From Alcanivorax sp. (GTDB taxonomy: Bacteria > Pseudomonadota > Gammaproteobacteria > Pseudomonadales > Alcanivoracaceae), in NCBI RefSeq assembly GCF_002733835.1, contig NZ_NVWY01000002.1, forward strand, positions 1 to 64,000: 64,000 nucleotides of DNA, read 5' to 3'. A model generated the notes under the pieces. It did no database searches and was not told the origin of the DNA. It was given only the letters and a program-made list of their open reading frames with translations. Every line of letters starts with the position of its first letter. Position 1 is the first letter of the stretch. The translations under genes and the position numbers were made by a program. This document shows, piece by piece, positions 1 through 64,000 of this stretch.

Positions 1-2
1 CC

Positions 3-62
3 GACGCCTTCGACAAGGACCTGAAAGAAGTGAAGGTCCACGCCGAACGGCCAATGATGTAA
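3..62 (+). CDS. C-terminal end of an unidentified protein
   Basis: The only open frame running into the window ends with residues HAERPMM and a TAA at 60-62. Just 19 codons are visible, with a charged lysine- and glutamate-rich composition. This is too little to assign a family. The terminator-like hairpin directly after it supports a real gene end. Confidence 0.5.
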   Translation, partial: DAFDKDLKEVKVHAERPMM

Positions 63-68
63 ACCACC

Positions 69-109
69 GGGGCGGGATGGTGCTCACCATTCCGCCCTTC
101 TCTTCTTTT
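69..109 (+). terminator. Rho-independent terminator
   Basis: A GGCGGGATGGT arm pairs with ACCATTCCGCC across a short loop (one G-T pair) and is followed by the pyrimidine tract CTTCTCTTCTTTT. It closes the upstream truncated gene and insulates the min operon. Confidence 0.7.
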
Positions 110-310
110 CCAGTCCCTCCTGCCAGCCGGCTCCGAAGTGACGTTCCAGCTTGCGATGAACCTGCACCGCTGCACAAACATTAACCAGTGCTCATTTTCA
201 CAAAAAGGCAACGCTGACGTTTTTGCGCAAAATGCTGCTTTTTCCAGCAGTTAATCCCCGATCTGCCCAATCTCACAGAGATTTAACATTCAGATCACCC
301 TTTTGGCGCT

Positions 311-338
311 TTTACGCATGGTCGCTTTCGTCTAGTCT
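311..338 (+). promoter_or_regulatory. Possible sigma-70 promoter for minCDE
   Basis: In the 348-bp gap before minC the best match is TTTACG at 311-316, a 16-bp spacer and TAGTCT at 333-338, which would give a leader of about 65 nt. Neither hexamer is strong. Nothing else coding or repetitive was seen between 110 and 410 apart from an AT-rich stretch near 180-300. Confidence 0.3.
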
Positions 339-410
339 TGCCCAAATTACGCCCCACTGGGCCCGGAGCGCCTTTTTGCCTCCCTTTGCCCCTCGGACAA
401 CAGGTCAGTA

Positions 411-1142
411 ATGACAGCAGTCGTCGAAGAAAAAACCGCAATCGAATTCAAGGGCCGCATGCTGATGATGACGGTCCTCCAGTTGAAAAATCTGGATGCC
501 AATGTCCTCCACCAACAGGTGAGTCAGCGCCTGGAAGACGCCGCCCAGTGGTTACAGGAAGCCCCCGTGGTAATCGATGTGAGCCCGGAGCTGGATAGCG
601 ATCCCGTGGCGCTGATGGCCGCTGTGGATACGCTGCGCAGCCTGGGGGTCAATCTGGTTGCCCTGGCCCGTAGCGAAAACATTGATACGGACACAGCAAG
701 CATGCTGGGTCTGGGCACGTTGAGCCTGGCCGGCGGCCGTGATGTACCCCGCCGCGCCGAACCCGCACCGGCCACGGACGATGGTGCTGCGAACAGCAAG
801 CCCGCTGCTCAGCAGGTTGAAACCATGGTCATCGACCAGCCGGTACGCTCCGGTCAGCAGGTCTACAGCCGTGGCGACCTGATCGTGCTCGCCCCGGTGA
901 GCACCGGCGCGGAAATCATGGCCGACGGCAACATTCATGTGTACAGCAACCTGCGCGGCCGCGCCCTGGCCGGGGTTCGCGGCGATACCAGCGCACGTAT
1001 TTTTTGCCAGCAACTGAATGCCGAACTGGTATCCATTGCCGGCCATTATCGGGTAGCCGAAGACCTGCCCGAGTCATACCGTAACCGGCCCGTGCATCTA
1101 TACATGCAGGGCGAAGCGATGCATTTTACCGCGCTGAACTAG
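411..1142 (+). CDS. minC: Septum site-determining protein MinC
   Basis: Inhibitor of FtsZ ring assembly, recruited to the membrane by MinD to block division at the poles. The 243-residue product has the N-terminal MinC domain (about 10-110), a linker rich in Ala, Pro and Thr, and the C-terminal beta-helix domain with the glycine-rich segments ADGNIHVYSNLRGRALAG and GDTSARIF that bind MinD. Length is normal for the family. It is the first gene of minCDE, with 33 bp to the chosen minD start. The ribosome site is weak, so the start is likely but not proven. Confidence 0.95.
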   Translation: MTAVVEEKTAIEFKGRMLMMTVLQLKNLDANVLHQQVSQRLEDAAQWLQEAPVVIDVSPELDSDPVALMAAVDTLRSLGVNLVALARSENIDTDTASMLGLGTLSLAGGRDVPRRAEPAPATDDGAANSKPAAQQVETMVIDQPVRSGQQVYSRGDLIVLAPVSTGAEIMADGNIHVYSNLRGRALAGVRGDTSARIFCQQLNAELVSIAGHYRVAEDLPESYRNRPVHLYMQGEAMHFTALN

Positions 1143-1175
1143 CGTACATGAAACATGGAAGGTAAGGAGAAGAGC

Positions 1176-1991
1176 GTGACGAAGATCGTGGTCGTGACAT
1201 CCGGCAAGGGTGGCGTCGGCAAAACCACCACCAGTGCAGCGCTGGCCACAGGCCTTGCCCTGCGCGGTTTTAAAACCACTGTGATTGATTTTGATGTGGG
1301 CCTGCGCAACCTGGACCTGATCATGGGGTGCGAACGCCGTGTGGTCTATGATCTGGTCAACGTGATCAGTGGCGATGCCAACATCAAGCAAGCGCTGATC
1401 AAGGACAAGAAGGTGGACAACCTGTTCATCCTCCCGGCCTCCCAGACCCGCGACAAGGACGCCCTCACCATTGAAGGCGTGGAAGGCGTGCTCAACGCCC
1501 TGCGTGATGACATGCAGATGGACTACATTATCTGCGACAGCCCCGCCGGCATCGAAAAAGGCGCCCTGATGGCCGCCTACTTCGCCGATGAGGCCGTGGT
1601 CGTCACCAACCCGGAAGTCTCCAGCGTACGGGACTCCGACCGCATCATCGGCATTTTGGCCAGCAAGACCCGCCATGCCGAACAAGGCGATGGCGATATC
1701 CCCTCTCGCTTGCTGCTGACACGTTACTCCCCGGAACGGGTGGAAAACGGGCAGATGCTCTCGGTGGAAGACGTGCAGGAAATCCTCGCCATCGAACTGT
1801 TGGGCGTGATTCCGGAATCCCAGGCGGTACTCAACGCCAGTAACTCCGGCAGCCCGGTGATTCTGGACACGGACTCCGATGCCGGCCAGGCCTACAGCGA
1901 TGCCGTTGCCCGCTTTCTGGGCGACCAGCTGCCGCACCGCTTTCTTACCACTAACAAGAAAGGTCTATTCGGCCGTCTGTTTGGAGGCTAA
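1176..1991 (+). CDS. minD: Septum site-determining ATPase MinD
   Basis: Membrane-associated ATPase that carries MinC and oscillates under MinE control. The deviant Walker A motif GKGGVGKTT sits near the N-terminus, and the C-terminal KGLFGRLFGG is the amphipathic membrane-targeting helix. I place the start at GTG 1176: AAGGAG lies at 1164-1169, about 6 nt upstream, and the product of 271 residues then begins TKIVVVTSGKGG, matching MinD length. An ATG at 1155 would add seven residues lacking a ribosome site. minE begins 3 bp after the stop. Confidence 0.96.
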   Translation: MTKIVVVTSGKGGVGKTTTSAALATGLALRGFKTTVIDFDVGLRNLDLIMGCERRVVYDLVNVISGDANIKQALIKDKKVDNLFILPASQTRDKDALTIEGVEGVLNALRDDMQMDYIICDSPAGIEKGALMAAYFADEAVVVTNPEVSSVRDSDRIIGILASKTRHAEQGDGDIPSRLLLTRYSPERVENGQMLSVEDVQEILAIELLGVIPESQAVLNASNSGSPVILDTDSDAGQAYSDAVARFLGDQLPHRFLTTNKKGLFGRLFGG

Positions 1992-1994
1992 CGG

Positions 1995-2246
1995 ATGAGC
2001 ATCTTCAGTTATCTGCTTCCCAAGAGGCAAAACACGGCATCTGTGGCAAAAGAACGCCTGCAGATCATTGTCGCCCGCGAACGCTCCACCCGCGGCGGCC
2101 CGGATTACCTGCCACAGCTTCAGGAAGAGCTGCTTCAGGTAGTACGCAAGTATGTGCCAGTGGATCAGGACGCGGTTAACGTTCAGGTTGACCGGGAATC
2201 CGGATGTGAGATTCTCGAATTGAATATCACCCTGCCGGAAGGCTGA
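1995..2246 (+). CDS. minE: Cell division topological specificity factor MinE
   Basis: Stimulates MinD ATPase activity and drives pole-to-pole oscillation, restricting MinC inhibition to the cell ends. The 83-residue protein has the expected layout: an N-terminal membrane/MinD-contact segment (IFSYLLPKRQNTASVAKERL) followed by an alpha/beta dimerisation domain. It follows minD by 3 bp, with GGAG in the end of minD as ribosome site. Last gene of minCDE. Confidence 0.95.
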   Translation: MSIFSYLLPKRQNTASVAKERLQIIVARERSTRGGPDYLPQLQEELLQVVRKYVPVDQDAVNVQVDRESGCEILELNITLPEG

Positions 2247-2250
2247 TTCC

Positions 2251-2305
2251 CTATCGGGACGTGCCCCTGTTGTTGGCCACTCGCGCAACAGCGGCACGCC
2301 GATAG
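2251..2305 (+). terminator. Long imperfect stem-loop after minE
   Basis: CTATCGG-GA-CGTGCC-C-CTGTTG on the left pairs with CAACAG-C-GGCACG-CCGATAG on the right, a stem of roughly 20 bp with two small internal mismatches. It starts 5 bp after the minE stop and has no U tract, so it may be a terminator of another type or an RNA 3'-end stabiliser. The rest of the gap, 2306-2583, shows no gene or repeat. Confidence 0.5.
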
Positions 2306-2583
2306 CCGCACGCCGCCCTCTTCGCCCCCCCTTTCACACCACCTTGCCTGTTCTCATGTAGCCTTCCATCACTGGCCTCACTGGGACAATTGCGCCACCA
2401 TAGTGTCACGATAAATTGCCTGCGCAGCCTTGCTGCTCGAGCTTTCAGGCAGGCGTGCCATGAGGCTCCTTGGCCCGATAAAACAATAAAATCAGGTGTT
2501 CTCTGCCAGGATAATGGCATCGCGTAGACAGGCTATTTGCCAATAGCGACGCAGCCAATCCGCTTGAGAACGGAGGGAAATCC

Positions 2584-4941
2584 ATGTTGGTCAGAGCGCT
2601 GATTGGATTGCTACTGCTCGCGAACCTGCCAGGCATCGCGCTGGCCGGCACTTCGACATCGATACAAACCCTCTCACTGCACCCCCCAGTGCAGTCCATG
2701 CCGCTCGGTCCCAACTTGCAAAGCTGGTGTGATGGCACCGGCGAAGCCACCCTGACCGACGCCCGCCAGGCTGACTACCAGCCGCTCAAGCGCCAACAAA
2801 TCAGCTTTGGCTATCGGCGCGATGCCTGCTGGTTTCGCGTGCGCTTCGAAAACACTGGCGACGGAGAATTGCCGCTGTGGCTACAGGTCGACTATGCCAT
2901 CCTGGATGAAGTGGATTTTTTTCTGGTCGACGACCGAGGCGTGCAATCAACCCATATGGGCGACACCTTGCCTTTTTCCAGCCGCCCCGTGCATATCCGC
3001 ACTTTCACTCTCCCCTTCACGCTGTTACCGGATAGCCCGCGCACCCTGTATCTGCGCGTCTACTCACTGACCAGCGCCATGACCGTACCGGTCAGCCTCG
3101 TCGGCCGAAATACATTCATCGAACAACAAAGCAGCAACGAATGGCTAATGGGAGGGTTTTACGGCATTGGCCTGGGGCTACTGTGCTACCACCTGGTGCT
3201 ATGGCTGGGCGGACGTGAAAGAAACAGCCGCTTCTACGTTCTGCATCTGGCTTCATCCACACTCTATGTGGCCACCCTGCAGGGGGTTTTGCAGCAATTC
3301 TGGTTCGAATCCCAGGTATTACCGCAAAACACCAATCACTTTTTTGGCTACATGAGCCTGCTATCCGGGTTACTGTTTGCGCGCGATTATTTACAAACCC
3401 GGCGATGGCAATGGCTGGACCGGCTTCTCTTGTTCCTGTGCGCTACCCAAGCCATCATTATCGCCATCCTGCTGGCTAGCCCCGTCGGCACCCTGGCTCC
3501 ACTGCAAGGTGGCGTTGCCCTGCTGACGCTGGCGGTCTTGCTGCTTTCGGGGCTTTACAGTCTATTTCAGGGGCGCCCCGAGGCCCGCATTTTCGTGTTG
3601 GCATGGAGCACATTCCTGCTCACCGTCACGTTGTTGGCGCTGGGCGCCTATGGCGTCATCACCCTGCCCGGAATTCTCACGGTAATCGGCGTTCAGGTCG
3701 GTCTGGTCATGCAACAGGTTCTTTTGTCTTTCGGGCTTGCCGGGCGCTTTCGCAGCCTGAAGAAGGAAAGCCTGCAGCGGCAACAGGAAATTGCCCGTGC
3801 TCAGGCGGAAAATGACGCCAAGAGTGATTTTCTCGCCAAGATGAGCCACGAAATACGCACCCCCATGAATGCAGTACTGGGGCTGGCAGACCTGCTCCGA
3901 GGCACCCGCATGGACGCGACACAGCGCAACTATGTGGAAACCATCTACAGTGCCGGTAGCAGCCTGCTCAATGTCATCAATGACATCCTCGACTTTTCGA
4001 AAATCAGCTCAGGAAAACTGCAACTGGAGGTCAGCACATTCAATCTTCACCAATTGCTGGAGGATTGCCTGATGATCTTCCACGCCAGCGCGGAGCAGAA
4101 GAACATCCACCTGGTCAGCGACTGGGACGAAACCCTGCCGGAATGGGTCAAGGGCGATCCGACACGGCTACGTCAGATATTGCTCAATTTGCTTTCCAAT
4201 GCGGTGAAATTTACCGATCACGGAGAAATTGCCCTTAAAGCCCGCACCGCAGACAGCCTGGAACGTGACACCCTGTTGCTCAGCTGCCAGGTATCGGATC
4301 ATGGCATCGGTATCAGCCGTGAGGAACTGAGCAACCTGTTTCACTCCTTTCAGCAGGCAGACAGCTCCACCTCACGAAAATACGGCGGAACCGGCCTGGG
4401 GCTGGCCATTTCCCGGCAGCTGGCTGAACTAATGCAAGGACGGCTGGAGGCACGCAGTAAACCCGCCAAGGGCTCCATATTTACCCTTACGGTCCCTCTG
4501 CAACGAAGCGAGAAAAACGAGAACCAGCCGGAACGTCCGGCGCAGCATGGTACCGAGGGGCTACGCGTCCTCGTGGTGGAAGACAACGCCGTTAACCAGA
4601 TGGTGATTGGGGCACTGCTCGACACCCTGTCCGTGGAGGTCAAGCTTGCCAGCAGCGGTGAAGAAGCCTTGCAAGCGATAAGCCAGCAACAGGGCTTCGC
4701 GGATATGGTATTGATGGACTGCGAAATGCCGGGACTGGATGGCTATCAAACCACACGGCTTATCCGTGATCTGGAAAGTCAGCTAGGTCGAGAACCGCTG
4801 CCCATTCTGGCGCTCACCGCCCATGCCACCACAGAGCATCGTGAACGCTGCTTCGCCTGCGGCATGAACGACCATATATCCAAGCCGGTGACCCGCTCAC
4901 AGCTCAAGGAAAAGCTGTTGCAGTGGTCTCCGCCCCGCTAA
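2584..4941 (+). CDS. Hybrid sensor histidine kinase, 7TMR-DISM type
   Basis: Inner-membrane two-component sensor of 785 residues. Order: signal peptide (1-22), periplasmic 7TMR-DISM extracellular domain type 2 (about 30-165), seven membrane helices (about 185-390), HisKA with phospho-acceptor His422 in MSHEIRTPMN, HATPase with N box NLLSNAVKFTDHG and G box YGGTGLGLAIS, and a C-terminal receiver (from about 660) with acceptor Asp712 in LMDCEMPGLDG. A GGAGGG precedes the ATG. No separate response regulator or Hpt gene lies beside it, so its output partner is elsewhere. The ligand is unknown; this sensor type is thought to bind carbohydrates or other small molecules. Confidence 0.92.
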   Translation: MLVRALIGLLLLANLPGIALAGTSTSIQTLSLHPPVQSMPLGPNLQSWCDGTGEATLTDARQADYQPLKRQQISFGYRRDACWFRVRFENTGDGELPLWLQVDYAILDEVDFFLVDDRGVQSTHMGDTLPFSSRPVHIRTFTLPFTLLPDSPRTLYLRVYSLTSAMTVPVSLVGRNTFIEQQSSNEWLMGGFYGIGLGLLCYHLVLWLGGRERNSRFYVLHLASSTLYVATLQGVLQQFWFESQVLPQNTNHFFGYMSLLSGLLFARDYLQTRRWQWLDRLLLFLCATQAIIIAILLASPVGTLAPLQGGVALLTLAVLLLSGLYSLFQGRPEARIFVLAWSTFLLTVTLLALGAYGVITLPGILTVIGVQVGLVMQQVLLSFGLAGRFRSLKKESLQRQQEIARAQAENDAKSDFLAKMSHEIRTPMNAVLGLADLLRGTRMDATQRNYVETIYSAGSSLLNVINDILDFSKISSGKLQLEVSTFNLHQLLEDCLMIFHASAEQKNIHLVSDWDETLPEWVKGDPTRLRQILLNLLSNAVKFTDHGEIALKARTADSLERDTLLLSCQVSDHGIGISREELSNLFHSFQQADSSTSRKYGGTGLGLAISRQLAELMQGRLEARSKPAKGSIFTLTVPLQRSEKNENQPERPAQHGTEGLRVLVVEDNAVNQMVIGALLDTLSVEVKLASSGEEALQAISQQQGFADMVLMDCEMPGLDGYQTTRLIRDLESQLGREPLPILALTAHATTEHRERCFACGMNDHISKPVTRSQLKEKLLQWSPPR

Positions 4942-4950
4942 CCAACAGCA

Positions 4951-5265
4951 TCACATCGTGCCTGGCAGGGCCTGCCATTCCGGCTCTTCATACTCGCCGA
5001 TCACGGTAACCTCGACGACTTTGGCGTGCTTTTCCAGAATTGCCTTGACCCTGGCGCTGCGGGTGTCGTCCTTGGCATCGCGGTGTGCCTTGCTCTCCCA
5101 ATGGGCGATGGCCAGTACGGTGTCCGGGTAACCAATCTTGCGGTGCAAATAGGTGCCTTTTGCTCCTTCGCTTTGCTGAATGATTTCACTGGCTTCCACC
5201 CAGCCCCGGGCATATTCCTCCACGCTAAAGCCCGGCTTGACCCGTACCTCAAAAATAAATTTCAT
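4951..5265 (-). CDS. Small dimeric alpha/beta-barrel-like protein
   Basis: The 104-residue product begins MKFIFEVRVKPGFSVEEYARGW and has the alternating strand/helix pattern, with a central LAIAHWESKAHRDA, of antibiotic-biosynthesis-monooxygenase or stress-responsive A/B-barrel proteins. This is a fold-level guess from the pattern; no catalytic residues can be named. Its ATG overlaps the stop of the upstream peptidase gene by one base (TGATG), so the two are probably translationally coupled. Confidence 0.6.
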   Translation of the reverse strand: MKFIFEVRVKPGFSVEEYARGWVEASEIIQQSEGAKGTYLHRKIGYPDTVLAIAHWESKAHRDAKDDTRSARVKAILEKHAKVVEVTVIGEYEEPEWQALPGTM

Positions 5266-6026
5266 CAGCGCTCTCCCTGTCGATAAAACTGTGCCAACAG
5301 GCGGTACAGGGCCGGCCAGTCCTTGTAGAGCTGGTCCGGCCCTTCGAAAAAGGCCTCACTGCACACCGCAAAAAACTCACCCGGACCGGTCAACGCATAA
5401 GCATCCACCGGCATGGGCCGGTGGTGCTGATAATCGCTCAGCAACTCTTCCCAGCACGCGGTGAAGGTGTCATGCCATTGTTTCGGGTTCATCCCGGTAT
5501 GCAACGGCGGCCTGCCGTTGGCGCCATTACGGCGCATGTCCAGTTTGTGGGACATTTCATGGATCACCACATTGCTGGCCCGGTTATCCGGCGCACAGGC
5601 ATCACTGATCGCGTCCCAGGAGAGAATCACCGGGCCCTGATGCCAGGCCTCACCGGCCAGCACAGGCCCCTGGGCATGAACCACGCCGTCTTCGCTCAGG
5701 TGTGGCCGATTGGGAATGAAGGCGCCTTCGTACAAAATCACCGTGTACCAACCGTCATACCAATCCAACCCCAGGTACAGGATGGGCACACAGGCCATGG
5801 TTGCCACTTTCAGGCACATGGCATCGGTATAAGCGAACCCGCCGCCAGAGGCGATGCTTTTGCGGGCCAGGAAGCGCAGCGAAAGATCAAACAACGCCGT
5901 TCGCTCTTTACCTTCAAACCTGGCCATCAATGGCCAATCGCCCACTGCGGCCTCCCATTCTTGCCGGGTATACCCCATCTTCCTGACCCGACGGGCGTCC
6001 CGCCAGTTTTTCCAGGCTGCAAACAT
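5265..6026 (-). CDS. mtfA: MtfA-like zinc peptidase (M90)
   Basis: Cytosolic metallopeptidase family related to E. coli MtfA, which binds the glucose repressor Mlc. The zinc motif is H156-E-M-S-H160-KLD and the downstream EFFAVCSEAFF holds the likely third ligand. At 253 residues it is close to the family size. First gene of a two-gene unit on the minus strand and divergent from the DMT exporter. Whether it acts on an Mlc-type repressor here is not shown by the sequence. Confidence 0.88.
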   Translation of the reverse strand: MFAAWKNWRDARRVRKMGYTRQEWEAAVGDWPLMARFEGKERTALFDLSLRFLARKSIASGGGFAYTDAMCLKVATMACVPILYLGLDWYDGWYTVILYEGAFIPNRPHLSEDGVVHAQGPVLAGEAWHQGPVILSWDAISDACAPDNRASNVVIHEMSHKLDMRRNGANGRPPLHTGMNPKQWHDTFTACWEELLSDYQHHRPMPVDAYALTGPGEFFAVCSEAFFEGPDQLYKDWPALYRLLAQFYRQGER

Positions 6027-6100
6027 TCACTGTCCTCACGTTCTACTGTTTGTGATTACTGGCGTCTACTTTGACCATGAAAGTGGCGTTTCACCAGTCG

Positions 6101-6128
6101 TTACCGGTCAGCATGGCTGTGCTACCAT
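6101..6128 (+). promoter_or_regulatory. Sigma-70 promoter with extended -10
   Basis: TTACCG (6101-6106), 16-bp spacer, then TGC-TACCAT (6120-6128). It lies in the gap between divergent genes and would place the transcript start near 6135. This favours the downstream GTG at 6161 over earlier in-frame starts for the exporter. Confidence 0.5.
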
Positions 6129-6160
6129 CGCCAACCGGTTTCTACTGCGAATACTGTTCA

Positions 6161-7126
6161 GTGCCTATCCGCCCATCCCATAAAGCCGACCTGCTGCTTC
6201 TGGTGGTCACGCTTCTGGCTGCCATCAGCTGGATGTTCTCCAAAGAAGCGGTGCTGGCCATGCCTCCTCTGTTATTCATGTCGCTGCGCTTCCTGCTGGC
6301 GGCAAGCCTGCTGGCCATGGCGGCGCATCATCAACTGCGCCGTCTGAGCGGCCAGCAGCTGCTCCGCTGTGTCCGGGTTGGTACCGTTTTCGGCATTGCC
6401 ATGAGCTGCTGGGTAATGGGCCTGGCCATGGGCGAACACGTGGGGGAAGGCGCCTTTCTGACCAGCCTGGGCGTGGTGCTGGTGCCAGTGCTAGGCCGGC
6501 TGATTTTTGCCGAACCGGTGCCTGGCAGTACCTGGCTCGCACTGCCAGTGGCTGCCGCAGGGCTGGCCCTGCTGTCTTTGGATCAGGAACTGCATCTGGA
6601 GGCCGGGCAGTTATTCTTTGTGGCCGCTGCCACCATTTTCGCGCTTTATTTCAATCTCAATACCCGCGCCGCCAACCCCCTCTCTACCCGGGGGACGAAT
6701 GGTGAATCCATTGAACACCCTCGCGTCCCGGCCCTGGCGCTAACCACCATGGTGCTCGCCGTGGTGGGCGTACTGACCGGGGTGCTGTCTGCCATTTTTG
6801 AACCCTGGCAAAGTGTCGCGGCCAACGCCACACCACTACTGGTACTGTGGGTGGTGCTCAGTGCCACGGTAGGCACTGCCCTGCGTTTTCTGGTACAAAC
6901 CTATGCGCAAAGCCTGTCACTGCACAGCCATGGCGTTGTCATTATGGTGCTGGAACCCATGTGGACGGCACTGATGGCCGCCGCCTGGTTCGGTGAACAA
7001 ATGACGCTGCTGCAACTGGCAGGCTGCGCGCTGATCTTTCTATCGCTTCTGGTCAATCGCTGGCGTGCTGTACGCAGCCTCCTCAAAATTTTCCTGACCC
7101 GGATTTTTGTTCCAACCCCCAAGTAA
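6161..7126 (+). CDS. EamA/DMT family transporter
   Basis: Ten-helix drug/metabolite-type exporter, about 321 residues from GTG 6161, with two EamA repeats: VVTLLAAISWMFSKEA opens the first, and the second ends GEQMTLLQLAGCALIFLSLL. Frames upstream stay open to 6071, giving up to 351 residues, but the promoter-like sequence at 6101-6128 and typical family length point to the later start. Ribosome-site support is weak for all candidates. Substrate unknown. Confidence 0.85.
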   Translation: MPIRPSHKADLLLLVVTLLAAISWMFSKEAVLAMPPLLFMSLRFLLAASLLAMAAHHQLRRLSGQQLLRCVRVGTVFGIAMSCWVMGLAMGEHVGEGAFLTSLGVVLVPVLGRLIFAEPVPGSTWLALPVAAAGLALLSLDQELHLEAGQLFFVAAATIFALYFNLNTRAANPLSTRGTNGESIEHPRVPALALTTMVLAVVGVLTGVLSAIFEPWQSVAANATPLLVLWVVLSATVGTALRFLVQTYAQSLSLHSHGVVIMVLEPMWTALMAAAWFGEQMTLLQLAGCALIFLSLLVNRWRAVRSLLKIFLTRIFVPTPK

Positions 7127-7137
7127 AAGGAGTTTCA

Positions 7138-7752
7138 ATGGGTGGAGAAATAGCACAACTCATCACCATGGCGCTGCCAACCTTTCTGGTCGCCATTGCC
7201 GGCTTTGTACTGGCCGGCATTTTCATGCCAAAGGCACGGACTGCCGCGATTCTGGTGCTGATCGCCTCGCTACTCAGCCTGGTCCATATCGCCTATATGT
7301 GCCTGCAGCAATTCGTGTTGATCGAAATGCTGTATGACGACAGGATATCTGGCGATCTCTTCGGTCTGATTTCCAGCGGCATCTACAACGGGCTGTATCT
7401 GATCATCAGCGCATTGATGCTGGGTGCCGCCTTTACCGGTCGCCATCAACCTGTGACAAACGCCCCGCAAAACACCGCGATCAACACAAACGCAGCGCCG
7501 CACCGTGGCGGCTTGGTGCTGACACTTGGCCTGTTGGGGGTACTGCTATTTGCCCCGGTCGGCATTGTCGCCTGGATCCTGGGCAACAAGGATTTGGCGG
7601 CCATGCGCCAGGGCAATATGGATAACAGCGGTGAAGGCATGACGCTGGCGGGCAAGGTGCTGGGCATTCTGGCCACGGTGATGTTCATCGTGGGCATCCT
7701 GGTGGTTATTGCTGCGGTTGTCATCGTCGCAACCAGCTATCGAGGCTTCTGA
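7138..7752 (+). CDS. DUF4190-like membrane protein
   Basis: A 204-residue integral membrane protein with three N-terminal helices (residues about 8-90), a polar loop and a C-terminal pair of helices flanking the pattern VAWILGNKDLAAMRQG. That pattern (short helix, GN.DL..M..G, helix) is typical of DUF4190 proteins. The start is well set: AAAGGAG ends about 6 nt before ATG 7138. It lies 11 bp after the exporter and is probably co-transcribed. Function unknown. Confidence 0.7.
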   Translation: MGGEIAQLITMALPTFLVAIAGFVLAGIFMPKARTAAILVLIASLLSLVHIAYMCLQQFVLIEMLYDDRISGDLFGLISSGIYNGLYLIISALMLGAAFTGRHQPVTNAPQNTAINTNAAPHRGGLVLTLGLLGVLLFAPVGIVAWILGNKDLAAMRQGNMDNSGEGMTLAGKVLGILATVMFIVGILVVIAAVVIVATSYRGF

Positions 7753-7765
7753 TCTCCAGCCTCAC

Positions 7766-7798
7766 GGCCCCGCTTCGCCACACTCGTGAAGCGGGGCC
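7766..7798 (+). terminator. Strong hairpin, likely terminator
   Basis: GGCCCCGCTTC pairs exactly with GAAGCGGGGCC across an 11-nt loop, 13 bp after the preceding stop. There is no U tract, so intrinsic termination would be imperfect. Confidence 0.55.
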
Positions 7799-7918
7799 CA
7801 TTGGCTGTCCGGCAAGCCCCTGACGACTTTGTACACTGCCGTGTGACCCAGTTCCTTCTCTCATTCGCCAGTTGGCGCACCATTTGGGCCCAATAACGCC
7901 AATAATAAAAAGACTGAC

Positions 7919-9109
7919 ATGATGACGGCACCGTTTTTACGCGCGGCTATCGCCAGCCTGCCCCTGACACTTCTACTGCTGCCCCTTGGCAGCATGGCAG
8001 ACTCTGCCTGCCTGAGTGCGGCTCCCTCCGCCGTTTCGTCATCCTCCCTGACTATCAGCGAGGATGATGAACAGCTCCTGGACCTGCTCGGTCACCAGGC
8101 CACAGCAACACAAGCCCGCGCCCTGCTCACCTATAACCAGCATGCCAGCAGTATCAACAAACCGATTCTGGGTAATTATGCGCGCCTGCGGCTGGCCGCA
8201 CTGGCGCTGAAAGACGGCGATACCGAGTTTGCCCGTCAACAACTCAGTGAAGTGGAGCAGAACAGTCCGGCGGCTGTGGATGCCGCCCTGTTGTTGGCAG
8301 AAAGCTATCGGCGCGATGGCGACAAGGAGCGGGCCAGAGCCTGGTTTATCCGTATTGCCGCGCGTTTTCCGGGCAACCCCCGGGCGGTATCCGGCCTGGT
8401 ACTGGCTGGCGATGACTGGCGCAACCAGGGCGCCGATGCGCTGGCCCTGCCGGTGTACAACCTGGCACTGACCAAGGCGGCGGAGAACCTGCAAGCCCTG
8501 AATCAACTCTCCAACGAGCCGGACCAGTTATACCGCACCCTGACCAATACCGTGGCCGGCAACAGCACCACAGTCATGGACCAGCTGGTTTTGGCCATGG
8601 TCCGTGATAACGATAGCGAAGTACTTACGGCCACCCGTCAGTTGATGGCCGCCCACCATCAACACAAATGTCTGGACCGCAGGGAAACCGATCTGCACAA
8701 CGCCATCCAGCATGCCACCGCCAGAGACCTGACCAACGGGGCCTTTCGCACCGCAGCAAAGCGTGAAAAAACCGCCACCGAACAGGAAATTGCAGACTTG
8801 CAGCGCATCCTGCGAAACGCCCCGGATGCCGACGAACTGAAAACACAGCTGGCCGACGCGAGGGAACGGCTGAAACGCCTGAATACCCGGCTCAACAAAC
8901 TTGGCGGAACCGCACTGCCGCCGGCGCTCCAGCAACGCAAAGACCAGCTGGCACTGGAGAAACAGCAGGTGGAATCGAATCTGACTAACGCGCGGCGTCA
9001 GGTGCGCAAAGCGCTGCAAGCGCAGCTCCCGGAACTGGAAACGTTCTACCGGAACCTGGCGGGAGAAGCGCAACTGGGCAAAGCCCAGTTGCTGCAGAAG
9101 AAGTCCTGA
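7919..9109 (+). CDS. Secreted TPR/coiled-coil protein of unknown function
   Basis: A 396-residue protein with a signal peptide ending near ...SMADSAC, a helical-repeat region (about 70-200) containing a TPR-like stretch (AALLLAESYRRDGDKERARAWF), and a long charged C-terminal coiled coil (about 285-380). Probably periplasmic or envelope-associated. Such layouts are used in scaffolds or cell-wall factors; nothing here fixes a role. It stands alone between a strong hairpin and the oppositely oriented acyl-CoA-binding protein gene. Confidence 0.7.
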   Translation: MMTAPFLRAAIASLPLTLLLLPLGSMADSACLSAAPSAVSSSSLTISEDDEQLLDLLGHQATATQARALLTYNQHASSINKPILGNYARLRLAALALKDGDTEFARQQLSEVEQNSPAAVDAALLLAESYRRDGDKERARAWFIRIAARFPGNPRAVSGLVLAGDDWRNQGADALALPVYNLALTKAAENLQALNQLSNEPDQLYRTLTNTVAGNSTTVMDQLVLAMVRDNDSEVLTATRQLMAAHHQHKCLDRRETDLHNAIQHATARDLTNGAFRTAAKREKTATEQEIADLQRILRNAPDADELKTQLADARERLKRLNTRLNKLGGTALPPALQQRKDQLALEKQQVESNLTNARRQVRKALQAQLPELETFYRNLAGEAQLGKAQLLQKKS

Positions 9110-9160
9110 TGATGAAGGATGCCTAACACACCATAGCAACCATCACAGGCCCCCGCACAA

Positions 9161-9427
9161 TCAACCCTTGTGGCTTTTCAACAAGGCATCCACCTTGTCG
9201 ATGTATTTCTGTTTGGCCTCGTCTGCCCCCAGGCCCTTCAGCTTGGCCCAGGCGTCATACTTGGCGCGCCCCACCATATCCAGCATTCCCGGACGCTTGC
9301 CGGCCACATCTCCGGCGCTTCCCTGCTTGAAATGCGCATACAAGAAAAGCAGGTCGTCATTGGACGGTTTGCTGTCGAGGGTTTTGACATCTTTCTGGGC
9401 TTGTTCAAATCGGGCAGTATCGGTCAT
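9161..9427 (-). CDS. Acyl-CoA-binding protein (ACBP)
   Basis: Cytosolic four-helix protein that sequesters medium- and long-chain acyl-CoA. From ATG 9427 it has 88 residues, the usual ACBP size, with LLFLYAHFKQGSAGD, KRPGMLDMVGRAKYDAW and a lysine-rich C-terminus, the residues that line the acyl-CoA pocket. AGGA lies about 7 nt before this ATG; the frame stays open 13 codons further upstream without a ribosome site. The gene fits a lipid- or alkane-storing organism. Confidence 0.93.
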   Translation of the reverse strand: MTDTARFEQAQKDVKTLDSKPSNDDLLFLYAHFKQGSAGDVAGKRPGMLDMVGRAKYDAWAKLKGLGADEAKQKYIDKVDALLKSHKG

Positions 9428-9564
9428 GATGTTTCCTGTCGATGTGATCATTGTTGTATAAGGCACAAGCCTTAATTTCTGCAGGAAATAGTGCGCTGTG
9501 ATCGCGGATGAATCAACATAAGCGCTACCAACAAAATCAAAACGAAGAATAATCAGGTTACGCC

Positions 9565-10791
9565 ATGAGCGACGCAGGGCAATCCCGGGCCAGCCAGACC
9601 CTCGACCAACAGCAGGAAGGCATTCTTCGTAATGCCCTCAGTACCTTTCTGGTGCAATTCGATCGCGACCTGGAACGGCGGTATGGCGCACACGCACATC
9701 AACGCGCACGGGACCTGATCAATCGCTCCGTTTACCTTTTGATGGGGCTGTATTTGCTGGTCGTGCTGCCGGTCATTGTGCTGGTCAAAACGCCGGAAAT
9801 GGCCGCCTGGCGAAGTTACGGCGTATACCCCATCGCTGCTGCCCTGATCGGGCTGTGGTGCTGTACCCGCCTGAGCTGGCTGCGCCCCCACGCCATTGGC
9901 ATCATGTATCTGGCGTTGGGATTATCCCTATCCGGTACGGTCTTGGGCTCCATCCGCTTCAATGGCAGTTTCCCCGGGCAAATTTCCTCGTTTGAAACCA
10001 TTTATCTGCTGATTATCGGCTTTTCGATTCTGCGGCTGCCGCCCCGGCAGACATTGGTCGCCTGCACCATTGCCGCAGTCGTGGCCTTCGCAATCAGCCT
10101 GCTCATGGGCCTGGCACTCCCGCTGCTGCTGGTATCCCTGTCATTCGGTATCCCGCTGATCATTTGCACCCTGAACGGCTACATTCTGGATATCAGTGCC
10201 CGGCGCAATTTTGCCAACAACCTGTTGCTGGCCCATGAATCCGAGCAACTGAAACACTGGCGGGAGCAGGCAGAAAAAGATACCCACCGGCAACAGCAGC
10301 TCAATACCTTTATGGAACAAATCGCCGGCAACCTGACTCCCACACAATTACTGGAACGGGTGCTGGGATATCTGGTTCAGCAAGTGAACGCGCAGGTGGG
10401 CGCCGCCTACACACTGGAAGAAAACACCCTGGTGCGCCAAGCCGGCTGGGCTCTGAACGACGCAGCTCAAACCCGAAGCACCCTACCCGCGGGCGAAGGG
10501 CTGCTCGGCGCTGCGCTTAACCAGCGGCTGCTGATGCAGCAACATCACGTACCCGAGAATTATCTGGATCTGGAAACCGGCCAGGGCAAACGGCCGCCGG
10601 GTGCGGTACTGTTGTGGCCCCTGATACAGGGAGACCACCCGCTGGGCATCATTGAGATCGCCAACACTCAGGGGTTTGATCAGGAACAGCAAACGTTGAT
10701 CAGCGAGTTGCATCGCCCCCTGGCCTTCGCGCTGCAATCCGCGCAACGCCGCCAGCAGTTTCTGGACCAGGCCGCCAGCGCCAACGCATAA
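9565..10791 (+). CDS. Six-helix membrane protein with C-terminal GAF domain
   Basis: 408 residues: about six membrane helices between 50 and 215, a charged coiled linker (HESEQLKHWREQAEKDTHRQ), then one GAF domain (about 255-395) ending shortly before the C-terminus. GAF domains bind small ligands and normally feed a kinase, cyclase or GGDEF module, but none follows here. It may be a receptor acting through a partner protein. No operon partner; an acyltransferase gene converges on it. Function not recognised. Confidence 0.7.
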   Translation: MSDAGQSRASQTLDQQQEGILRNALSTFLVQFDRDLERRYGAHAHQRARDLINRSVYLLMGLYLLVVLPVIVLVKTPEMAAWRSYGVYPIAAALIGLWCCTRLSWLRPHAIGIMYLALGLSLSGTVLGSIRFNGSFPGQISSFETIYLLIIGFSILRLPPRQTLVACTIAAVVAFAISLLMGLALPLLLVSLSFGIPLIICTLNGYILDISARRNFANNLLLAHESEQLKHWREQAEKDTHRQQQLNTFMEQIAGNLTPTQLLERVLGYLVQQVNAQVGAAYTLEENTLVRQAGWALNDAAQTRSTLPAGEGLLGAALNQRLLMQQHHVPENYLDLETGQGKRPPGAVLLWPLIQGDHPLGIIEIANTQGFDQEQQTLISELHRPLAFALQSAQRRQQFLDQAASANA

Positions 10792-10809
10792 ACACTCTTC
10801 CCCGCTGCC

Positions 10810-11454
10810 TCAGTCAATGCCACGGGCGGCTTTGGCCGCTTTCAGTGGGGCGGACAGCAAGGCAGGCTTGCGCGGCACGATATCGGCCAGTGATGTCACC
10901 ATCCGGGCCATGTCCGCATCCATATCCCCGGTGGGCAGAAAGCAATCGACAATGCGCACCTGCCGGCGCCGATAGCAAAAGCCCAACACCACAATCGGCA
11001 CCGCCATCTGCTCGGCAATACGGTAAAACCCGGTTTTCCATCGCTTGGCGCCGGTACGTGTGCCCTCTGGTGCCAGGCCCAGCCAGAACGGCGTCTCGCG
11101 CATGACCGCAGTGGTCTGGTCCACCACATCCTCAGCGCTGTCCCGGTTCACCGGGATGCCCCCCAGCCAGTACATGAGCCGCCCCAGACGCCCTTCAAAC
11201 AGGGTGTGTTTGCCCATGAAACGCACATGGACTCGCAAGGACTGGATGGCGCTGATGCCGATCACCCCGTCAATGTTTGAAGTGTGAGGAGCAACCGCCA
11301 GAACCACCCGGGACGTATTGGGCAAGCTGCCAACAATTCGCCATCCCATCGCCCCCAGAATCAGTCTGCCCAGACCCGCCAGCAGCCAGTGGCCGCGACG
11401 GGGCACCTGATCCCCCAGTGTTCGCGCTGTCAGCGGTGCCAGTTCCGATTTCAT
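10810..11454 (-). CDS. PlsC-like lysophospholipid acyltransferase
   Basis: Member of the glycerolipid acyltransferase family that transfers acyl groups to lyso-lipids at the inner membrane. The HX4D catalytic motif is visible as HTSNID and the phosphate-binding motif as PEGTR. Length of 214 residues is at the short end, as in PlsC-like paralogues. Its ATG overlaps the stop of the thioesterase gene (ATGA), so the two form a unit that may handle acyl chains together. Exact substrate cannot be read from sequence. Confidence 0.85.
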   Translation of the reverse strand: MKSELAPLTARTLGDQVPRRGHWLLAGLGRLILGAMGWRIVGSLPNTSRVVLAVAPHTSNIDGVIGISAIQSLRVHVRFMGKHTLFEGRLGRLMYWLGGIPVNRDSAEDVVDQTTAVMRETPFWLGLAPEGTRTGAKRWKTGFYRIAEQMAVPIVVLGFCYRRRQVRIVDCFLPTGDMDADMARMVTSLADIVPRKPALLSAPLKAAKAARGID

Positions 11455-12236
11455 GCAAATACCGTAAATGTCTGTCGACTCAGTGCCACGGCTTGGCCAG
11501 CCGCGTCCCAGATCACAGCCTGGCTTTGTCCATAGCCATCACTGCACTGGTCAGTGTTTACCCGATATTGCCACAAAGTATCCGCCGGGCGAGACCCCGG
11601 ATCATCCAGCAGCTCCATGGTCCAGGTCAGGGAACTGGCCGGTGCCGGGCCTTTGAGCAACGGCAGCACCGAAGGCGGCCAGGTATCCACCAGGGCAATC
11701 AGCGCCGCTGTGCTCATTGTTTCCGGGGGTACGGTGAAGCCCATGTAGCCCCCGAAATCCGGCGCTGCACTGCCACTAAACGGCGGCATACCCTCTGCGT
11801 AGCGGATATCAAAATGGGAAAGAAAGTCCGGCGTCAGCCCCTTGATGAACGGCAACGCAATGCTCTGTTCTGCCCCTTTCAAACCTGGCGCTGACGGCCC
11901 TTCCACCACCACTTTGGACTCCCGGCCCACGCCGAAACTGGCCAGCATCACCGCGACCACCTGCTCGCCCTGGCGCGCAGACACCATCGCCTGCATCACC
12001 GATTTCCCTTCCCGTAGCACCGTTGCGTCCAGAGCAACCTGCCCAGGCGATGCCGGCGCCACAAAAGACAGAGAAAAACTGCGCAAGAACCGCCCGCTCG
12101 CCACTGTCTTTTGCAGATGATCAAACAGCACCGCGCCGACCAATCCACCAAACAGCGCGCGGCCCTGCCCCCAGCCTTCAGGGAAGGTGGCACTGCCCTT
12201 GCCATCCACCGTGGCCAAAATTTCATCGAATGTCAT
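11451..12236 (-). CDS. TesB-like acyl-CoA thioesterase
   Basis: 261 residues with the double hot-dog pattern of TesB-family thioesterases: an N-terminal RALFGGLVGAVLFDHLQK and a C-terminal half containing MSTAALIALVDTWPPS and TWTMELLDDPG. These enzymes hydrolyse acyl-CoA to free acid and CoA. It is the first gene of the pair with the acyltransferase. A GAGAGATC sequence precedes the ATG at 12236. Confidence 0.82.
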   Translation of the reverse strand: MTFDEILATVDGKGSATFPEGWGQGRALFGGLVGAVLFDHLQKTVASGRFLRSFSLSFVAPASPGQVALDATVLREGKSVMQAMVSARQGEQVVAVMLASFGVGRESKVVVEGPSAPGLKGAEQSIALPFIKGLTPDFLSHFDIRYAEGMPPFSGSAAPDFGGYMGFTVPPETMSTAALIALVDTWPPSVLPLLKGPAPASSLTWTMELLDDPGSRPADTLWQYRVNTDQCSDGYGQSQAVIWDAAGQAVALSRQTFTVFA

Positions 12237-12447
12237 GATCTCTCACTTTTTGCATGCCTGAAAATAGCGGCCCTTTATTTACCATCCTCATCAGATCGGT
12301 AAAAGTCATTATCCCGTCGCAAGGGCGCCATAACCAACAATCGTGTGCATAAAACAAGCGGAAAACGCGTTTTCCCCATGCGCTTGGCGCCCCTTGCCGG
12401 TAGCATAGGCGCCTCTTTTTCAGTTTCGCCAGTACGGAGATAAACGC

Positions 12448-14505
12448 ATGACCTGGTTGAAATCCCGACGCCTGCAGTACCTGTTGGCCATCACTGCTCT
12501 CTTTTTCTCGCTGATGGTTGTTCTGCGCGCCGTGTTTTATTTCGGCTTTTCCCCTTTATCCGGTGATAGTGACATTGCCACCGACACCATTCTCACCGCC
12601 TGGGGTATTGGCCTTCGCTTTGACCTGCGCCTGGCCCTGCTGCTGATGCTCCCGTTGGCCGCACTGGCCTACCTGCCCTGGCTGAACTTGTTACGCAGCA
12701 GCATCGCCCGCTTCATCGGCCATGCCTACCTGCTGTTCGCCCTGTTGTTGCTGGTGCTCACCTATATTCTCGACTTTGGTCACTACGCCTACCTGGCCGA
12801 CCGGCTCAATGTCACCGCGTTGCGTTTTCTGGAAGACACCGCCATTTCCACCCAGATGGTCTGGGAAAGCTATCCAGTGATCTGGATTACCCTGGGCTGG
12901 CTGCTCACCACCGCGCTCACCTTCTGGGCCGCCCTGTGGATTGAGAAAACCTTGCTCGGCCGTCCGCAAACCCGCATTGCCAAAAGCCAGGCCACATTCG
13001 GCTTTTTCGTCTGTTTCACGCTGTTCTTCTTTGCAATTCTGGGCCGGGTTAGCGACATCAATATTCTTAACCCAATCCCGCTGCGCTGGAGCGAAGCCTT
13101 CGCCACCGGCAACAAGGCGGTCGGATCATTGGGACTAAACCCGGTGCTGTACTTCTACGACACCACCCTGATCCCGGCCTCCCCCTACGACAAGGAAGCA
13201 GTGCAGAAGTACTACCCTGTCATGGCGGATTATCTGGATATCCCGCCAGCGCAACGCCAGAACCTGAACTTCGACCGCGTCGTCGATGTGCAAAGCCATA
13301 AGCTCGATTACGATCGACCGCCCAACGTGGTATTCGTGATGCTGGAATCCCTCGGTGCCAGCCGGGTAGGCGCCTACGGCACACCGTTTGATCCCACCCC
13401 CAACCTGGACAAAATTGCCAGCGAAGGCTGGTTCTTCAAACATTTCTACGTGCCTGTTACCGGCACCGCCAAAACCATCTGGGCGACCTTCACAGGCATC
13501 CCCGATGTTGCCCCCACGGAAAGTGCCAGCCGCAACCCTCTCACCAGCCATCAACGCATGGTACTGAATGAATTCAAGGGCTACCGCAAATTCTACTTCG
13601 TCGGCGGCAACGCCGGCTGGGCCAACATCGACGGACTGATCAAGCAGAGCATTGACGGGATAGAACTGTACGAGGAAGGCGATTGGAAGGCCCCCAACGT
13701 TGACGTTTGGGGCATCTCCGATCTGGAACTGTTCCGCGAATCCAACCAGATCCTCAATGATCTACCGGACGATCAACCCTTCTTCGCCTTTATCCAGACC
13801 GCCGGCAATCACCGCCCCTTCACCATCCCCGAAGAGAACGGGGATTTCGAAGTACGCGATATGCCGGAAGAAGAGCTGGCAAAGCATGGATTCCGTAATC
13901 CAGCGCAATACAATGCGGTACGCCTGCTGGATTACAACGTGGGCGAATATATGAAAATGGCACAGGCCAGTGATTACTTCGATAACACCATTTTTGTGTT
14001 CTTCGGCGATCACAACAACCGCATTACCACCATCCCACACATGCCACCGGCCATGGAGAAGTTGGGACTGGAGAGCAATCATGTGCCGCACATGATTTAT
14101 GCGCCCGCTTACCTGAAACACCGTGTTATTGAACAATCAGTGGGGCTAACCGATGTGATGCCAACCATCGCTGGCATGCTGGGGCTGACCTACCGCAACA
14201 CAACTCTGGGCCGTGACATTCAAAGCCCGGCGCCGGAAGGCGATCGCGTTAACTTTGTGGTGATGCAGGAAGGTCCACGCCCCGTATATGGCGCGCTGAC
14301 CAAGGATTACTTCGTGCGCATGAACCACGACGGCAGCAATGCCACCCTCCACGACCTGCACAGCGACGACCCGGAAACCGACCGCGCCGAACAACACCCG
14401 GAAGTGTTTGAGAAACTGTACGAGCTGGCCCGCGGACAATACGAAACCGCGCGCTACCTGTTCTACGACAACGTGGACAACAAAGACGACAAGGCGCAGC
14501 AATAA
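12448..14505 (+). CDS. LtaS/OpgB-like membrane sulfatase-fold transferase
   Basis: 685-residue inner-membrane enzyme: five N-terminal helices (about 10-210) and a periplasmic alkaline-phosphatase-superfamily domain. VVFVMLESLGASRVGAYG carries the first metal Glu, the GTAKTIWATFTGIPDV region carries the likely nucleophile Thr, and FFGDHNNR supplies further metal ligands. Homologues transfer glycerol phosphate or phosphoethanolamine to envelope glycans or lipids; the substrate is not determinable here. It has its own upstream gap and ends at the strong stem-loop at 14527. Confidence 0.88.
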   Translation: MTWLKSRRLQYLLAITALFFSLMVVLRAVFYFGFSPLSGDSDIATDTILTAWGIGLRFDLRLALLLMLPLAALAYLPWLNLLRSSIARFIGHAYLLFALLLLVLTYILDFGHYAYLADRLNVTALRFLEDTAISTQMVWESYPVIWITLGWLLTTALTFWAALWIEKTLLGRPQTRIAKSQATFGFFVCFTLFFFAILGRVSDINILNPIPLRWSEAFATGNKAVGSLGLNPVLYFYDTTLIPASPYDKEAVQKYYPVMADYLDIPPAQRQNLNFDRVVDVQSHKLDYDRPPNVVFVMLESLGASRVGAYGTPFDPTPNLDKIASEGWFFKHFYVPVTGTAKTIWATFTGIPDVAPTESASRNPLTSHQRMVLNEFKGYRKFYFVGGNAGWANIDGLIKQSIDGIELYEEGDWKAPNVDVWGISDLELFRESNQILNDLPDDQPFFAFIQTAGNHRPFTIPEENGDFEVRDMPEEELAKHGFRNPAQYNAVRLLDYNVGEYMKMAQASDYFDNTIFVFFGDHNNRITTIPHMPPAMEKLGLESNHVPHMIYAPAYLKHRVIEQSVGLTDVMPTIAGMLGLTYRNTTLGRDIQSPAPEGDRVNFVVMQEGPRPVYGALTKDYFVRMNHDGSNATLHDLHSDDPETDRAEQHPEVFEKLYELARGQYETARYLFYDNVDNKDDKAQQ

Positions 14506-14526
14506 GCATTGAAGCAACGCTTGATG

Positions 14527-14606
14527 TCTGACGCCACAAGCTCGACAACAACAGGTGCCCCCCGCGCCTGCTGCTGTCGAGCTTGTGGCGTCAGAGACTG
14601 TTTTTT
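14527..14606 (+). terminator. Terminator with 21-bp perfect stem
   Basis: Arms at 14527-14547 and 14575-14595 are exact reverse complements, beginning TCTGACGCCACAAGC. The 27-nt loop itself contains smaller pairing. GACTG and a run of six T follow, giving a classic intrinsic terminator for the LtaS-like gene 21 bp after its stop. Confidence 0.85.
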
Positions 14607-14934
14607 CTAGGGAGCCTCTGAAAACTCCTCGCGTACTCAGCGTCACCTGAAGCGTGCAGCTGCTGCGTCTTGGCTGGACGGACAGGGTGGTTCCCTTTCC
14701 TAGAGGCAAGGCGCAGCAGATGGGCGCTTCAGGCCGCGCCTTTATGCCCGAACGGGTGCTTCGGGTCTTCCAGGCTGGCCCGCACTCGTTGTTGCGCTTT
14801 TTTGATGGATGGACATATCTCGATCCCAGTTAGGGGGCACCTTCAAAAGCGCGCCCTCTGTGCCCCGAATGGGGTATAGATTGCGAACCAGCCTGAAAAA
14901 CTGAGCATGCGAGGAGTTTTCAGAGGCTCCCTAG
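14607..14934. mobile_element. 320-bp MITE with CTAG target duplication
   Basis: Terminal inverted repeats of 30 bp lie at 14611-14640 and 14901-14930. Their outer 22 bases are identical (GGAGCCTCTGAAAACTCC...), with two mismatches further in. CTAG flanks both ends (14607-14610 and 14931-14934), a 4-bp YTAR duplication as made by IS5-type transposases. The interior has no open frame but holds a second, nested inverted repeat (CCTGAAGCG...CGCTTCAGG with GCTGCTGCG...GCGCAGCAG inside). A non-autonomous element; the mobilising transposase is not in the window. Confidence 0.8.
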
Positions 14935-15707
14935 TCATGCCGGCCCATCACCAACCCCGCTAGCCGGGTGATCCAAACCCCGGGCAAGAATCGTGTTACC
15001 GCGACCATCAGCTTATACAGGGCACCGGGTACCACCACCGCTTTCCCCGCCATTAGTCCCTGCAATCCTGCAGCAGCTACCCGATCCGCTGGCATCATCG
15101 CCTTTTCCAGATCCGGATCCATTTTTTCACGGGCCAGAGAAGAAAACTCGGTACGCGTGCCACCCGGACACAGTGCCGTCACCACCACACCAAACGGTTT
15201 CAGCTCTTCGTGGAGTGCTCGACTCAAGTGCAGCACCGCAGCCTTGCTGGCCGCATAGGTGGCCATACCGGGAATCGGAAACCAGGCGGACACCGAACTG
15301 ACATTGAGAATCCAGCCCCTACCTCGCTCTGCCATGGGCGCAGCAAACAATCGCGTCAGGGCCAGCAGGGCACGATCATTCACATCCACCATGCCGAGCT
15401 GCTCCTCCAGACTCATTGCCAGCAAGGGTTTCTGGAAGCCAAAGCCGGCGTTATTGATCAGGATGTCCACCAGCAGGCCACGACGGGCCACTTCATCAAA
15501 AAGCATTTGCGGCGCCAGCGGATCTGACAGATCTAACGTGATCACCTGCACAGACACCGTTGACAGTTCTTCTGCCAACGCATTCAAGCGTTCGGTACGT
15601 CGTGCCACCAGAATCAAATTACAGCCGGCCGCTGCCAGCTGGCGTGCCATTTCTGCGCCAATGCCACTGGAGGCGCCGGTAATTAACGCGGTTTTTCCTG
15701 AAAACAT
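14931..15707 (-). CDS. Short-chain dehydrogenase/reductase
   Basis: Classical SDR, 258 residues. The dinucleotide motif is TGASSGIGAE, the structural NNAG is present, the catalytic Ser lies in VSSVSAWF and the YxxxK motif is YAASKAA. The C-terminal hydrophobic stretch suggests membrane association. Substrate is unknown; many such enzymes reduce acyl or keto lipids. Its stop codon TAG (14931-14933) is part of the CTAG target duplication of the adjacent MITE, so the insertion reconstituted the stop and left the reading frame intact. Confidence 0.9.
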   Translation of the reverse strand: MFSGKTALITGASSGIGAEMARQLAAAGCNLILVARRTERLNALAEELSTVSVQVITLDLSDPLAPQMLFDEVARRGLLVDILINNAGFGFQKPLLAMSLEEQLGMVDVNDRALLALTRLFAAPMAERGRGWILNVSSVSAWFPIPGMATYAASKAAVLHLSRALHEELKPFGVVVTALCPGGTRTEFSSLAREKMDPDLEKAMMPADRVAAAGLQGLMAGKAVVVPGALYKLMVAVTRFLPGVWITRLAGLVMGRHD

Positions 15708-15717
15708 TTTTTGCTCC

Positions 15718-15871
15718 AGCTTCTAGCTTCCAGCGTTGATCGTCCTGCGGACGATGCCGTGCTGCGCACGGTTCGCGCCTCCAGTGGCGCTCCTACAGCG
15801 GCTTCGTAGAAATGCCAAAACCCGGAACTTTTCGTATTTCCGAATCAAATCGAGCGTAGCTTGTACCCCAA
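15718..15871. repeat. Composite intergenic repeat with REP, copy 1
   Basis: Order: AGCTTCTAGCTTCCAGC, hairpin ATCGTCC-TGC-GGACGAT (15739-15755), hairpin CCGTG-CTGC-GCACGG, REP core in reverse orientation (15770-15796, reading GTAGGAGCGCC...GGCGCGAACC on the minus strand), AGCGGCTTCGTAGAAA, and CGAGCGTAGCTTG. The same order recurs at 44986-45141. Non-coding. Confidence 0.7.
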
Positions 15872-15879
15872 AAACAAAA

Positions 15880-15905
15880 AACCCGGCACAAGGCCGGGTT
15901 TTTTG
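15880..15905 (-). terminator. Bidirectional-looking terminator after etfA
   Basis: AACCCGGC (15880-15887) pairs with GCCGGGTT (15893-15900), flanked by A-rich sequence on the left and T-rich on the right. Read on the minus strand it ends with a T run and terminates the etfBA operon. Confidence 0.85.
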
Positions 15906-15925
15906 TTGGTGCAGGAAGCAGGTTT

Positions 15926-16855
15926 TTACAGCTTGCCGTCCAGCTCCGGTACGGCTTCGAACAGGTCAGCCACCAGGCCGTAGTCCGCCACCTGGAAGAT
16001 CGGGGCTTCTTCGTCCTTGTTGATAGCAACGATGACCTTGGAGTCTTTCATGCCGGCCAGATGCTGGATGGCACCGGAGATGCCAACCGCAACGTACAGG
16101 TTCGGCGCAACGATTTTACCGGTCTGACCGACCTGCATGTCGTTGGGTACGAAACCTGCGTCAACGGCAGCACGGGATGCACCCACGCCAGCGCCCAGCT
16201 TGTCAGCCAGCTTGTACAGGATTTCGAAGTTTTCACCGTTACCCATGCCACGACCACCAGAGATCACGATCTCAGCAGAGGTCAGCTCAGGACGGTCAGA
16301 CTTGGCCAGCTCTTCACCCACAAAGGAGGAGATGCCCGCGTCTTTTGCAACGTCGATGTTTTCAACAGAAGCAGAACCGCCTTCTGCTGCAACGCCATCG
16401 AAAGAGGTGCCACGCACGGTGATCACTTTCTTCGCATCGCCACACTTAACGGTAGCAATGGCGTTACCGGCGTAGATCGGACGCTTGAAAGTGTCCGCAT
16501 CAATTACGTCGGAGATCTCGGAGATCTGAGCCACGTCCAGCAGAGCCGCCGCGCGAGGCGCGAAGTTCTTGCCGGTGGTGGTGGCAGCCGCCAGGATGTG
16601 GCTGTAATCCGCACCCACTTCAGCAACCAGATCGCCAATGTTTTCAGCCAGCTGATGCTCGTAGGCATCGTTGTCTGCGCACAGTACCTTGGAAACGCCA
16701 TCAATCTTGGCCGCTTCTTCAGCAACAGCACCGCAGCCTTTACCAGCTACCAGTACAGTGATGTCGCCGCCAATTTCTTTGGCAGCAGCAACCACACTCA
16801 GGGTGACCTTGTTGAGCGCGGCGTTATCGTGTTCGGCGTAAACTAATACACTCAT
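15926..16855 (-). CDS. etfA: Electron transfer flavoprotein alpha subunit
   Basis: FAD-binding subunit of the soluble heterodimer that takes electrons from acyl-CoA dehydrogenases and passes them to ETF-quinone oxidoreductase. 309 residues, normal length. The C-terminal FAD domain is clear: [35 protein letters not shown] and [13 protein letters not shown]. Start ATG overlaps the etfB stop by one base (TGATG). Second gene of etfBA, ended by the terminator at 15880. Confidence 0.97.
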
Positions 16856-17604
16856 CAGATCACCTTCGCTTCGTTCTTCAGTTTCTCGACTAGCTCGTCA
16901 ACGGAGCCAACGATGATGCCAGCCTGACGCTCAGCCGGCGCTTCCACTTTCTCGGTGGTCACACGCGGAGTCAGGTCAACGCCCAGATCAGCAGCGGTCT
17001 TGGTGTCCAGCGGCTTCTTCTTGGCTTTCATGATGTTCGGCAGAGACGCGTAACGCGGCTCGTTCAAACGCAGGTCAGTGGTGACCACCGCCGGCAGGTT
17101 CAGCTCTACAGTCTGCAGGCCGCCGTCGATTTCACGGGTCACTTTCACCTTGCCGTCAGCCACATTCACTTCGGAAGCGAAGGTACCCTGCGGCATGCCG
17201 GTCAGAGCAGCCAGCATCTGGCCGGTCTGGTTGTTGTCACCGTCGATGGCCTGTTTGCCCAGAATAACCAGCTCGGGCTTTTCTTCATCAACGATGGCTT
17301 TCAGCGCCTTGGCGATGCCCAGCGGCTGAACGTCTTCGTCAGTTTCGACCAGGATGGAGCGGTCAGCGCCCAGAGCCATAGCCGTACGCAGCTGTTCCTG
17401 AGCGGTCTTGGGACCGATGGAAACGGCAACGATTTCGGTAACCACGCCCTTTTCTTTCAGACGCACCGCTTCTTCTACAGCGATTTCACAAAAGGGATTC
17501 ATGGCCATTTTAACATTGGCGAGATCAACACCAGTGTTGTCAGCCTTCACGCGAACCTTGACGTTGTAGTCAACGACCCGCTTGATAGGTACAAGAACCT
17601 TCAT
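16855..17604 (-). CDS. etfB: Electron transfer flavoprotein beta subunit
   Basis: AMP-binding subunit of ETF. From ATG 17604 the product has 249 residues and begins [14 protein letters not shown], the canonical ETF-beta start; GAGGA lies 5-6 nt upstream. The recognition-loop region around [16 protein letters not shown] is present. Earlier in-frame ATG codons up to 17652 would add 16 non-conserved residues. Transcribed divergently from ETF-QO, consistent with joint control of beta-oxidation electron flow. Confidence 0.97.
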
Positions 17605-18069
17605 AGGATCCTCGGAATGTTCCATTGGGTGACTTGTAGAAGGAGGCGACATGACGCCGTTGCCGGGTCCACCCCCGCGAAAGAGCCGCTATCTTGAACG
17701 CTCGCCCACAGCAGGTCAATAGGCCGAAAATCTGTAAGCAGATGATTTTGCTGCAAATAGACCACACAAAGTGTCCACTTTTTGTGACCTGTCGGTCGGC
17801 GATTTTCTTGTAAATCAACCATCTAGCAAGAGATAATCCAAACACTTGTTTGAAAGTGCCCTGCGCCGGTTCAAATGTTGACACAAGTTCGCGTCCGCAG
17901 GGCCAACCCCAGTAGTGGTGTGGTTTCTTCTATCTCTATATACTCCGCGCCACCCCCAAGGCTGGTCTCGGTCGGCCATTGAGAAAGGTTTTCTGTTACT
18001 GCAAATGTCAGAACGCCTTTCTCAGTGGCTTCCGGGCCAAACACGCAATTGATAGCGAGGAGACAGGCT
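17605..18069. other. Divergent etf control region
   Basis: The 465-bp gap between etfB and ETF-QO has no convincing gene. It contains a PsrA-like palindrome at 17839-17852. No clear sigma-70 hexamer pair stands out. The size suggests two separate promoters and perhaps further operator sites. Confidence 0.5.
17839..17852. promoter_or_regulatory. PsrA-like operator
   Basis: CAAAC-ACTT-GTTTG is an exact inverted repeat with a 4-bp spacer. It fits the motif known for Pseudomonas PsrA, a TetR-type fatty-acid-responsive regulator whose targets, as I recall, include etf genes. It lies 235 bp from etfB and 218 bp from ETF-QO. Assignment rests on motif and context only. Confidence 0.5.
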
Positions 18070-19725
18070 GTGGAACGCGAATCTATGGAAGTCGACGTAG
18101 TCATCGTCGGCGCCGGTCCTTCCGGTCTGGCAACTGCCTGCCGTCTGGGCCAGATCGCCCAGGAAACTGGTCAGGAAATCAGTGTTGTTGTGGTAGAGAA
18201 AGGCTCCGAAGTGGGCGCCCATATCCTTTCCGGTGCGGTACTTGAGCCGCGCGCCCTGAATGAACTGTTCCCCAACTGGCAGGAACTGGGCGCCCCGGTG
18301 AACACCAAGGTAACCGGCGACGAGATCTTCTTCCTCACCGGCCCGGAAAAGGCACAGAAAGTGCCCAACCTGTTCGTTCCCAAGACCATGCACAACGAAG
18401 GGAACTACATTATTTCCCTGGGTAACTTGTGCCGCTGGCTCGGCGAGCAGGCCGAAGGCCTGGGCATCGAAGTCTTCCCCGGCTTCGCCGCCAGCGAAGT
18501 GCTGTACAACGAAGACGGCTCTGTAAAAGGCATCGCCACCGGCGATTCCGGCATCGGCCATGACGGCGAGCACAAGCCCAGCTACACCCCGGGCATGGAG
18601 CTTCACGCCAAGTACACCATCTTCTCTGAAGGCTGCCGTGGTCATCTGGGCAAGCAGCTGCAGGAAAAATTCAACCTGCGTGAAGGCACCGATCCGCAAC
18701 ATTACGGCATCGGCATCAAAGAGTTGTGGGACATTGACCCGGCCAAACACCAGGAAGGGCTGGTCGTTCACACCGCTGGCTGGCCGCTGACTGAATCCGG
18801 CTCCCCGGGTGGTGCTTTCCTGTACCACATCGAAAACAACCAGGTTGCCCTGGGCCTGATCACCGATCTGGCCTACTCCAACCCGCACGTCTCACCGTTC
18901 GACGAGATGCAGCGCTGGAAGACCAACCCGGAAATTAAAAAGCATCTGGAAGGCGGCAAGCGTGTCTCCTATGGCGCCCGCGCCATCTCCAAGGGTGGCC
19001 TGCAGTCCCTGCCCAAGATGACCTTCCCCGGCGGCCTGCTGGTGGGCTGTAATGCTGGCACGCTGAACTTTGCCAAGATCAAGGGCACTCACACGGCCAT
19101 GAAGTCCGGCATGATTGCCGCCGAAGTTCTGGCGGAAGCTCTCAAGGGCGGTCGTGGCAGCGACGAGTTGACCGAGTACAAGGATGCCTTCGACAAGAGC
19201 TGGGTTTACGAAGAACTGCACGCGCAGCGCAACTTCGGCCCGGCCCAGCACAAGTTCGGCAACCTGGTCGGCTCCGCTTTCGCCTTTGTGGACATCAACC
19301 TGTTCAATGGCAAGCTGCCCTTCACCATGCGCGATACCACCCCGGATCACGCTACCCTGAAGCCGGCTGACCAGAGCAAGAAGATCGACTACCCGAAGCC
19401 GGACGGCAAGATCACCTTCGCCAAACTGGACAGCGTATTCCTGTCCAACACCAACCACGAAGAAGATCAGCCCTGTCACCTGACGCTGAAAGATCCCAGC
19501 GTGCCGCTTGAGGTTAACCTGCCCAAGTGGGACGAGCCGGCCCAGCGTTACTGTCCCGCAGGCGTGTACGAAGTGGTGGAAGACGAGAATACGGGCGACA
19601 AGCGTTTCCAGATCAACGCCCAGAACTGTGTCCACTGCAAAACCTGTGACATCAAGGACCCCACCCAGAACATCAACTGGGTGGCCCCGGAAGGCACCGG
19701 CGGCCCGAATTACCCGAACATGTAA
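18070..19725 (+). CDS. ETF-ubiquinone oxidoreductase
   Basis: Membrane-associated flavoprotein that moves electrons from reduced ETF into the quinone pool. 551 residues from GTG 18070, beginning MERESMEVDVVIVGAGPSG as in Pseudomonas homologues; AGGAGA at 18058-18063 is well spaced. The FAD motif GAGPSG is at the N-terminus, and the C-terminal 4Fe-4S ligands are seen in CPAGVYEV and NCVHCKTCDIKDP. Divergent from etfBA, its electron donor. Confidence 0.96.
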   Translation: MERESMEVDVVIVGAGPSGLATACRLGQIAQETGQEISVVVVEKGSEVGAHILSGAVLEPRALNELFPNWQELGAPVNTKVTGDEIFFLTGPEKAQKVPNLFVPKTMHNEGNYIISLGNLCRWLGEQAEGLGIEVFPGFAASEVLYNEDGSVKGIATGDSGIGHDGEHKPSYTPGMELHAKYTIFSEGCRGHLGKQLQEKFNLREGTDPQHYGIGIKELWDIDPAKHQEGLVVHTAGWPLTESGSPGGAFLYHIENNQVALGLITDLAYSNPHVSPFDEMQRWKTNPEIKKHLEGGKRVSYGARAISKGGLQSLPKMTFPGGLLVGCNAGTLNFAKIKGTHTAMKSGMIAAEVLAEALKGGRGSDELTEYKDAFDKSWVYEELHAQRNFGPAQHKFGNLVGSAFAFVDINLFNGKLPFTMRDTTPDHATLKPADQSKKIDYPKPDGKITFAKLDSVFLSNTNHEEDQPCHLTLKDPSVPLEVNLPKWDEPAQRYCPAGVYEVVEDENTGDKRFQINAQNCVHCKTCDIKDPTQNINWVAPEGTGGPNYPNM

Positions 19726-19753
19726 TTCCCGTCACGGCTTCCGTGTCACAAAC

Positions 19754-19783
19754 AAAAAAGGCGCCTTTTCTGGCGCCTTTTTT
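19754..19783 (+). terminator. Rho-independent terminator after ETF-QO
   Basis: Six A, GGCGCC, a 6-nt loop TTTTCT, GGCGCC and a T run. Symmetric A and T flanks make it functional in either direction. Confidence 0.9.
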
Positions 19784-19826
19784 GTTATGGCCGGACTGTC
19801 AAACCCTGACAGCCCGGCAAAAAGGG

Positions 19827-20030
19827 TCAGGCCAGAGGTCTCTGCAGACGCTGGATCACCCGGGCACGCTGCTGCGCACGGTTCTTGCGCAGGCGGTACC
19901 AGGCCAGACGAATGCGATAATCCAGGGCATCCATCATCGCCAGCGGAGGCATGGCCGGCATGTGCAGGTCCGGTTTGCGGGACTGAATCCGTACCGGGGC
20001 TTCAAGGGTCTGGGTTTCGTTGTGCTTCAT
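19827..20030 (-). CDS. Small basic protein, unrecognised
   Basis: 67 residues from ATG 20030, which is preceded by GGGAGGAGA about 5 nt upstream, a very good ribosome site. The product has a proline- and methionine-rich middle (MPAMPPLAMMDAL) and a strongly basic C-terminal half with many Arg and Gln. Divergent from the LysR gene, 129 bp away, which suggests it could be its target. No family recognised. Confidence 0.6.
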   Translation of the reverse strand: MKHNETQTLEAPVRIQSRKPDLHMPAMPPLAMMDALDYRIRLAWYRLRKNRAQQRARVIQRLQRPLA

Positions 20031-20159
20031 GGTCTCCTCCCTGTCTGATGACAATATGGAGTGGCTGGGCTTTGATTGGCTTCCATGATGCAATCAGGTT
20101 TATTATCAGTAAATCGAAAAGAACTGCACCTAGCGTTCAATTTTTCTGAAAGGTAAGCC

Positions 20160-21044
20160 ATGCCACCCAACACCCCTCTCCAGCCCCTGCTGGACACGGA
20201 AATCCTGCGTAGTTTCGTGGCCATCGCCGAAACCGAAAGCTTTACCCAGGCTGCCAGCGAAGTGTTCCGCACCCCCTCGGCACTGAGCATGCAGATCAAG
20301 CGCCTGGAGGAGCAGCTCGGCCAACGGCTATTCCTGCGCGAAGCCCGGCGAGTCAGCCTGACCGCCGAAGGGGAAGCCATGCTCGGTTACGCCCGGCGGC
20401 TACTGAAGCTGAACCAGGAAGCCATCAGCCATTTCACCGCCCCTGAACTGGAAGGCACCGTGCGGCTGGGCACCCCGGATGATATCGGCACCCGCATCCT
20501 GCCCCAGGTGCTCACCCAGTTTTCCCGCTCCCACCCTGCGGTACAGGTCAATGTGATTGTCGGCCGCAGCGCCGACATGCTCAAACAGCTGGACGCCGGC
20601 AAGCTGGACCTGATTATGGTGACCACCGGCAAGCAGGCACGGCCAGCACGAGGGGAAGTGGTACATAGCGAGCCCCTGGTATGGGCAGGCGCCCAGAGCG
20701 GTATCGCGGTGACCCAAAATCCCCTCCCCCTGGCGCTGGCCAGCCAGGGCTGCCCCTGGCGCAAAATGGCCCTGGAGGCGCTGGACCACAGCCAACATCG
20801 CTACCGGATTGCCTATACCAGCGAGCACTGTGCCGGCCAGGAAGCGGCCATGCAGGCGGATCTCGCCATCGGCCCCTTTCCGCTCAGCCTCATTCAGCCC
20901 CCGCTACAGCAGCTGGGAGACGAATTTGCACTCCCCGAGCTGGGCGATTATCAAATCGCCATGCTCTACCGCGGCGAAGAAGGGTCTGCCACCCACGTGC
21001 TGGCTGGCCATGTCCGGGCCGTTTTCCGGGCCCTGCGGCTGTAA
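20160..21044 (+). CDS. LysR family transcriptional regulator
   Basis: 294 residues. The N-terminal winged helix-turn-helix is plain: FVAIAETESFTQAASEVF, the recognition segment TPSALSMQIKRLEEQLG and LFLREARRVSLTAEGE. A periplasmic-binding-like effector domain follows from about residue 95. AAAGGTAAGCC precedes the ATG. Targets cannot be read off, but the divergent 67-residue gene and the shared upstream gap make autoregulation plus control of that gene plausible. Confidence 0.92.
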   Translation: MPPNTPLQPLLDTEILRSFVAIAETESFTQAASEVFRTPSALSMQIKRLEEQLGQRLFLREARRVSLTAEGEAMLGYARRLLKLNQEAISHFTAPELEGTVRLGTPDDIGTRILPQVLTQFSRSHPAVQVNVIVGRSADMLKQLDAGKLDLIMVTTGKQARPARGEVVHSEPLVWAGAQSGIAVTQNPLPLALASQGCPWRKMALEALDHSQHRYRIAYTSEHCAGQEAAMQADLAIGPFPLSLIQPPLQQLGDEFALPELGDYQIAMLYRGEEGSATHVLAGHVRAVFRALRL

Positions 21045-21173
21045 TGGGTCAGAAAACACCAGAAACGATACAAATAATTTATTTTGTCTCATTGTGTAAT
21101 CACCACATCCTCGTTAGCATAAATTGAAACGAGCGTATGACCGGTTCAGAACCGGCTTTCGAGGATGAACAAA

Positions 21174-22058
21174 ATGACAGCACAAGCCTCTGCTTTCGAT
21201 AACAAAACCCGGCTTGAGAACCAATGGCCGGAACCTCTCAGCGCCAAAGAACTGGATCGCAAATTCCCCGGCGTTCTGGACAACACCGTTATGCTGTCCG
21301 CCGGGGCGAATATCATCATGCAGCTGGCCCTGCCCGCGGTCGGTTACGGCGTCGCCGAGAGCCGTGTAAAAAGTGGCTCCGTCCTGCACCGTCCGCTCAA
21401 ACGCACCCGCACCACCTTTACCTATCTGGCCGTTGCCATGATGGGCACGAGCGAAGAAAAGCTGGCCTATCGAAAAGCCGTTAACGGCGCGCACAAGCAG
21501 GTCTATTCCACTGACAGCTCCCCGGTAAAATACAATGCCTTCGACCCCGAACTGCAGATGTGGGTTGCCGCCTGCCTGTATTGGGGCTTTGTGGATACCT
21601 ATCAGAAAGTTAACCGGACGCTGAGCCGCGCAGAGCAGGAAGAGTTCTATCAGTTATCTCACCCGCTGGGCACCACCCTGCAGGTTCGCCAGGACATGTG
21701 GCCCCGGGATCTGGATGGCTTTGAGGCGTACTGGCAAAACGGCCTGAAGAACCTGAGCATTGATGACCGTGTGCGTGAATTCCTGATGATCATCGCCGAT
21801 CTGAAATTCCTCAATCCGGTTAGCCAGTTACTGTTCAGCCGCTTCAACCGGTTTGTCACCACCGGCTTTCTTCCTCAGGAACTGCGCGATCAGATGCACC
21901 TGGAATGGAACGACGACAAGCAGCGCAAGTTTGAACGCTTTGTGCGGATGGCTGGCCGTATCAGCCGCCTCTTTCCTCGCCCTATTCGCCAGGCCGCTTA
22001 TCTGCTGCCGCTCTGGGACTTCCGTCGCCGGCTGAAAAAAGGCAAGCCTCTCATTTAA
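21174..22058 (+). CDS. MpaB/Lcp-like oxygenase family protein (DUF2236)
   Basis: About 294 residues of the DUF2236 family, related to fungal MpaB and the haem-dependent latex-clearing protein. Seen features are the N-terminal MLSAGANIIMQLALPAVGYG, a motif with Arg and Thr (RTRTTFTYLAVAMMG), and HKQVY and WVAACLYWGFV segments that in this family surround the haem pocket. GAGG sits 8 nt before ATG 21174; ATG 21165 is too close to it. Substrate unknown. Monocistronic, ended by the hairpin at 22077. Confidence 0.8.
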   Translation: MTAQASAFDNKTRLENQWPEPLSAKELDRKFPGVLDNTVMLSAGANIIMQLALPAVGYGVAESRVKSGSVLHRPLKRTRTTFTYLAVAMMGTSEEKLAYRKAVNGAHKQVYSTDSSPVKYNAFDPELQMWVAACLYWGFVDTYQKVNRTLSRAEQEEFYQLSHPLGTTLQVRQDMWPRDLDGFEAYWQNGLKNLSIDDRVREFLMIIADLKFLNPVSQLLFSRFNRFVTTGFLPQELRDQMHLEWNDDKQRKFERFVRMAGRISRLFPRPIRQAAYLLPLWDFRRRLKKGKPLI

Positions 22059-22076
22059 ACCCTGCTCGCCAATCCT

Positions 22077-22104
22077 GGTAGGGGGCATGCCCCCCTATCC
22101 TTTT
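22077..22104 (+). terminator. Terminator hairpin overlapping the next gene end
   Basis: TAGGGGG-CATG-CCCCCCTA followed by TCCTTTT. It ends the MpaB-like gene and its right arm contains the stop codon (22095-22097) of the converging pseudouridine synthase gene. Confidence 0.75.
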
Positions 22105-22820
22105 ATCGGCAACCTTGCGATACCGGCCACCTCCTCAGGCAGCAGGTCACGGCTCTCCCCCGGGGCCAGGCTTTCATCCAGAACCAGATGACCGATAGCC
22201 AAGCGGTGCAACGTCAGCACCTTGTTATCGAAACGTCCGAACATTCTCTTGATCTGGTGATAACGGCCTTCGCACAGCCAGACATCCGCCTCGTAAGCAC
22301 TACGAATTCTGAGCGTCGCCGGGCGTGTCTGGATGCCCTCGAATGCGAACCACATGCCTTCGGAAAATGCGGCCACATACGCCTCCGTCAGAGGCTGCTC
22401 CACCGTCACCCGATAGTGCTTACGAACCTGACTCTGCGGCTGACTAAGCTGCCGGGACCAGGCGCCATCATTTGTCAGCAACACCAGGCCTGTACTGTTG
22501 AAATCCAGCCTGCCGGCCAGATGCAAACCCTGACGCTGTGACGCAGGCAACAAATCCATCACGGTGGTGTGCTGATCGTCACTGGTGGCGCTGACCACGC
22601 CGGCAGGCTTGTTCAGCATCAGGTAACGCGGCGCCTCACTTTGCAGCAGCTCCCCGTCCAGCTCTACCCGGTCGAACGGGCCGATTCGCTGCTGACGATC
22701 CCTTACCGGCACGCCATTCACCCGCACGCGCCCCGCAGCCAGCACCGGACGCAGCCCGCTGCGGCTGACTTGCAGAACCTGGCTGAGAAAACGATCGAGT
22801 CGGTGGTTGCGGCTTGGCAT
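22095..22820 (-). CDS. RsuA-family rRNA pseudouridine synthase
   Basis: Enzyme converting uridine to pseudouridine in rRNA. From ATG 22820 it has 241 residues: an N-terminal S4 RNA-binding domain (HRLDRFLSQ...AAGRVRVNG), then the catalytic motif GRLDFNSTGLVLLTNDG with the nucleophilic Asp, and KHYRVTVEQPL. The frame stays open to 22967, but the extra residues are not conserved and neither start has a strong ribosome site. RsuA (16S U516) or an RluE-like role are both possible. Confidence 0.85.
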   Translation of the reverse strand: MPSRNHRLDRFLSQVLQVSRSGLRPVLAAGRVRVNGVPVRDRQQRIGPFDRVELDGELLQSEAPRYLMLNKPAGVVSATSDDQHTTVMDLLPASQRQGLHLAGRLDFNSTGLVLLTNDGAWSRQLSQPQSQVRKHYRVTVEQPLTEAYVAAFSEGMWFAFEGIQTRPATLRIRSAYEADVWLCEGRYHQIKRMFGRFDNKVLTLHRLAIGHLVLDESLAPGESRDLLPEEVAGIARLPIKG

Positions 22821-22984
22821 GACGTAATCATAATCGCGCAGCTCACCGCTGGCGAACCGTTCCAGCCCTATAGCCATAACCGATAGGTGCAAACGCACCC
22901 GAATCCGTATAATTGAAAATTCTGGCAGTGTCACTGCATCAGACAAAGACAAGGCACAGACTTTCACGCTTGGGCTCCCGGTTT

Positions 22985-24094
22985 ATGCAACAAAGCACGT
23001 TCCGAATCTGGTCCTCCCTGCACACCTGGACCAGCCTGATCAGCACCGCTTTCCTGTTAATGCTTTGCATCACCGGACTGCCGCTGATCTTTCATGATGA
23101 ACTCGACAGCGTTCTCCACAGTGACCACTGGCAGCCCGCCAACCCTGGCGGTGCACTCCTGAGCCTGGACGATATTCTCGAGCAGGCGGCGCAGCACCGC
23201 CCTGGTGAAGTCCCGCTGTTCATGAGCTTCGATATCGACCGCCCGGTGATTAACGTCACCAGCGGTCCCGCGCCGGATTCCCCCGGCAGCGACATGACCA
23301 TGGCGTCCTTCGATCGAACCAGCGGCGAGGCGGTACCCGGGCACGAGGGCTTCGACATCATGGAATTCCTGCTGCAATTACACACCGACATGTTCCTGGG
23401 CTTACCCGGCATGCTGTTTTTGGGCGCCATGGGCCTGCTGCTGATCATCGCCATTGTGTCCGGCGTTGTGCTCTATGCCCCCTTCATGCGCAAACTGGAA
23501 TTCGGCGCCTTGCGCACCCGGCGTTCCAAACGCATCAAGTGGCTGGATTACCACAACTTGCTGGGCATTGTGACCGTGGCCTGGCTCACCGTGGTGGGCC
23601 TCACCGGCGTGGTGAATACCCTTGCTGACCCTATCACCACTACCTGGCGAACCCAGGCACTGGCCGATCTGACTGCCGGCTACCAGGGCGACACCGTTCC
23701 CACCCCGTCTGAGATGGCCTCGCTGGATGATGCCGTCAAGCAGGCAGTGGAAGCAGCGCCGGACATGACCCTGCAATTTGTCGCCTTCCCCGGTGGTTCC
23801 TGGTCCACCAACTATCACTACGCCATTTTCCTGCACGGCAACACGCCCCTCACCTCGCACATCATCACACCGGTGCTGATTGATGCGCGCACCGGGGAAT
23901 TTGCCGGCATGCGAGAGATGCCCTGGTACAACAAGGCTCTGTCACTCTCAAGCCCGCTACACTTTGGGGATTACGGCGGATTACCGCTGAAGATTCTCTG
24001 GTTTGTACTGGACCTGTTTACCATTGTGGTGCTGGTGACCGGCCTGTACCTGTGGTGGGTGCGGCGGCGAAACAACAACGCTGGAGGGGCATGA
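22985..24094 (+). CDS. PepSY-associated membrane protein
   Basis: About 370 residues from ATG 22985 with four membrane helices. It opens with the family hallmark FRIWSSLHTWTSLISTAFLL, has HTDMFLGLPGMLFLG and DYHNLLGIVTVAWL with conserved His residues, and ends with a TM helix and Arg/Asn tail. Such proteins are linked to iron or siderophore reduction in some bacteria. An upstream TTG at 22913 is in frame but lacks support. Overlaps the next small gene. Confidence 0.82.
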   Translation: MQQSTFRIWSSLHTWTSLISTAFLLMLCITGLPLIFHDELDSVLHSDHWQPANPGGALLSLDDILEQAAQHRPGEVPLFMSFDIDRPVINVTSGPAPDSPGSDMTMASFDRTSGEAVPGHEGFDIMEFLLQLHTDMFLGLPGMLFLGAMGLLLIIAIVSGVVLYAPFMRKLEFGALRTRRSKRIKWLDYHNLLGIVTVAWLTVVGLTGVVNTLADPITTTWRTQALADLTAGYQGDTVPTPSEMASLDDAVKQAVEAAPDMTLQFVAFPGGSWSTNYHYAIFLHGNTPLTSHIITPVLIDARTGEFAGMREMPWYNKALSLSSPLHFGDYGGLPLKILWFVLDLFTIVVLVTGLYLWWVRRRNNNAGGA

Positions 24095-24252
24095 TGGGCC
24101 GAACGTTTGCCATTCCGCTGTTCATCGGCATCACCAGTATCGTGGGGCTGCTGGCCGCCCTGCTCGGCGATGGTGCCTACGACGCAGTATCCTGGTTGGG
24201 CCTGGGCATCCCGGTGGCCGCCGTGATTTACGCCTACGCCAAACGGCTCTGA
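24091..24252 (+). CDS. Small two-helix membrane protein
   Basis: 53 residues or 52 if the second ATG at 24094 is used. GGAGGGG at 24083-24089 fits the second ATG best. The start overlaps the PepSY gene stop (ATGA), so translation is coupled. Two hydrophobic helices are separated by GDGAYDAVSW. Likely an accessory subunit to the PepSY protein; no family recognised. Confidence 0.6.
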   Translation: MMGRTFAIPLFIGITSIVGLLAALLGDGAYDAVSWLGLGIPVAAVIYAYAKRL

Positions 24253-24273
24253 CATCCGCCATAACAGGCTACT

Positions 24274-24445
24274 GTAGGAGCCCCACTTGAGGGGCGAACA
24301 GCAACAGGGGGTGAACACCCGTCTCACCACAGAGCAAAAGCCACAAAGACAATTAATGGCTCTACTCTGTGATCTCCATTCCCTCTATGAGAATTGGCAG
24401 ATGTCTTTTCAGATTTGGGTTTCGCCCCTCAAGTGAGGCTCCTAC
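24274..24445. repeat. Inverted pair of REP sequences
   Basis: 24274-24298 reads GTAGGAG-CCCC-ACTTGA-GGGG-CGAA and 24421-24445 is its reverse orientation, TTCGCCCCTC...GGCTCCTAC. Two REPs facing each other over about 120 bp form a BIME-like unit between a plus-strand and a minus-strand gene. The spacer is AT-rich without coding signs. Confidence 0.8.
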
Positions 24446-24463
24446 ATACAAGACAAAAAGGTA

Positions 24464-25927
24464 CTAGAAGCGAACAGTCACCGCCGAAATAAACGCATCG
24501 CGAGTACCGATAAAACCATCGTATTCCAGCATGACAGACAACCTCGGTGTCACGTCCCAGTTGGCTCCCGTCACCAGATTCCAGCGGTCAGAATTGCTCT
24601 GGTCCACCTCGTAATCCAGCACCTGATCCGTACCCGGTATCGCCAGGCTGCCAGCCGCCACCGTGCGCACATCCAGATAGTTCCCCCCGGCAAACACCGT
24701 CAGCCGCCCTGCCCGGTTCAAGGCAAAGCCGCGACCCACTCGCGGGCTGACGGTAAAGGCGCGCCCCTCCAGCGTGGTCTTGTCGGAATCGGTCCAGGTC
24801 ACGTTAAACGGCACCAATAAAAACCAGTCCCGCCACCCGGAGGCCACCACGCCCCCAGCGCCATAATTTATCGGGCTAAGGTCCACATCAATGGGGAAGC
24901 GCACCTGCTTGCCTTCAAACAGATAGCACACCGGCGGCCTGATGGCACCGGAACAGTCCCTGCCAATCTGATTTAGCATGGTGTCGCCGTCTAGCTGAAT
25001 ATCCAGATCCAGGTCGCCATTTACCTGCCCGAAAGTGCCGTACAAATTCAAAAACGGCAGCACCCAGGCATCGACCTTGATCTGTTCGGTAATCAAATCA
25101 CTATCGGCACCGAAAGACACAAACTGGTATGGGCGGGTGCCATTACCATTGAAACCCACCTGCAGGTTTTCAATCCGCATATCCTGGCGCACGTCCGCCC
25201 GCAGCACACCGATGCCAAACGGCATCGGCAAATCATAGCCACGAGCCACCGCCTGCTTGCCAAGAAAAGGGAGAGGGTGATTCCAGTAACGGGGAGCATC
25301 GGCACTGTTGGAATCATGGCTCGAATAACGGTTCGGAAAGTTATACTGAGACAGGCCGGTGTCAGTCAGGCGATGATTCACCCGCACCTGGCTAATATCC
25401 ATGCTGGCGCCCGCCGACACCCCCGTTTCACTGGAAACAAACAGCTCAATGCCCGCACTGCCGGAACGCATCTGTTCATCACTGCCGCCCACATTGGAGC
25501 TCGCGTTGGATTGCAACAACCACTTGCCCCGCCTGATCTGGTTGATCACGGCAGGGTCAGTAATCACCGCCACAAAACGCTCCGCCCGGGCACCAATGCC
25601 CAGCCCCATGCGAACGGAATGAATATCCAGATAGGTCTGCGTGTCGTTACGCTGGTCGTGCAACACCGCCACCGAGGTGCCGCCGCCCAAAGGCCCCAGA
25701 AGCAGAATGTCAGTGGTGCCGACAATATAACCAGGGGCAGTATCCAGCCTTTGTTGCAGCTCCGGCATCTCGGCGATAAAGCTTGCCAGTGCCTGGTCGG
25801 TTTTCCAGTCCACTTGTTCGCGTACGGCATCCACATCCGCCACTGGCGTTCCCACACAGCCGACCAGGCAACCTGTCGCCCACGATAATAGCAATGCCAG
25901 TTTGACTGGTACCAACGAGTGCCCCAT
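24464..25927 (-). CDS. SYLF-domain lipoprotein fused to a beta-barrel
   Basis: 487 residues. The signal peptide ends in a lipobox, LVGC, giving a lipidated Cys near residue 24. Residues about 60-150 resemble the SYLF/Ysc84 lipid-binding domain (PGYIVGTTDILLLGPLGGGTS..., RMGLGIGARAERFV). The C-terminal half has alternating amphipathic strands and ends in ...SAVTVRF with terminal Phe, the outer-membrane barrel signature. Probably outer-membrane. The combination is unusual; function unknown. Confidence 0.65.
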   Translation of the reverse strand: MGHSLVPVKLALLLSWATGCLVGCVGTPVADVDAVREQVDWKTDQALASFIAEMPELQQRLDTAPGYIVGTTDILLLGPLGGGTSVAVLHDQRNDTQTYLDIHSVRMGLGIGARAERFVAVITDPAVINQIRRGKWLLQSNASSNVGGSDEQMRSGSAGIELFVSSETGVSAGASMDISQVRVNHRLTDTGLSQYNFPNRYSSHDSNSADAPRYWNHPLPFLGKQAVARGYDLPMPFGIGVLRADVRQDMRIENLQVGFNGNGTRPYQFVSFGADSDLITEQIKVDAWVLPFLNLYGTFGQVNGDLDLDIQLDGDTMLNQIGRDCSGAIRPPVCYLFEGKQVRFPIDVDLSPINYGAGGVVASGWRDWFLLVPFNVTWTDSDKTTLEGRAFTVSPRVGRGFALNRAGRLTVFAGGNYLDVRTVAAGSLAIPGTDQVLDYEVDQSNSDRWNLVTGANWDVTPRLSVMLEYDGFIGTRDAFISAVTVRF

Positions 25928-26116
25928 TCACCGTTTCCCTTTGCCGCTTCCTTTTACTGCTTCCGTGCATCCCCTGATGCTTTCAATGGATGGTGGACGG
26001 TTTTAGGGACACTGTCACGCCGCAGACATCACACGATGGCGAGTCCCCACACGCTATTGAAGAAAATGAACACCCGTTCGGGCCTGAAGGCCCAACCCTT
26101 TTTCTGTATTCCCGGC

Positions 26117-26527
26117 TCAGGGCTGTTTATCGAAGCTCTTCACCCCTTCCGGAATGGTGAACCAATCCTGTTTCTCGCTGACCCATACATGGGCCTGGGG
26201 TTGGATAATCCGGGTATCGGAGAGATTGGCAGGCTTGAGCTTGATTGTATCCGGCTGGTCAGGATTGAAATGATAGATACGATTGCCACACCCGGGACAG
26301 AACCGGGCACCGTTGGTATTACCGCTTTCCGCCTTGCGCAGCCATTCACGCATTTCCCCCTGGAAGACAATGTCCTGGGTGCGAACCACAGCGGTAAGGC
26401 TGAACGCACTGGTAGACAACTTCTGGCACTCCTTGCAGTGACAGGCTAATACCATTTGCGGCTCGGCCAGCAACTGATAGGTCACCCCGCCACACTGGCA
26501 AGCCCCTTCTATTGGATAGGTCACCAT
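26117..26527 (-). CDS. GFA family zinc protein
   Basis: 136 residues with the full zinc-ligand pattern of the glutathione-dependent formaldehyde-activating/CENP-V family: CQCGG near the N-terminus, CHCKEC in the middle, and FCPGCGNRIYHF. Despite the family name, most bacterial members have no proven formaldehyde activity. Lies 15 bp downstream of the DUF1287 gene on the same strand. Confidence 0.9.
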   Translation of the reverse strand: MVTYPIEGACQCGGVTYQLLAEPQMVLACHCKECQKLSTSAFSLTAVVRTQDIVFQGEMREWLRKAESGNTNGARFCPGCGNRIYHFNPDQPDTIKLKPANLSDTRIIQPQAHVWVSEKQDWFTIPEGVKSFDKQP

Positions 26528-26542
26528 TTCAATCTCCCTTAT

Positions 26543-27169
26543 TTATTCAGGATTAACGACCGCAGGCTGATACCGATAGTGCCCGGTGATTCGGTAGTCA
26601 AACAACATGTCTTCAAGCCGGGGGCCGGCCCCGATGTTATGCACCACCTCAGGATTTCCTGTACTGGGCGACAGCGTGTCGGTGACGATACCAATGTGCG
26701 GCAAATTGCCCGGCAGCATCCAGGTCACCAGATCCCCCGGCGCATAATCCGCAGGGTTATCACTGACTGGCAACGACTCGCCATGACGAGTAAAGAAAGC
26801 CTGTAAATTGGGGACGCGGCGATGGTCGATATTGCTGTCGGTAGACGACAGCCCCCAGATCCGCCGGGACGGATAGGCATCGAAATCAGCGGCCATATCC
26901 TCGTGCACCAGCTGCTGCAAATCAGTACCAATAGCGCGGTAGGAACGGATGATTACATCGGTGCAGACACCGATCTCCGCCGGCACATCTCCGTTGGGAT
27001 AATCGATTCGGTAATAGGCCCCGTTGTAAGTCACCCTGTGTTCCGTGCGCGCCATCGCCGCCGCCACAAGGTCCTGCTGAAAGCTGTCGGCCAAGCCGTG
27101 CTCCGCAACCAGCAACGACACTGCAAGCCACCACCCCACTAATGCTCTCTTCAAAAACCGAATACCCAT
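26543..27169 (-). CDS. DUF1287 secreted protein
   Basis: 208 residues from ATG 27169 (AGGG 5-6 nt upstream), with an N-terminal signal peptide ending near HGLADS. The body matches DUF1287: YNGAYYRIDYPNGDVP, GVCTDVIIRSYRA with a conserved Cys, PGDLVTW and HIGIV. The Cys/His arrangement resembles NlpC/P60-type peptidases, so a periplasmic hydrolase role is possible. Co-oriented with GFA and DUF3465 genes. Confidence 0.85.
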   Translation of the reverse strand: MGIRFLKRALVGWWLAVSLLVAEHGLADSFQQDLVAAAMARTEHRVTYNGAYYRIDYPNGDVPAEIGVCTDVIIRSYRAIGTDLQQLVHEDMAADFDAYPSRRIWGLSSTDSNIDHRRVPNLQAFFTRHGESLPVSDNPADYAPGDLVTWMLPGNLPHIGIVTDTLSPSTGNPEVVHNIGAGPRLEDMLFDYRITGHYRYQPAVVNPE

Positions 27170-27202
27170 AATCCCTGGCACCTGAAACATGTAGGGGGAT
27201 GC

Positions 27203-27670
27203 TTACTGGTAGAGTTTGCCTTGATGTTTAAGCCAGCCGCCCACCTGGCGGCCTTGCGGATCATGGTGAGTCCAGTGGACCACCCCGCCTTTATCGTTCC
27301 ACTCGTACTCACCATAAAAAGCAACGCTGTCGCCTTCTTGCAAACCAGGAATGCGTGGCGCCAGATCGATGTTATGAGCGATCAGAATGGTCTGGCCAGA
27401 GGCAAGCTCAAGAATGAATTTTTGATGGCGGCTGCCTTCATTGTCGTCAGGCAGTACCTTGACCACCCGGCCAGTTCCTTCCACTTGGACATCGCTTTGC
27501 CGGTTTTCATAGGCCGCCTGAATGACCTTGTCACCAGCAACCGAGGCCGTTTCCGTCTGCGGGGTCTGTGCGGGAGCCAGGCTGACTGTGCTGTCATCGC
27601 GCAGGTTATCCAGCCCGTACAGTGCCAGCACTGTCACGGCGGCCGCGATAACCGGAACCATTTTTTTCAT
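27203..27670 (-). CDS. DUF3465 secreted protein
   Basis: 155 residues from ATG 27670, with a signal anchor (MVPVIAAAVTVLALYGL), a Thr/Gln-rich linker and an OB-like DUF3465 domain containing EGTGRVVKVLPDD, HQKFILELASGQ, ILIAHNIDLAPRI and HWTHHDPQGRQ. Family known for small periplasmic OB-fold proteins, thought to bind nucleic acid in some annotations; role unproven. 33 bp upstream of DUF1287. Confidence 0.82.
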   Translation of the reverse strand: MKKMVPVIAAAVTVLALYGLDNLRDDSTVSLAPAQTPQTETASVAGDKVIQAAYENRQSDVQVEGTGRVVKVLPDDNEGSRHQKFILELASGQTILIAHNIDLAPRIPGLQEGDSVAFYGEYEWNDKGGVVHWTHHDPQGRQVGGWLKHQGKLYQ

Positions 27671-27742
27671 CGACGTATCTCTGACCGGGTTATTCCCCCT
27701 TTTTTTACCACAAGCCATCCGCAATGCCAGAACCGCCCGCCA

Positions 27743-27767
27743 CAAAAAAGGGGCAGCCCAGGCTGCC
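27743..27767 (-). terminator. Terminator for the monooxygenase operon
   Basis: On the minus strand GGCAGCC-TG-GGCTGCC is followed by CCTTTTTTG. It lies 30 bp after the monooxygenase stop. Confidence 0.85.
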
Positions 27768-27798
27768 TCTCTCTTTTACTCGTAGGCTCAAAACCCGG

Positions 27799-29313
27799 TC
27801 AGGCTTCCACCGTTGCCTCTGCATTGGCACACACAAATTCATAATCGGTAGAGCGCACGTTGCGGGTTTCCAGCCAGTAGCGCCAAGTGGAGCCCGGCCA
27901 CAGCGCGAAGTTCTTGCCATCGTCCTGTTGGTACCAGCTGGTGCAACCGGAGGTCCAGGTGGTGCCCTGCAAGCGACGCTGCACGTTGGCGTTAAAGGCT
28001 TCCTGGGCTTGCGGTTTCACATCCAGATAATCCGCGCCTTCCTCACGCAGCAGCGCCATGCATTGCAGGATGTATTTCACCTGGCACTCGATCATGAACA
28101 GAATGGAATTATGACCCAGCCCCGTGTTCGGCCCCACCAGCATGTACAGGTTCGGGTAGCCGCTGACGGTAACGCCGTAATGCGCTTGTGCAGACTTGGC
28201 CCAATCCTTGTGCAGTTCATGGCCCGGCAAACCGGTGAGCGGAAAGTCTTTCATATAGATACGCGGATCCACCACAAAGCCGGTGCCGAGAATGATGCAA
28301 TCCGCTTCATGCTCTACCCCATCATCGGTGACCACACTGTTGGCTTTCACCTCGCGGATACCGGCGGTAACCAGCTCCACATTGTCGCGGTTGAACATGG
28401 GAAACCACTTGTTGGAAATCAGCACCCGCTTGCAGCCGAAGGTGTAATCCGGCGTCAGCTTTTTCGCCAGCGCCTTGTCTTTCACCTGCAGACGAATGAA
28501 CTGCTTGCACAGGGTACCCAGCAGTTGGGCTGCCTTGGGGCTGGAAGCCGGCGCCACCCGGGATTCGTTGCTCCAGTACAGCCGCGCCCGATGTAATTTA
28601 CGCAGGACCGGGAAGCGTTTGAACAGCCGCTGTTGAATGCCCCAGTAACCACGCTCATCCCTGGGAATCACCCAGGCCGCGCTACGCTGGAACACGGACA
28701 ACTTCTTCACCTTGGGGGCGATTTCCGGGCAGTACTGAATGGCGCTGCCACCGGTGCCGATGGACACCACCTTCTTGCCCACCAGGTCGTAACCATGGTC
28801 CCACTCGGCGGAATGCATCACCTTGCCCTTGAAGCGCTTGAGCCCCTTGATGTTGGGCACATTCGGCACATGCAACGGGCCGGAGGCCAGCACAAAGTGG
28901 CGGCAGTCGATGGTCATGCCTGCGGCGGTGCGTATCGTCCAACGCCCGGTGCTCTCATCGAAGTGGGCTTCGTTCACTTCCTGGTTGAACTGGATAAAGG
29001 GCCGCAGCTGATACTGCTCCACGGTGTCGAGAATGTAGTTCTCGATTTCGTCCCGGGGCGCATAACGCTTGCTCCAGTCCGCCTTGCCGGCAAACGAAAA
29101 GGAATACAGGTGTGACTGCACATCGCAGGCCGCTCCGGGGTAGCCGTTGAAGTACCAGGCGCCCCCGACCTCAGATGCCTTTTCCAGGATCACAAAATCC
29201 TCGTTGCCGGCCTCGCGCAACTTGATCGCCATACACAGCCCGCCGAAACCGGCGCCCACGATGGCCACATCCACGGAAATTGTCTTTGCTGAAATCTTCG
29301 CTTTACTGGCCAT
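27799..29313 (-). CDS. Flavin-containing Baeyer-Villiger-type monooxygenase
   Basis: 504 residues, class B flavoprotein monooxygenase. FAD motif GAGFGG near residue 21, the Baeyer-Villiger fingerprint F-K-G-K-V-M-H-S-A-E-W, and NADPH motif SIGTGGSAI. Such enzymes turn ketones or aldehydes into esters; in oil-degrading marine bacteria related proteins act on alkanes or sub-terminal ketones. It follows the ferritin-like hydrolase by 13 bp and ends at the terminator at 27743. Confidence 0.9.
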   Translation of the reverse strand: MASKAKISAKTISVDVAIVGAGFGGLCMAIKLREAGNEDFVILEKASEVGGAWYFNGYPGAACDVQSHLYSFSFAGKADWSKRYAPRDEIENYILDTVEQYQLRPFIQFNQEVNEAHFDESTGRWTIRTAAGMTIDCRHFVLASGPLHVPNVPNIKGLKRFKGKVMHSAEWDHGYDLVGKKVVSIGTGGSAIQYCPEIAPKVKKLSVFQRSAAWVIPRDERGYWGIQQRLFKRFPVLRKLHRARLYWSNESRVAPASSPKAAQLLGTLCKQFIRLQVKDKALAKKLTPDYTFGCKRVLISNKWFPMFNRDNVELVTAGIREVKANSVVTDDGVEHEADCIILGTGFVVDPRIYMKDFPLTGLPGHELHKDWAKSAQAHYGVTVSGYPNLYMLVGPNTGLGHNSILFMIECQVKYILQCMALLREEGADYLDVKPQAQEAFNANVQRRLQGTTWTSGCTSWYQQDDGKNFALWPGSTWRYWLETRNVRSTDYEFVCANAEATVEA

Positions 29314-29326
29314 GTCCCTGCCCTCC

Positions 29327-30178
29327 TCAGGCGGCTTTCAGCCGGTTCACATCAAAGGCCGCCACTTCGTCCATCAGTGCCTCGGCCTGGTCCAGAAATT
29401 CCCGGTTGTCGTGCATCCAGGGGTGAAAACCGGGGCGGAAGAAATCGAACCAGTCCGGCAGAGCCCGGCGCAATACGCCCGGTCGACCCACCGTCAGGTT
29501 GACCACTTTCCACCAGCCCTTCAGGTTCAGCAGCCCCCCGGACTTCGCCACCATCACCGTGTAGAACGGCACGTACAGGCTCCAGAACAAGGCATTGGCC
29601 AGCAGAAAGGCGCCTACACGCAGGCCATAGGCCTTGATGCCTTTGCCCACCACCTGCTCGAAGGCATCGAAGCACACTGCCTTGTGCTCGGTTTCCTCAA
29701 TGGCATGCCAGCGCCAGATCGCCGAGTAATGTGGGTCCACCCCTTCCATCAATTCGGTATTACGCAGCAGCATGTCGCCCAGCACGGCGGTCAGGTGCTC
29801 CAGTGCCACCGTGGCGGCCAGTTGCAAGGAACGCGGCGCCTTCTTCACCAGCTCCAGCAACCGCACCACCACCGCATCCATGGCCTCGATAGGCATCCCT
29901 TCCGCCACCAGCGCTTCGTTGTATTCTTCGTGCTCGCGGGTATGGAAGCCTTCCTGGCCGATAAAGGCCGATACCTGTTCCTTCAAATGCGGGTCGGTGA
30001 TTTCCTGACGATAGTTGCGCACGCTCTGGATAAAGAAGCGCTCCCCCGCCGGGAAGAAAATCGACAGGGTGTTATAGAACTGGGAGATATGCAGCCCGCC
30101 CGGATTCCAGCTCAATGCCTTGCCGGCGGGCAGCCCGAATTTGAGATTCCGGCGCACCGGATCAACCTGAATTGTCAT
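29327..30178 (-). CDS. Predicted metal-dependent hydrolase, ferritin-like
   Basis: 283 residues from ATG 30178 (AAGGGG 7 nt upstream; ATG 30184 is too close). The family has an E...EXXH pattern: GQEGFHTREHEEY, ALEHLTAVLGD and HAIEETEHKAVCFD, suggesting a carboxylate-bridged di-metal site in a helical bundle. A hydrophobic helix pair lies near 195-220. First gene of an operon with the monooxygenase, so it may act on the same substrate class. Confidence 0.82.
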   Translation of the reverse strand: MTIQVDPVRRNLKFGLPAGKALSWNPGGLHISQFYNTLSIFFPAGERFFIQSVRNYRQEITDPHLKEQVSAFIGQEGFHTREHEEYNEALVAEGMPIEAMDAVVVRLLELVKKAPRSLQLAATVALEHLTAVLGDMLLRNTELMEGVDPHYSAIWRWHAIEETEHKAVCFDAFEQVVGKGIKAYGLRVGAFLLANALFWSLYVPFYTVMVAKSGGLLNLKGWWKVVNLTVGRPGVLRRALPDWFDFFRPGFHPWMHDNREFLDQAEALMDEVAAFDVNRLKAA

Positions 30179-30235
30179 TGTCATGCCCCTTGCACAGATC
30201 GGATTGATCGGATGCTAGGGCCATGAGGATGACAG

Positions 30236-30255
30236 GCTCAATGGTTACATTGAGC
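30236..30255. promoter_or_regulatory. Palindromic operator upstream of the monooxygenase operon
   Basis: GCTCAATG-GTTA-CATTGAGC is a perfect 8-4-8 inverted repeat 58 bp upstream of the hydrolase start. Its size fits a TetR/GntR-type dimer site. No regulator gene is adjacent. Confidence 0.5.
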
Positions 30256-30395
30256 AATGTTATTGTTTGTTGATATGGGTCAAACTGGGCGAGGCAGAAA
30301 ATACAGAGAAGGGAACAATGTTTACTTTCCGCAGGAACGCCTACCGCTCCAATGACCAGGCAGAAACCGCTGTTTGAACGGGCCGCCCCTTCTGT

Positions 30396-30998
30396 CTAGG
30401 GCTTTTTTTGCACTATCAGATAAGCATGCAACTCCGGAAACTGATCGAACTCCAGATGCCGGATACGGCACCCCAGACCGGATAGCAATGCCACAAACCC
30501 GTTTACCCCCAGCGAGGAGTAATACATTTCCGGCCCCATGAAATCATCCCGGTGATCTCCCGGTTCATCGGTGCCGCCAAACGAGAAGATCAATACCCCG
30601 CCCGCTTCCAGGCTGTTCACTAGCCGGGTGATGACATTTTCCTGCTCCGACAGAGGCACATGCCAGATGCTGTCCCACGCTGTGATAAAGGCGAACTCAG
30701 CAGGGCTTTCCCACTGGCAAATGTCCTGATGATGGAACGTCACATCCGGGTGGCGATCACGGGCCAGTCGCAGCATCTTCGCTGAAATATCCACACCTTG
30801 CGGCGCAAACCCTTCTTCCCGTAGCAAATCAATAAACCGGCCCGTACACCCACACCCCACATCCAGCGCCCGGCCCTTGCGGCGGACAAACTGGAGCGCT
30901 CGCTTGTGCGCCTCAATACCATTCTGGCGATTGAATTTTTCACTTTCCCACAGGTGGGTAATGGTGTCGTATTTCTTGCCGGTTTCAGTGGGATTCAT
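30396..30998 (-). CDS. Class I SAM-dependent methyltransferase
   Basis: 200 residues, Rossmann methyltransferase with motif I ALDVGCGCTGRF, acidic loop GVDISAKML and motif IV-like FAFITAWDSIWHVPL. Compact, without extra domains. Substrate not predictable. Six bases downstream of the small membrane protein gene on the same strand. Confidence 0.88.
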   Translation of the reverse strand: MNPTETGKKYDTITHLWESEKFNRQNGIEAHKRALQFVRRKGRALDVGCGCTGRFIDLLREEGFAPQGVDISAKMLRLARDRHPDVTFHHQDICQWESPAEFAFITAWDSIWHVPLSEQENVITRLVNSLEAGGVLIFSFGGTDEPGDHRDDFMGPEMYYSSLGVNGFVALLSGLGCRIRHLEFDQFPELHAYLIVQKKP

Positions 30999-31004
30999 AA
31001 GCCA

Positions 31005-31403
31005 TCAGCCGTTGGAACGTTGCGAAAAAAATACCCAGCCAAAGAACAACATAAACGCCAGATCGTTGAGCCCATAGATGCTGTAGAACACCCCGGCAAA
31101 CAGATCCTGCTCATACACCGCACCAAGGCTATGGTTCGCCATCCACAGCCCCCACGCCACCACATATACCAGCTTCTCCACAGCAAACGCCGCCGCCAGC
31201 CAACGGAGATTGCCCTGGATAAATGCCGCCCCCAGATAGGCCAGCCCCCAAACCACTATCATCAACAACCCGAAGTTGGACATAACCACCGGATCGGCCT
31301 GATTGATGGCGTCATTGGTGAAGGCACGGGAGAAAAGCAGGACGCCGCCGATGTTCATCAAGGCGGCGGCGATAAAACCGTTTCTGATCAGGTTGGTGTT
31401 CAT
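31005..31403 (-). CDS. Four-helix membrane protein
   Basis: 132 residues from ATG 31403 (GGAGAG 6 nt upstream). Four hydrophobic helices with short polar loops; the N-terminus NTNLIRNGFIAAALMNIGG resembles small DUF-type inner-membrane proteins. Likely co-transcribed with the methyltransferase. The 337-bp gap beyond it, to 31740, holds only a short palindrome CCGGATAATCCGG near 31629. Confidence 0.65.
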   Translation of the reverse strand: MNTNLIRNGFIAAALMNIGGVLLFSRAFTNDAINQADPVVMSNFGLLMIVVWGLAYLGAAFIQGNLRWLAAAFAVEKLVYVVAWGLWMANHSLGAVYEQDLFAGVFYSIYGLNDLAFMLFFGWVFFSQRSNG

Positions 31404-31740
31404 TGTCTCTCCAGAGGGTTTGGGGATTATTTTGATTTCATCGGGCTTGACTGGGGAACATAAACTCTTCATTTCTGCGCCAGCTTTGAAATCTACTGTT
31501 GGAGAGGCTCTTGAGGCGCGATTGAGCCAAACTATCAAAGCTCTCCGGGTTCGAACAACGCACGGGAAAGACCTGCTCCGTGCCCTTAGGTGAGCAGAAA
31601 CCGGGCGAAAGTATGATGTGGATATCAACCGGATAATCCGGATACCCCCTTAAGTTGGTGCGTTGCCATTGGATTGTAAAATCAGCTTGCAGCGAGGATA
31701 TTATTTGATTTTAAATGCATTCTCCAATCTGGGCAGAGCA

Positions 31741-32571
31741 ATGAGGGATTTGACGCATATGGATTTGACCACAAACGCACCGAAAGATACGAAACTCAGC
31801 AAAATTGGCAGCATCTATAATGGGCTTGGAGGCGAGGCCCTGATGGCTTTCCTGACTGCGCTTAACCCAGCTCTTGCACCAGCGGCCATGATTGGTGGCT
31901 TATTAAACCTTGCATACACTGAGCGCAGCCAATACAAACTGGATTTTTTGCTGGGTTCGATTGAATCGAGGCTCCAGGATGCGCGCGACCGGATTGACCA
32001 GATTGATGAAAACCTTGAGGAAGCCCTGGAGTTTGCTGCGCAGGGCGTAAAAACAGCAACAAGTAAAGAGAAAATTGAACGGTTCGCGAAAATAATTTCC
32101 GGTCATGTTATTGATGGTTCCTCGTGGGATGAAACAGCGACAGCACTACGAACGCTTACCGGTCTAGAAGACGTTCATATCGAAGTCCTGAGTGCAGCAT
32201 CACAAATCAGTGATGTAAAGTCTGGCGGCAGAGGCTCCTTCTACATCAATGACCCTAAATCCCATCTGCGGAACACATCTGCAAAAACCTACGATGATGT
32301 ATTAAGTGGGAGCATCGGCATGGCAGAAAGCAGGGCTGGCAATGATTTCCTTAGTCACCATTACAAAGAAACCGTAAAGCCGGATATTTTAGAGTTCCTT
32401 CGTGACCGAAGCGCCACGGAGGTAACACTTTTTTGCAACGAAATGATGGCAAAAGGCCTTTTACATGACAATGATCAAGGGGATTTTTCAGAAGGGCCGG
32501 TATTTACACTGACAAGTGCGGCATATTGGTTTTTAGCGAAGATAGAAATAATATCGAGAGAAGAAGTGTAA
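31741..32571 (+). CDS. Unrecognised protein with coiled coil, AT-rich island
   Basis: About 276 residues from ATG 31741 (an ATG at 31759 is also possible; the frame is open from 31663). Layout: a hydrophobic stretch (LMAFLTALNPALAPAAMIGGLL), a coiled coil (SRLQDARDRIDQIDENLEEAL), an SKEKIERFAKIISGHVI segment, and a C-terminal portion resembling a winged helix (FTLTSAAYWFLAKIE). Similar layouts occur in stand-alone accessory genes, some near defence loci. GC is clearly lower than in neighbouring genes. No family named with confidence. Confidence 0.6.
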   Translation: MRDLTHMDLTTNAPKDTKLSKIGSIYNGLGGEALMAFLTALNPALAPAAMIGGLLNLAYTERSQYKLDFLLGSIESRLQDARDRIDQIDENLEEALEFAAQGVKTATSKEKIERFAKIISGHVIDGSSWDETATALRTLTGLEDVHIEVLSAASQISDVKSGGRGSFYINDPKSHLRNTSAKTYDDVLSGSIGMAESRAGNDFLSHHYKETVKPDILEFLRDRSATEVTLFCNEMMAKGLLHDNDQGDFSEGPVFTLTSAAYWFLAKIEIISREEV

Positions 32572-32700
32572 GAATCAGACTATTTGACTGCCCTCAATAA
32601 AGTGAGCACGCGAAATAGGTCTAAATTGGGCGCTCCTGAAGCCAGGGGCGCAAGATCAAGGTCCTGGGGGCAGGTCCCCCATTTCCCAGACAGTGGGATT

Positions 32701-32774
32701 AATGGGAATTGGGAGACCTGACCCCATTACTCACTGCAATGGGAATTGGGAGACCTGACCCCATTACTCACTGC
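32701..32774. repeat. Two exact 37-bp tandem copies at island edge
   Basis: Unit starting AATGGGAATTGGGAGACCTG occurs at 32701-32737 and 32738-32774 without mismatch. A related GGGGGCAGGTCCCCCATTTCCC stretch precedes it (32666 onward). Sequences with this GACCTGACCCC core are often seen with REP-type transposases. It abuts a truncated attC and may mark where the cassette array was broken. Confidence 0.75.
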
Positions 32775-32790
32775 AGGGTTGATTTGGGAT

Positions 32791-32810
32791 CACATTCGCT
32801 TGTTACATTC
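32791..32810 (-). other. Truncated attC remnant (cassette 4)
   Basis: On the minus strand GAATGTAACAAGCGAATG follows the stop of the last cassette gene. Its R''-like box ATGTAAC is one base from the ATATAAC expected from the cassette's 5' boundary (GTTATAT). No matching R' box follows; the tandem repeats begin instead. Confidence 0.5.
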
Positions 32811-32819
32811 ACGTTTCTA

Positions 32820-33917
32820 CTAATCTGCAACATACTCTTCCATGCAGTTCCAAGCGGTCATATTAATGTCGCCACCAGGCCTGGTTCGTGTTCCTCTCGC
32901 ACAATTCTTGAAGTTTCGTTCAAGCTCTATGAGGAAAGATGCAGGATTATCTTTATTGAGTTTTTTGACTTCTTGCTTTGAGGATACAATGCTATACAAA
33001 CCTCCCAGAACAATGCCTGTTCCTGCAATAGCTATTGTTGAAGCAGTAGGAATAGATAGGAGCTTACATAAACCAATTGAGGCTGGAATGCCCATCATAC
33101 TTGAGCCAAACCATTTTTTTGCTCCGATGAAGTCCGCACTTTTCTTATAGTCTTCTTGAGCTTTTGCTAGATCTTTAGCTTTTTTCTCGATTCTATCAAT
33201 CGAAATATCCCTGTCGACTGTACCTTTAATCTCTTTCTCTAACCCAGTGATGCAATTCCTGAAGTTTCTTATCTCATCTTGGCGTGACTCTCGGAATGCT
33301 AAAATTTTGTCAGCTGGAATTTCAGAGATGTTAACTGGTGTTAATTCGGAAACCAGCATATTGAACAATGCATAAGGATCTTCTAGGCGTTCATTGTCAT
33401 GCCCTGGTAATTGCAAGAAATCATCTACTGCACCATTTAATGTAAAGTAATTTGTTGCTGTCCATGCCTCAATGCTATTTGTGAACAAGGCCAGATTGTT
33501 ATTCACAGCAATTTCTTTTGCCATGAAAAGCATAAAGTTCGATGCAACTTCAGCTGGAACATAAAGCCATTCGTTTTCCTCTCTATACCCTAAACCCTTA
33601 AATAAATCTCTAACGATTTGATCTGTCTTTTGAGAGTGAAGCAAACTTACATCTTGCTCTTCAAAAGTTAATGCAGCCGCATCCCAATTCTCTAGAGCAT
33701 CCAAGAAGTCTTCAGATGTTTTGCGTGAGTATCTTGCCGGATCAATGATTTTACCTACGCTTCCTTCTTCAAGAAGTGGCATAAGGTCTATATCATCTTC
33801 TGGGATGACATTGTCAGGACATATTCTGTAAATATTGTCATGAATTAATGCCATGGATTTTATCAACTTAGAATTATCTAGGCTTATTTGCGGATAAAAT
33901 AGTGCATCCTTTTGCAC
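32820..33917 (-). CDS. Cassette gene, DUF6236-like protein
   Basis: 365 residues from GTG 33917, with AAGGAG about 6 nt upstream. The opening ALFYPQISLDNSKLIKSMALI and IYRICPD resemble the uncharacterised DUF6236 group. A coiled region (about 225-265) precedes two hydrophobic helices (about 280-315) and a Lys-rich end. AT-rich, with codon use unlike the core genes. Last cassette of the array; its own attC is truncated. Function unknown. Confidence 0.7.
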   Translation of the reverse strand: MQKDALFYPQISLDNSKLIKSMALIHDNIYRICPDNVIPEDDIDLMPLLEEGSVGKIIDPARYSRKTSEDFLDALENWDAAALTFEEQDVSLLHSQKTDQIVRDLFKGLGYREENEWLYVPAEVASNFMLFMAKEIAVNNNLALFTNSIEAWTATNYFTLNGAVDDFLQLPGHDNERLEDPYALFNMLVSELTPVNISEIPADKILAFRESRQDEIRNFRNCITGLEKEIKGTVDRDISIDRIEKKAKDLAKAQEDYKKSADFIGAKKWFGSSMMGIPASIGLCKLLSIPTASTIAIAGTGIVLGGLYSIVSSKQEVKKLNKDNPASFLIELERNFKNCARGTRTRPGGDINMTAWNCMEEYVAD

Positions 33918-33932
33918 AATATCTCCTTCATG

Positions 33933-34006
33933 GATATAACGCCGCTAAGCACGCGCGGTTACGGAATGGAGGCGAAGCCGCAATGCAGTAGCTTTCATGG
34001 TTATGC
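33933..34006 (-). other. attC site C (cassette 3)
   Basis: 74 nt between R'' GCATAAC (34000-34006) and R' GTTATAT (33934-33940), read on the minus strand. R'' is complementary to this cassette's 5' boundary GTTATGC. The arms pair partly (GCTA..GCA..GCGG against the opposite strand) around a small GGCTTCGCC hairpin. Confidence 0.7.
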
Positions 34007-34342
34007 ATTGCCCAGCATTAGCGAATGTACTGGCAGGAGTACCGGCACTGTAAATTGAATTCTTGATGTATGGGAATTTTCTTTGAATTCGGTCGTGTCG
34101 CCATCTACTCCAATACCCATTACCTTGATACCACCTTTGACACCACTATCAGTTGACTCGGAAACTGCGACGGCGATATCAAATGAAACAACCTGAATAT
34201 CCTCACGCCCAGCCTCTTTTGCACCGCCCCAAACGGGGTTAATCGCACCCGGAATCTCGCCTGCCTTGGCCTTGTGGATAGCATCGTTTACTCCGCCCTG
34301 GATATCGACCAAGGTTTGCGATATGAATTCACGAAGTTCCAT
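34001..34342 (-). CDS. Cassette gene, small beta-rich protein
   Basis: 113 residues from ATG 34342; TAGGAG lies 6 nt upstream and 20 nt after the cassette boundary. An N-terminal helix (ELREFISQTLVDIQGGV) is followed by strands with GGIKVMGIG and a final RIQFTVPVLLP. This helix-then-sheet layout resembles the trypsin-co-occurring (trypco2-like) proteins, but the match is by pattern only. Its stop codon lies within attC C. Confidence 0.65.
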   Translation of the reverse strand: MELREFISQTLVDIQGGVNDAIHKAKAGEIPGAINPVWGGAKEAGREDIQVVSFDIAVAVSESTDSGVKGGIKVMGIGVDGDTTEFKENSHTSRIQFTVPVLLPVHSLMLGNA

Positions 34343-34359
34343 TTTCTGCTCCTATCAGT

Positions 34360-34421
34360 GCATAACGCCTGCTCAATAGGCGCGAGCTTGCGAGCGTCCT
34401 AATTGACGCATTTGTTAGAGC
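34360..34421 (-). other. attC site B (cassette 2)
   Basis: About 61 nt, minus strand: R'' CTCTAAC (34414-34420), central hairpin GACGCTCGC-AAG-CTCGCGC, R' GTTATGC (34360-34366). R'' complements GTTAGAG, the 5' boundary of cassette 2 at attC A. Canonical attC length and layout. Confidence 0.85.
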
Positions 34422-34422
34422 A

Positions 34423-34944
34423 TTATTCATACTGATGCCATTCTCTATAAACTTTCCAAACTGCTTGATAGTTTGAAGTAGAGTCAGGATGCATTAAACG
34501 AGCATAAGACTCTCTTTTTGGATCGCAAATATTTTTGATTTCATTTATATAAGCTTTTCTAAACCGATCTTTGTCAGTTTTTGAATCAAGGTACTTTCCG
34601 CATGCATCCTCATATGCGTTTAAAAACCCTTCGATACACGAACGCCAGTTATTTTCTAAGTGATCCAAGTGGCTAAGCTCATGTTCTGCAAGATTTTCTC
34701 GCTTCCGTCCAGCTAAAAAATCACTTATTCGAAGGGCAGCTTCTTCGGACCTACTGCGCGTATTGAGAATCTGTTCTCTTAGGGCAGTTTCTCCTTGCCC
34801 AATAGCAATACGATTAGCTTCAATTGCATTCAAGTTCGATCTCTTGCTTGCGTTTGAAGACTTGATCGAGAATACAATGGACACAACCATGCTTAAAAGG
34901 GCAACAATAGCACTACCTAGCGAGATCCAATCACTGGCGTCCAT
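34423..34944 (-). CDS. Cassette gene, single-helix anchored coiled-coil protein
   Basis: 173 residues with one N-terminal membrane helix (SLGSAIVALLSMVVSIVF), then a polar helical domain rich in Glu, Lys and Arg and a Cys-containing FLNAYEDACGKYL. N-terminus outside or in the membrane, body cytosolic. ATG overlaps the stop of the preceding gene (TAATG), so this cassette carries two coupled genes. No family recognised. Confidence 0.65.
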   Translation of the reverse strand: MDASDWISLGSAIVALLSMVVSIVFSIKSSNASKRSNLNAIEANRIAIGQGETALREQILNTRSRSEEAALRISDFLAGRKRENLAEHELSHLDHLENNWRSCIEGFLNAYEDACGKYLDSKTDKDRFRKAYINEIKNICDPKRESYARLMHPDSTSNYQAVWKVYREWHQYE

Positions 34945-35288
34945 TAACTACCACCTTTCAAAATATTTTCAATCTCGTCAGCAAGATCGGAAAAATCATC
35001 ATTACTCGCATTAGTTACGAAGCCTTCTTCGATGATTCGTTTTGGCAGACCTAGTTCTCTATCTATCTGCTCTATAATCCGCTTTCTATCTTGCGGTGTT
35101 AATGGCTGATTGCTGCTAGTGTATACGAGATTATCAATATCCCTTTTTATAGCTTTGGCTTCTCTAAGGGTCTCGGACCCTTGAACGTTAGAGCCAGTAA
35201 TTTTCCTTCCATGTGAGAAACCATCTCTCTTAATGGCTTGCTTGATTCTCTGGGCGTATTCTTTTGCTAGCTCGTTAAATGATGCCAT
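34944..35288 (-). CDS. Cassette gene, small helical protein
   Basis: 114 residues: a basic N-terminal half (AQRIKQAIKRDGFSHGRKITG) and an acidic C-terminus (DDFSDLADEIENILKGG). Predominantly helical, no membrane segment. Starts about 50 nt after the cassette boundary and is translationally coupled to the anchored protein downstream. The basic/acidic split and pairing suggest the two interact. No family recognised. Confidence 0.65.
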   Translation of the reverse strand: MASFNELAKEYAQRIKQAIKRDGFSHGRKITGSNVQGSETLREAKAIKRDIDNLVYTSSNQPLTPQDRKRIIEQIDRELGLPKRIIEEGFVTNASNDDFSDLADEIENILKGGS

Positions 35289-35331
35289 TAATTTTTCCTT
35301 AATATTTTATACGGTTACTGTGATCTTACAG

Positions 35332-35379
35332 CTCTAACGCTGCCAACACGCGCTTGTCGCGTGCTTGGCCTTGTTAATG
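35332..35379 (-). other. attC site A (cassette 1)
   Basis: 48 nt, minus strand: R'' CATTAAC, GGCCAAGCACGCG, a 4-nt loop, GCGCGTGTTGGC, R' GTTAGAG. The arms pair with one extra unpaired G, as attC sites use to set strand choice. R'' matches the cassette 5' boundary GTTAATG at 35700-35706. Rather short for an attC. Confidence 0.8.
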
Positions 35380-35382
35380 AAA

Positions 35383-35691
35383 CTAAGCCACCGCAAAGAA
35401 AACCCCAATTGCGATGACCGCCAATCCAGCAATGCTTAGGCTATTTCCTAGGATAGTGTTTTCCCTGTTTCGGACGGTAATTCTGTAGCGGGCATTAATA
35501 GTTGTTGTAGGGACGTGATTAATCCACTCGCCAAGCCCAACCAATATCGCTCCAGCGGAAAGAAGCTGAACAACCAAATTTGGCGCCATAAGCTCCACTG
35601 TTAGGGATAAAACAAGGATTGGAGCAGCCACTGCCAGAACAACCTTGTACCAGTTATCAAGCTTCAATTTTGAAAGCAGACTCTCCGACAT
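35383..35691 (-). CDS. Cassette gene, two- to three-helix membrane protein
   Basis: 102 residues from ATG 35691 (GGGGGGCG upstream). Helices at about 15-30 and 40-55 and a third at the C-terminus (SIAGLAVIAIGVFFAVA), joined by a basic loop RYRITVRNRENT. The frame is open to 35754, but those residues lie upstream of the cassette boundary. First visible cassette of the array. Function unknown. Confidence 0.65.
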   Translation of the reverse strand: MSESLLSKLKLDNWYKVVLAVAAPILVLSLTVELMAPNLVVQLLSAGAILVGLGEWINHVPTTTINARYRITVRNRENTILGNSLSIAGLAVIAIGVFFAVA

Positions 35692-35699
35692 TCGCCCCC

Positions 35700-35706
35700 C
35701 ATTAAC
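35700..35706 (-). other. 5' boundary of cassette 1 (R' core)
   Basis: GTTAATG on the minus strand, the predicted crossover G/TTAATG. The sequence upstream (GAAGCC..CGTTC facing GAACGGGCTTC, 35707-35755) is an inverted repeat that could be part of another attC or of an attI site. No complete partner box was found. Confidence 0.5.
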
Positions 35707-35934
35707 AGGTATTAGGAAGCCCGTTCGAATATCCAATGAACGCGCCGGCTTCATATCACATTTATCAATTTCATATACCGACCGATAAAAGCAGAAATCT
35801 CAACGGGTTACAACGGCGCCCTTTTCCAGGCGGTTGTGATATGAGGAAGGCGTCGTTTCCTGATCAAGCGGTGGGGAGCAGTTTGTATACCCGTTTGAGC
35901 GAAGTTTTCTGACGAAGGTGGGATTTTGAAAGGT

Positions 35935-35960
35935 GTTCGCGCCTCGAGAGGCACTCCTAC
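35935..35960 (-). repeat. REP sequence
   Basis: Minus strand GTAGGAGTGCC-TCTCGA-GGCGCGAAC. Nearly the same as the copy at 40399. The surrounding gap, 35755-36016, contains no recognisable gene. Confidence 0.75.
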
Positions 35961-36016
35961 GGTACGCGTCGAGGCGAAGGTAGAGGCAGGGCCGGACGGC
36001 CCTGCTCTAGTGGGGT

Positions 36017-37549
36017 TTAGTCTTTGTTTTTCCAATCCAGACTATAAAGATCATCCCGTCGATCACGCAGGTTGGTCACCGACCCTTCCCGGTGTAGCAG
36101 TTTCAGCTTCTCCAGATCCACATCCGCAAACATCAGCATTTCGGTATTGGGGACCGACTCACTGATGATGGCATCGTGGGGGAAATAGAAGTCGCTGGGG
36201 GAAAATACCGAGGACTGGGCGTACTGGATGTCCACCGCATCCACCCGCGGCAGGTTGCCCACGGAGCCGGCGATGGCCACGTAGCATTCGTTTTCGATGG
36301 CGCGGGCCTGGGCGCAGTGGCGTACGCGCAGGTAGCCGTTTTTGGTGTCGGTCCAGAACGGTACGAAGAGGATATCCATCTTTTCGTCGGCGAGGACGCG
36401 GCCCAGTTCGGGGAATTCCACGTCGTAGCAGATGAGGATGCCCACCCGGCCCGCGTCGGTGTCGAACACCTGCAGGCGGTCACCACCCTGGATAACCCAG
36501 TCGCGCCGTTCGTGGGGGGTGATGTGGATCTTGTACTGGGATTCCACCGAGCCATCGCGGCGCATCAGGTAGGCCACGTTGTAGACCTTGTCATCTTCAA
36601 TCACCGGCATGGAGCCGCCGACGATGTTGATGTTGTAGCTCACCGCCATGTCCGCCAACGCATCGCGGACTTCGTCGGTAAAGCTTGCCAGGAAGCGCAC
36701 TGCTTCCACGGAGTTCAATTCCGGGCGCAGCCCCATGAGCGGCGCGCTGAAGAATTCCGGCAGCACGGCGAAATCCGCGCGGTAATCGGACAGCGCGTCG
36801 ATAAAGAATTCCACCTGATTGAGCAGGTCCTGCACGTCGCGGGCGGCGCGCATGCGGCGCTGGACTACCCCCACACGCACTACGGTACGGCGCGGCCATT
36901 CGGCGTCGTCGTCTTCCGGTTCGTAGAGGATGTTGTCCCATTCCAGCAGGGTGGCGTAGCCGTGGGAGTCTTCGTCTTCCGGCAAATACGCTTTCATCAA
37001 ACGCTTCACGTCGAAGCCATTGGAAAGCTGGAATGACAAAATAGGATCGTAGATGGCGCGGGCTTCCACCTGCTCGATATATTCGGTCACCGGCATCTGG
37101 TCCGCGTAGTTGGTATACCCCGGCAGGCGACCACCCGCCAAAATCGCACGCAGGTTTTCTTCCCGGCACAGCTCTTTACGCGCTTCGTAAAGCCGGCGCC
37201 CCAAACGGTAGCCCCGGTATTCCTTATCCACGAACACATCCAGCCCGTACAGCGCATCGCCCTTCTTGTCGTGGGACTGGACCTTGTCGTCGGTGATCAG
37301 GTCTTCGTAGCGGTGCGGGTTGGAGAAACGGTCGTATTTCACCTTGATGGTCAGCGCGGTGGCCACCAGCTCGCCGTTGTCCTCGATCACCAGTTGCCCG
37401 TCCGGGAAAATGCGGATCAGGGTCTTGATGGTCTCTTCCGGCCAGGCACCGCCGATGTCGTGGTAGACCTGGTTCATGAGAAGCGCCAGCGCGGGGTAAT
37501 CGTCCTCGGTGAGGGTGCGCAGACGCAGGCGAGTGGTTTCTTCGGCCAT
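36017..37549 (-). CDS. GNAT acetyltransferase-nitrilase fusion protein
   Basis: 510 residues from ATG 37549 (GGAG upstream). Residues about 8-200 form a GNAT acyl-CoA N-acyltransferase (GLDVFVDKEYRGYRLGRRLY, the acetyl-CoA loop). Residues about 225-495 form a carbon-nitrogen hydrolase with the Glu-Lys-Cys triad: VLPEFF, YKIHITPHE and GILICYDVEFPE. Fused proteins of this layout occur widely in bacteria; substrates are unknown, probably a small amide. In-frame start codons further up add unconserved residues. Confidence 0.9.
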   Translation of the reverse strand: MAEETTRLRLRTLTEDDYPALALLMNQVYHDIGGAWPEETIKTLIRIFPDGQLVIEDNGELVATALTIKVKYDRFSNPHRYEDLITDDKVQSHDKKGDALYGLDVFVDKEYRGYRLGRRLYEARKELCREENLRAILAGGRLPGYTNYADQMPVTEYIEQVEARAIYDPILSFQLSNGFDVKRLMKAYLPEDEDSHGYATLLEWDNILYEPEDDDAEWPRRTVVRVGVVQRRMRAARDVQDLLNQVEFFIDALSDYRADFAVLPEFFSAPLMGLRPELNSVEAVRFLASFTDEVRDALADMAVSYNINIVGGSMPVIEDDKVYNVAYLMRRDGSVESQYKIHITPHERRDWVIQGGDRLQVFDTDAGRVGILICYDVEFPELGRVLADEKMDILFVPFWTDTKNGYLRVRHCAQARAIENECYVAIAGSVGNLPRVDAVDIQYAQSSVFSPSDFYFPHDAIISESVPNTEMLMFADVDLEKLKLLHREGSVTNLRDRRDDLYSLDWKNKD

Positions 37550-37709
37550 AAAAAAACTCCGTTTTTCGCTGCACGCGTCACGCTCAACGCAACAACGCGA
37601 TACAGGTCTATTCATCTCTTCAATGCCGCAGCCGCGCTTCAATGCTGCCGGTTACGACGATTTTTGCTTTTCCGTAGTGCGTGCCGCGTGCTGCATGCTG
37701 CGTCTCTTT

Positions 37710-38084
37710 CTACGCATTAAGCGGCGGAAAGGGAATCAGCCAGCTCATGTCCCGATTCTGCAACGCATGCATCCCGCTGGGATAGAGCGCCACACCATCC
37801 GGGCGAATAAAAAGCACGCCCCCTTCATTCAAGCCAACAAAGCCGGATTGGTGCTCGCGGACAAAACCGCACACCTCGCTCCACTGCGGCTGTAATGAAG
37901 GTGGAATGGTTTCGTAACCGATGACACCATTGGCCAGAGGGTCATCAATGGCAACCCGGTCGCGATACAGGCCCACCGCGTCTTCGCCGACCAGCAGTAC
38001 CATGCCCTGGTGAAAGTGAAGCAGGGTCACGTTACCGCGTGGTGGCAGGCTGAGGTTTTCCTGTTGGTCGATAATGGTGTCCAT
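37710..38084 (-). CDS. Small conserved hypothetical protein
   Basis: 124 residues from ATG 38084. Beta-rich, with RGNVTLLHFHQGMVLLVGEDAVGLYRD and a C-terminal GGVLFIRPDGVALYPSGMHAL. No signal peptide or membrane helix. Divergent from cobB, 34 bp away. Not recognised. Confidence 0.6.
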   Translation of the reverse strand: MDTIIDQQENLSLPPRGNVTLLHFHQGMVLLVGEDAVGLYRDRVAIDDPLANGVIGYETIPPSLQPQWSEVCGFVREHQSGFVGLNEGGVLFIRPDGVALYPSGMHALQNRDMSWLIPFPPLNA

Positions 38085-38118
38085 AGAATCTGAAACCTTA
38101 CGTAATACGGGCGGATAA

Positions 38119-38835
38119 ATGGCTGAAAACATTGTAATACTTACCGGCGCCGGAATCTCTGCGGAATCCGGTATCAAGACCTTCCGGGCGGCGGACGGGC
38201 TGTGGGAAAACCACCGGGTAGAAGATGTGGCCACCCCGGAGGCCTTCCTGCGCAATCCCCTGCTGGTGCAGAACTTCTACAACCAGCGCCGCCAACAGCT
38301 ACTCACACCGGCCATTCAGCCCAATGCGGCCCACCGGGCACTGGCCAAGTTAGAGAAAGCCTTCCCGGCGGGCAAGGTACTGCTGGTGACCCAGAACATT
38401 GACGACCTCCACGAACGCGCCGGCAGCCGCAACCTGATCCACATGCACGGCGAACTGCTCAAGGGCCGCTGCCAGACCAGCGGCGGCCTGGTAGAGCTGG
38501 ACCACGACCTGACCGTCAACCTGCCCTGCCCGCTCTGCGGCGGCAAAGGCTGCCTGCGCCCTCATGTGGTGTGGTTCGGGGAAATGCCCCTGCAAATGGA
38601 AGCCATCTACCGCGCCTTGTCCCAGTGTGACCGCTTTATCAGCATCGGCACCAGCGGCAACGTCTACCCGGCCGCCGGCTTTGTGGAAGAGGCCAACCGC
38701 CATGGTGCGCACACCGTGGAACTGAATCTGGAGCCCTCCCAGCGGCTCACCGCCTTTGCCGAACACCAGCATGGGCTGGCCAGCGAACTGGTGCCGGCTT
38801 ATGTGGAGGAGTTGATTGAAGGACGAAGCTGCTAG
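38119..38835 (+). CDS. cobB: Sirtuin NAD-dependent protein deacylase CobB
   Basis: 238 residues, very similar to E. coli CobB throughout. NAD-binding [14 protein letters not shown], catalytic motif [13 protein letters not shown] with HMHGELL (catalytic His), zinc region with CPLC and a later Cys (GC), and VWFGEMP. Removes acetyl or succinyl groups from lysines, e.g. activating acetyl-CoA synthetase. The HRVED segment with Arg matches enzymes that also desuccinylate. Confidence 0.95.
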
Positions 38836-38975
38836 CTAAGAGCTTCTAGCTGCGAGGAACACCCGTTTCTTAAATAACCTGTCAGGTATGCGGATTCGGT
38901 CGGAACGCGGGCACTGACTATTCGTACCCTAGGACCACCTCGCGCCTGGTAGCTAGCAGCTCGTAGCTAATAGCT
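38827..38975. repeat. Clustered AGCT-rich microrepeats
   Basis: AAGCTGCTAGCTAAGAGCTT at 38827 and GTAGCTAGCAGCTCGTAGCT at 38949 are built from short TAGCT/AGCT units in inverted orientations. Similar TAGCT runs occur at 15718 and 45130 beside REP elements. No gene in 38836-39144; a TAGACT at 39048 may be the -10 for the DAHP synthase gene. Confidence 0.5.
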
Positions 38976-39144
38976 GGTTTTTCCTTCATCGCCCCACCCT
39001 ATGGCACAGACAGGCCCCTTGATATTTCTCTGGCCGCCTGATTCCGCTAGACTGCTGGACCTCTACAAAGGGAGTGTCAGCCAGAGCCCGCCGCGCAAGA
39101 ACAGGGCACGGGGCCTCCAGCAACTACAGGTAGCAAAGCACATC

Positions 39145-40218
39145 ATGACCGACAAGCAGGTAGACGACCTTAACATTGCCTCGCAGGACGTACTGATTAC
39201 GCCCAACGCGCTGAAGGAAAAATTGCCCCTCAGCGATAACGCCCGCCAGACTGTGATCAGCGGCCGCGAGACCATCCGTAATATTCTGGACCGCAAGGAC
39301 CATCGCCTGTTCGTGGTGATTGGCCCCTGCTCTATCCACGATACGGACGCCGCCATGGAATACGCCGCCCGGCTGAAGAAGCTGGCCGACGAGGTGAGCG
39401 ACACCATCTACCTGGTGCTGCGTGTCTACTTTGAGAAGCCGCGTACCACTGTGGGCTGGAAAGGGCTGATCAACGACCCTTACATGAACGATTCCTTCAA
39501 GGTGGAAGACGGCCTGCATATCGCCCGCAAGCTGCTGTTGGATGTGGCCGAGCTAGGCCTGCCCGCCGCCACCGAAGCGTTGGACCCGACCACCCCGCAG
39601 TACCTGCAGGACTTGATCGCCTGGAACGCCATTGGCGCGCGTACCACCGAGAGCCAGACACACCGGGAAATGTCTTCCGGCCTGTCCAGCCCGGTGGGCT
39701 TCAAGAACGGTACCGATGGCAGCCTGGATGTGGCCGTGAACGCCATGCTCAGCGTAAAGCACCCGCACCGTTTCCTGGGCATCGACCCGGAAGGCCGCGT
39801 GGCGCTGACCACCACCAAGGGCAACCAGTACGGTCATGTTGTGTTGCGTGGCGGTGGCGGCAAGCCGAACTACGATTCCGTGTCCGTGGCACTGGCTGAA
39901 CAGGCGCTGGAGAAAGCCGGTGTCTCCACCAACATCATGGTGGATTGCTCCCACGCCAACTCCAACAAGGACCCGGGCCTGCAGCCGCTGGTGATGGAAA
40001 ACATCGCCAACCAGATACTGGAAGGGAACGAGTCCATCCTCGGCCTGATGGTGGAATCGCACCTGAAATTCGGCAACCAGAAGATCCCGCCGAATCTGGA
40101 CGACCTGGAATACGGCGTGTCCATCACCGACGGCTGTATCGCCTGGGACACCACCGAAGAAGCCATTCGCAGCATGGCCGACAAACTACGCGAGGCGCTG
40201 CCAAAACGTAATGGCTAA
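39145..40218 (+). CDS. Class I DAHP synthase
   Basis: 3-deoxy-D-arabino-heptulosonate 7-phosphate synthase: condenses phosphoenolpyruvate and erythrose 4-phosphate, first step of aromatic amino-acid synthesis. 357 residues from ATG 39145, with LFVVIGPCSIHD (metal and PEP site), KPRTTVGWKGLIND and VDCSHANSNKDP. Which aromatic amino acid inhibits it (AroF/G/H type) cannot be decided by eye. The frame stays open upstream to 39001 without conservation. Monocistronic, ended by the terminator at 40301. Confidence 0.95.
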   Translation: MTDKQVDDLNIASQDVLITPNALKEKLPLSDNARQTVISGRETIRNILDRKDHRLFVVIGPCSIHDTDAAMEYAARLKKLADEVSDTIYLVLRVYFEKPRTTVGWKGLINDPYMNDSFKVEDGLHIARKLLLDVAELGLPAATEALDPTTPQYLQDLIAWNAIGARTTESQTHREMSSGLSSPVGFKNGTDGSLDVAVNAMLSVKHPHRFLGIDPEGRVALTTTKGNQYGHVVLRGGGGKPNYDSVSVALAEQALEKAGVSTNIMVDCSHANSNKDPGLQPLVMENIANQILEGNESILGLMVESHLKFGNQKIPPNLDDLEYGVSITDGCIAWDTTEEAIRSMADKLREALPKRNG

Positions 40219-40300
40219 GGCTGCCCCCGCATTGAAAAAGCCCGGCCTTCGCGCCGTAATGCCGTTCACTTAAGCATTGCAGGCAGAGCGGGCCTTTCCG

Positions 40301-40337
40301 AAAATCCGGTTTCCACTCGCGGGAAGCCGGATTTTTT
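40301..40337 (+). terminator. Rho-independent terminator
   Basis: AAAATCCGGTTTCC pairs with GGGAAGCCGGATTTT across 6 nt, ending in TTTTTT. Follows the DAHP synthase gene. Confidence 0.85.
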
Positions 40338-40398
40338 GTGTCTTTACAGCAGTCTCTTTTCGATATTGATGCCCTTCAGTCCTTACCTCGCTACGCTC

Positions 40399-40425
40399 GG
40401 TTCGCGCCTCGAGAGGCACTCCTAC
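40399..40425 (-). repeat. REP sequence
   Basis: Minus strand GTAGGAGTGCC-TCTCGA-GGCGCGAACC, between the two terminators that separate the DAHP synthase and lipoprotein genes. Confidence 0.75.
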
Positions 40426-40440
40426 AAGGGAGGATCCATA

Positions 40441-40472
40441 AAAAAAAGCCCGGCGCGAAGGCCGGGCTTTTT
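40441..40472 (-). terminator. Terminator for the cysteine-repeat lipoprotein
   Basis: Seven A, GCCCGGC, loop GCGAAG, GCCGGGC and T run. Symmetric; on the minus strand it ends the lipoprotein transcript 23 bp after its stop. Confidence 0.85.
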
Positions 40473-40494
40473 CTGTTGCGTTACTGAGTCAGAC

Positions 40495-42822
40495 TTAGAA
40501 CAAGCCACCCAGCAGATTTTCGAACAGGTCCGTCAGGGCGTTGCCGGATTCCAGAGAGATGCCCTCGCCGGTTTCCTGATTCGCCAGACAAGCCAGACCC
40601 AGAGTCAGCGACAGGTTGCCCTCGTCATTAAAGGCACTCAGTAGCGGACAGCCCGGCAGCAGGCCGATCTGCTCGGAGTTGAGCAGCTCCACGTTGTCCA
40701 GGGACTCGATGAAGCATTCGGTCGGATCCACGGTACCGGTTTCAGAGGTTTCCGGGCACACCTGATCGGTGAGTGGATTCGGCTCGGTCAGCGGACCCAA
40801 CAGCTCTTCCAGGGCGGCAAGACCGGCACCGGCTTCCGTCAGACAGTCAGTGGGCGTAGTGGGACCAATCGCACCAGCAGCGGTTTCCGGACAAAACTGC
40901 TCCAGCAACGGGGCCAGCGGGTTGTCGCCACCGCCACCACCGGGCAGACCACCGCCAGCCGCTTCCATGAAGCAGGCCGCCGGGTCGATCGGGCTGTTCG
41001 CTGCCGCTTCCGGGCACAGCGCCTCGGTCAGTGGGTTGGACCCCAGCAGCAGCTCTTCCACATTACCGAAGCTGTTACCGGCTTCGGTCAGACAGTCGAT
41101 CGGGGTGGTCGGGCCAAGATCTGCTTCAGAGGTTGCCGGGCAGAATTGCGCCAGTACCGGCTGCAGTGGATTGCCATCGGCACCCGGCAGGCCACCGCCA
41201 CCCGGAGCGAAACCACCAGCCGCTTCTTCAAAGCAGGCGGCAGGATCAATCGGGCTGTTAGCAGCCGCTTCCGGGCACAGTTGCTCGGTCAGTGGGTTGG
41301 AACCCAGCAGCAAGTCCTGCACGTCGCCGAAGTTACCGCCAGCTTCAGTCAGACAGTCGATGGGTGTGGTCGGGCCCAGGTCAGCCTCGGAGGTTTCCGG
41401 GCAGAACTGCGCCAACACAGGCTCTAGCGGATTGCCGTCGGCACCCGGCAGGCCACCGCCACCCGGGGCGAAACCACCAGCCGCTTCTTCGAAGCAGGCC
41501 GCAGGATCAATCGGGCTGTTAGCAGCCGCTTCCGGGCACAGTTGCTCGGTCAGCGGGTTGGAGCCCAGCAGCAGGTCTTGCACGTCACCGAAGTTACCAC
41601 CGGCTTCGGTCAGACAGTCGATCGGCGTGGTCGGACCCAGATCCGCTTCGGAGGTTTCCGGGCAGAATTGCGCCAGTACCGGCTCCAGCGGGTTGCCATC
41701 GGCACCCGGCAGGCCACCGCCACCCGGGGCAAAGCCACCGGCTGCTTCAGAGAAACAGGCTGCGGGATCAATCGGGCTGTTGGCAGCCGCTTCCGGGCAC
41801 AGTTGTTCTGTCAGCGGGTTGGAACCCAGCAGCAGGTCCTGCACGTCCTGGAAGTTACCACCAGCTTCAGCCAGGCAGTCGATCGGGGTGGATGGGCCAA
41901 GGTCCGCCATGGCGGTTTCCGGGCAGAACTGTTCAAGGGCCGGAGCGAATGGGTTGCTACCGCCGTCGCCGCCATCACCACCACCTGGAATGCCACCGCC
42001 CATCAGGGCTTCAGCAAAACACTGGGGAGGATCAATTCGGCCATCCGCATTATCTTCAGGACAAATCTGCTCGGTCAGCGGATTACTCGCGGTGAGCATA
42101 TCGTAGATGTCTATATAGGCACGGCTGGCTTCGTTGAGACAGTTGACAGGGGTTTCCGGGCCCAGCTCCTGTTCGCCGGTTTCCGGGCAAAGCTGGGCAA
42201 GCAGCTGGTCAGAACCGGGCAGGCCGCCATCGCCGCCGGGCAAATCGCCACCGCCACCAACGGCTTCCGTAAAGCAGGCAGCGGGATCAATCGGGCTATT
42301 CGCCGCCGCTTCCGGGCACAGTTGCTCGGTCAGCGGGTTGGAGCCACCGATCATGTCACCGATGTTCTGGAAATTCCCGGCCGCTTCCTGCAGACAGGCT
42401 GCCGGGAAGGTGGCAGAACCGTCAAAAGACGTGTCGGTATCGTAAAGGAAATCCTGGTCCAGCATTTCACCGTTGAAAGTCAGCGTGGCATCAAATACCT
42501 GCGCCGCTTCCGGGCAGAACTGCTGTACTACCGGATTCAGCGACAGCTCATAGCCGGTATCTTCCTCGGCAGCGTCTTCGCTTTCATCCAGACAGGTTGC
42601 GGGATCAATGGAACCGCCCTCCCCTGCATCGCCGGACGCACCGGGACACAAAGCATCGGTCAGTTCGTTCTGATCGTCGATGATTTCTGCGATTTCCGGA
42701 GGCAGGGCACGGGCCGCCGGGCCTGAGTCGGCAGGCGCTGAGCTGCTGCCTCCACCGCCACAGGCCGTCAGCAGTGCCGCAAGGGCGCTGCTGCCTACCA
42801 GAAGTTTGAATTGATTAGCCAA
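40495..42822 (-). CDS. Cysteine-repeat lipoprotein
   Basis: About 775 residues from TTG 42822: GGAGGGG lies 7 nt upstream, and the product then starts MANQFKLLVG with lipobox LLTAC; ATG 42837 would overlap that ribosome site. After the lipidated Cys come 32 further Cys in 16 pairs, each of the form C-P, 12-20 residues, then C-L/F (nearly always followed by x-E). Two pairs make one 87-residue unit (NPLTEQLCPEAAANSP...), repeated about six times, separated by Gly-rich linkers. Acidic throughout. Surface or periplasmic, role unknown. Confidence 0.75.
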   Translation of the reverse strand: MANQFKLLVGSSALAALLTACGGGGSSSAPADSGPAARALPPEIAEIIDDQNELTDALCPGASGDAGEGGSIDPATCLDESEDAAEEDTGYELSLNPVVQQFCPEAAQVFDATLTFNGEMLDQDFLYDTDTSFDGSATFPAACLQEAAGNFQNIGDMIGGSNPLTEQLCPEAAANSPIDPAACFTEAVGGGGDLPGGDGGLPGSDQLLAQLCPETGEQELGPETPVNCLNEASRAYIDIYDMLTASNPLTEQICPEDNADGRIDPPQCFAEALMGGGIPGGGDGGDGGSNPFAPALEQFCPETAMADLGPSTPIDCLAEAGGNFQDVQDLLLGSNPLTEQLCPEAAANSPIDPAACFSEAAGGFAPGGGGLPGADGNPLEPVLAQFCPETSEADLGPTTPIDCLTEAGGNFGDVQDLLLGSNPLTEQLCPEAAANSPIDPAACFEEAAGGFAPGGGGLPGADGNPLEPVLAQFCPETSEADLGPTTPIDCLTEAGGNFGDVQDLLLGSNPLTEQLCPEAAANSPIDPAACFEEAAGGFAPGGGGLPGADGNPLQPVLAQFCPATSEADLGPTTPIDCLTEAGNSFGNVEELLLGSNPLTEALCPEAAANSPIDPAACFMEAAGGGLPGGGGGDNPLAPLLEQFCPETAAGAIGPTTPTDCLTEAGAGLAALEELLGPLTEPNPLTDQVCPETSETGTVDPTECFIESLDNVELLNSEQIGLLPGCPLLSAFNDEGNLSLTLGLACLANQETGEGISLESGNALTDLFENLLGGLF
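40700..42339 (-). repeat. Tandem 261-bp coding repeats
   Basis: The 87-codon unit of the lipoprotein recurs about six times plus a partial copy. The three units between about 41040 and 41830 are nearly identical at the DNA level, indicating recent duplication or gene conversion. Edges are approximate. Confidence 0.85.
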
Positions 42823-43020
42823 GATGAACCCCTCCATCGTACTTTGTCGTTATGGCCCCCAGAACAGGAGCTGGTATCAACGACTATGAAAGGGATGTGC
42901 AATCTGCTGTAGAGCAAGGAGGTTGGTAGACTGTTAACAAGCGTAGCCAGCGTTACCGATTAGTGTCTGAACAAGGCTCAAGACAACTTTTCGATTACAG
43001 TTTCAGCAATCCTTCCGCTG

Positions 43021-44022
43021 CTAATCACGCCCACTAGCAATATGAGCACGGGCCCGAACGTGCGCGGCATCGTCGCAGTGATTCAACCGGGCATTCACAA
43101 AGGCACCTATTTCGCGCAGCGCCATGCCGGCTTCCGGCAACCAGGCCGCCAGGGCATGGAAAACATGGGGCATTTGCTCCCACACTTGCAGGGTGTGCTC
43201 CACCCCTGCCCGCTCCGCTTGTTCAGCGACTCGCACCGCATCGCTGTAAAGCAGCTCGGTACTGCCCACCTGAATCAGCAACGGCGGCAACCCGGTGTAA
43301 TCGGCAAACACAGGAGAGAGTAACGGTGCCGCCGGGTCCTGGCCCCGGCTGTAGGACTTGGCGACAAAGTGCAGTGCACCCAACGGGATCAAGGGGTCCT
43401 GTTTCGCGTTGGTGTGAATACTGTCACCACTGCAGGTCAGGTCACCCCAGGGACTGATCAGCACCGCCGCCGCCGGCAATGGCAGATTCAGCTCGCGCAA
43501 GCGCAACAAGGTCACCAGGGAAAGGTTGCCGCCGGCGGAATCGCCTGCCAGCACAATGTGCTCCGGGCGGTACCCGGTATCCAGCAATGCCTTGTAGGCA
43601 CGCACCGCATCTTCAAGTGGCGCCGGGTACGCCCAGTCGGGTGGCTGACGATAATCCAGCGCCAGCACCTTGGCCCGGCATTCACGGCTTAAACGCCAGG
43701 TGACGGCCCGGTGGGAACGCGGCGAGCCGAAAAAATAGGCTCCGCCATGAAAGTACAGCACCACCCGATTACTGCGTACATTGCGCCCAGCTATTAACCA
43801 CTCTCCAGGCACTCCGCCCATGTGGGCCCGGGCGATATGTACTGATGACGGGACCGGTAACGCCAGGGTCACCGTATCAAAACCCAGTTGCGAGAATTTC
43901 ATGAAACGGCGAGTAAAACGGATACGGCTAATCACCGGTTTCACCGCCCCCTTGATCGCCCGGTTGATCATTTTTCCCTGCCAGCTCAACGCCGGGTAAT
44001 ATTTCTTGTTGTTAACAGCCAT
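43021..44022 (-). CDS. HSL-family alpha/beta hydrolase (esterase/lipase)
   Basis: 333 residues of the hormone-sensitive-lipase family. Oxyanion motif HGGAYFFGS, nucleophile GDSAGGN, then the Asp and His near ...LLYSDAVR... and MPHVFHAL. Acts on short-to-medium acyl esters in general; substrate here unknown. An N-terminal basic segment lies before the cap. A promoter-sized gap separates it from the lipoprotein downstream. Confidence 0.9.
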   Translation of the reverse strand: MAVNNKKYYPALSWQGKMINRAIKGAVKPVISRIRFTRRFMKFSQLGFDTVTLALPVPSSVHIARAHMGGVPGEWLIAGRNVRSNRVVLYFHGGAYFFGSPRSHRAVTWRLSRECRAKVLALDYRQPPDWAYPAPLEDAVRAYKALLDTGYRPEHIVLAGDSAGGNLSLVTLLRLRELNLPLPAAAVLISPWGDLTCSGDSIHTNAKQDPLIPLGALHFVAKSYSRGQDPAAPLLSPVFADYTGLPPLLIQVGSTELLYSDAVRVAEQAERAGVEHTLQVWEQMPHVFHALAAWLPEAGMALREIGAFVNARLNHCDDAAHVRARAHIASGRD

Positions 44023-44137
44023 GGCTCAGGCCACCCGCCTGCAATGTGGAGAGTTTGAGCCTAAGTGGTCATCATTGTCTGAACAAGACACAATGAGCCC
44101 GTCTTTGTTCATCCATGGTTAAGGATTCAGCGCAAAT

Positions 44138-44968
44138 ATGGAAACCCTGCGGCAACGCTGGCGCCACATTATCTTTGGTACCGATACCCCAGCCGGGCAG
44201 CTGTTCGATGTGCTGCTTATCGGGGCGATCCTGGGAAGCGTGATTGCGGTCATGCTCGACAGTGTGTCCAGCATCCGTGAAGAGTATGGCGTGCTGTTGT
44301 ACGCGGCGGAGTGGTTTTTCACTCTGCTTTTTACGGTGGAATACGCCATTCGCCTTTGGGTCAGCGACCGACCGCTGCGCTATGCACGCAGCTTTTTCGG
44401 GGTGGTGGATTTACTCTCCGTCATCCCGACCTATCTGAGCCTGTTCATCCCCGGTTCCAATTACCTGCTTACCATCCGGGCGCTACGGGTACTGCGCGTG
44501 TTCCGGGTCATGAAGCTGGCCAAGTTCATGGGCGAAGCCAACCAGCTTGGCATCGCCCTGGTGCGCACCCGCCGCAAGATCGCGGTGTTCATGTTCTCCG
44601 TATTCGTGGTGATTATTATCTTCGGCAGCCTCATGTATGTGGTGGAAGGCCCGGAGAACGGTTTTTCCAGTATTCCGCAAAGTATTTACTGGGCCATCGT
44701 GACCATTACCACCGTAGGGTATGGCGACATTTCACCGCAGACGCCGTTCGGCAAGCTGATTGCTTCGCTGGCCATGATTACCGGCTACGCGATTATTGCC
44801 GTGCCCACCGGTATCGTCACCGCGGAAATTTCCGCCGCCCGCGTGAGCATGCGCTATGAACGTGAATGCCCGGGATGCCACCGCCATTCCCACGAGCCCG
44901 ATGCCCGCTTTTGCCTGCAATGCGGTGAGGAATTACCGAAGCTGTCGCTGAAAGGCCCGGATGATTAA
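44138..44968 (+). CDS. Voltage-gated K+ channel with C-terminal zinc ribbon
   Basis: 276 residues with six helices of the Kv type: S4 with regularly spaced Arg (RALRVLRVFRVMKLAKF), and pore helix and filter TITTVGYGD. After S6 comes a short cytosolic tail with two CxxC pairs, ECPGCHRH and FCLQCGEE, a likely zinc ribbon. The channel body is standard; the ribbon is unusual. AAGGA precedes the ATG by about 12 nt. Confidence 0.88.
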   Translation: METLRQRWRHIIFGTDTPAGQLFDVLLIGAILGSVIAVMLDSVSSIREEYGVLLYAAEWFFTLLFTVEYAIRLWVSDRPLRYARSFFGVVDLLSVIPTYLSLFIPGSNYLLTIRALRVLRVFRVMKLAKFMGEANQLGIALVRTRRKIAVFMFSVFVVIIIFGSLMYVVEGPENGFSSIPQSIYWAIVTITTVGYGDISPQTPFGKLIASLAMITGYAIIAVPTGIVTAEISAARVSMRYERECPGCHRHSHEPDARFCLQCGEELPKLSLKGPDD

Positions 44969-44985
44969 AGAAAGCGGCAGAGTTT

Positions 44986-45141
44986 TAGCTTCTGGCTTGG
45001 ATCGTCCTGCGGACGATGTCCTCGCTTCGCTCGGTTCGCACCCGGTTCGCACCCTAAACGGTGCTCCTACAGCGGCTTCGTAGAAAAGCAGATGCCGAGT
45101 AACTTTTCCGCCTTTCTTTATCGAAGCGAGCGTAGCTCTTA
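44986..45141. repeat. Composite intergenic repeat with REP, copy 2
   Basis: AGCTTCTGGCTTGG, hairpin ATCGTCC-TGC-GGACGAT (45001-45017), a Ser-like CGCTTCGCTCGG stretch, REP core in reverse (45044-45070), CAGCGGCTTCGTAGAAA, and GCGAGCGTAGCTC. Shares its segment order with 15718-15871. Confidence 0.7.
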
Positions 45142-45158
45142 GCTCACCCCTGCCTTTA

Positions 45159-46010
45159 TTAACCGTCTATTAATCCTTTCTCTCGCAACACCTGAATAAA
45201 CAGATCAGGCTCTGGGCGAACCCGGTAATTGTCTGTCAGGTGCTGATACACCAGCCGGCCTTCGCCATCCACGATAAATACCGTTGGCATAACGGTGTCA
45301 CTGTCGTAGCCCAGCGCCTCCAGCCCGGCCGGGGTACCACCCGCATCGACAATACCTAAAGCACGCGCCGCCTGATTGTCATCATCGCGCAGGTATTCAA
45401 AATCCACCTGAAATTGCTTTGCCAGATCCGCAGATTGGCTGTGGGACTGCGGGCTGATCAACGCCACCCGTACACCCTGATCCTGCAACGACTGATATTG
45501 CGCTGCCACTTCACGAATCTGTGCCATACACAACGGGCACCAGTTGCCGCGGAAGAACAGCATCACCATTGGCTGGCCCGCGTAATCCGCCACGGTTACC
45601 GGCTTGTCCTCCAGGTTCGTGAAGGTGACGGCCGGCAACGGTTCACCCAGTGCCACATTCGCCTCGCGAGTGCCGTAGCGGCTATACCAGCGGATATAAG
45701 CGTGCACCCCGATCAGGTTGAGAAGCGCCAGGCTAACCATCACCACACAGGCCTGCCCGGCCAATGCCAGGCTGATGACCGCCAGCGTCCCCAGCAAGGT
45801 GGGCCAAAATACCGTTGGCAGGTTCTCGCTGGTGCGCGCCGGTTTCAATACGAACAGATAACTGAAGAATCCCACCGAGGGGACACAGGTCAGCAGCAAT
45901 ACCGCCCACGGCCAACCGTCACCGGTAAACAGCTGCCAGAGCGCCATGCCGGTGGTGAACACCGCCAGGGAAATAAACGTGGAGATAAACAGTGATTTAA
46001 GGCTTTTCAT
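45159..46010 (-). CDS. Membrane-anchored thioredoxin-fold (AhpC/TSA-like) protein
   Basis: 283 residues. Residues 1-115 carry about four membrane helices; residues about 125-283 form a redoxin domain with NWCPLCMAQIREV (CxxC), VALISPQSHSQS and PTVFIVDGEGRLVYQH. The combination suggests a periplasmic thiol reductase or peroxidase tethered to the membrane. No partner gene nearby; nitrate reductase lies downstream of it on the other side. Confidence 0.8.
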   Translation of the reverse strand: MKSLKSLFISTFISLAVFTTGMALWQLFTGDGWPWAVLLLTCVPSVGFFSYLFVLKPARTSENLPTVFWPTLLGTLAVISLALAGQACVVMVSLALLNLIGVHAYIRWYSRYGTREANVALGEPLPAVTFTNLEDKPVTVADYAGQPMVMLFFRGNWCPLCMAQIREVAAQYQSLQDQGVRVALISPQSHSQSADLAKQFQVDFEYLRDDDNQAARALGIVDAGGTPAGLEALGYDSDTVMPTVFIVDGEGRLVYQHLTDNYRVRPEPDLFIQVLREKGLIDG

Positions 46011-46054
46011 CGTCGTTCCCGTTTCGAATCAGTGGATAAGATGCGAAACGGGCA

Positions 46055-46081
46055 CCCGCGTTACAACCTTAATAACGCGGG
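46055..46081 (-). terminator. Hairpin after the nitrate operon
   Basis: CCCGCGTTA and TAACGCGGG are a perfect 9-bp inverted repeat with a 9-nt loop, 16 bp beyond the nitrate reductase stop on the minus strand. No T run; possible weak terminator. Confidence 0.4.
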
Positions 46082-46096
46082 CGGAGAAACGGATAA

Positions 46097-48757
46097 TCAG
46101 CTGGTGCAGGTTTCCAGCAAACCCCGCAGCTCAGGAATACAGGAGCCACAGTTGGTGCCCGCCTGGCAGCCTTTGCCAATGGCTTCCACGGAATCCGCGC
46201 CCTCTTCCACCACAGCCTCGATGGTTTTCTGACGGACCTGGAAGCAGCTGCAAATCACCGGCCCCAGGTCTGGCCCAGCATCCGCCGGTTGCCCGGCCAG
46301 GATCGCCAGGTGCTGGATATCCGCATCGTCAGCAAAACAATCTGCCAACCAATCCACATCGCACACCGGCAAGGTTTCACCAATGGCCAGCCAGGCCAGC
46401 AAGTGGCCGTCCTTGTCCAGCGCCGCGCGCCGGTAATGCCCGGTGGCGGGATCGTTCAGCGCCAGCCACTGGGCCGCCTGCGGCAACCAGTCGTGGAGCT
46501 GTTGTTCGGTTAGGTCCGCATCGCCGGCCAGCCGATAGCGCTGTACCTGGCCCGCCTGCAAAAATGCATCGACGGGAACTCGGGCCCAGTACTCCACGGC
46601 GGGTGGGGATGCCGCCGTGAACAACCAGCCATGCCAGCGGGGTTGCCAGTCGCTGACATTGACCGGCGTATGCTTGAACGCCGGCTGGCCGGAATGCGGA
46701 TCCAGACGTGCCGGCACCAGGGCATCCACCCGGGCGCGGCGAGAAAACTGATCGGTCCAGTGCATGGGCATGAACGCGGTGCCGGGGCGCTGCCCGGTAT
46801 CGCGGGTGACCCGCACCAACGCATCACCGACACGGCTGGTCAGGCGCACGAAGCCGCCCTCCTGCAGCCGGTAACGCTCTATATCCTGGGGATGCAATGC
46901 CGCAAAAGGCTCGCTGAGGTGGGCAAACAGGCGCCCGGCACGGCCGGTGCGCGTCATGGTGTGCCACTGGTCCCGAATCCGCCCGCTATTGAGAATAATC
47001 GGGAAGGCATCGCCGATCTGGCGCACGGGCGGATTGTCGCAGCTCACAAAACGGGCCCGGCCACTGGGGGTAGAAAACTGGCCGTCGGCATAGCAGCGAG
47101 GGTCGCCGTTAAGCGGCCACTGCTGTGGCTGCCACTGGGCATATTGGTCGGCGCTCAGCTCCGCAGCCCCGGTCAAATCCAGCCGCTTGCCAAATTGGCC
47201 GGCCACCGCGGTGAGCGCCGAGTACTCGGCAAAAATGTCGTGCTCATGCTGGTAGGGAAAGGCGTCGGCAAAGCCCATGCGCTGCGCCACTTCGGTAATG
47301 ATCCACCAGTCTGCTTTCGCTTGCCCCGGGGCAGGCACAAAGGGCCGCTGGCGCGATACGCATCGCTCGGAGTTGGTGACCATGCCGGATTTCTCGCCCC
47401 AGCCCAGCGCCGGCAAGCGAATATCCGCGCAGGCGAGCGTGTCACCGCTGGCTACGCAGTCGGACACCACCACGGTGTCGCAGGCCATCAGTGCCTGGCG
47501 GACCTTGTCCGCTTCCGGGAGGGAGTCCACCGGGTTGGTGGCCATGATCCACACGGCTTTCACCTCGCCGCTGGAAACCGCCTCGAACAGCTCAACCGCT
47601 GTAAGACCATTTTTCGAGGCCAACGCCGGCGCCTGCCAGAAGTCCGCCACGGCGGCGTGGTGCGCCGGGTTGTCGATATCCAGATGCACCGCCAGCTGAT
47701 TGGCCAGCCCCCCCACTTCCCGGCCGCCCATGGCGTTGGGTTGCCCGGTGATGGAAAACGGGCTGGCACCAGGCTTGCCGACACGGCCGGTGGCCAGGTG
47801 GGCATTGATAATGGCATTGCCCTGGTCAGACCCATTGCGGGCCTGGTTCACGCCCTGGGAAAACACGGTAACCGTGCGCTCGCAGGCGGCGAACCAGTGG
47901 TAAAACGTGGTCAGGTCCACCTTGCTCACGCCCATCTTTGCGGCCAGTGCCTCCCAATCGTTGCCCTGGCTGCGGGCGGTTTCCAGGGTCGCCTGAAAGC
48001 CTTCGGTGTGGGCGTCGATGTAGGCCTGGTCCAGCGCCTGGTTGTCATCCAGCCAGGTGAGCAGGCCATTGAACAGCGGCACGTCCTGCCCCGGGCGAAT
48101 AGCCAGGTGCAGGTCGGCCAGATCGCAAGTGGCAGTACGGCGCGGGTCGATGACCACCACTTTCATGTCCGGGCGCGCCTGTTTGGCCGCCACGATGCGC
48201 TGGTACACGATGGGATGTGCCCAGGCGGTATTGGACCCGGTGAGGATAACCAGATCCGCCAGCTCCAGGTCTTCGTAGCAACCGGGCACCACGTCTTCCC
48301 CGAACGCCCGCTTGTGGGCAACCACAGCGCTGCTCATGCACAGGCGCGAATTGGTATCGATATTGGCGCTGCCGATGTAGCCCTTCATCAGCTTGTTGGC
48401 CACGTAATAATCTTCTGTCAGCAGCTGGCCGGAAACGTAGAACGCCACGGCATCCGGGCCGTGTTCGTCGACGATGCGGCGGAACCGCCCTGCCACTTCA
48501 TCCAGCGCCTGATCCCAGGACACCACCTCGCCATCCACTTCCGGATTCAGCAGGCGATCCTGATCACCCAGGGTTTCCAGTACCGATGAACCTTTGACGC
48601 AGAGCCGCCCGGCATTGGCCGGGTGCTGCGTGTCCCCTTTCAGGGTGACGCCGTCGGTGCGGATACCACAACCCACGCCGCAGTACGGGCACGTTGTGCA
48701 GATGGCTGTACCGGCGTTCGTTGCCACCGCTTTTTGAGCTCTCGCTTCAGCATTCAC
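46097..48757 (-). CDS. nasA: Assimilatory nitrate reductase catalytic subunit
   Basis: 886 residues. Cytosolic molybdopterin enzyme reducing nitrate to nitrite for assimilation. The N-terminal 4Fe-4S motif is C20-TT-C23-PY-C26-GVG-C30; a molybdopterin oxidoreductase body and a dinucleotide-binding domain follow. A C-terminal BFD-like 2Fe-2S domain has CSCF and TNCGSC. The symbol nasA is used for the reductase here; naming differs among bacteria. Last gene of the nir/nas operon; its start overlaps the FAD protein stop by 4 bases. Confidence 0.95.
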   Translation of the reverse strand: MNAEARAQKAVATNAGTAICTTCPYCGVGCGIRTDGVTLKGDTQHPANAGRLCVKGSSVLETLGDQDRLLNPEVDGEVVSWDQALDEVAGRFRRIVDEHGPDAVAFYVSGQLLTEDYYVANKLMKGYIGSANIDTNSRLCMSSAVVAHKRAFGEDVVPGCYEDLELADLVILTGSNTAWAHPIVYQRIVAAKQARPDMKVVVIDPRRTATCDLADLHLAIRPGQDVPLFNGLLTWLDDNQALDQAYIDAHTEGFQATLETARSQGNDWEALAAKMGVSKVDLTTFYHWFAACERTVTVFSQGVNQARNGSDQGNAIINAHLATGRVGKPGASPFSITGQPNAMGGREVGGLANQLAVHLDIDNPAHHAAVADFWQAPALASKNGLTAVELFEAVSSGEVKAVWIMATNPVDSLPEADKVRQALMACDTVVVSDCVASGDTLACADIRLPALGWGEKSGMVTNSERCVSRQRPFVPAPGQAKADWWIITEVAQRMGFADAFPYQHEHDIFAEYSALTAVAGQFGKRLDLTGAAELSADQYAQWQPQQWPLNGDPRCYADGQFSTPSGRARFVSCDNPPVRQIGDAFPIILNSGRIRDQWHTMTRTGRAGRLFAHLSEPFAALHPQDIERYRLQEGGFVRLTSRVGDALVRVTRDTGQRPGTAFMPMHWTDQFSRRARVDALVPARLDPHSGQPAFKHTPVNVSDWQPRWHGWLFTAASPPAVEYWARVPVDAFLQAGQVQRYRLAGDADLTEQQLHDWLPQAAQWLALNDPATGHYRRAALDKDGHLLAWLAIGETLPVCDVDWLADCFADDADIQHLAILAGQPADAGPDLGPVICSCFQVRQKTIEAVVEEGADSVEAIGKGCQAGTNCGSCIPELRGLLETCTS

Positions 48758-50034
48758 GCAGCGATTTCCTCCGAATTCTGATCACTGTCGCCGGGGCGTT
48801 TGCAGAAAGCCTCGCCCAGCAACAGGGTTTCACGCAGCGCGCTGATATCGGTGTTTTCCTTCCACAGTTTTTCGAAAAACGGGGCGTCAGACACATCGCC
48901 GTACAGCACCATGCCGACCACACGGTTATCCCGAATCTGCACACGCCGGTAGCTGCCGGGCAGATTCAGCTGCAGGGTTTCCCCCTGCTCTGTTCCTTTA
49001 TCCCGGTCACCGAGAAAATCGCCACAGGACACCAGATCGATACCGGAAATTTTCAACCGTGTGGCGGAATCCGCATACAGATAACGGCGGTGTCCCAGTT
49101 CTGCCAGGTGGCTGGCACAGACCGCCGCTTGCTCATACAGCGGCGCCACCAGGCCAAAGGTGCGCTCGCGGTGCTCCACACACTCACCAATGGCATAGAT
49201 GGCCGGATCAAAGGTCTGCAGGGTGTCGTCCACCCGCACCCCCTGATTCACGGTCAGCCCGGCACTGGCGGCCAGCTCGGCACGGGGCACAATGCCCACC
49301 GCCTGCACCACATAATCCGCTGGCAACCGCTGGCCGTCGGCAAGATGCACCGCAGCCACACGGCCTCGGCCGCCTTCTTCCCGGCTTTCTTCCAAGCAAG
49401 TGCCTTCGATGGACTGGGTGCGCGCCTGCATCACAAACTTGAGCCCACGGGCTTCCAGATCCTGTTGCAGGCGATGCCCTGCGCTTTCGTCCAGCTGCTG
49501 GTTGAGCAAGTGTCCGCGGCTGTGGACCAGAGTCACATCGTGCCCCTGCTTCACCAGCGCATCCGCCGCTTCCAGCCCCAAAAAGCCGCCGCCCACGACC
49601 ACCACCCGGGCGGCCGAAAGCGACAACAACCGGCGCACGTCGTAGAGATCCCGAAAACTGACAACACCATCCAGGGTGACGCCTTCCACCGGCAACTGGC
49701 GCGGCGCGGCCCCCGTGGCCAGCAACAACCGGTCGTAATCCAGCCGATGCCCGGCGGCGGTTTCCACCTGCCGCCGGCGGCGATGAATGGCCACCACCGG
49801 GGTGCCGGTAATCAAGCGAATATTGCGATCGCGATACCACTGGTGGGGGTGCGTGGTAATGGTTTTCTCATCAGTGCCACCGCCCAACAGCGGCGACAAC
49901 ATGACGCGGTTGTAACCGGCGAAGGGCTCATCCCCCACCACCGTGATCTGATACAGATCCGGTGCCAGGCGGGTCAGCTCTTCCAGCAGGCGGCAAGCCG
50001 CCATGCCATTACCCACTACAACCAGTCGCTTCAT
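48754..50034 (-). CDS. FAD/NAD(P)H-dependent reductase of the nitrate operon
   Basis: 426 residues from ATG 50034 (a GTG at 50040 is also possible). Pyridine nucleotide-disulfide-type reductase with FAD motif VVGNGMAACRLL, NAD motif VVVGGGFLGLEAA and a C-terminal domain like NirB/NasB. It is the likely electron donor for nitrate reductase. Between nirD (25 bp) and nitrate reductase (overlapping). Confidence 0.88.
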   Translation of the reverse strand: MKRLVVVGNGMAACRLLEELTRLAPDLYQITVVGDEPFAGYNRVMLSPLLGGGTDEKTITTHPHQWYRDRNIRLITGTPVVAIHRRRRQVETAAGHRLDYDRLLLATGAAPRQLPVEGVTLDGVVSFRDLYDVRRLLSLSAARVVVVGGGFLGLEAADALVKQGHDVTLVHSRGHLLNQQLDESAGHRLQQDLEARGLKFVMQARTQSIEGTCLEESREEGGRGRVAAVHLADGQRLPADYVVQAVGIVPRAELAASAGLTVNQGVRVDDTLQTFDPAIYAIGECVEHRERTFGLVAPLYEQAAVCASHLAELGHRRYLYADSATRLKISGIDLVSCGDFLGDRDKGTEQGETLQLNLPGSYRRVQIRDNRVVGMVLYGDVSDAPFFEKLWKENTDISALRETLLLGEAFCKRPGDSDQNSEEIAA

Positions 50035-50059
50035 TCGCACGTCGCCCTGTGGAGTTGTT

Positions 50060-50404
50060 TCAGGCCGGGGTGGCCAGTTCGATCACGTCACCCTGCACCC
50101 GCACCGGGTACACGGTCAGCTTGACGCTGTCGTCTTCGATGCATTGCCCGGTTTCCAGGTCGAAGTGCTGTTTGTAGAGCGGTGAGGCTACAACGCGCTT
50201 GTCACCCAATGAGCCCAATAGCCCCCGGCTGAGCACGTTGGCGTGGCTAAACGGGTCCATGTTGTCCAACGCATAGAAATTGCCATCACGGGTGCGGAAC
50301 AGTGCTGCCTGCCCGGAGGGCAGACGCACGCCCACTCCAGTGCCCGGCAATACGTCGTCAACGCTGCAGATTGCTTTCCATTCCACGGTCACTGCGCTGT
50401 TCAT
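50060..50404 (-). CDS. nirD: Nitrite reductase small subunit NirD
   Basis: 114 residues with a Rieske-like fold lacking the iron-sulfur ligands, as normal for NirD: VEWKAICSVDDVLPG, ALFRTRDGNFYALDNMDP and YKQHFDLETGQC. Partner of NirB in NADH-dependent nitrite reduction to ammonium. 3 bp from nirB. Confidence 0.95.
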   Translation of the reverse strand: MNSAVTVEWKAICSVDDVLPGTGVGVRLPSGQAALFRTRDGNFYALDNMDPFSHANVLSRGLLGSLGDKRVVASPLYKQHFDLETGQCIEDDSVKLTVYPVRVQGDVIELATPA

Positions 50405-50407
50405 GGC

Positions 50408-52939
50408 TTACGCCTCCTCGACCAGTTCGATGCGTTCATGCTCATAGGCGGGACGGCGCTGGCCGCGCTCACGCACGTAGGCCAGGTTGTCATCCGCTTC
50501 GGCGGTCTCATTGATGAAGTGGTTAAAGCGTTTCACCGCTTCCGGATCCTCGATGGTGGACTTCCACTCACACTGATACGTCTCGATCACGTGCTGCATC
50601 TGCGCTTCAAGTTCGTCGCCCATGCCCAGCGAATCGTTCAGGATCACGTCTTTCAGGTAATCCAGCCCGCCTTCCAGGTTTTCCAGCCAGACGCTGGTGC
50701 GCTGCAAGCGGTCCGCCGTTTTGATGTAGAACATCAGGAAACGGTCGATGGTCTTGATCAGCTGCTCATCGGTGAGATCCGAAGCGAACAGATCCGCGTG
50801 GCGCGGACGCATGCCGCCGTTACCACACACATACAGGTTCCAGCCTTTCTCGGTGGCGATCACGCCCACGTCCTTGCTTTGCGCTTCCGCGCACTCGCGG
50901 GTACAACCACTCACTGCCATCTTGATCTTGTGTGGGCTGCGCAAGCCCTTGTAGCGATCCTCTACCTGAATGGCGGTGCCCACGGAGTCTTTCACCCCGT
51001 AGCGACACCAGGTGGAGCCCACACAGGATTTCACCGTACGCAGGGATTTACCGTAGGCGTGCCCGGTTTCAAAACCGGCATCCACCAGGATTTTCCAGAT
51101 TTCCGGCAACTGCTCGACACGGGCACCAAACAAATCCACCCGCTGGCCGCCGGTGATCTTGGTATAAAGATCGTATTGCTTGGCCACTTCCCCCAGCACG
51201 ATCAGTTTGTCCGGGGTGATTTCACCCCCCGCCACGCGCGGCACGATGGAATAGGTGCCGTCGCGCTGCATGTTGCCCAGGAAATAATCGTTGGTGTCCT
51301 GCAGCCCGGCATGGGGTTTGTTGAGTACCCAGTCGTTCCAGCAGGACGCCAGCACGTTGGCCACGGTCGGCTTACAGATGTCACAGCCGTCACCGCTACC
51401 GTGTTTTTCCAGCAGCTCGTCAAAGGTGGTGATCTGCCCGACGCGTACCAGGTGGTAGATTTCCTGGCGGGAATACGTGAAGTGTTCGCAAATGTGGTTG
51501 TTCACTTCCACACCACGTTTTTCCAGCTCGCTGTCCAGCACCTGCTTCACCAGCGCAGAACAACCGCCACAGGTAGCCGATGCCTTGGTGCAGGCTTTCA
51601 GGTCACCCACGGTCTGGGCGCCACCGTCGATGGCGGCACACAAATCGCCTTTGGAGACGTTATTACAGGAACAGATCTGCGCCGTGTCAGGCAGCGCATC
51701 GGCGCCCAGCAGCGGCGCACCATCTGACATGGGCGCCACCAGCGCAGACGGATCACCGGGCAGGTCCATTTCGTTGAGGCAAAGCTGCAACAGGTTGCCG
51801 TAATCCGCGGCATCGCCCACCAGCACCGCGCCCAGCAGTTTCTTGCCGCACTCACTGATTACCGCCTTCTTGTAGATACCGGCGGTCTGGTCCATGAACA
51901 CGGTGCTGCGACAACCGGGGGTGTTGCCGTGGGCATCACCAATGGACGCCACATCCACGCCCATCAGTTTCAGCTTGGTGCTCATGTCCGCACCGGCAAA
52001 CTGCTGTTCGGCCTTGCCCATCAGGTGTTCAGCGGCCACCTCCGCCATCTGGTACCCCGGCGCCACCAGGCCAAAGATGCGACCTTCCCACAGCGCCACT
52101 TCACCAATGGCATAGATATCTTCGTCGGAGGTAACGCAGTGATTGTTGACCACGATGCCGCCGCGTTCGCCAATGGCCAGCTCGCAGGCCCGGCCCAGTT
52201 CGTCCTGGGGACGAATGCCCGCGGAGAAAACGATCACATCCGTTTCCAGATGTTTGTCGTCACCGAAATTCATGCGGTGAGTGCAGTGTTCACCATCCAC
52301 GATATCCTGGGTACCGGTGCTGGTGTGCACGGTGACGCCCAGTTCCTGAATCTTGTCTTTCAGCAGGCCGCCGCCAAAGTCATCCACCTGCACGGCCATC
52401 AGGCGCGGGGCGAATTCCACCACATGGGTCTCCAGGCCCAGATCGTGAAGCGCCTTGGCCGCTTCCAGGCCCAGCAGGCCGCCGCCGACAACCGTGCCCA
52501 CCTTGCCGGTTTTACTGGCGGCAATCATGGCATCCAGGTCGTCGATGGTGCGGTACACAAAACAGTTATCGCGATCGTTACCGGGGATCGGCGGCACAAA
52601 CGGATAGGAACCGGTGGCCAGAACCACCTTGTCATAAGGCAGGGTCTCACCGGTGTTGGTGGTGACTGTTTTAGCCGCCCGATCAATCGCGTCCACCTTG
52701 GTATTCAGTTTCAGCGTAATCTCGTGCTCTTCAAAAAAACCTTCCGGCACCAGCGACAGGTCGTCGGCGGTCTTGCCGGAAAAGTAACTGGTCAGCCCTA
52801 CGCGGTCATAGGCCGGCAGCGGCTCGGCACACAGTACCGTAATATCAAAGTGCTCCCGGCCACCCTGGGCCACCAGAGACTCCAGATAACGTTGTCCGAC
52901 CATCCCGTGGCCGATCAAAAGAAGTTGTTGCTTTGCCAT
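50408..52939 (-). CDS. nirB: NADH-nitrite reductase large subunit NirB
   Basis: 843 residues from ATG 52939, beginning MAKQQLLLIGHGMVGQRYLE. Domains: FAD/NADH reductase (1-400), BFD-type 2Fe-2S (CSCNNV and CGGC), then the siroheme/4Fe-4S nitrite reductase domain with TWCRYGVKD and SGCTRECAEAQ. Makes ammonium from nitrite in the cytosol. First gene of the operon, reading from the sigma-54 promoter at 52980; GAGGGTGAG precedes the start. Confidence 0.96.
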   Translation of the reverse strand: MAKQQLLLIGHGMVGQRYLESLVAQGGREHFDITVLCAEPLPAYDRVGLTSYFSGKTADDLSLVPEGFFEEHEITLKLNTKVDAIDRAAKTVTTNTGETLPYDKVVLATGSYPFVPPIPGNDRDNCFVYRTIDDLDAMIAASKTGKVGTVVGGGLLGLEAAKALHDLGLETHVVEFAPRLMAVQVDDFGGGLLKDKIQELGVTVHTSTGTQDIVDGEHCTHRMNFGDDKHLETDVIVFSAGIRPQDELGRACELAIGERGGIVVNNHCVTSDEDIYAIGEVALWEGRIFGLVAPGYQMAEVAAEHLMGKAEQQFAGADMSTKLKLMGVDVASIGDAHGNTPGCRSTVFMDQTAGIYKKAVISECGKKLLGAVLVGDAADYGNLLQLCLNEMDLPGDPSALVAPMSDGAPLLGADALPDTAQICSCNNVSKGDLCAAIDGGAQTVGDLKACTKASATCGGCSALVKQVLDSELEKRGVEVNNHICEHFTYSRQEIYHLVRVGQITTFDELLEKHGSGDGCDICKPTVANVLASCWNDWVLNKPHAGLQDTNDYFLGNMQRDGTYSIVPRVAGGEITPDKLIVLGEVAKQYDLYTKITGGQRVDLFGARVEQLPEIWKILVDAGFETGHAYGKSLRTVKSCVGSTWCRYGVKDSVGTAIQVEDRYKGLRSPHKIKMAVSGCTRECAEAQSKDVGVIATEKGWNLYVCGNGGMRPRHADLFASDLTDEQLIKTIDRFLMFYIKTADRLQRTSVWLENLEGGLDYLKDVILNDSLGMGDELEAQMQHVIETYQCEWKSTIEDPEAVKRFNHFINETAEADDNLAYVRERGQRRPAYEHERIELVEEA

Positions 52940-52979
52940 AAGGCTCACCCTCGCGGTGCGTAACTGACACCCACCACTC

Positions 52980-52995
52980 AGCAATCCCTATGCCA
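52980..52995 (-). promoter_or_regulatory. Sigma-54 promoter for nirB
   Basis: Minus strand TGGCAT-AGGGA-TTGCT, one base from the consensus TGGCAC-N5-TTGCW. Gives a transcript start about 30 nt before the nirB ATG. Confidence 0.8.
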
Positions 52996-53078
52996 ACTTG
53001 GTAAGCCAATGTTTTTAATGAACTTATTTCATTTTTCGGATAATAAATGCAGAAACCCTGCTTTCTTTTAATGCGCTC

Positions 53079-53109
53079 GTGCACGAGAAAAATGCATTTT
53101 TTCGTGCAC
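53079..53109. promoter_or_regulatory. 31-bp palindrome, probable NtrC enhancer
   Basis: Arms GTGCACGA and TCGTGCAC enclose an A-tract, ATGCAT and a T-tract; one mismatch per arm. It lies about 85-100 bp from both sigma-54 promoters, a typical enhancer position. The GTGCAC half-sites resemble NtrC boxes but their spacing is wider than the usual NtrC dimer site. Confidence 0.6.
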
Positions 53110-53205
53110 CGCCATGAACCAGAAACGCTCCCGATTTGCGCACAGTTATTGCCCTCCTCCCGATTCATCTCCTTTTAATCTTTTTAAAACAGACACTTAG
53201 AAATA

Positions 53206-53221
53206 TGGCACAGGAGTTGCT
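53206..53221 (+). promoter_or_regulatory. Sigma-54 promoter for the nitrate transporter
   Basis: TGGCAC-AGGAG-TTGCT, an exact -24/-12 match. The start codon is about 40 bp further on. Confidence 0.9.
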
Positions 53222-53261
53222 CTGTTCAGCCTGTCGTTAACCGCCCATGCATGGAGAAGTC

Positions 53262-54731
53262 ATGAGCGATCAAAAGCTGAATCTGTTGAATCTGTCCGCG
53301 CCACGCATCCGCCTGTTACATCTGAGCTGGCTGGCGTTTTTTATTACCTTTGTTGTGTGGTTTTCCCATGCGCCATTAATGGGGCATCTACGGGACGCCT
53401 TCGACCTTACTCCCGAACAGATAAAGGCGTTGCTGATTCTCAACGTAGCGCTAACCATTCCTGCCCGGGTGGTGATCGGTTCCCTGGTGGATCGCTTCGG
53501 CCCGCGCCTGGTGTTTGGCTCGTTGCTGATGATGGCCGCACTCCCCTGCTGGGCGTTTGCCCTTTCCACTAGCTATGAACAGCTGGCAGTGACCCGCCTG
53601 TTGATGGGTTTTGTGGGCGCCGGCTTTGTGGTGGGCATCCGCCTGATCAGTGAATGGTTCCCGGCCCGGGAAGTCGGCCTGGCCGAAGGCGTCTATGGCG
53701 GCTGGGGTAACTTCGGTTCCGCAGCGGCGGCGATTACCCTGCCCTCCCTGGCGCTGCTTTACGGTGGTGATGACGGCTGGCGCTGGGCCATTGCCACCAC
53801 TGGCGCGGTGGCCTTTCTCTACGGCATTTTCTTTCTGTGGCGGGCACGCAATACCCCCCAGGGCGCCTCCTACTTCAAGCCGAAGAAAGCCAGTGCCCTG
53901 GAAGTCAGCACCAAGAAAGACCTGTTCTTCTACCTGGCCATGAGCCTGCCGCTTTACATCGCATTGCTGGTGATCGTCTGGCGCCTGGGGCCTACCAATC
54001 TGAATTTGTTCGGCCAGGCCACACAAATATTTCTGGCGGCCCTGATCATCAGTCTGGCCGGTATTCAGCTGAGCCAGGCCTGGCGGGTAAATCGCGAGCA
54101 TCTGAAAGAAGGGGTCCCCGAACACGACCGTTACAGCTTCAAGCAGGTGGCGATTCTGGATTTGGCCTATATGGTGACCTTCGGTTCCGAGCTGGCGGTG
54201 GTGTCCATGCTGCCCCTGTTCTTTACCGATACTTTTGCGCTGACGGCAGTCACTGGCGGCCTGCTGGCCTCCGGCTACGCCTTCATGAATCTGGTGGCTC
54301 GTCCCGGTGGTGGCTGGGTCTCCGACAAGTTCGGGCGCAAGAAATCATTGGCTATTCTGCTCTGCGGCCTGATGGTGGGTTACGGCCTGATGAGCCAGAT
54401 CGGCAGTAGCTGGCCCATTGCCCTGGCGGTGGTTGCCACCATGTGCTGTTCCTTCTTTGTGCAGGCTGGCGAGGGCGCCGTGTTCGCTACGGTGCCACTG
54501 ATCAAGCGGCGCCTCACCGGGCAAATTGCCGGCATGGTCGGCGCCTATGGTAATGCCGGTGCCGTGATCTTCCTCACCGTGCTGACCTTTGTAGAACCAT
54601 CAACCTTCTTCCTGGTGATTGCCGCCAGCGCCGCTGTTGCACTGGCCGCCGTTCAATTCCTGGATGAACCCAAGGGCCATATCGCGGAAATTGATGACCA
54701 GGGCGAAGTACAACTGATCGAAGTGGGCTGA
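53262..54731 (+). CDS. Nitrate/nitrite transporter, MFS (NarK/NasA type)
   Basis: 489 residues from ATG 53262 (GGAGAA 6 nt upstream; the ATG at 53247 lacks a site). Twelve helices of the nitrate/nitrite porter family, with [17 protein letters not shown] and [12 protein letters not shown], the nitrate signature, and a second [16 protein letters not shown] loop. Imports nitrate for the divergent reductase operon, sharing a control region with it. Confidence 0.94.
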
Positions 54732-54816
54732 GCCTCAAGTGACCGCCGGGCGCGCAGGGACAACAAGCCCGGTTGACCACAAGCACCCGCCACGTTAACG
54801 GTACAGGAGCATCAAG

Positions 54817-56523
54817 ATGGACGTGTCCACCGCCTCGGCAACCGACGACCTCAGCCCGATGGAACCCGACCTGCATCCCCGGGTACGTATCGGCCAATTC
54901 AGTGACAGCGGCCCCAAGCTGCATAACCAGGACGCCCTGGCCATGCAGATACCGGAAGGCTCACTGATGCGTACCAAGGGCATTGTCGCCGCTCTGGCTG
55001 ACGGGCTGTCCAGCGCCGGCGCCGCCCGCGAAGCGGCGGAATCCTGCGTTCTGGGCTTTATCAGCGACTATTACGCCACCCCGGCCCTATGGAGCGTGCC
55101 CCGCTCCGCCCAACGTGTACTGGAAGCCTTGAACCGCTGGCTTTGTCGCCAGACCCTGGCCGGTGAGAGCCACTTGTGCACGCTGTCCCTGCTCATCCTT
55201 CGCTCGCGGACAGCGCACATTTTTCAGGTCGGCGACTCCCGCGTCTGGCGCATGCGCAATAACAAGCTGGAATGCCTGACCCGCGATCACAGCCGCATGA
55301 TCGGTGCAAATCGGCAGGTGCTGACTCGGGTCATGGGCGGGGATACCCGACTGGACGTGGACTACAGCAGTAGCGATTTGCAGGTGGGCGATATTTATCT
55401 TTTGTCCAGCGATGGCGTACACGGCTTCCTGACACGCTCACGGATGCAGGGCATTCTGCGTGGTGCCAGCCAGCCGGAACTGGCCGCCCGTACGCTGGTG
55501 GAGGCCGCGCTGGCCAACGGCAGTGACGACAACCTGAGCTGCCAGGTGCTCCGTGTGGAAGGCCTGCCGGATGCCAGCGCCGACGAAACCCTGAAACAGC
55601 GCGGCAGTCTGCCGCTACCCCCGCCACTCACACCCGGCATTCGTCTCGATGGCTTTACCGTAAAACGCGAACTCTATGCCAGCGTGCGCAGCCACTTGTA
55701 CCTGGTGGAAGACCAACACGGCAAACAGTCCGTACTCAAGACCCCCTCCGTCAATCTGGAAGATGATCGCGATGCCCTGGAACGGTTTGTGATGGAGGGC
55801 TGGGTGGGCAATCGGTTGCGCAATGCGCACTTGCTCCATGCCCTGCCCATGCCCGACGCACCAAGCTGCCTGTATCAACACCTGGAATTTATCGACGGAG
55901 TGACCTTAAAGCAGTGGCTAAAGGAACACCCGGACGCACCGGTTGAAGAGAAACTTTATCTGGCCGACCAGTTACTTAATGGCATTCGCGCCCTGCACCG
56001 TGCCGATGTGATTCACGGCGACCTGAAACCGGACAACATCATGGTGGATACCGAGGGGCTGGTTCGCATCGTGGATTTTGGCAGCTGCCATTGCCGGGGC
56101 ATGGAGCAACACACTGCCAGCATTCCTCTGGGCACTCGGCATTACAGTGCACCGGAGCTGGTGGAAGGTGAAGCGCCCAGCGAGCAGAGCGACCTGTTCT
56201 CCACCGCCGTCATTATTCATGAAATGCTCACCGGTGCCCTGCCCTGGCAGGGACGCTATGAAAAAGCCGTGCACCGCCCGCTGCCACCCCTGCAGGGCCA
56301 CAATGCGTTTATCCCCCTGTGGATCAACAACGTGCTGCAACTGGCGCTGCAACGGCAACCAAAAATGCGCTTCACCGACGCGGCGGAATTCCGTGACGCA
56401 TTACGCCGCCCGGTACGCAGTAACAAACCGGTGGCCGACAGTAACATTCGGCAATTGAGAATGTGGAAAGGCGCGGTGGTCATTCTTGCGCTGTTGCTGT
56501 TGATCAGCGTCACGCTACGCTGA
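54817..56523 (+). CDS. Fused PP2C phosphatase-Ser/Thr protein kinase
   Basis: 568 residues. An N-terminal PP2C domain has its metal-binding residues in LADGLSS, GDSRVW, SSDGVHG and GSDDNLSC. A C-terminal kinase domain (about 270-530) has VLKTP (Lys), HGDLKPDN and VDFGS, with a degenerate glycine loop (KRELYASVRSHLYLV). A hydrophobic helix ends the protein. AGGAG precedes the start. Such fusions are found next to nitrate assimilation genes; here it lies 85 bp after the transporter. Confidence 0.9.
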   Translation: MDVSTASATDDLSPMEPDLHPRVRIGQFSDSGPKLHNQDALAMQIPEGSLMRTKGIVAALADGLSSAGAAREAAESCVLGFISDYYATPALWSVPRSAQRVLEALNRWLCRQTLAGESHLCTLSLLILRSRTAHIFQVGDSRVWRMRNNKLECLTRDHSRMIGANRQVLTRVMGGDTRLDVDYSSSDLQVGDIYLLSSDGVHGFLTRSRMQGILRGASQPELAARTLVEAALANGSDDNLSCQVLRVEGLPDASADETLKQRGSLPLPPPLTPGIRLDGFTVKRELYASVRSHLYLVEDQHGKQSVLKTPSVNLEDDRDALERFVMEGWVGNRLRNAHLLHALPMPDAPSCLYQHLEFIDGVTLKQWLKEHPDAPVEEKLYLADQLLNGIRALHRADVIHGDLKPDNIMVDTEGLVRIVDFGSCHCRGMEQHTASIPLGTRHYSAPELVEGEAPSEQSDLFSTAVIIHEMLTGALPWQGRYEKAVHRPLPPLQGHNAFIPLWINNVLQLALQRQPKMRFTDAAEFRDALRRPVRSNKPVADSNIRQLRMWKGAVVILALLLLISVTLR

Positions 56524-56544
56524 CAAGCGACCAGGGAAGGCTGA

Positions 56545-56571
56545 GCTTGCCGGGTTAAGCACCCGACAAGC
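56545..56571 (+). terminator. Hairpin between convergent genes
   Basis: GCTTGCCGGGT and ACCCGACAAGC pair over a TAAGC loop with one mismatch; no T run. Probably bidirectional. Confidence 0.45.
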
Positions 56572-56580
56572 GCTATACGG

Positions 56581-57135
56581 TTAGTCCGTCAGGCTACCCA
56601 GAGAGAACGTTTCACCGTTGCTGTGAACTTGCAGGGTATCGCCCTGCTGCTCGGCCCAGTCGACCAGCTGATAAAAGGCTGAGCGCCCAATCAGGGCATT
56701 GAGATTATCCCGCACACACAGGTACGGGGAAGGCTCACCGGTTTCGCTGTCAGTATTGACCCAGAGGGGATGGGACGCGCCGGCAACCACATGGCTGCCC
56801 ACATTGGTGGTGAATACCAGTTTGGTGGTTTCGCCTTCTTTCACCTGCTGCACTTCCGTGGCCACAAAGGGCGCATCGTCCACCTGAATGCGCAGTTTCT
56901 CCACCGGGGTAACCAGGAAATAATCATCGTCTTCGCGCAACAAGATGGTGGAAAACAACGCCACCATTCTTTCCCGTTCAATGGGCGATTCCTGATAAAA
57001 CCAGGTGCCGTCGCGGGCAATGCGCATATCAATATCCGCATGCCGTTCCGGTTTCCACTGATGCACCGGAGGCAGGCCGGTTTCATCTCCGGCGGCTTTT
57101 TCCAGTAGTGCCAGCAGCTCTTCGGCCTGTTTCAT
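56581..57135 (-). CDS. DUF1285 family protein
   Basis: 184 residues matching DUF1285: DMRIARDGTWFYQESPIERERM, LVTPVEKLRIQVDDAPF and a C-terminal NALIGRSAFYQLVDW. Cytosolic, no signal peptide. Function unknown; family structures show a two-domain beta fold. ATG overlaps the TetR stop by 4 bases, so the two form an operon. Confidence 0.9.
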   Translation of the reverse strand: MKQAEELLALLEKAAGDETGLPPVHQWKPERHADIDMRIARDGTWFYQESPIERERMVALFSTILLREDDDYFLVTPVEKLRIQVDDAPFVATEVQQVKEGETTKLVFTTNVGSHVVAGASHPLWVNTDSETGEPSPYLCVRDNLNALIGRSAFYQLVDWAEQQGDTLQVHSNGETFSLGSLTD

Positions 57136-57767
57136 CGTGGCCCCCGCTGGCCCTTGTTCCCCATGCGAATACCGATTTCGATCAGGAAATCCAGAAAGTC
57201 ATCCTTGTCGTCAATTTGCTTCTGGTAAAACGGCGATTCCATCAGTGCCACGGCGCCGTGGGCAAATGCCCAGGCGGAGCAGATGTGATACATCGGCGGC
57301 ACGTCTTCCAATGAGCCTTCTTCCATGCGGGCTTTGACGATATCCGTGAGCCGCGCAAAATTGGCCTCACGAATGCTGTGCAGTTTGGCCACCAGATCAG
57401 GCAGGGCATGATCCTTGATCACCTTGTTTTCCAGCCGATCAAACAGCTGGTAACGCTTGGGATCGGAAATGCGGAAGCGAAAATATTCCCGCGCCAGGCG
57501 TTCCTTGTTGTCCGCATCGGAAATTTGCTGGAACACGCCGGCCAGGTCCTCCTCATAGCGCAGCATCAGCAGCAGGTAGATTTCGTTCTTGGTTTCGAAA
57601 TGCTTGTAGATAGTGCCTTTGCCAATACCCACCCGGTCCGCAATCATTTCCACGGTCACCCGGTCTTCGCCTTCTTCCAGAAAAAGGGCCAGAGCGGCAT
57701 CGAGAATCTCACGTTCTCGCTGACGAAATTCCTGAGCTTTACGCGTGGCTTTTTCCAGATCACCCAT
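57132..57767 (-). CDS. TetR family regulator
   Basis: 211 residues with the N-terminal helix-turn-helix: REILDAALALFLEEGEDRVTVEMIADRVGIGKGTIYKHF (given here as positions about 18-58). The helical ligand-binding domain follows. It is the promoter-proximal gene with DUF1285 downstream, so it may autoregulate. Inducer unknown. Confidence 0.93.
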   Translation of the reverse strand: MGDLEKATRKAQEFRQREREILDAALALFLEEGEDRVTVEMIADRVGIGKGTIYKHFETKNEIYLLLMLRYEEDLAGVFQQISDADNKERLAREYFRFRISDPKRYQLFDRLENKVIKDHALPDLVAKLHSIREANFARLTDIVKARMEEGSLEDVPPMYHICSAWAFAHGAVALMESPFYQKQIDDKDDFLDFLIEIGIRMGNKGQRGPR

Positions 57768-57970
57768 CTATTTCTCCTTTCGCCCGGGTATGCGGGCCTA
57801 AAGCCGACTGGACAGTCGCAATTCTAACGCATTCCCTTTTTATACGCATATCAGATAGCAACCCGCGGCATTTCGGTAGCGTCTCGCCATGGAAACCTGG
57901 CGCCGGTTAGCATAGCGTCATGGTTTTCCGCCACGCATCAGCTCAACCCAGCGCACGGAGGCAACACAAC

Positions 57971-59104
57971 ATGGCCAACTCTGACGGGAGCCCCCCGGAT
58001 ATCGCCACCGAATTTGCCCAGCAGGACGGCCTGCTTTACCTCAACCATGCAGCCGTCGCCCCCTGGCCACAACGTACCCAGGACGCGGTAACCGAATTCG
58101 CCCGCCAGAACGTGTTCATCGGCGCGCGGGATTATCCTCACTGGTTGAAAGTCGAGCAGCAGCTACGCGAGCGTTTGGCCTGGTTGGTGGGAGGTGTTAG
58201 CAGCGAAGAGATCGCCTTGCTCAAGAACACTTCCGAAGGCCTGTCCGTCATTGCCCAGGGCCTGGAATGGCAGGCTGGCGATCAGGTTATCATCAGTGAT
58301 CAGGAATTCCCGTCCAACCGCATCCCCTGGCAGGCCCTGGCAAACCAGGGGGTGGAAGTGATCGAGGTCAATCTGGAGGGGGACAACCCGGAGCAGAATG
58401 TCATTGACGCCATGGGTCCGCGCACCCGCCTGGTGTCTCTTTCCGCCGTCCAGTACGGCACCGGCCTGTTGATGGATATGGCTCCCATCGGCGCCGCCTG
58501 CCGTGCCCAAGGCATACTCTTCTGTGTGGACGCCATCCAGATTCTCGGCGCACTGCCGTTCTCAGCAGAGCAGGTAAACGCTGATTTTGTGGTGGCCGAC
58601 GGCCACAAATGGATGCTCGGCCCGGAAGGGCTCGCCCTGTTCTATTGCCGCCGCGCGGTGCAGGATCAATTGATTCTGCGTCAGCATGGTTGGCATATGG
58701 TGGCCGATCCGGGCAATTACACCCGCAAGGACTGGCAGCCCGCCACTACCGCCAAACGCTTCGAATGCGGGAGCCCAAACATGCTCGGTGCCCATGCCCT
58801 GAATGCCTCCCTGTCACTGCTGCAGGATACCGGCATGGACGCGGTGGCTGATGCCTTGCAACAGCGGGTGCAATGGCTGATCGAAGGGCTGCAAGACAAA
58901 AACGCCACACTGCTCAGCGCTGCGGCCCCTCAGCGACGGGCTGGAATCGTCACCTTCCGCCTGCCCGAAGAAACCCCGGGCGACACCTTCCAGCGCCTGA
59001 AAAAGGGCGGCGTGGTATGCGCGGAACGCGGCGGTGGTGTGCGCTTTTCGCCACACTTCTACACTGCCAATTCGGTCATCGACCAGGCTCTGGCCCTGCT
59101 GTAA
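57971..59104 (+). CDS. Class V aminotransferase-fold PLP enzyme
   Basis: 377 residues from ATG 57971 (GGAGG about 9 nt upstream). Fold type I PLP enzyme with lysine in VADGHKWMLGPEG, substrate/PLP residues around NTSEGLSV and CVDAIQILGALP. Related to cysteine desulfurases, isopenicillin epimerase-like proteins and kynureninases; no Cys-containing loop for a desulfurase is evident. Reaction unknown. Confidence 0.88.
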   Translation: MANSDGSPPDIATEFAQQDGLLYLNHAAVAPWPQRTQDAVTEFARQNVFIGARDYPHWLKVEQQLRERLAWLVGGVSSEEIALLKNTSEGLSVIAQGLEWQAGDQVIISDQEFPSNRIPWQALANQGVEVIEVNLEGDNPEQNVIDAMGPRTRLVSLSAVQYGTGLLMDMAPIGAACRAQGILFCVDAIQILGALPFSAEQVNADFVVADGHKWMLGPEGLALFYCRRAVQDQLILRQHGWHMVADPGNYTRKDWQPATTAKRFECGSPNMLGAHALNASLSLLQDTGMDAVADALQQRVQWLIEGLQDKNATLLSAAAPQRRAGIVTFRLPEETPGDTFQRLKKGGVVCAERGGGVRFSPHFYTANSVIDQALALL

Positions 59105-59152
59105 GCTCCAGAACCTCATATGCGCCTCGTCATGGATACCGGAGCCTCACAG

Positions 59153-59995
59153 ATGAACCGACAGCTGGCCTTTTATCAATGGATCTGCCGCCGTTTACAG
59201 CGTGATGAGCAGTTCAGTGGCCAGCCCAGCGCGGACCTGGAAAGCCTGCGTACGGTGCTGAAATCCTGTGACGTGCTGTTGGTGGCCGGGCACAGCAGCG
59301 TGGACCGCACCTTCAAGGTGATCGGCGATAGCCGCTACGCGCGGGCGGTACTCTACATTGGCCGGCTGCACGACGTAGCCGACCCGGCCCTGCGCGCCCT
59401 GTTGGCGGATTACACCCCCTGCGAACCGGATACCCAACTGGTGATTGATGCCCGCCTGGAACGGGGGTTGATCGTGGAGCCGCTGTCCGCACTGGAAGGT
59501 CGTCAGATTCGCGTCTGCCGGGCACAGGGCCTGAGTGACAATGAAGCCCAGGATGTACTCCGCTACGCCATCAGCCGCATTGGCGCCGGGGGAGCCCAGT
59601 CCTGGGGCGCACTGGCCATGATGACCCTGCTACCCTGGCGCTGGCTACCCCTGCGCTGGCGCACCAGCCTGTTCCGCCGCTGGGCCGGTGAATTGATCAA
59701 GGCACTCAGTGGCACCGTCGTCGCCGATGCCTTCAGCTTTGTGCAATTCCCGGTCATGCCGCTGGTGAAGGAAAGCGAGCCCGCCGCCCGCTTGCTCCGG
59801 CTGCAACCCCGAGCCATTACTGCTGCGGACTTCGACCACTCGCCCTACTTCGAAATTATCAAGGCGCCCTTCCAGCTGGATGCCATCCCCAAGGGGATTG
59901 ACGCCCTGCCCTGGAAGGGCAATCAGGGCGCGCTGGCGCCGGAACGTCAGCGCCACCTGTCACTGGTGGAGCCGCCGAACGGACACCACGGATAA
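59153..59995 (+). CDS. YiiX-like permuted papain-fold protein
   Basis: 280 residues from ATG 59153, with GGAG 8 nt upstream; earlier ATGs at 59120 and 59132 lack a site. Permuted NlpC/P60 (YiiX/YebB) layout: GHSSVDRTFKVIGDSRYARAVLY with His, an Asp/Glu-rich middle, and a C-terminal DAFSFVQFPVMPL. Predicted amidase-like fold; substrate unknown. Ends overlapping the protease gene on the other strand by 36 bp. Confidence 0.75.
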   Translation: MNRQLAFYQWICRRLQRDEQFSGQPSADLESLRTVLKSCDVLLVAGHSSVDRTFKVIGDSRYARAVLYIGRLHDVADPALRALLADYTPCEPDTQLVIDARLERGLIVEPLSALEGRQIRVCRAQGLSDNEAQDVLRYAISRIGAGGAQSWGALAMMTLLPWRWLPLRWRTSLFRRWAGELIKALSGTVVADAFSFVQFPVMPLVKESEPAARLLRLQPRAITAADFDHSPYFEIIKAPFQLDAIPKGIDALPWKGNQGALAPERQRHLSLVEPPNGHHG

Positions 59996-61606
59996 TAGCG
60001 CCAGCAGCCACCAGGGCAAACTGCCACCGCCGCCATCGCTCCCGCCACTGGCAGTGCCGCCACTGGACGCACTGCTGCGCGCTTGGGCCGGCCGGGTGCT
60101 TGCCGAGCTATCGTTCGCCGGGTAATCCCCGTTATCGGTCCACACCTGCACGGCCAGGCTATCATCGCCCTGACCGTCCAGAATCAGTTGCTGGGACGCC
60201 ACTTCACCCGGCGACATATCGCCAAGCCCGCATTGCACCAGGCCGCCCCCGGCACAGTTCTCAGGCAGTGACACCGGACTCCACCCGGACGGCAAGGTAA
60301 AGCCAACCCGCACCCGCGCCGCTGCCTGATGGGTCGCCGCATTGGTGACCTGGGCATTGACCCGCACCAGGCCATCATTGCCCCGCTGCGTGGTCAGGCT
60401 GAGTACCACATCCGGCTCATTGCTGAAGACCAACTTGAAGCTTTCGCCCAGGCCGGCGAAATAGTCATGGGACACACTGCTAATCGGCTCAACGCGAACC
60501 TCATCCACCCAGCGGCCACTGGCACTGAGAACGACACTGTAAGTCTCGGTTTGCTGGCCAAGCGTCAGATCCGTGCTGCCACGGCAATCTGTATAGCCAC
60601 TGCGCTTTACACAAGCCAACCCGGGAACACGTACCGTGAGCCCGTTCTTGTGCGTGACTCGCAGGCCCACATTATTGGCCCGGGTCTGCTGGCTGGTGTT
60701 GGTAATACCGGTACGCAGCGTGGTGGCAGCCCCTGGGCTGCTGTAGGTATCAGAGGTGGCGCCCGTCAGGGCAAGATCCACAAGGCTGCCCGAGGTGGTT
60801 TGTTCCAGCCAGGTCAGATAACGGTCCACACGGGTATAAACTGCCGGCACGCCGGCGGTGGCACACTGCTCATGGCCGTAGCTGGTAACCCCGACCAGCC
60901 ATTGCTGCCCCGGCTCGCCGTACACCAAAGGCCCGCCACTATCACCCCGACAGGAATCCTGGGCGACACCCCGGGGGTTCATTTCACCCGCACAAATCTG
61001 GTTACCGCTCAGGTTGCTCCACTGGCTGGCGCAATAGCCGCTGGACACGTAGTCCACACGGGCTTCGCGCAGAGAATTGGAAAGGCCATTGCCGCTGGGA
61101 GAGGTGGAGCCCCACCCCATTATCTGCAGGGCTTCGTCGCTACTGCCCCTGGTCAGCGCAGACACGGTCTGCGGTTTGGCCAGGTCCAGTGGCGTGGCGG
61201 TGCTGTCTGAGGCCAGCTGCAACAGCGCCAGATCATTGTGGAAAGTGACAGCACGGTAATCCGGGTGCACCCGCACCGAGGACACCGCCAGGCGCTCCGG
61301 CGGGCTAGCGGTTGTGCGATCCAGGCTCCCCAGGGCCACAAACAATTGCCCCGCCTGCAAGGTCGCACCGCTGGAGGTCACCACACAGTGTGCGGCCGTC
61401 AGCACCCAGCCGGGCGCAATCAAGGTTCCGCCACACAGCGTGGCAGCGTAGGCAGGGTTTCCGGATCGACTGATTTCCACTTCGGCCATCCACGGCCGGA
61501 TTGTTGCTACGTCCTGTCCCCCGATAATGCGAGGTTGAGCGTCAAGCGCCGATACCGTTTGAGCCAGGCCCATCCCCAGCATCAGGGCGAACATCAAACG
61601 ATACAT
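59960..61606 (-). CDS. Trypsin-like serine protease with GlyGly-CTERM
   Basis: About 548 residues from ATG 61606 (AAAGGT upstream). Signal peptide, then an S1 domain (IIGG at the cleaved N-terminus; TAAHC, NDLALLQL, DSCRGDSGGP). The Asp six residues before the catalytic Ser implies Arg/Lys specificity. An Ig-like middle follows, then a Gly-rich linker and a hydrophobic stretch with terminal RRLHQ, the GlyGly-CTERM signal cleaved by rhombosortase. Type II secreted, as in Vibrio VesB-type proteases. Confidence 0.92.
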   Translation of the reverse strand: MYRLMFALMLGMGLAQTVSALDAQPRIIGGQDVATIRPWMAEVEISRSGNPAYAATLCGGTLIAPGWVLTAAHCVVTSSGATLQAGQLFVALGSLDRTTASPPERLAVSSVRVHPDYRAVTFHNDLALLQLASDSTATPLDLAKPQTVSALTRGSSDEALQIMGWGSTSPSGNGLSNSLREARVDYVSSGYCASQWSNLSGNQICAGEMNPRGVAQDSCRGDSGGPLVYGEPGQQWLVGVTSYGHEQCATAGVPAVYTRVDRYLTWLEQTTSGSLVDLALTGATSDTYSSPGAATTLRTGITNTSQQTRANNVGLRVTHKNGLTVRVPGLACVKRSGYTDCRGSTDLTLGQQTETYSVVLSASGRWVDEVRVEPISSVSHDYFAGLGESFKLVFSNEPDVVLSLTTQRGNDGLVRVNAQVTNAATHQAAARVRVGFTLPSGWSPVSLPENCAGGGLVQCGLGDMSPGEVASQQLILDGQGDDSLAVQVWTDNGDYPANDSSASTRPAQARSSASSGGTASGGSDGGGGSLPWWLLALLSVVSVRRLHQ

Positions 61607-61827
61607 AAGATTACCTTTCGTTAGCATTACGTTACGGAGCGCATACTAACTAAGGTTTTCGGCGTAATCCTGTGACCCAGTTCTGATATTACAATGGTGG
61701 CACATTCGTACCTGAAGACGCTGAAAAATGACCACCAAGTCCCGTCATTTTCCGCCCACTTTTGCCACTTTTAGCGACAAAGCTCATCAAATTGCAATCA
61801 ATTACAGTGCATTTAAATCATCTAAAA

Positions 61828-61847
61828 TTTACTTTATATAAAGTAAA
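61828..61847. repeat. Perfect 20-bp AT palindrome
   Basis: TTTACTTTATATAAAGTAAA is its own reverse complement. It lies 14 bp past the rmuC stop in an AT-rich 233-bp gap (61628-61860), otherwise empty. Could be an operator or a weak terminator (T run downstream on the minus strand). Confidence 0.7.
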
Positions 61848-61860
61848 CATTTTACACTTC

Positions 61861-63210
61861 TTATGTTTCTTTACGGCCTGACTGATCCGTCATCCTGACC
61901 CCATCATCCTCATCATCGCCAGGCTCCGGTAACGCCCTGCGTGCTTTGGCGCCCAGATCCTTCAATTGCTGGGCCTGGCGGTAAAGATTGCCGCGGCCAC
62001 TGCTGAGACGTTTGAAGGTGGTGTCCCATGCCGTCTGGGCCTTGCCGATCTTGTCACCCAGATCGTCCATGGATTCCCCGATCAGCGACACCTGGTCACA
62101 GATTTTCCCGGCACGATCGGCAATATCCAGCGCATTGCGGTTCTGGTATTCGTAACGCCAGATATTCTGGATGGTGCGCAGGGTCACCAGTAGCGTGGTC
62201 GGGCTGACCAGGACAATGTTGCGGGCAAAGGCATCCGTATAGAGGCTGGAATCCTGCTCCATCGCCACCATGAAAGCCCCTTCGATGGGAATAAAGAGCA
62301 GCACGAAATCCAGGCTGCGGATCCCTTCAAGGCCACTGTAATCCTTGGTGTCCAGGCCCTTGATATGGCTGCGCAGTGAGGTCAGGTGATCTCGTAATGC
62401 CTGTTCGCGCTCCTCTGACGTAGACGCCGCAGACAGCCGCTCATAGGCAACCAGAGACACTTTCGCATCAATCACCACATCCTTGTTTTCCGGCAGGTGA
62501 ACGATGGCATCGGGCAGGCGACGCTGGCCGCTCTCGTCCTTCAGGGTGACCTGGGTTTCGTATTCACGGCCCCGGGTCAGGCCGGAAGACTCCAGCACCC
62601 GCTCCAGAATCATTTCACCCCAGTTACCCTGGGTCTTGGCCTGCCCTTTCAACGCATCGGTCAGGTTGCGGGCGTCTTCGTGCATCTGCTGGTTCAGGCT
62701 TTTCAGGTGGCCCAGCTGTTCGATCAGGGACGCCTGGGCGCGGGTCTCGTCACTGTGAATCTGGTCCACCCGGCGACGGAAATCCGCCAGCTGCTCACGA
62801 AACGGCTTGAGCATGCCATCCAGGCCCTGTTGGTGCTGCTCCTGCAGCTGCTTGCCGCGCTGCTCAAGCACCTTCCCTGACAGGTTTTCAAACTCCTGTT
62901 TCAGCTGGTTGCGGCTTTGCTCGGAAAAGGCCAGTTTCTCCTGCTGGCCAGCCAGACGTTCTTCCAGCCGCGCTTTCTCGGACCCCAACTGTTGCAACTG
63001 CGCGTCGCTGTCCCGTTGACGCTGTTGCTGCTCTTGCAGCTGCTGCTTGAGCAACGGCACCTGGGCCAAGGGCTCGCTCAAGGCCTGCTTTTCCGCCAAC
63101 AGCGCCGCCTCGCGAACCGCCGCCCGGCGCCGCTCGATCAGCACAGCCAACAGTGCCGCCACGGCTCCACCACATAGCGCTGCCAGCGCCATCATTGCAT
63201 ACAGATTCAT
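61861..63210 (-). CDS. rmuC: DNA recombination protein RmuC
   Basis: 449 residues: N-terminal membrane helix (MALAALCGGAVAALLAV), a long coiled coil (about 35-170) and the PD-(D/E)XK-like core with GNWGEMILERVLESSGL, IVHLPENKDVVIDAKVS and DFVLLFIPIEGAF. Thought to limit rearrangements at inverted repeats, possibly a nuclease. Stop is followed by the AT-rich gap. Overlaps tatD by 4 bases. Confidence 0.94.
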   Translation of the reverse strand: MNLYAMMALAALCGGAVAALLAVLIERRRAAVREAALLAEKQALSEPLAQVPLLKQQLQEQQQRQRDSDAQLQQLGSEKARLEERLAGQQEKLAFSEQSRNQLKQEFENLSGKVLEQRGKQLQEQHQQGLDGMLKPFREQLADFRRRVDQIHSDETRAQASLIEQLGHLKSLNQQMHEDARNLTDALKGQAKTQGNWGEMILERVLESSGLTRGREYETQVTLKDESGQRRLPDAIVHLPENKDVVIDAKVSLVAYERLSAASTSEEREQALRDHLTSLRSHIKGLDTKDYSGLEGIRSLDFVLLFIPIEGAFMVAMEQDSSLYTDAFARNIVLVSPTTLLVTLRTIQNIWRYEYQNRNALDIADRAGKICDQVSLIGESMDDLGDKIGKAQTAWDTTFKRLSSGRGNLYRQAQQLKDLGAKARRALPEPGDDEDDGVRMTDQSGRKET

Positions 63211-63998
63211 GCCTGCGCCTTGTTAAACAGGGAAAAGAAATTATCCGCGGTGGCCTTGGCCAGCTCCGCCACACTGCCCCCCTGAAGCTCGGCGACGCAT
63301 TCAGCCACATGCGCCACGTAACGCGGTTCATTGGGCTTGCCACGGAACGGCACCGGCGCCAGCCAGGGCGAGTCGGTTTCAATCAGCAGCCGCTCCAGCG
63401 GCAGCTGCTTCACGGTGTCGCGCAGGGCCTGGGCATTGCGGAAGGTCACAATGCCGGAGATGGAAATATAAAAACCCAACTCAATGGCCTGCAGGGCCAT
63501 GTCCAGATCCTCGGTGAAACAGTGCAACACCCCGCGCACCTGACCACCACCATGCTCACGCAACAACGCCAGCGTGTCTTCCTTGGCGCCACGGGTATGC
63601 ACAACCAACGGCAGGCCGGTTTCCCGGGCCGCCTGAATATGGGCCACAAAGTAGCGTTGTTGCCACTCACGCTCTTCCCTGGCGTAAAAGTAATCCAGCC
63701 CGGTCTCGCCAATCGCCACCACCTTGGGGTGCCCGGCCCGCTCCACCAATTCGCCAGGTTGTGGCTCGCGGGATTCCTTGTAGAGAGGATGCACGCCAAC
63801 GCTGGCAAACACGTTCTCATACTGCTCGGCCAGTGCCTGCACCTGCGGGAAGCTTTCCAGATCCACACCGATACACAGCATATGGCTGACCCCCGCCTGC
63901 GCCGTGGCCGCCATCATCGTCTCGAAATCGCCACCATGGGCGTCAAGATTCAGGCGATCCAGATGGCAATGGGAATCCACAAAAGGGGTAGCAGACAT
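63207..63998 (-). CDS. TatD family hydrolase (YcfH-like)
   Basis: 263 residues, metal-dependent amidohydrolase-like TIM barrel. DSHCHLDRL and GETGLDYFY motifs, VHTRGAKEDT, HCFTED and ETDSPWLAP. TatD-family proteins act as 3'-5' exonucleases or D-aminoacyl-tRNA-like deacylases. The ATG at 63998 sits almost at the window edge, but it fits the usual start. Confidence 0.93.
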   Translation of the reverse strand: MSATPFVDSHCHLDRLNLDAHGGDFETMMAATAQAGVSHMLCIGVDLESFPQVQALAEQYENVFASVGVHPLYKESREPQPGELVERAGHPKVVAIGETGLDYFYAREEREWQQRYFVAHIQAARETGLPLVVHTRGAKEDTLALLREHGGGQVRGVLHCFTEDLDMALQAIELGFYISISGIVTFRNAQALRDTVKQLPLERLLIETDSPWLAPVPFRGKPNEPRYVAHVAECVAELQGGSVAELAKATADNFFSLFNKAQA

Positions 63999-64000
63999 GG

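Follow-up and report, generated by a model that had tools for sequence, protein, structure and literature searches.

Among the described systems closest to the locus studied here is the sedentary chromosomal integron, which shares with it an attI, attC sites, the G|TT crossover and the cassette orientation, and a complete one is present in the same genome on contig C2. Here, unlike in that system, most attIs stand alone and several occur per genome, with at most one integron integrase gene (intI) over the cut-off per genus member. A cluster of attC sites without an adjacent intI is common to CALINs and our array. CALINs elsewhere are regarded as degraded integrons or off-target insertions in the passages of PMC9024848 and PMC8618304 that deal with their origin, whereas the arrays described here start on a conserved attI. 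The conserved CALINs of Xanthomonas likewise occupy fixed positions other than the intI locus; attI copies go unmentioned in the passages of PMC12444791 concerned with them, and relative to those loci as presented there, the new element is that cassettes change while the attI stays fixed. Secondary attG sites also receive cassettes away from intI, but they are characterized as divergent from classical att sites where PMC12901181 and PMC12444791 discuss them, whereas the sites here are attI homologues. The Delta-attI-type cassettes of mobile integrons resemble our sites as attI pieces found off the intI-adjacent position. In the account of them in PMC12901181 these pieces lie inside cassettes of class 1/2 arrays, whereas here the sites are chromosomal and stand at the 5' start of arrays.

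The window analysed is a stretch of 64 kb from a marine bacterium, in which a preliminary description had proposed an integron cassette array. Attention to covariance models and to box pairing confirmed the array, whose three attC sites lie on the minus strand. Training of the first covariance model used 17 attC sites from other arrays, excluding those of the window; the second used 111 sites, with A among them and B and C not. All three sites were found in the 64 kb: attC A at 35332-35379 (E 6.6e-7 with the 17-site model, 2.8e-8 with the 111-site model), attC C at 33934-34006 (0.053 and 2.4e-6) and attC B at 34360-34420 (0.27 and 0.014). Besides these, the 17-site model gave one unrelated match (E 0.18) and the 111-site model nothing up to E 5. 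By score alone attC B is weak, but it lies in line with the array and its boxes fit. An Rfam scan of the window gave no matches over the gathering scores. A hand-made stem scan was too strict, and the strict pattern RYYYAAC(30-60)GTTRRRY was rejected after it occurred 35 times per strand over the genome versus 64 per strand in a reversed control. Despite this control, the strict pattern pointed to the C2 array.

The boundaries of the cassettes are G|TT crossovers, and the R'' box of each is complementary to the GTT box with which the same cassette begins on its 5' side. This pairing is exact in three of three cassettes of the window, with 7/7 letters in GTTAATG/CATTAAC, GTTAGAG/CTCTAAC and GTTATGC/GCATAAC. 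The fourth attC is truncated as had been described: only its R'' end is left at 32802-32808, where ATGTAAC differs from the complement of GTTATAT by one base (6/7), and neither covariance model matched it. Over the window and related arrays a 7/7 match of box and R'' was found in 91 of 116 cassettes versus 6.3 with shuffled boxes, and the pairing is far above chance.

All four cassettes lie on the minus strand. Cassette 1 (35338-35705) contains an ORF of 102 amino acids at 35383-35691 with attC A, cassette 2 (34366-35337) two ORFs at 34944-35288 and 34423-34944 with attC B, cassette 3 (33940-34365) an ORF at 34001-34342 with attC C, and cassette 4 (32802-33939) an ORF at 32820-33917. The five ORFs had been reported to lack an assigned function; Pfam gave PF19749 (DUF6236) for cassette 4 (39.1 bits, cut-off 26.2) and no family over the cut-off for the other four. 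These comprise the cassette 1 ORF in its longer reading of 35383-35754, both ORFs of cassette 2 and that of cassette 3, for which Trypco2 appeared below the cut-off only. None of the five proteins matched PADLOC at 1e-3 (best 0.007). Matches to PHROGs were weak, with function unknown or holin-like, and the DUF6236 protein had one distant plasmid match, from Streptomyces, at 20% identity.

The gene flanking the array (36017-37642, minus strand) encodes a GNAT plus carbon-nitrogen hydrolase protein, with PF00795 and PF00583 both over the cut-off. It reads towards the array and is not a cassette; it is conserved, with a full-length orthologue in relatives and some match in 46 of 46 family genomes. 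Next to it, 111 bp of the minus strand at 35703-35813 align at 83-86% identity with the attIs that separate intI from the first cassette in A. jadensis and A. hongdengensis (83% over 111 bp for G003, 86% for G002). The core, at 35703-35759, has 51/57 and 55/57 letters identical to the intI-adjacent cores of G003 and G002, and the crossover falls between 35706 (G) and 35705 (T). This homology indicates that cassette 1 starts on an attI, of type B, without an adjacent intI, which the preliminary description overlooked. No sigma-70 promoter match was found in the attI region of the window.

The orphan attI is kept at this locus in eight species. Homology of the window with the seven relatives stops at 35702-35705, that is, at the crossover, and downstream of it 0 of 28 species pairs share sequence (up to 2,000 bases compared per species; only about 420 for G015, which meets a contig end), so that different cassettes stand at the same G|TT crossover. 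Identity upstream of the attI is patchy, at 0.41-0.90, and the attI is not the sole conserved piece there. One cassette family of 338 bp occurs in the G004 copy of the window locus and in the integrons of C2 and G002. The presence of other cassettes in related genomes favours the array as first described.

The absence of intI noted at the outset holds for the window, where tblastn gave no IntI match, but not for the genome. Contig C2 carries a complete integron with a full-length intI (387.7 bits, cut-off 265), the only one over the cut-off in this genome; a 330-aa integrase on C60, tried as another candidate, scored 39.9 bits, far below 265. With three attC sites, one of them weak, where two suffice, and no intI adjoining the attI, the array is by definition a CALIN and not a complete integron. 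A contig break or mis-join might in principle have parted the array from its intI, as the genome is a draft of 64 contigs. However, the site lies 35.7 kb inside a contig of 212,877 bases, and in G001 and G004, each assembled as a single contig, the orthologous site is again without a trace of intI. These two genomes effectively refute an assembly artefact, to which we attach a negligible probability.

Each orphan attI might also be the relic of a complete integron that lost its intI, its cassettes having entered with a local intI and now being frozen. In line with such serial decay, an intact, split or fragmentary intI adjoins the attI at L133, L135, L138, L141 and L143, short traces of intI are found at L148, L156, L166 and L168, and several orphan copies retain the intI promoter region and first codons. 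Decay would account for the origin of many platforms. At the window locus, however, homology begins at -110 in all eight species, without any intI trace by tblastn, and the cassettes differ in all of them. Their ancestor thus probably carried the site as an orphan already. Moreover, a second locus (C17-type), with no local intI, took five different cassettes, each with a different exact box, in five species. We consider serial decay unlikely, and the term remnant, offered earlier beside CALIN, finds no support in cassettes that start at a conserved attI, differ between species without a trace of intI, and coexist with a full-length intI elsewhere. In the window strain alone the array may be a frozen relic.

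In Alcanivorax and Alloalcanivorax, orphan attIs lie scattered over the genome; several attI copies occur per genome, most of which have a short array of their own. Type B gave 81 matches in 29 of 46 family genomes. We fetched 69 copies, namely 68 of the 81 rows and one extra found by blastn; three of the 13 rows left aside stop short of the crossover. An attC was present within 3 kb downstream on the same strand in 58 of the 69 copies and absent there in 11, while upstream on the same strand none had one within 3 kb and three had one within 5 kb, and on the opposite strand the count was 1/69 on either side (less than 3 kb of sequence was available downstream in 11 copies and upstream in 10). 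The attC model behind these counts (R2) was partly trained on loci later counted, and it also served for the upstream and opposite-strand controls. Of 44 scorable attI-B sites that lack an adjacent intI, 36 have a first cassette whose R'' is exact to the crossover box in the four variable letters, with 2.1 expected; such a fit is the mark of integrase-driven insertion (49 of the 69 copies were scored, those without GTT or attC being dropped). Over all groups with a like upstream flank, 4 of 152 pairs share downstream sequence; upstream group 0 collects sites with like flanks, some in one genome, and is not a single locus.

Four types of attI (A, B, C and D) were recognized. In four (near-)closed genomes 36 of 38 attC clusters follow an attI of one of these types, and the remaining two have no recognized attI; in the window's genome all 8 attC loci lie behind one. 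At L235 the type-D core is present with the box one letter off, as it also is at L244, one of a pair of controls whose attI is known. One attI of G004 (27 bp) is a weak match whose core is visible. An alignment of 62 distinct copies gives a detailed picture of an attI, in which a short core common to the four types comes after a long and imperfect palindrome. The strict type-B core pattern occurred in 0 stretches of the viral contigs.

Off-target insertion by a distant IntI is a recognized proposal for CALIN origin in the part of PMC8618304 that treats the subject, and cassettes could accordingly have entered attG-like chromosomal sites unrelated to attI. Against this, the target has at least 111 bp in common with true attI sites, four repeated site types cover 36/38 clusters, and attG sites are depicted as widely spread in the relevant parts of PMC12901181 and PMC12444791. 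We judge this origin most improbable. It is also very unlikely that the conserved block is a promoter-like or REP-like dispersed repeat lying beside cassettes by chance, multi-copy and palindromic as it is. In one copy after another the block stops at the crossover, attC matches are confined to one side and one strand, the boxes fit the cassettes (a pairing that effectively refutes this reading), and in G002, G003 and G004 the block is the very site that separates intI from the first cassette.

We therefore turn to a distributed chromosomal integron, of which the window locus is probably one platform, with an integrase made elsewhere acting on an orphan attI. The conserved type-B attI, downstream of an ordinary gene, would take circular cassettes at its G|TT crossover. 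Recombination would have been carried out by an integron integrase encoded elsewhere, in the window's genome the single IntI of C2, or alternatively by a cognate IntI that was transient or has been lost. The resident enzyme may act in trans on all attI types; it counts against this that it is of clade A and the window attI of type B. The platforms may still be active today, and the conserved block may also aid cassette expression. Also against the model, G001, G011, G013 and G016 have attIs and no intI over the cut-off, and unless an intI was missed, some platforms must be idle at present. The 11 copies with no attC in the 3 kb downstream, the two clusters with no recognized attI and the lack of a sigma-70 match weigh against it as well.

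On the genus as a whole we lean, with somewhat less assurance, to the view that it keeps many dispersed, actively used attIs belonging to four or more types, with whichever single integrase the strain has serving them in trans. Cassettes, in part defence-like (20 proteins examined, our own choice and not a random draw), would thereby be held at fixed, mostly replication-co-directional loci and not in one long array (20 orientations, which are not independent because orthologous arrays are among them). We found no report of a distributed integron with trans-served attIs in the literature searched. An apparent broken integron may be an outpost of a distributed system of gene capture. Should CALINs elsewhere, such as those at the fixed Xanthomonas loci, also sit on orphan attIs, many of them may be functioning outposts, the expression of cassettes would not have to be confined to the head of one array, and the origin of CALINs would become a testable question.

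The preliminary description placed four minus-strand cassettes with three attC sites at 32791-35706. We recovered all three sites (A, 35332-35379; B, 34360-34420; C, 33934-34006) with a covariance model built without the window sites. A larger model, with A in its training set and B and C left out, found no sites in the 64 kb other than A, B and C at E values of up to 5. The argument from pairing of each cassette's own box with its own R'' box is sound: all three complete window cassettes pair, as do 91 of 116 cassettes when related arrays are counted in, compared with 6.3 for shuffled boxes. No PADLOC defence-system model was matched by the window cassette proteins at 1e-3. The reported absence of an integrase holds for the window but not for the genome, as a complete integron with intI (5638-6624; 387.7 bits, cut-off 265) is located on contig C2. 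The window opens a contig of 212,877 bases, taking up its first 64 kb, in a draft genome of 3.6 Mb. The fetched stretch of the C2 array (L018) yielded 19 delimited cassettes, six of which are copies of a ~338-bp cassette family. Further attC loci are located on C1 (window), C4, C16, C17, C20, C28 and C61; a weak partial match on C22 (E 0.33) was left out of this count.

A 302-aa ORF (31663-32571, plus strand) separates the array from the next conserved gene; it has no family match and is present in one of the 46 family genomes searched (17 from one genus), namely the window genome. Short repeats with GGGGTCAGGTCTCCC (32690-32780) follow the array's truncated end, and a similar piece (91% over 65 bases) follows the cassettes at the same locus of A. 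jadensis (L052). At 40495-42837 (minus strand) a protein of 780 aa is encoded that contains long repeats in tandem (NPLTEQLCPEAAANSPIDPAACF) and matches no Pfam family over cut-off.

The gene flanking the array is kept in relatives, and homology ends at 35702-35705, where cassette 1 has its G|TT crossover; beyond this point each relative continues with other sequence. The conserved DNA preceding this break (35703-35813, minus strand; core 35703-35759), overlooked in the preliminary description, is by its sequence an attI. It resembles the sites that separate intI from the first cassette in A. jadensis (83% over 111 bp) and A. hongdengensis (86% identity), and its 57-bp core is identical to theirs at 51 and 55 positions, respectively. 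Across the attI, pairwise identity averages 0.78-0.99, versus 0.26-0.31 directly behind it, and none of the 28 pairs among eight species has common sequence downstream of the crossover, with only ~420 bases available for one genome (G015). In eight other genus members the flanking gene has an orthologue, and no sequence homologous to the attI block was seen at this locus. Because tblastn found no intI trace here in any of the eight species, and homology to the A. jadensis attI begins at -110 in each of them, the site was probably already an orphan, an attI without adjacent intI, in their ancestor. Just upstream of it, an inverted stretch like the 5' half of the core (35836-35855, plus strand) is kept in relatives; the likeness is marginal (best 16 of 20 letters, a score reached by 2 of 200 shuffles).

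The window attI belongs to a sequence type, B, with 81 matches to its block in 29 of the 46 family genomes and a maximum of eight per genome. Of 390 genomes drawn from the order, 15 match; they represent three genera, all within this family. A strict core pattern occurs in 26 stretches of a collection covering 84,980 species; four carry the title Pseudomonadales MAG.298 and the rest are titled Alcanivorax or Alloalcanivorax. The viral contigs searched do not contain the pattern. We fetched 69 type-B copies from 26 genomes, which sort into 25 groups by upstream flank. Same-strand attC sites lie within 3 kb downstream of 58 copies and upstream of none; for the opposite strand, the counts within 3 kb are 1 of 69 on each side. 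intI or a large part of it adjoins five fetched sites (L133, L135, L138 in two pieces, L141 and L143 as fragments), short traces remain at L148, L156, L166 and L168, and a fragment lies farther away at L164. Since the two pieces at L138, the G004 integron, are ~1.2 kb apart, the type-B integrase of that genome looks interrupted.

An alignment of 62 distinct cores, from 63 of the 69 copies, revealed 15 position pairs around one dyad that are complementary in >70% of cores. Pair 9/41 covaries from A-T to C-G and is paired in 92%. The dyad could serve protein binding or fold into a hairpin. Some copies retain the intI promoter region and the first intI codons and others only 55-111 bp of homology, so the copies may differ in origin, some by decay of full integrons and others by attI duplication.

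Two further types are similarly dispersed. Type A, that of the C2 attI, has 46 matches in 16 of 46 genomes (40 extending to the crossover end), and type C has 42 matches in 16 genomes, all 42 extending to it; type C adjoins intI in five genomes (G005, G007, G010, G014 and G015). The IntI groups parallel these types, with strong support for A (98/98) and for C (100/99) and weak support for B (69/48). In four surveyed genomes (three single-contig, one two-contig), 26 of 38 attC clusters lie behind an A, B or C site on the same strand within 4 kb, and 28 of 31 such sites are followed by attC. For the 12 remaining clusters and the C16 cluster of the window genome, we looked upstream for a sequence complementary to the first R''. 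Ten of these 13 share one further sequence with an exact match, type D, with a consensus of about GATATATCGCATCTGCAATTGAATAnnCTG|TTA; L235 is an eleventh, its box one letter off, and nothing was found at L232 and L236. Type D precedes the 11 attC clusters at L179, L233-L235 and L237-L243. It was not seen among intI-adjacent sites of this genus, and an intI-adjacent site in another genus (G039) has its TTGAATACACTG core. With type D included, an attI precedes 36 of the 38 clusters and all eight attC loci of the window genome, and nearly all sites have [T/G]AATA..CTG|TTA in common.

When a circular cassette enters an attI, the letters after G|TT are cassette-derived and pair with its own R''. 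Of the 44 copies that could be scored and have no intI beside them, 36 pair at all four variable letters, seven at three and one at none; with shuffled boxes, 2.1 pair at all four. At the C17-type locus, five species have five different boxes, every one exact. This pairing indicates that an integrase repeatedly inserted cassettes into attIs without intI, or into their ancestors before local intI loss. The latter explanation, entry while a local intI was present, is hard to hold at the window locus, with its probably ancestral orphan site. The G004 copy of that locus carries cassettes of the ~338-bp family whose bodies (259-263 bases, attC part excluded) are, in best pairs, 90-92% identical to C2 integron cassettes and 88-93% to those of the A. 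hongdengensis integron. Given this resemblance, orphan attI platforms and intI-bearing arrays share one cassette pool.

In 131 of 149 cassettes the longest ORF has the same sense as the cassette, and in 13 it is antisense. From a chosen set of 20 cassette proteins, eight have PADLOC matches at 1e-6 (PDC-S35 with a TIR domain, S20, S51, S14, S59, M72A, PtuA and PtuB); four of the eight come from platforms that have no intI beside them. Sampled GC skew indicates that 18 of 20 arrays in G012 and G004 run in the direction of replication.

We found no report of Alcanivorax attC, an Alcanivorax integron integrase or orphan attI in the freely readable literature. The accessible parts of the multiple or secondary attI, CALIN and attG literature do not describe dispersed attI copies, and in one paper that names Alcanivorax, gene cassettes and integrons, the Alcanivorax passages concern folA. 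We therefore claim novelty within the freely readable literature that the search covered.

Matches of types A-C reaching the crossover number 2 to 9 per genus member (mean 6.4, 17 genomes), a range that takes in intI-adjacent sites and some short weak matches; one intI over cut-off is found in 13 of the 17 genomes and none in four. The window genome and G008 have IntI-A alone over cut-off, yet bear type-B platforms with different cassettes, which favours, without proving, cross-recognition, in which IntI of one clade would use attIs of another type. Most likely, cassettes would be excised at attC sites and IntI from one locus would act in trans, inserting them at any one of a number of attI platforms that each keep a short array; the system may be active at present and its cassettes may be expressed.
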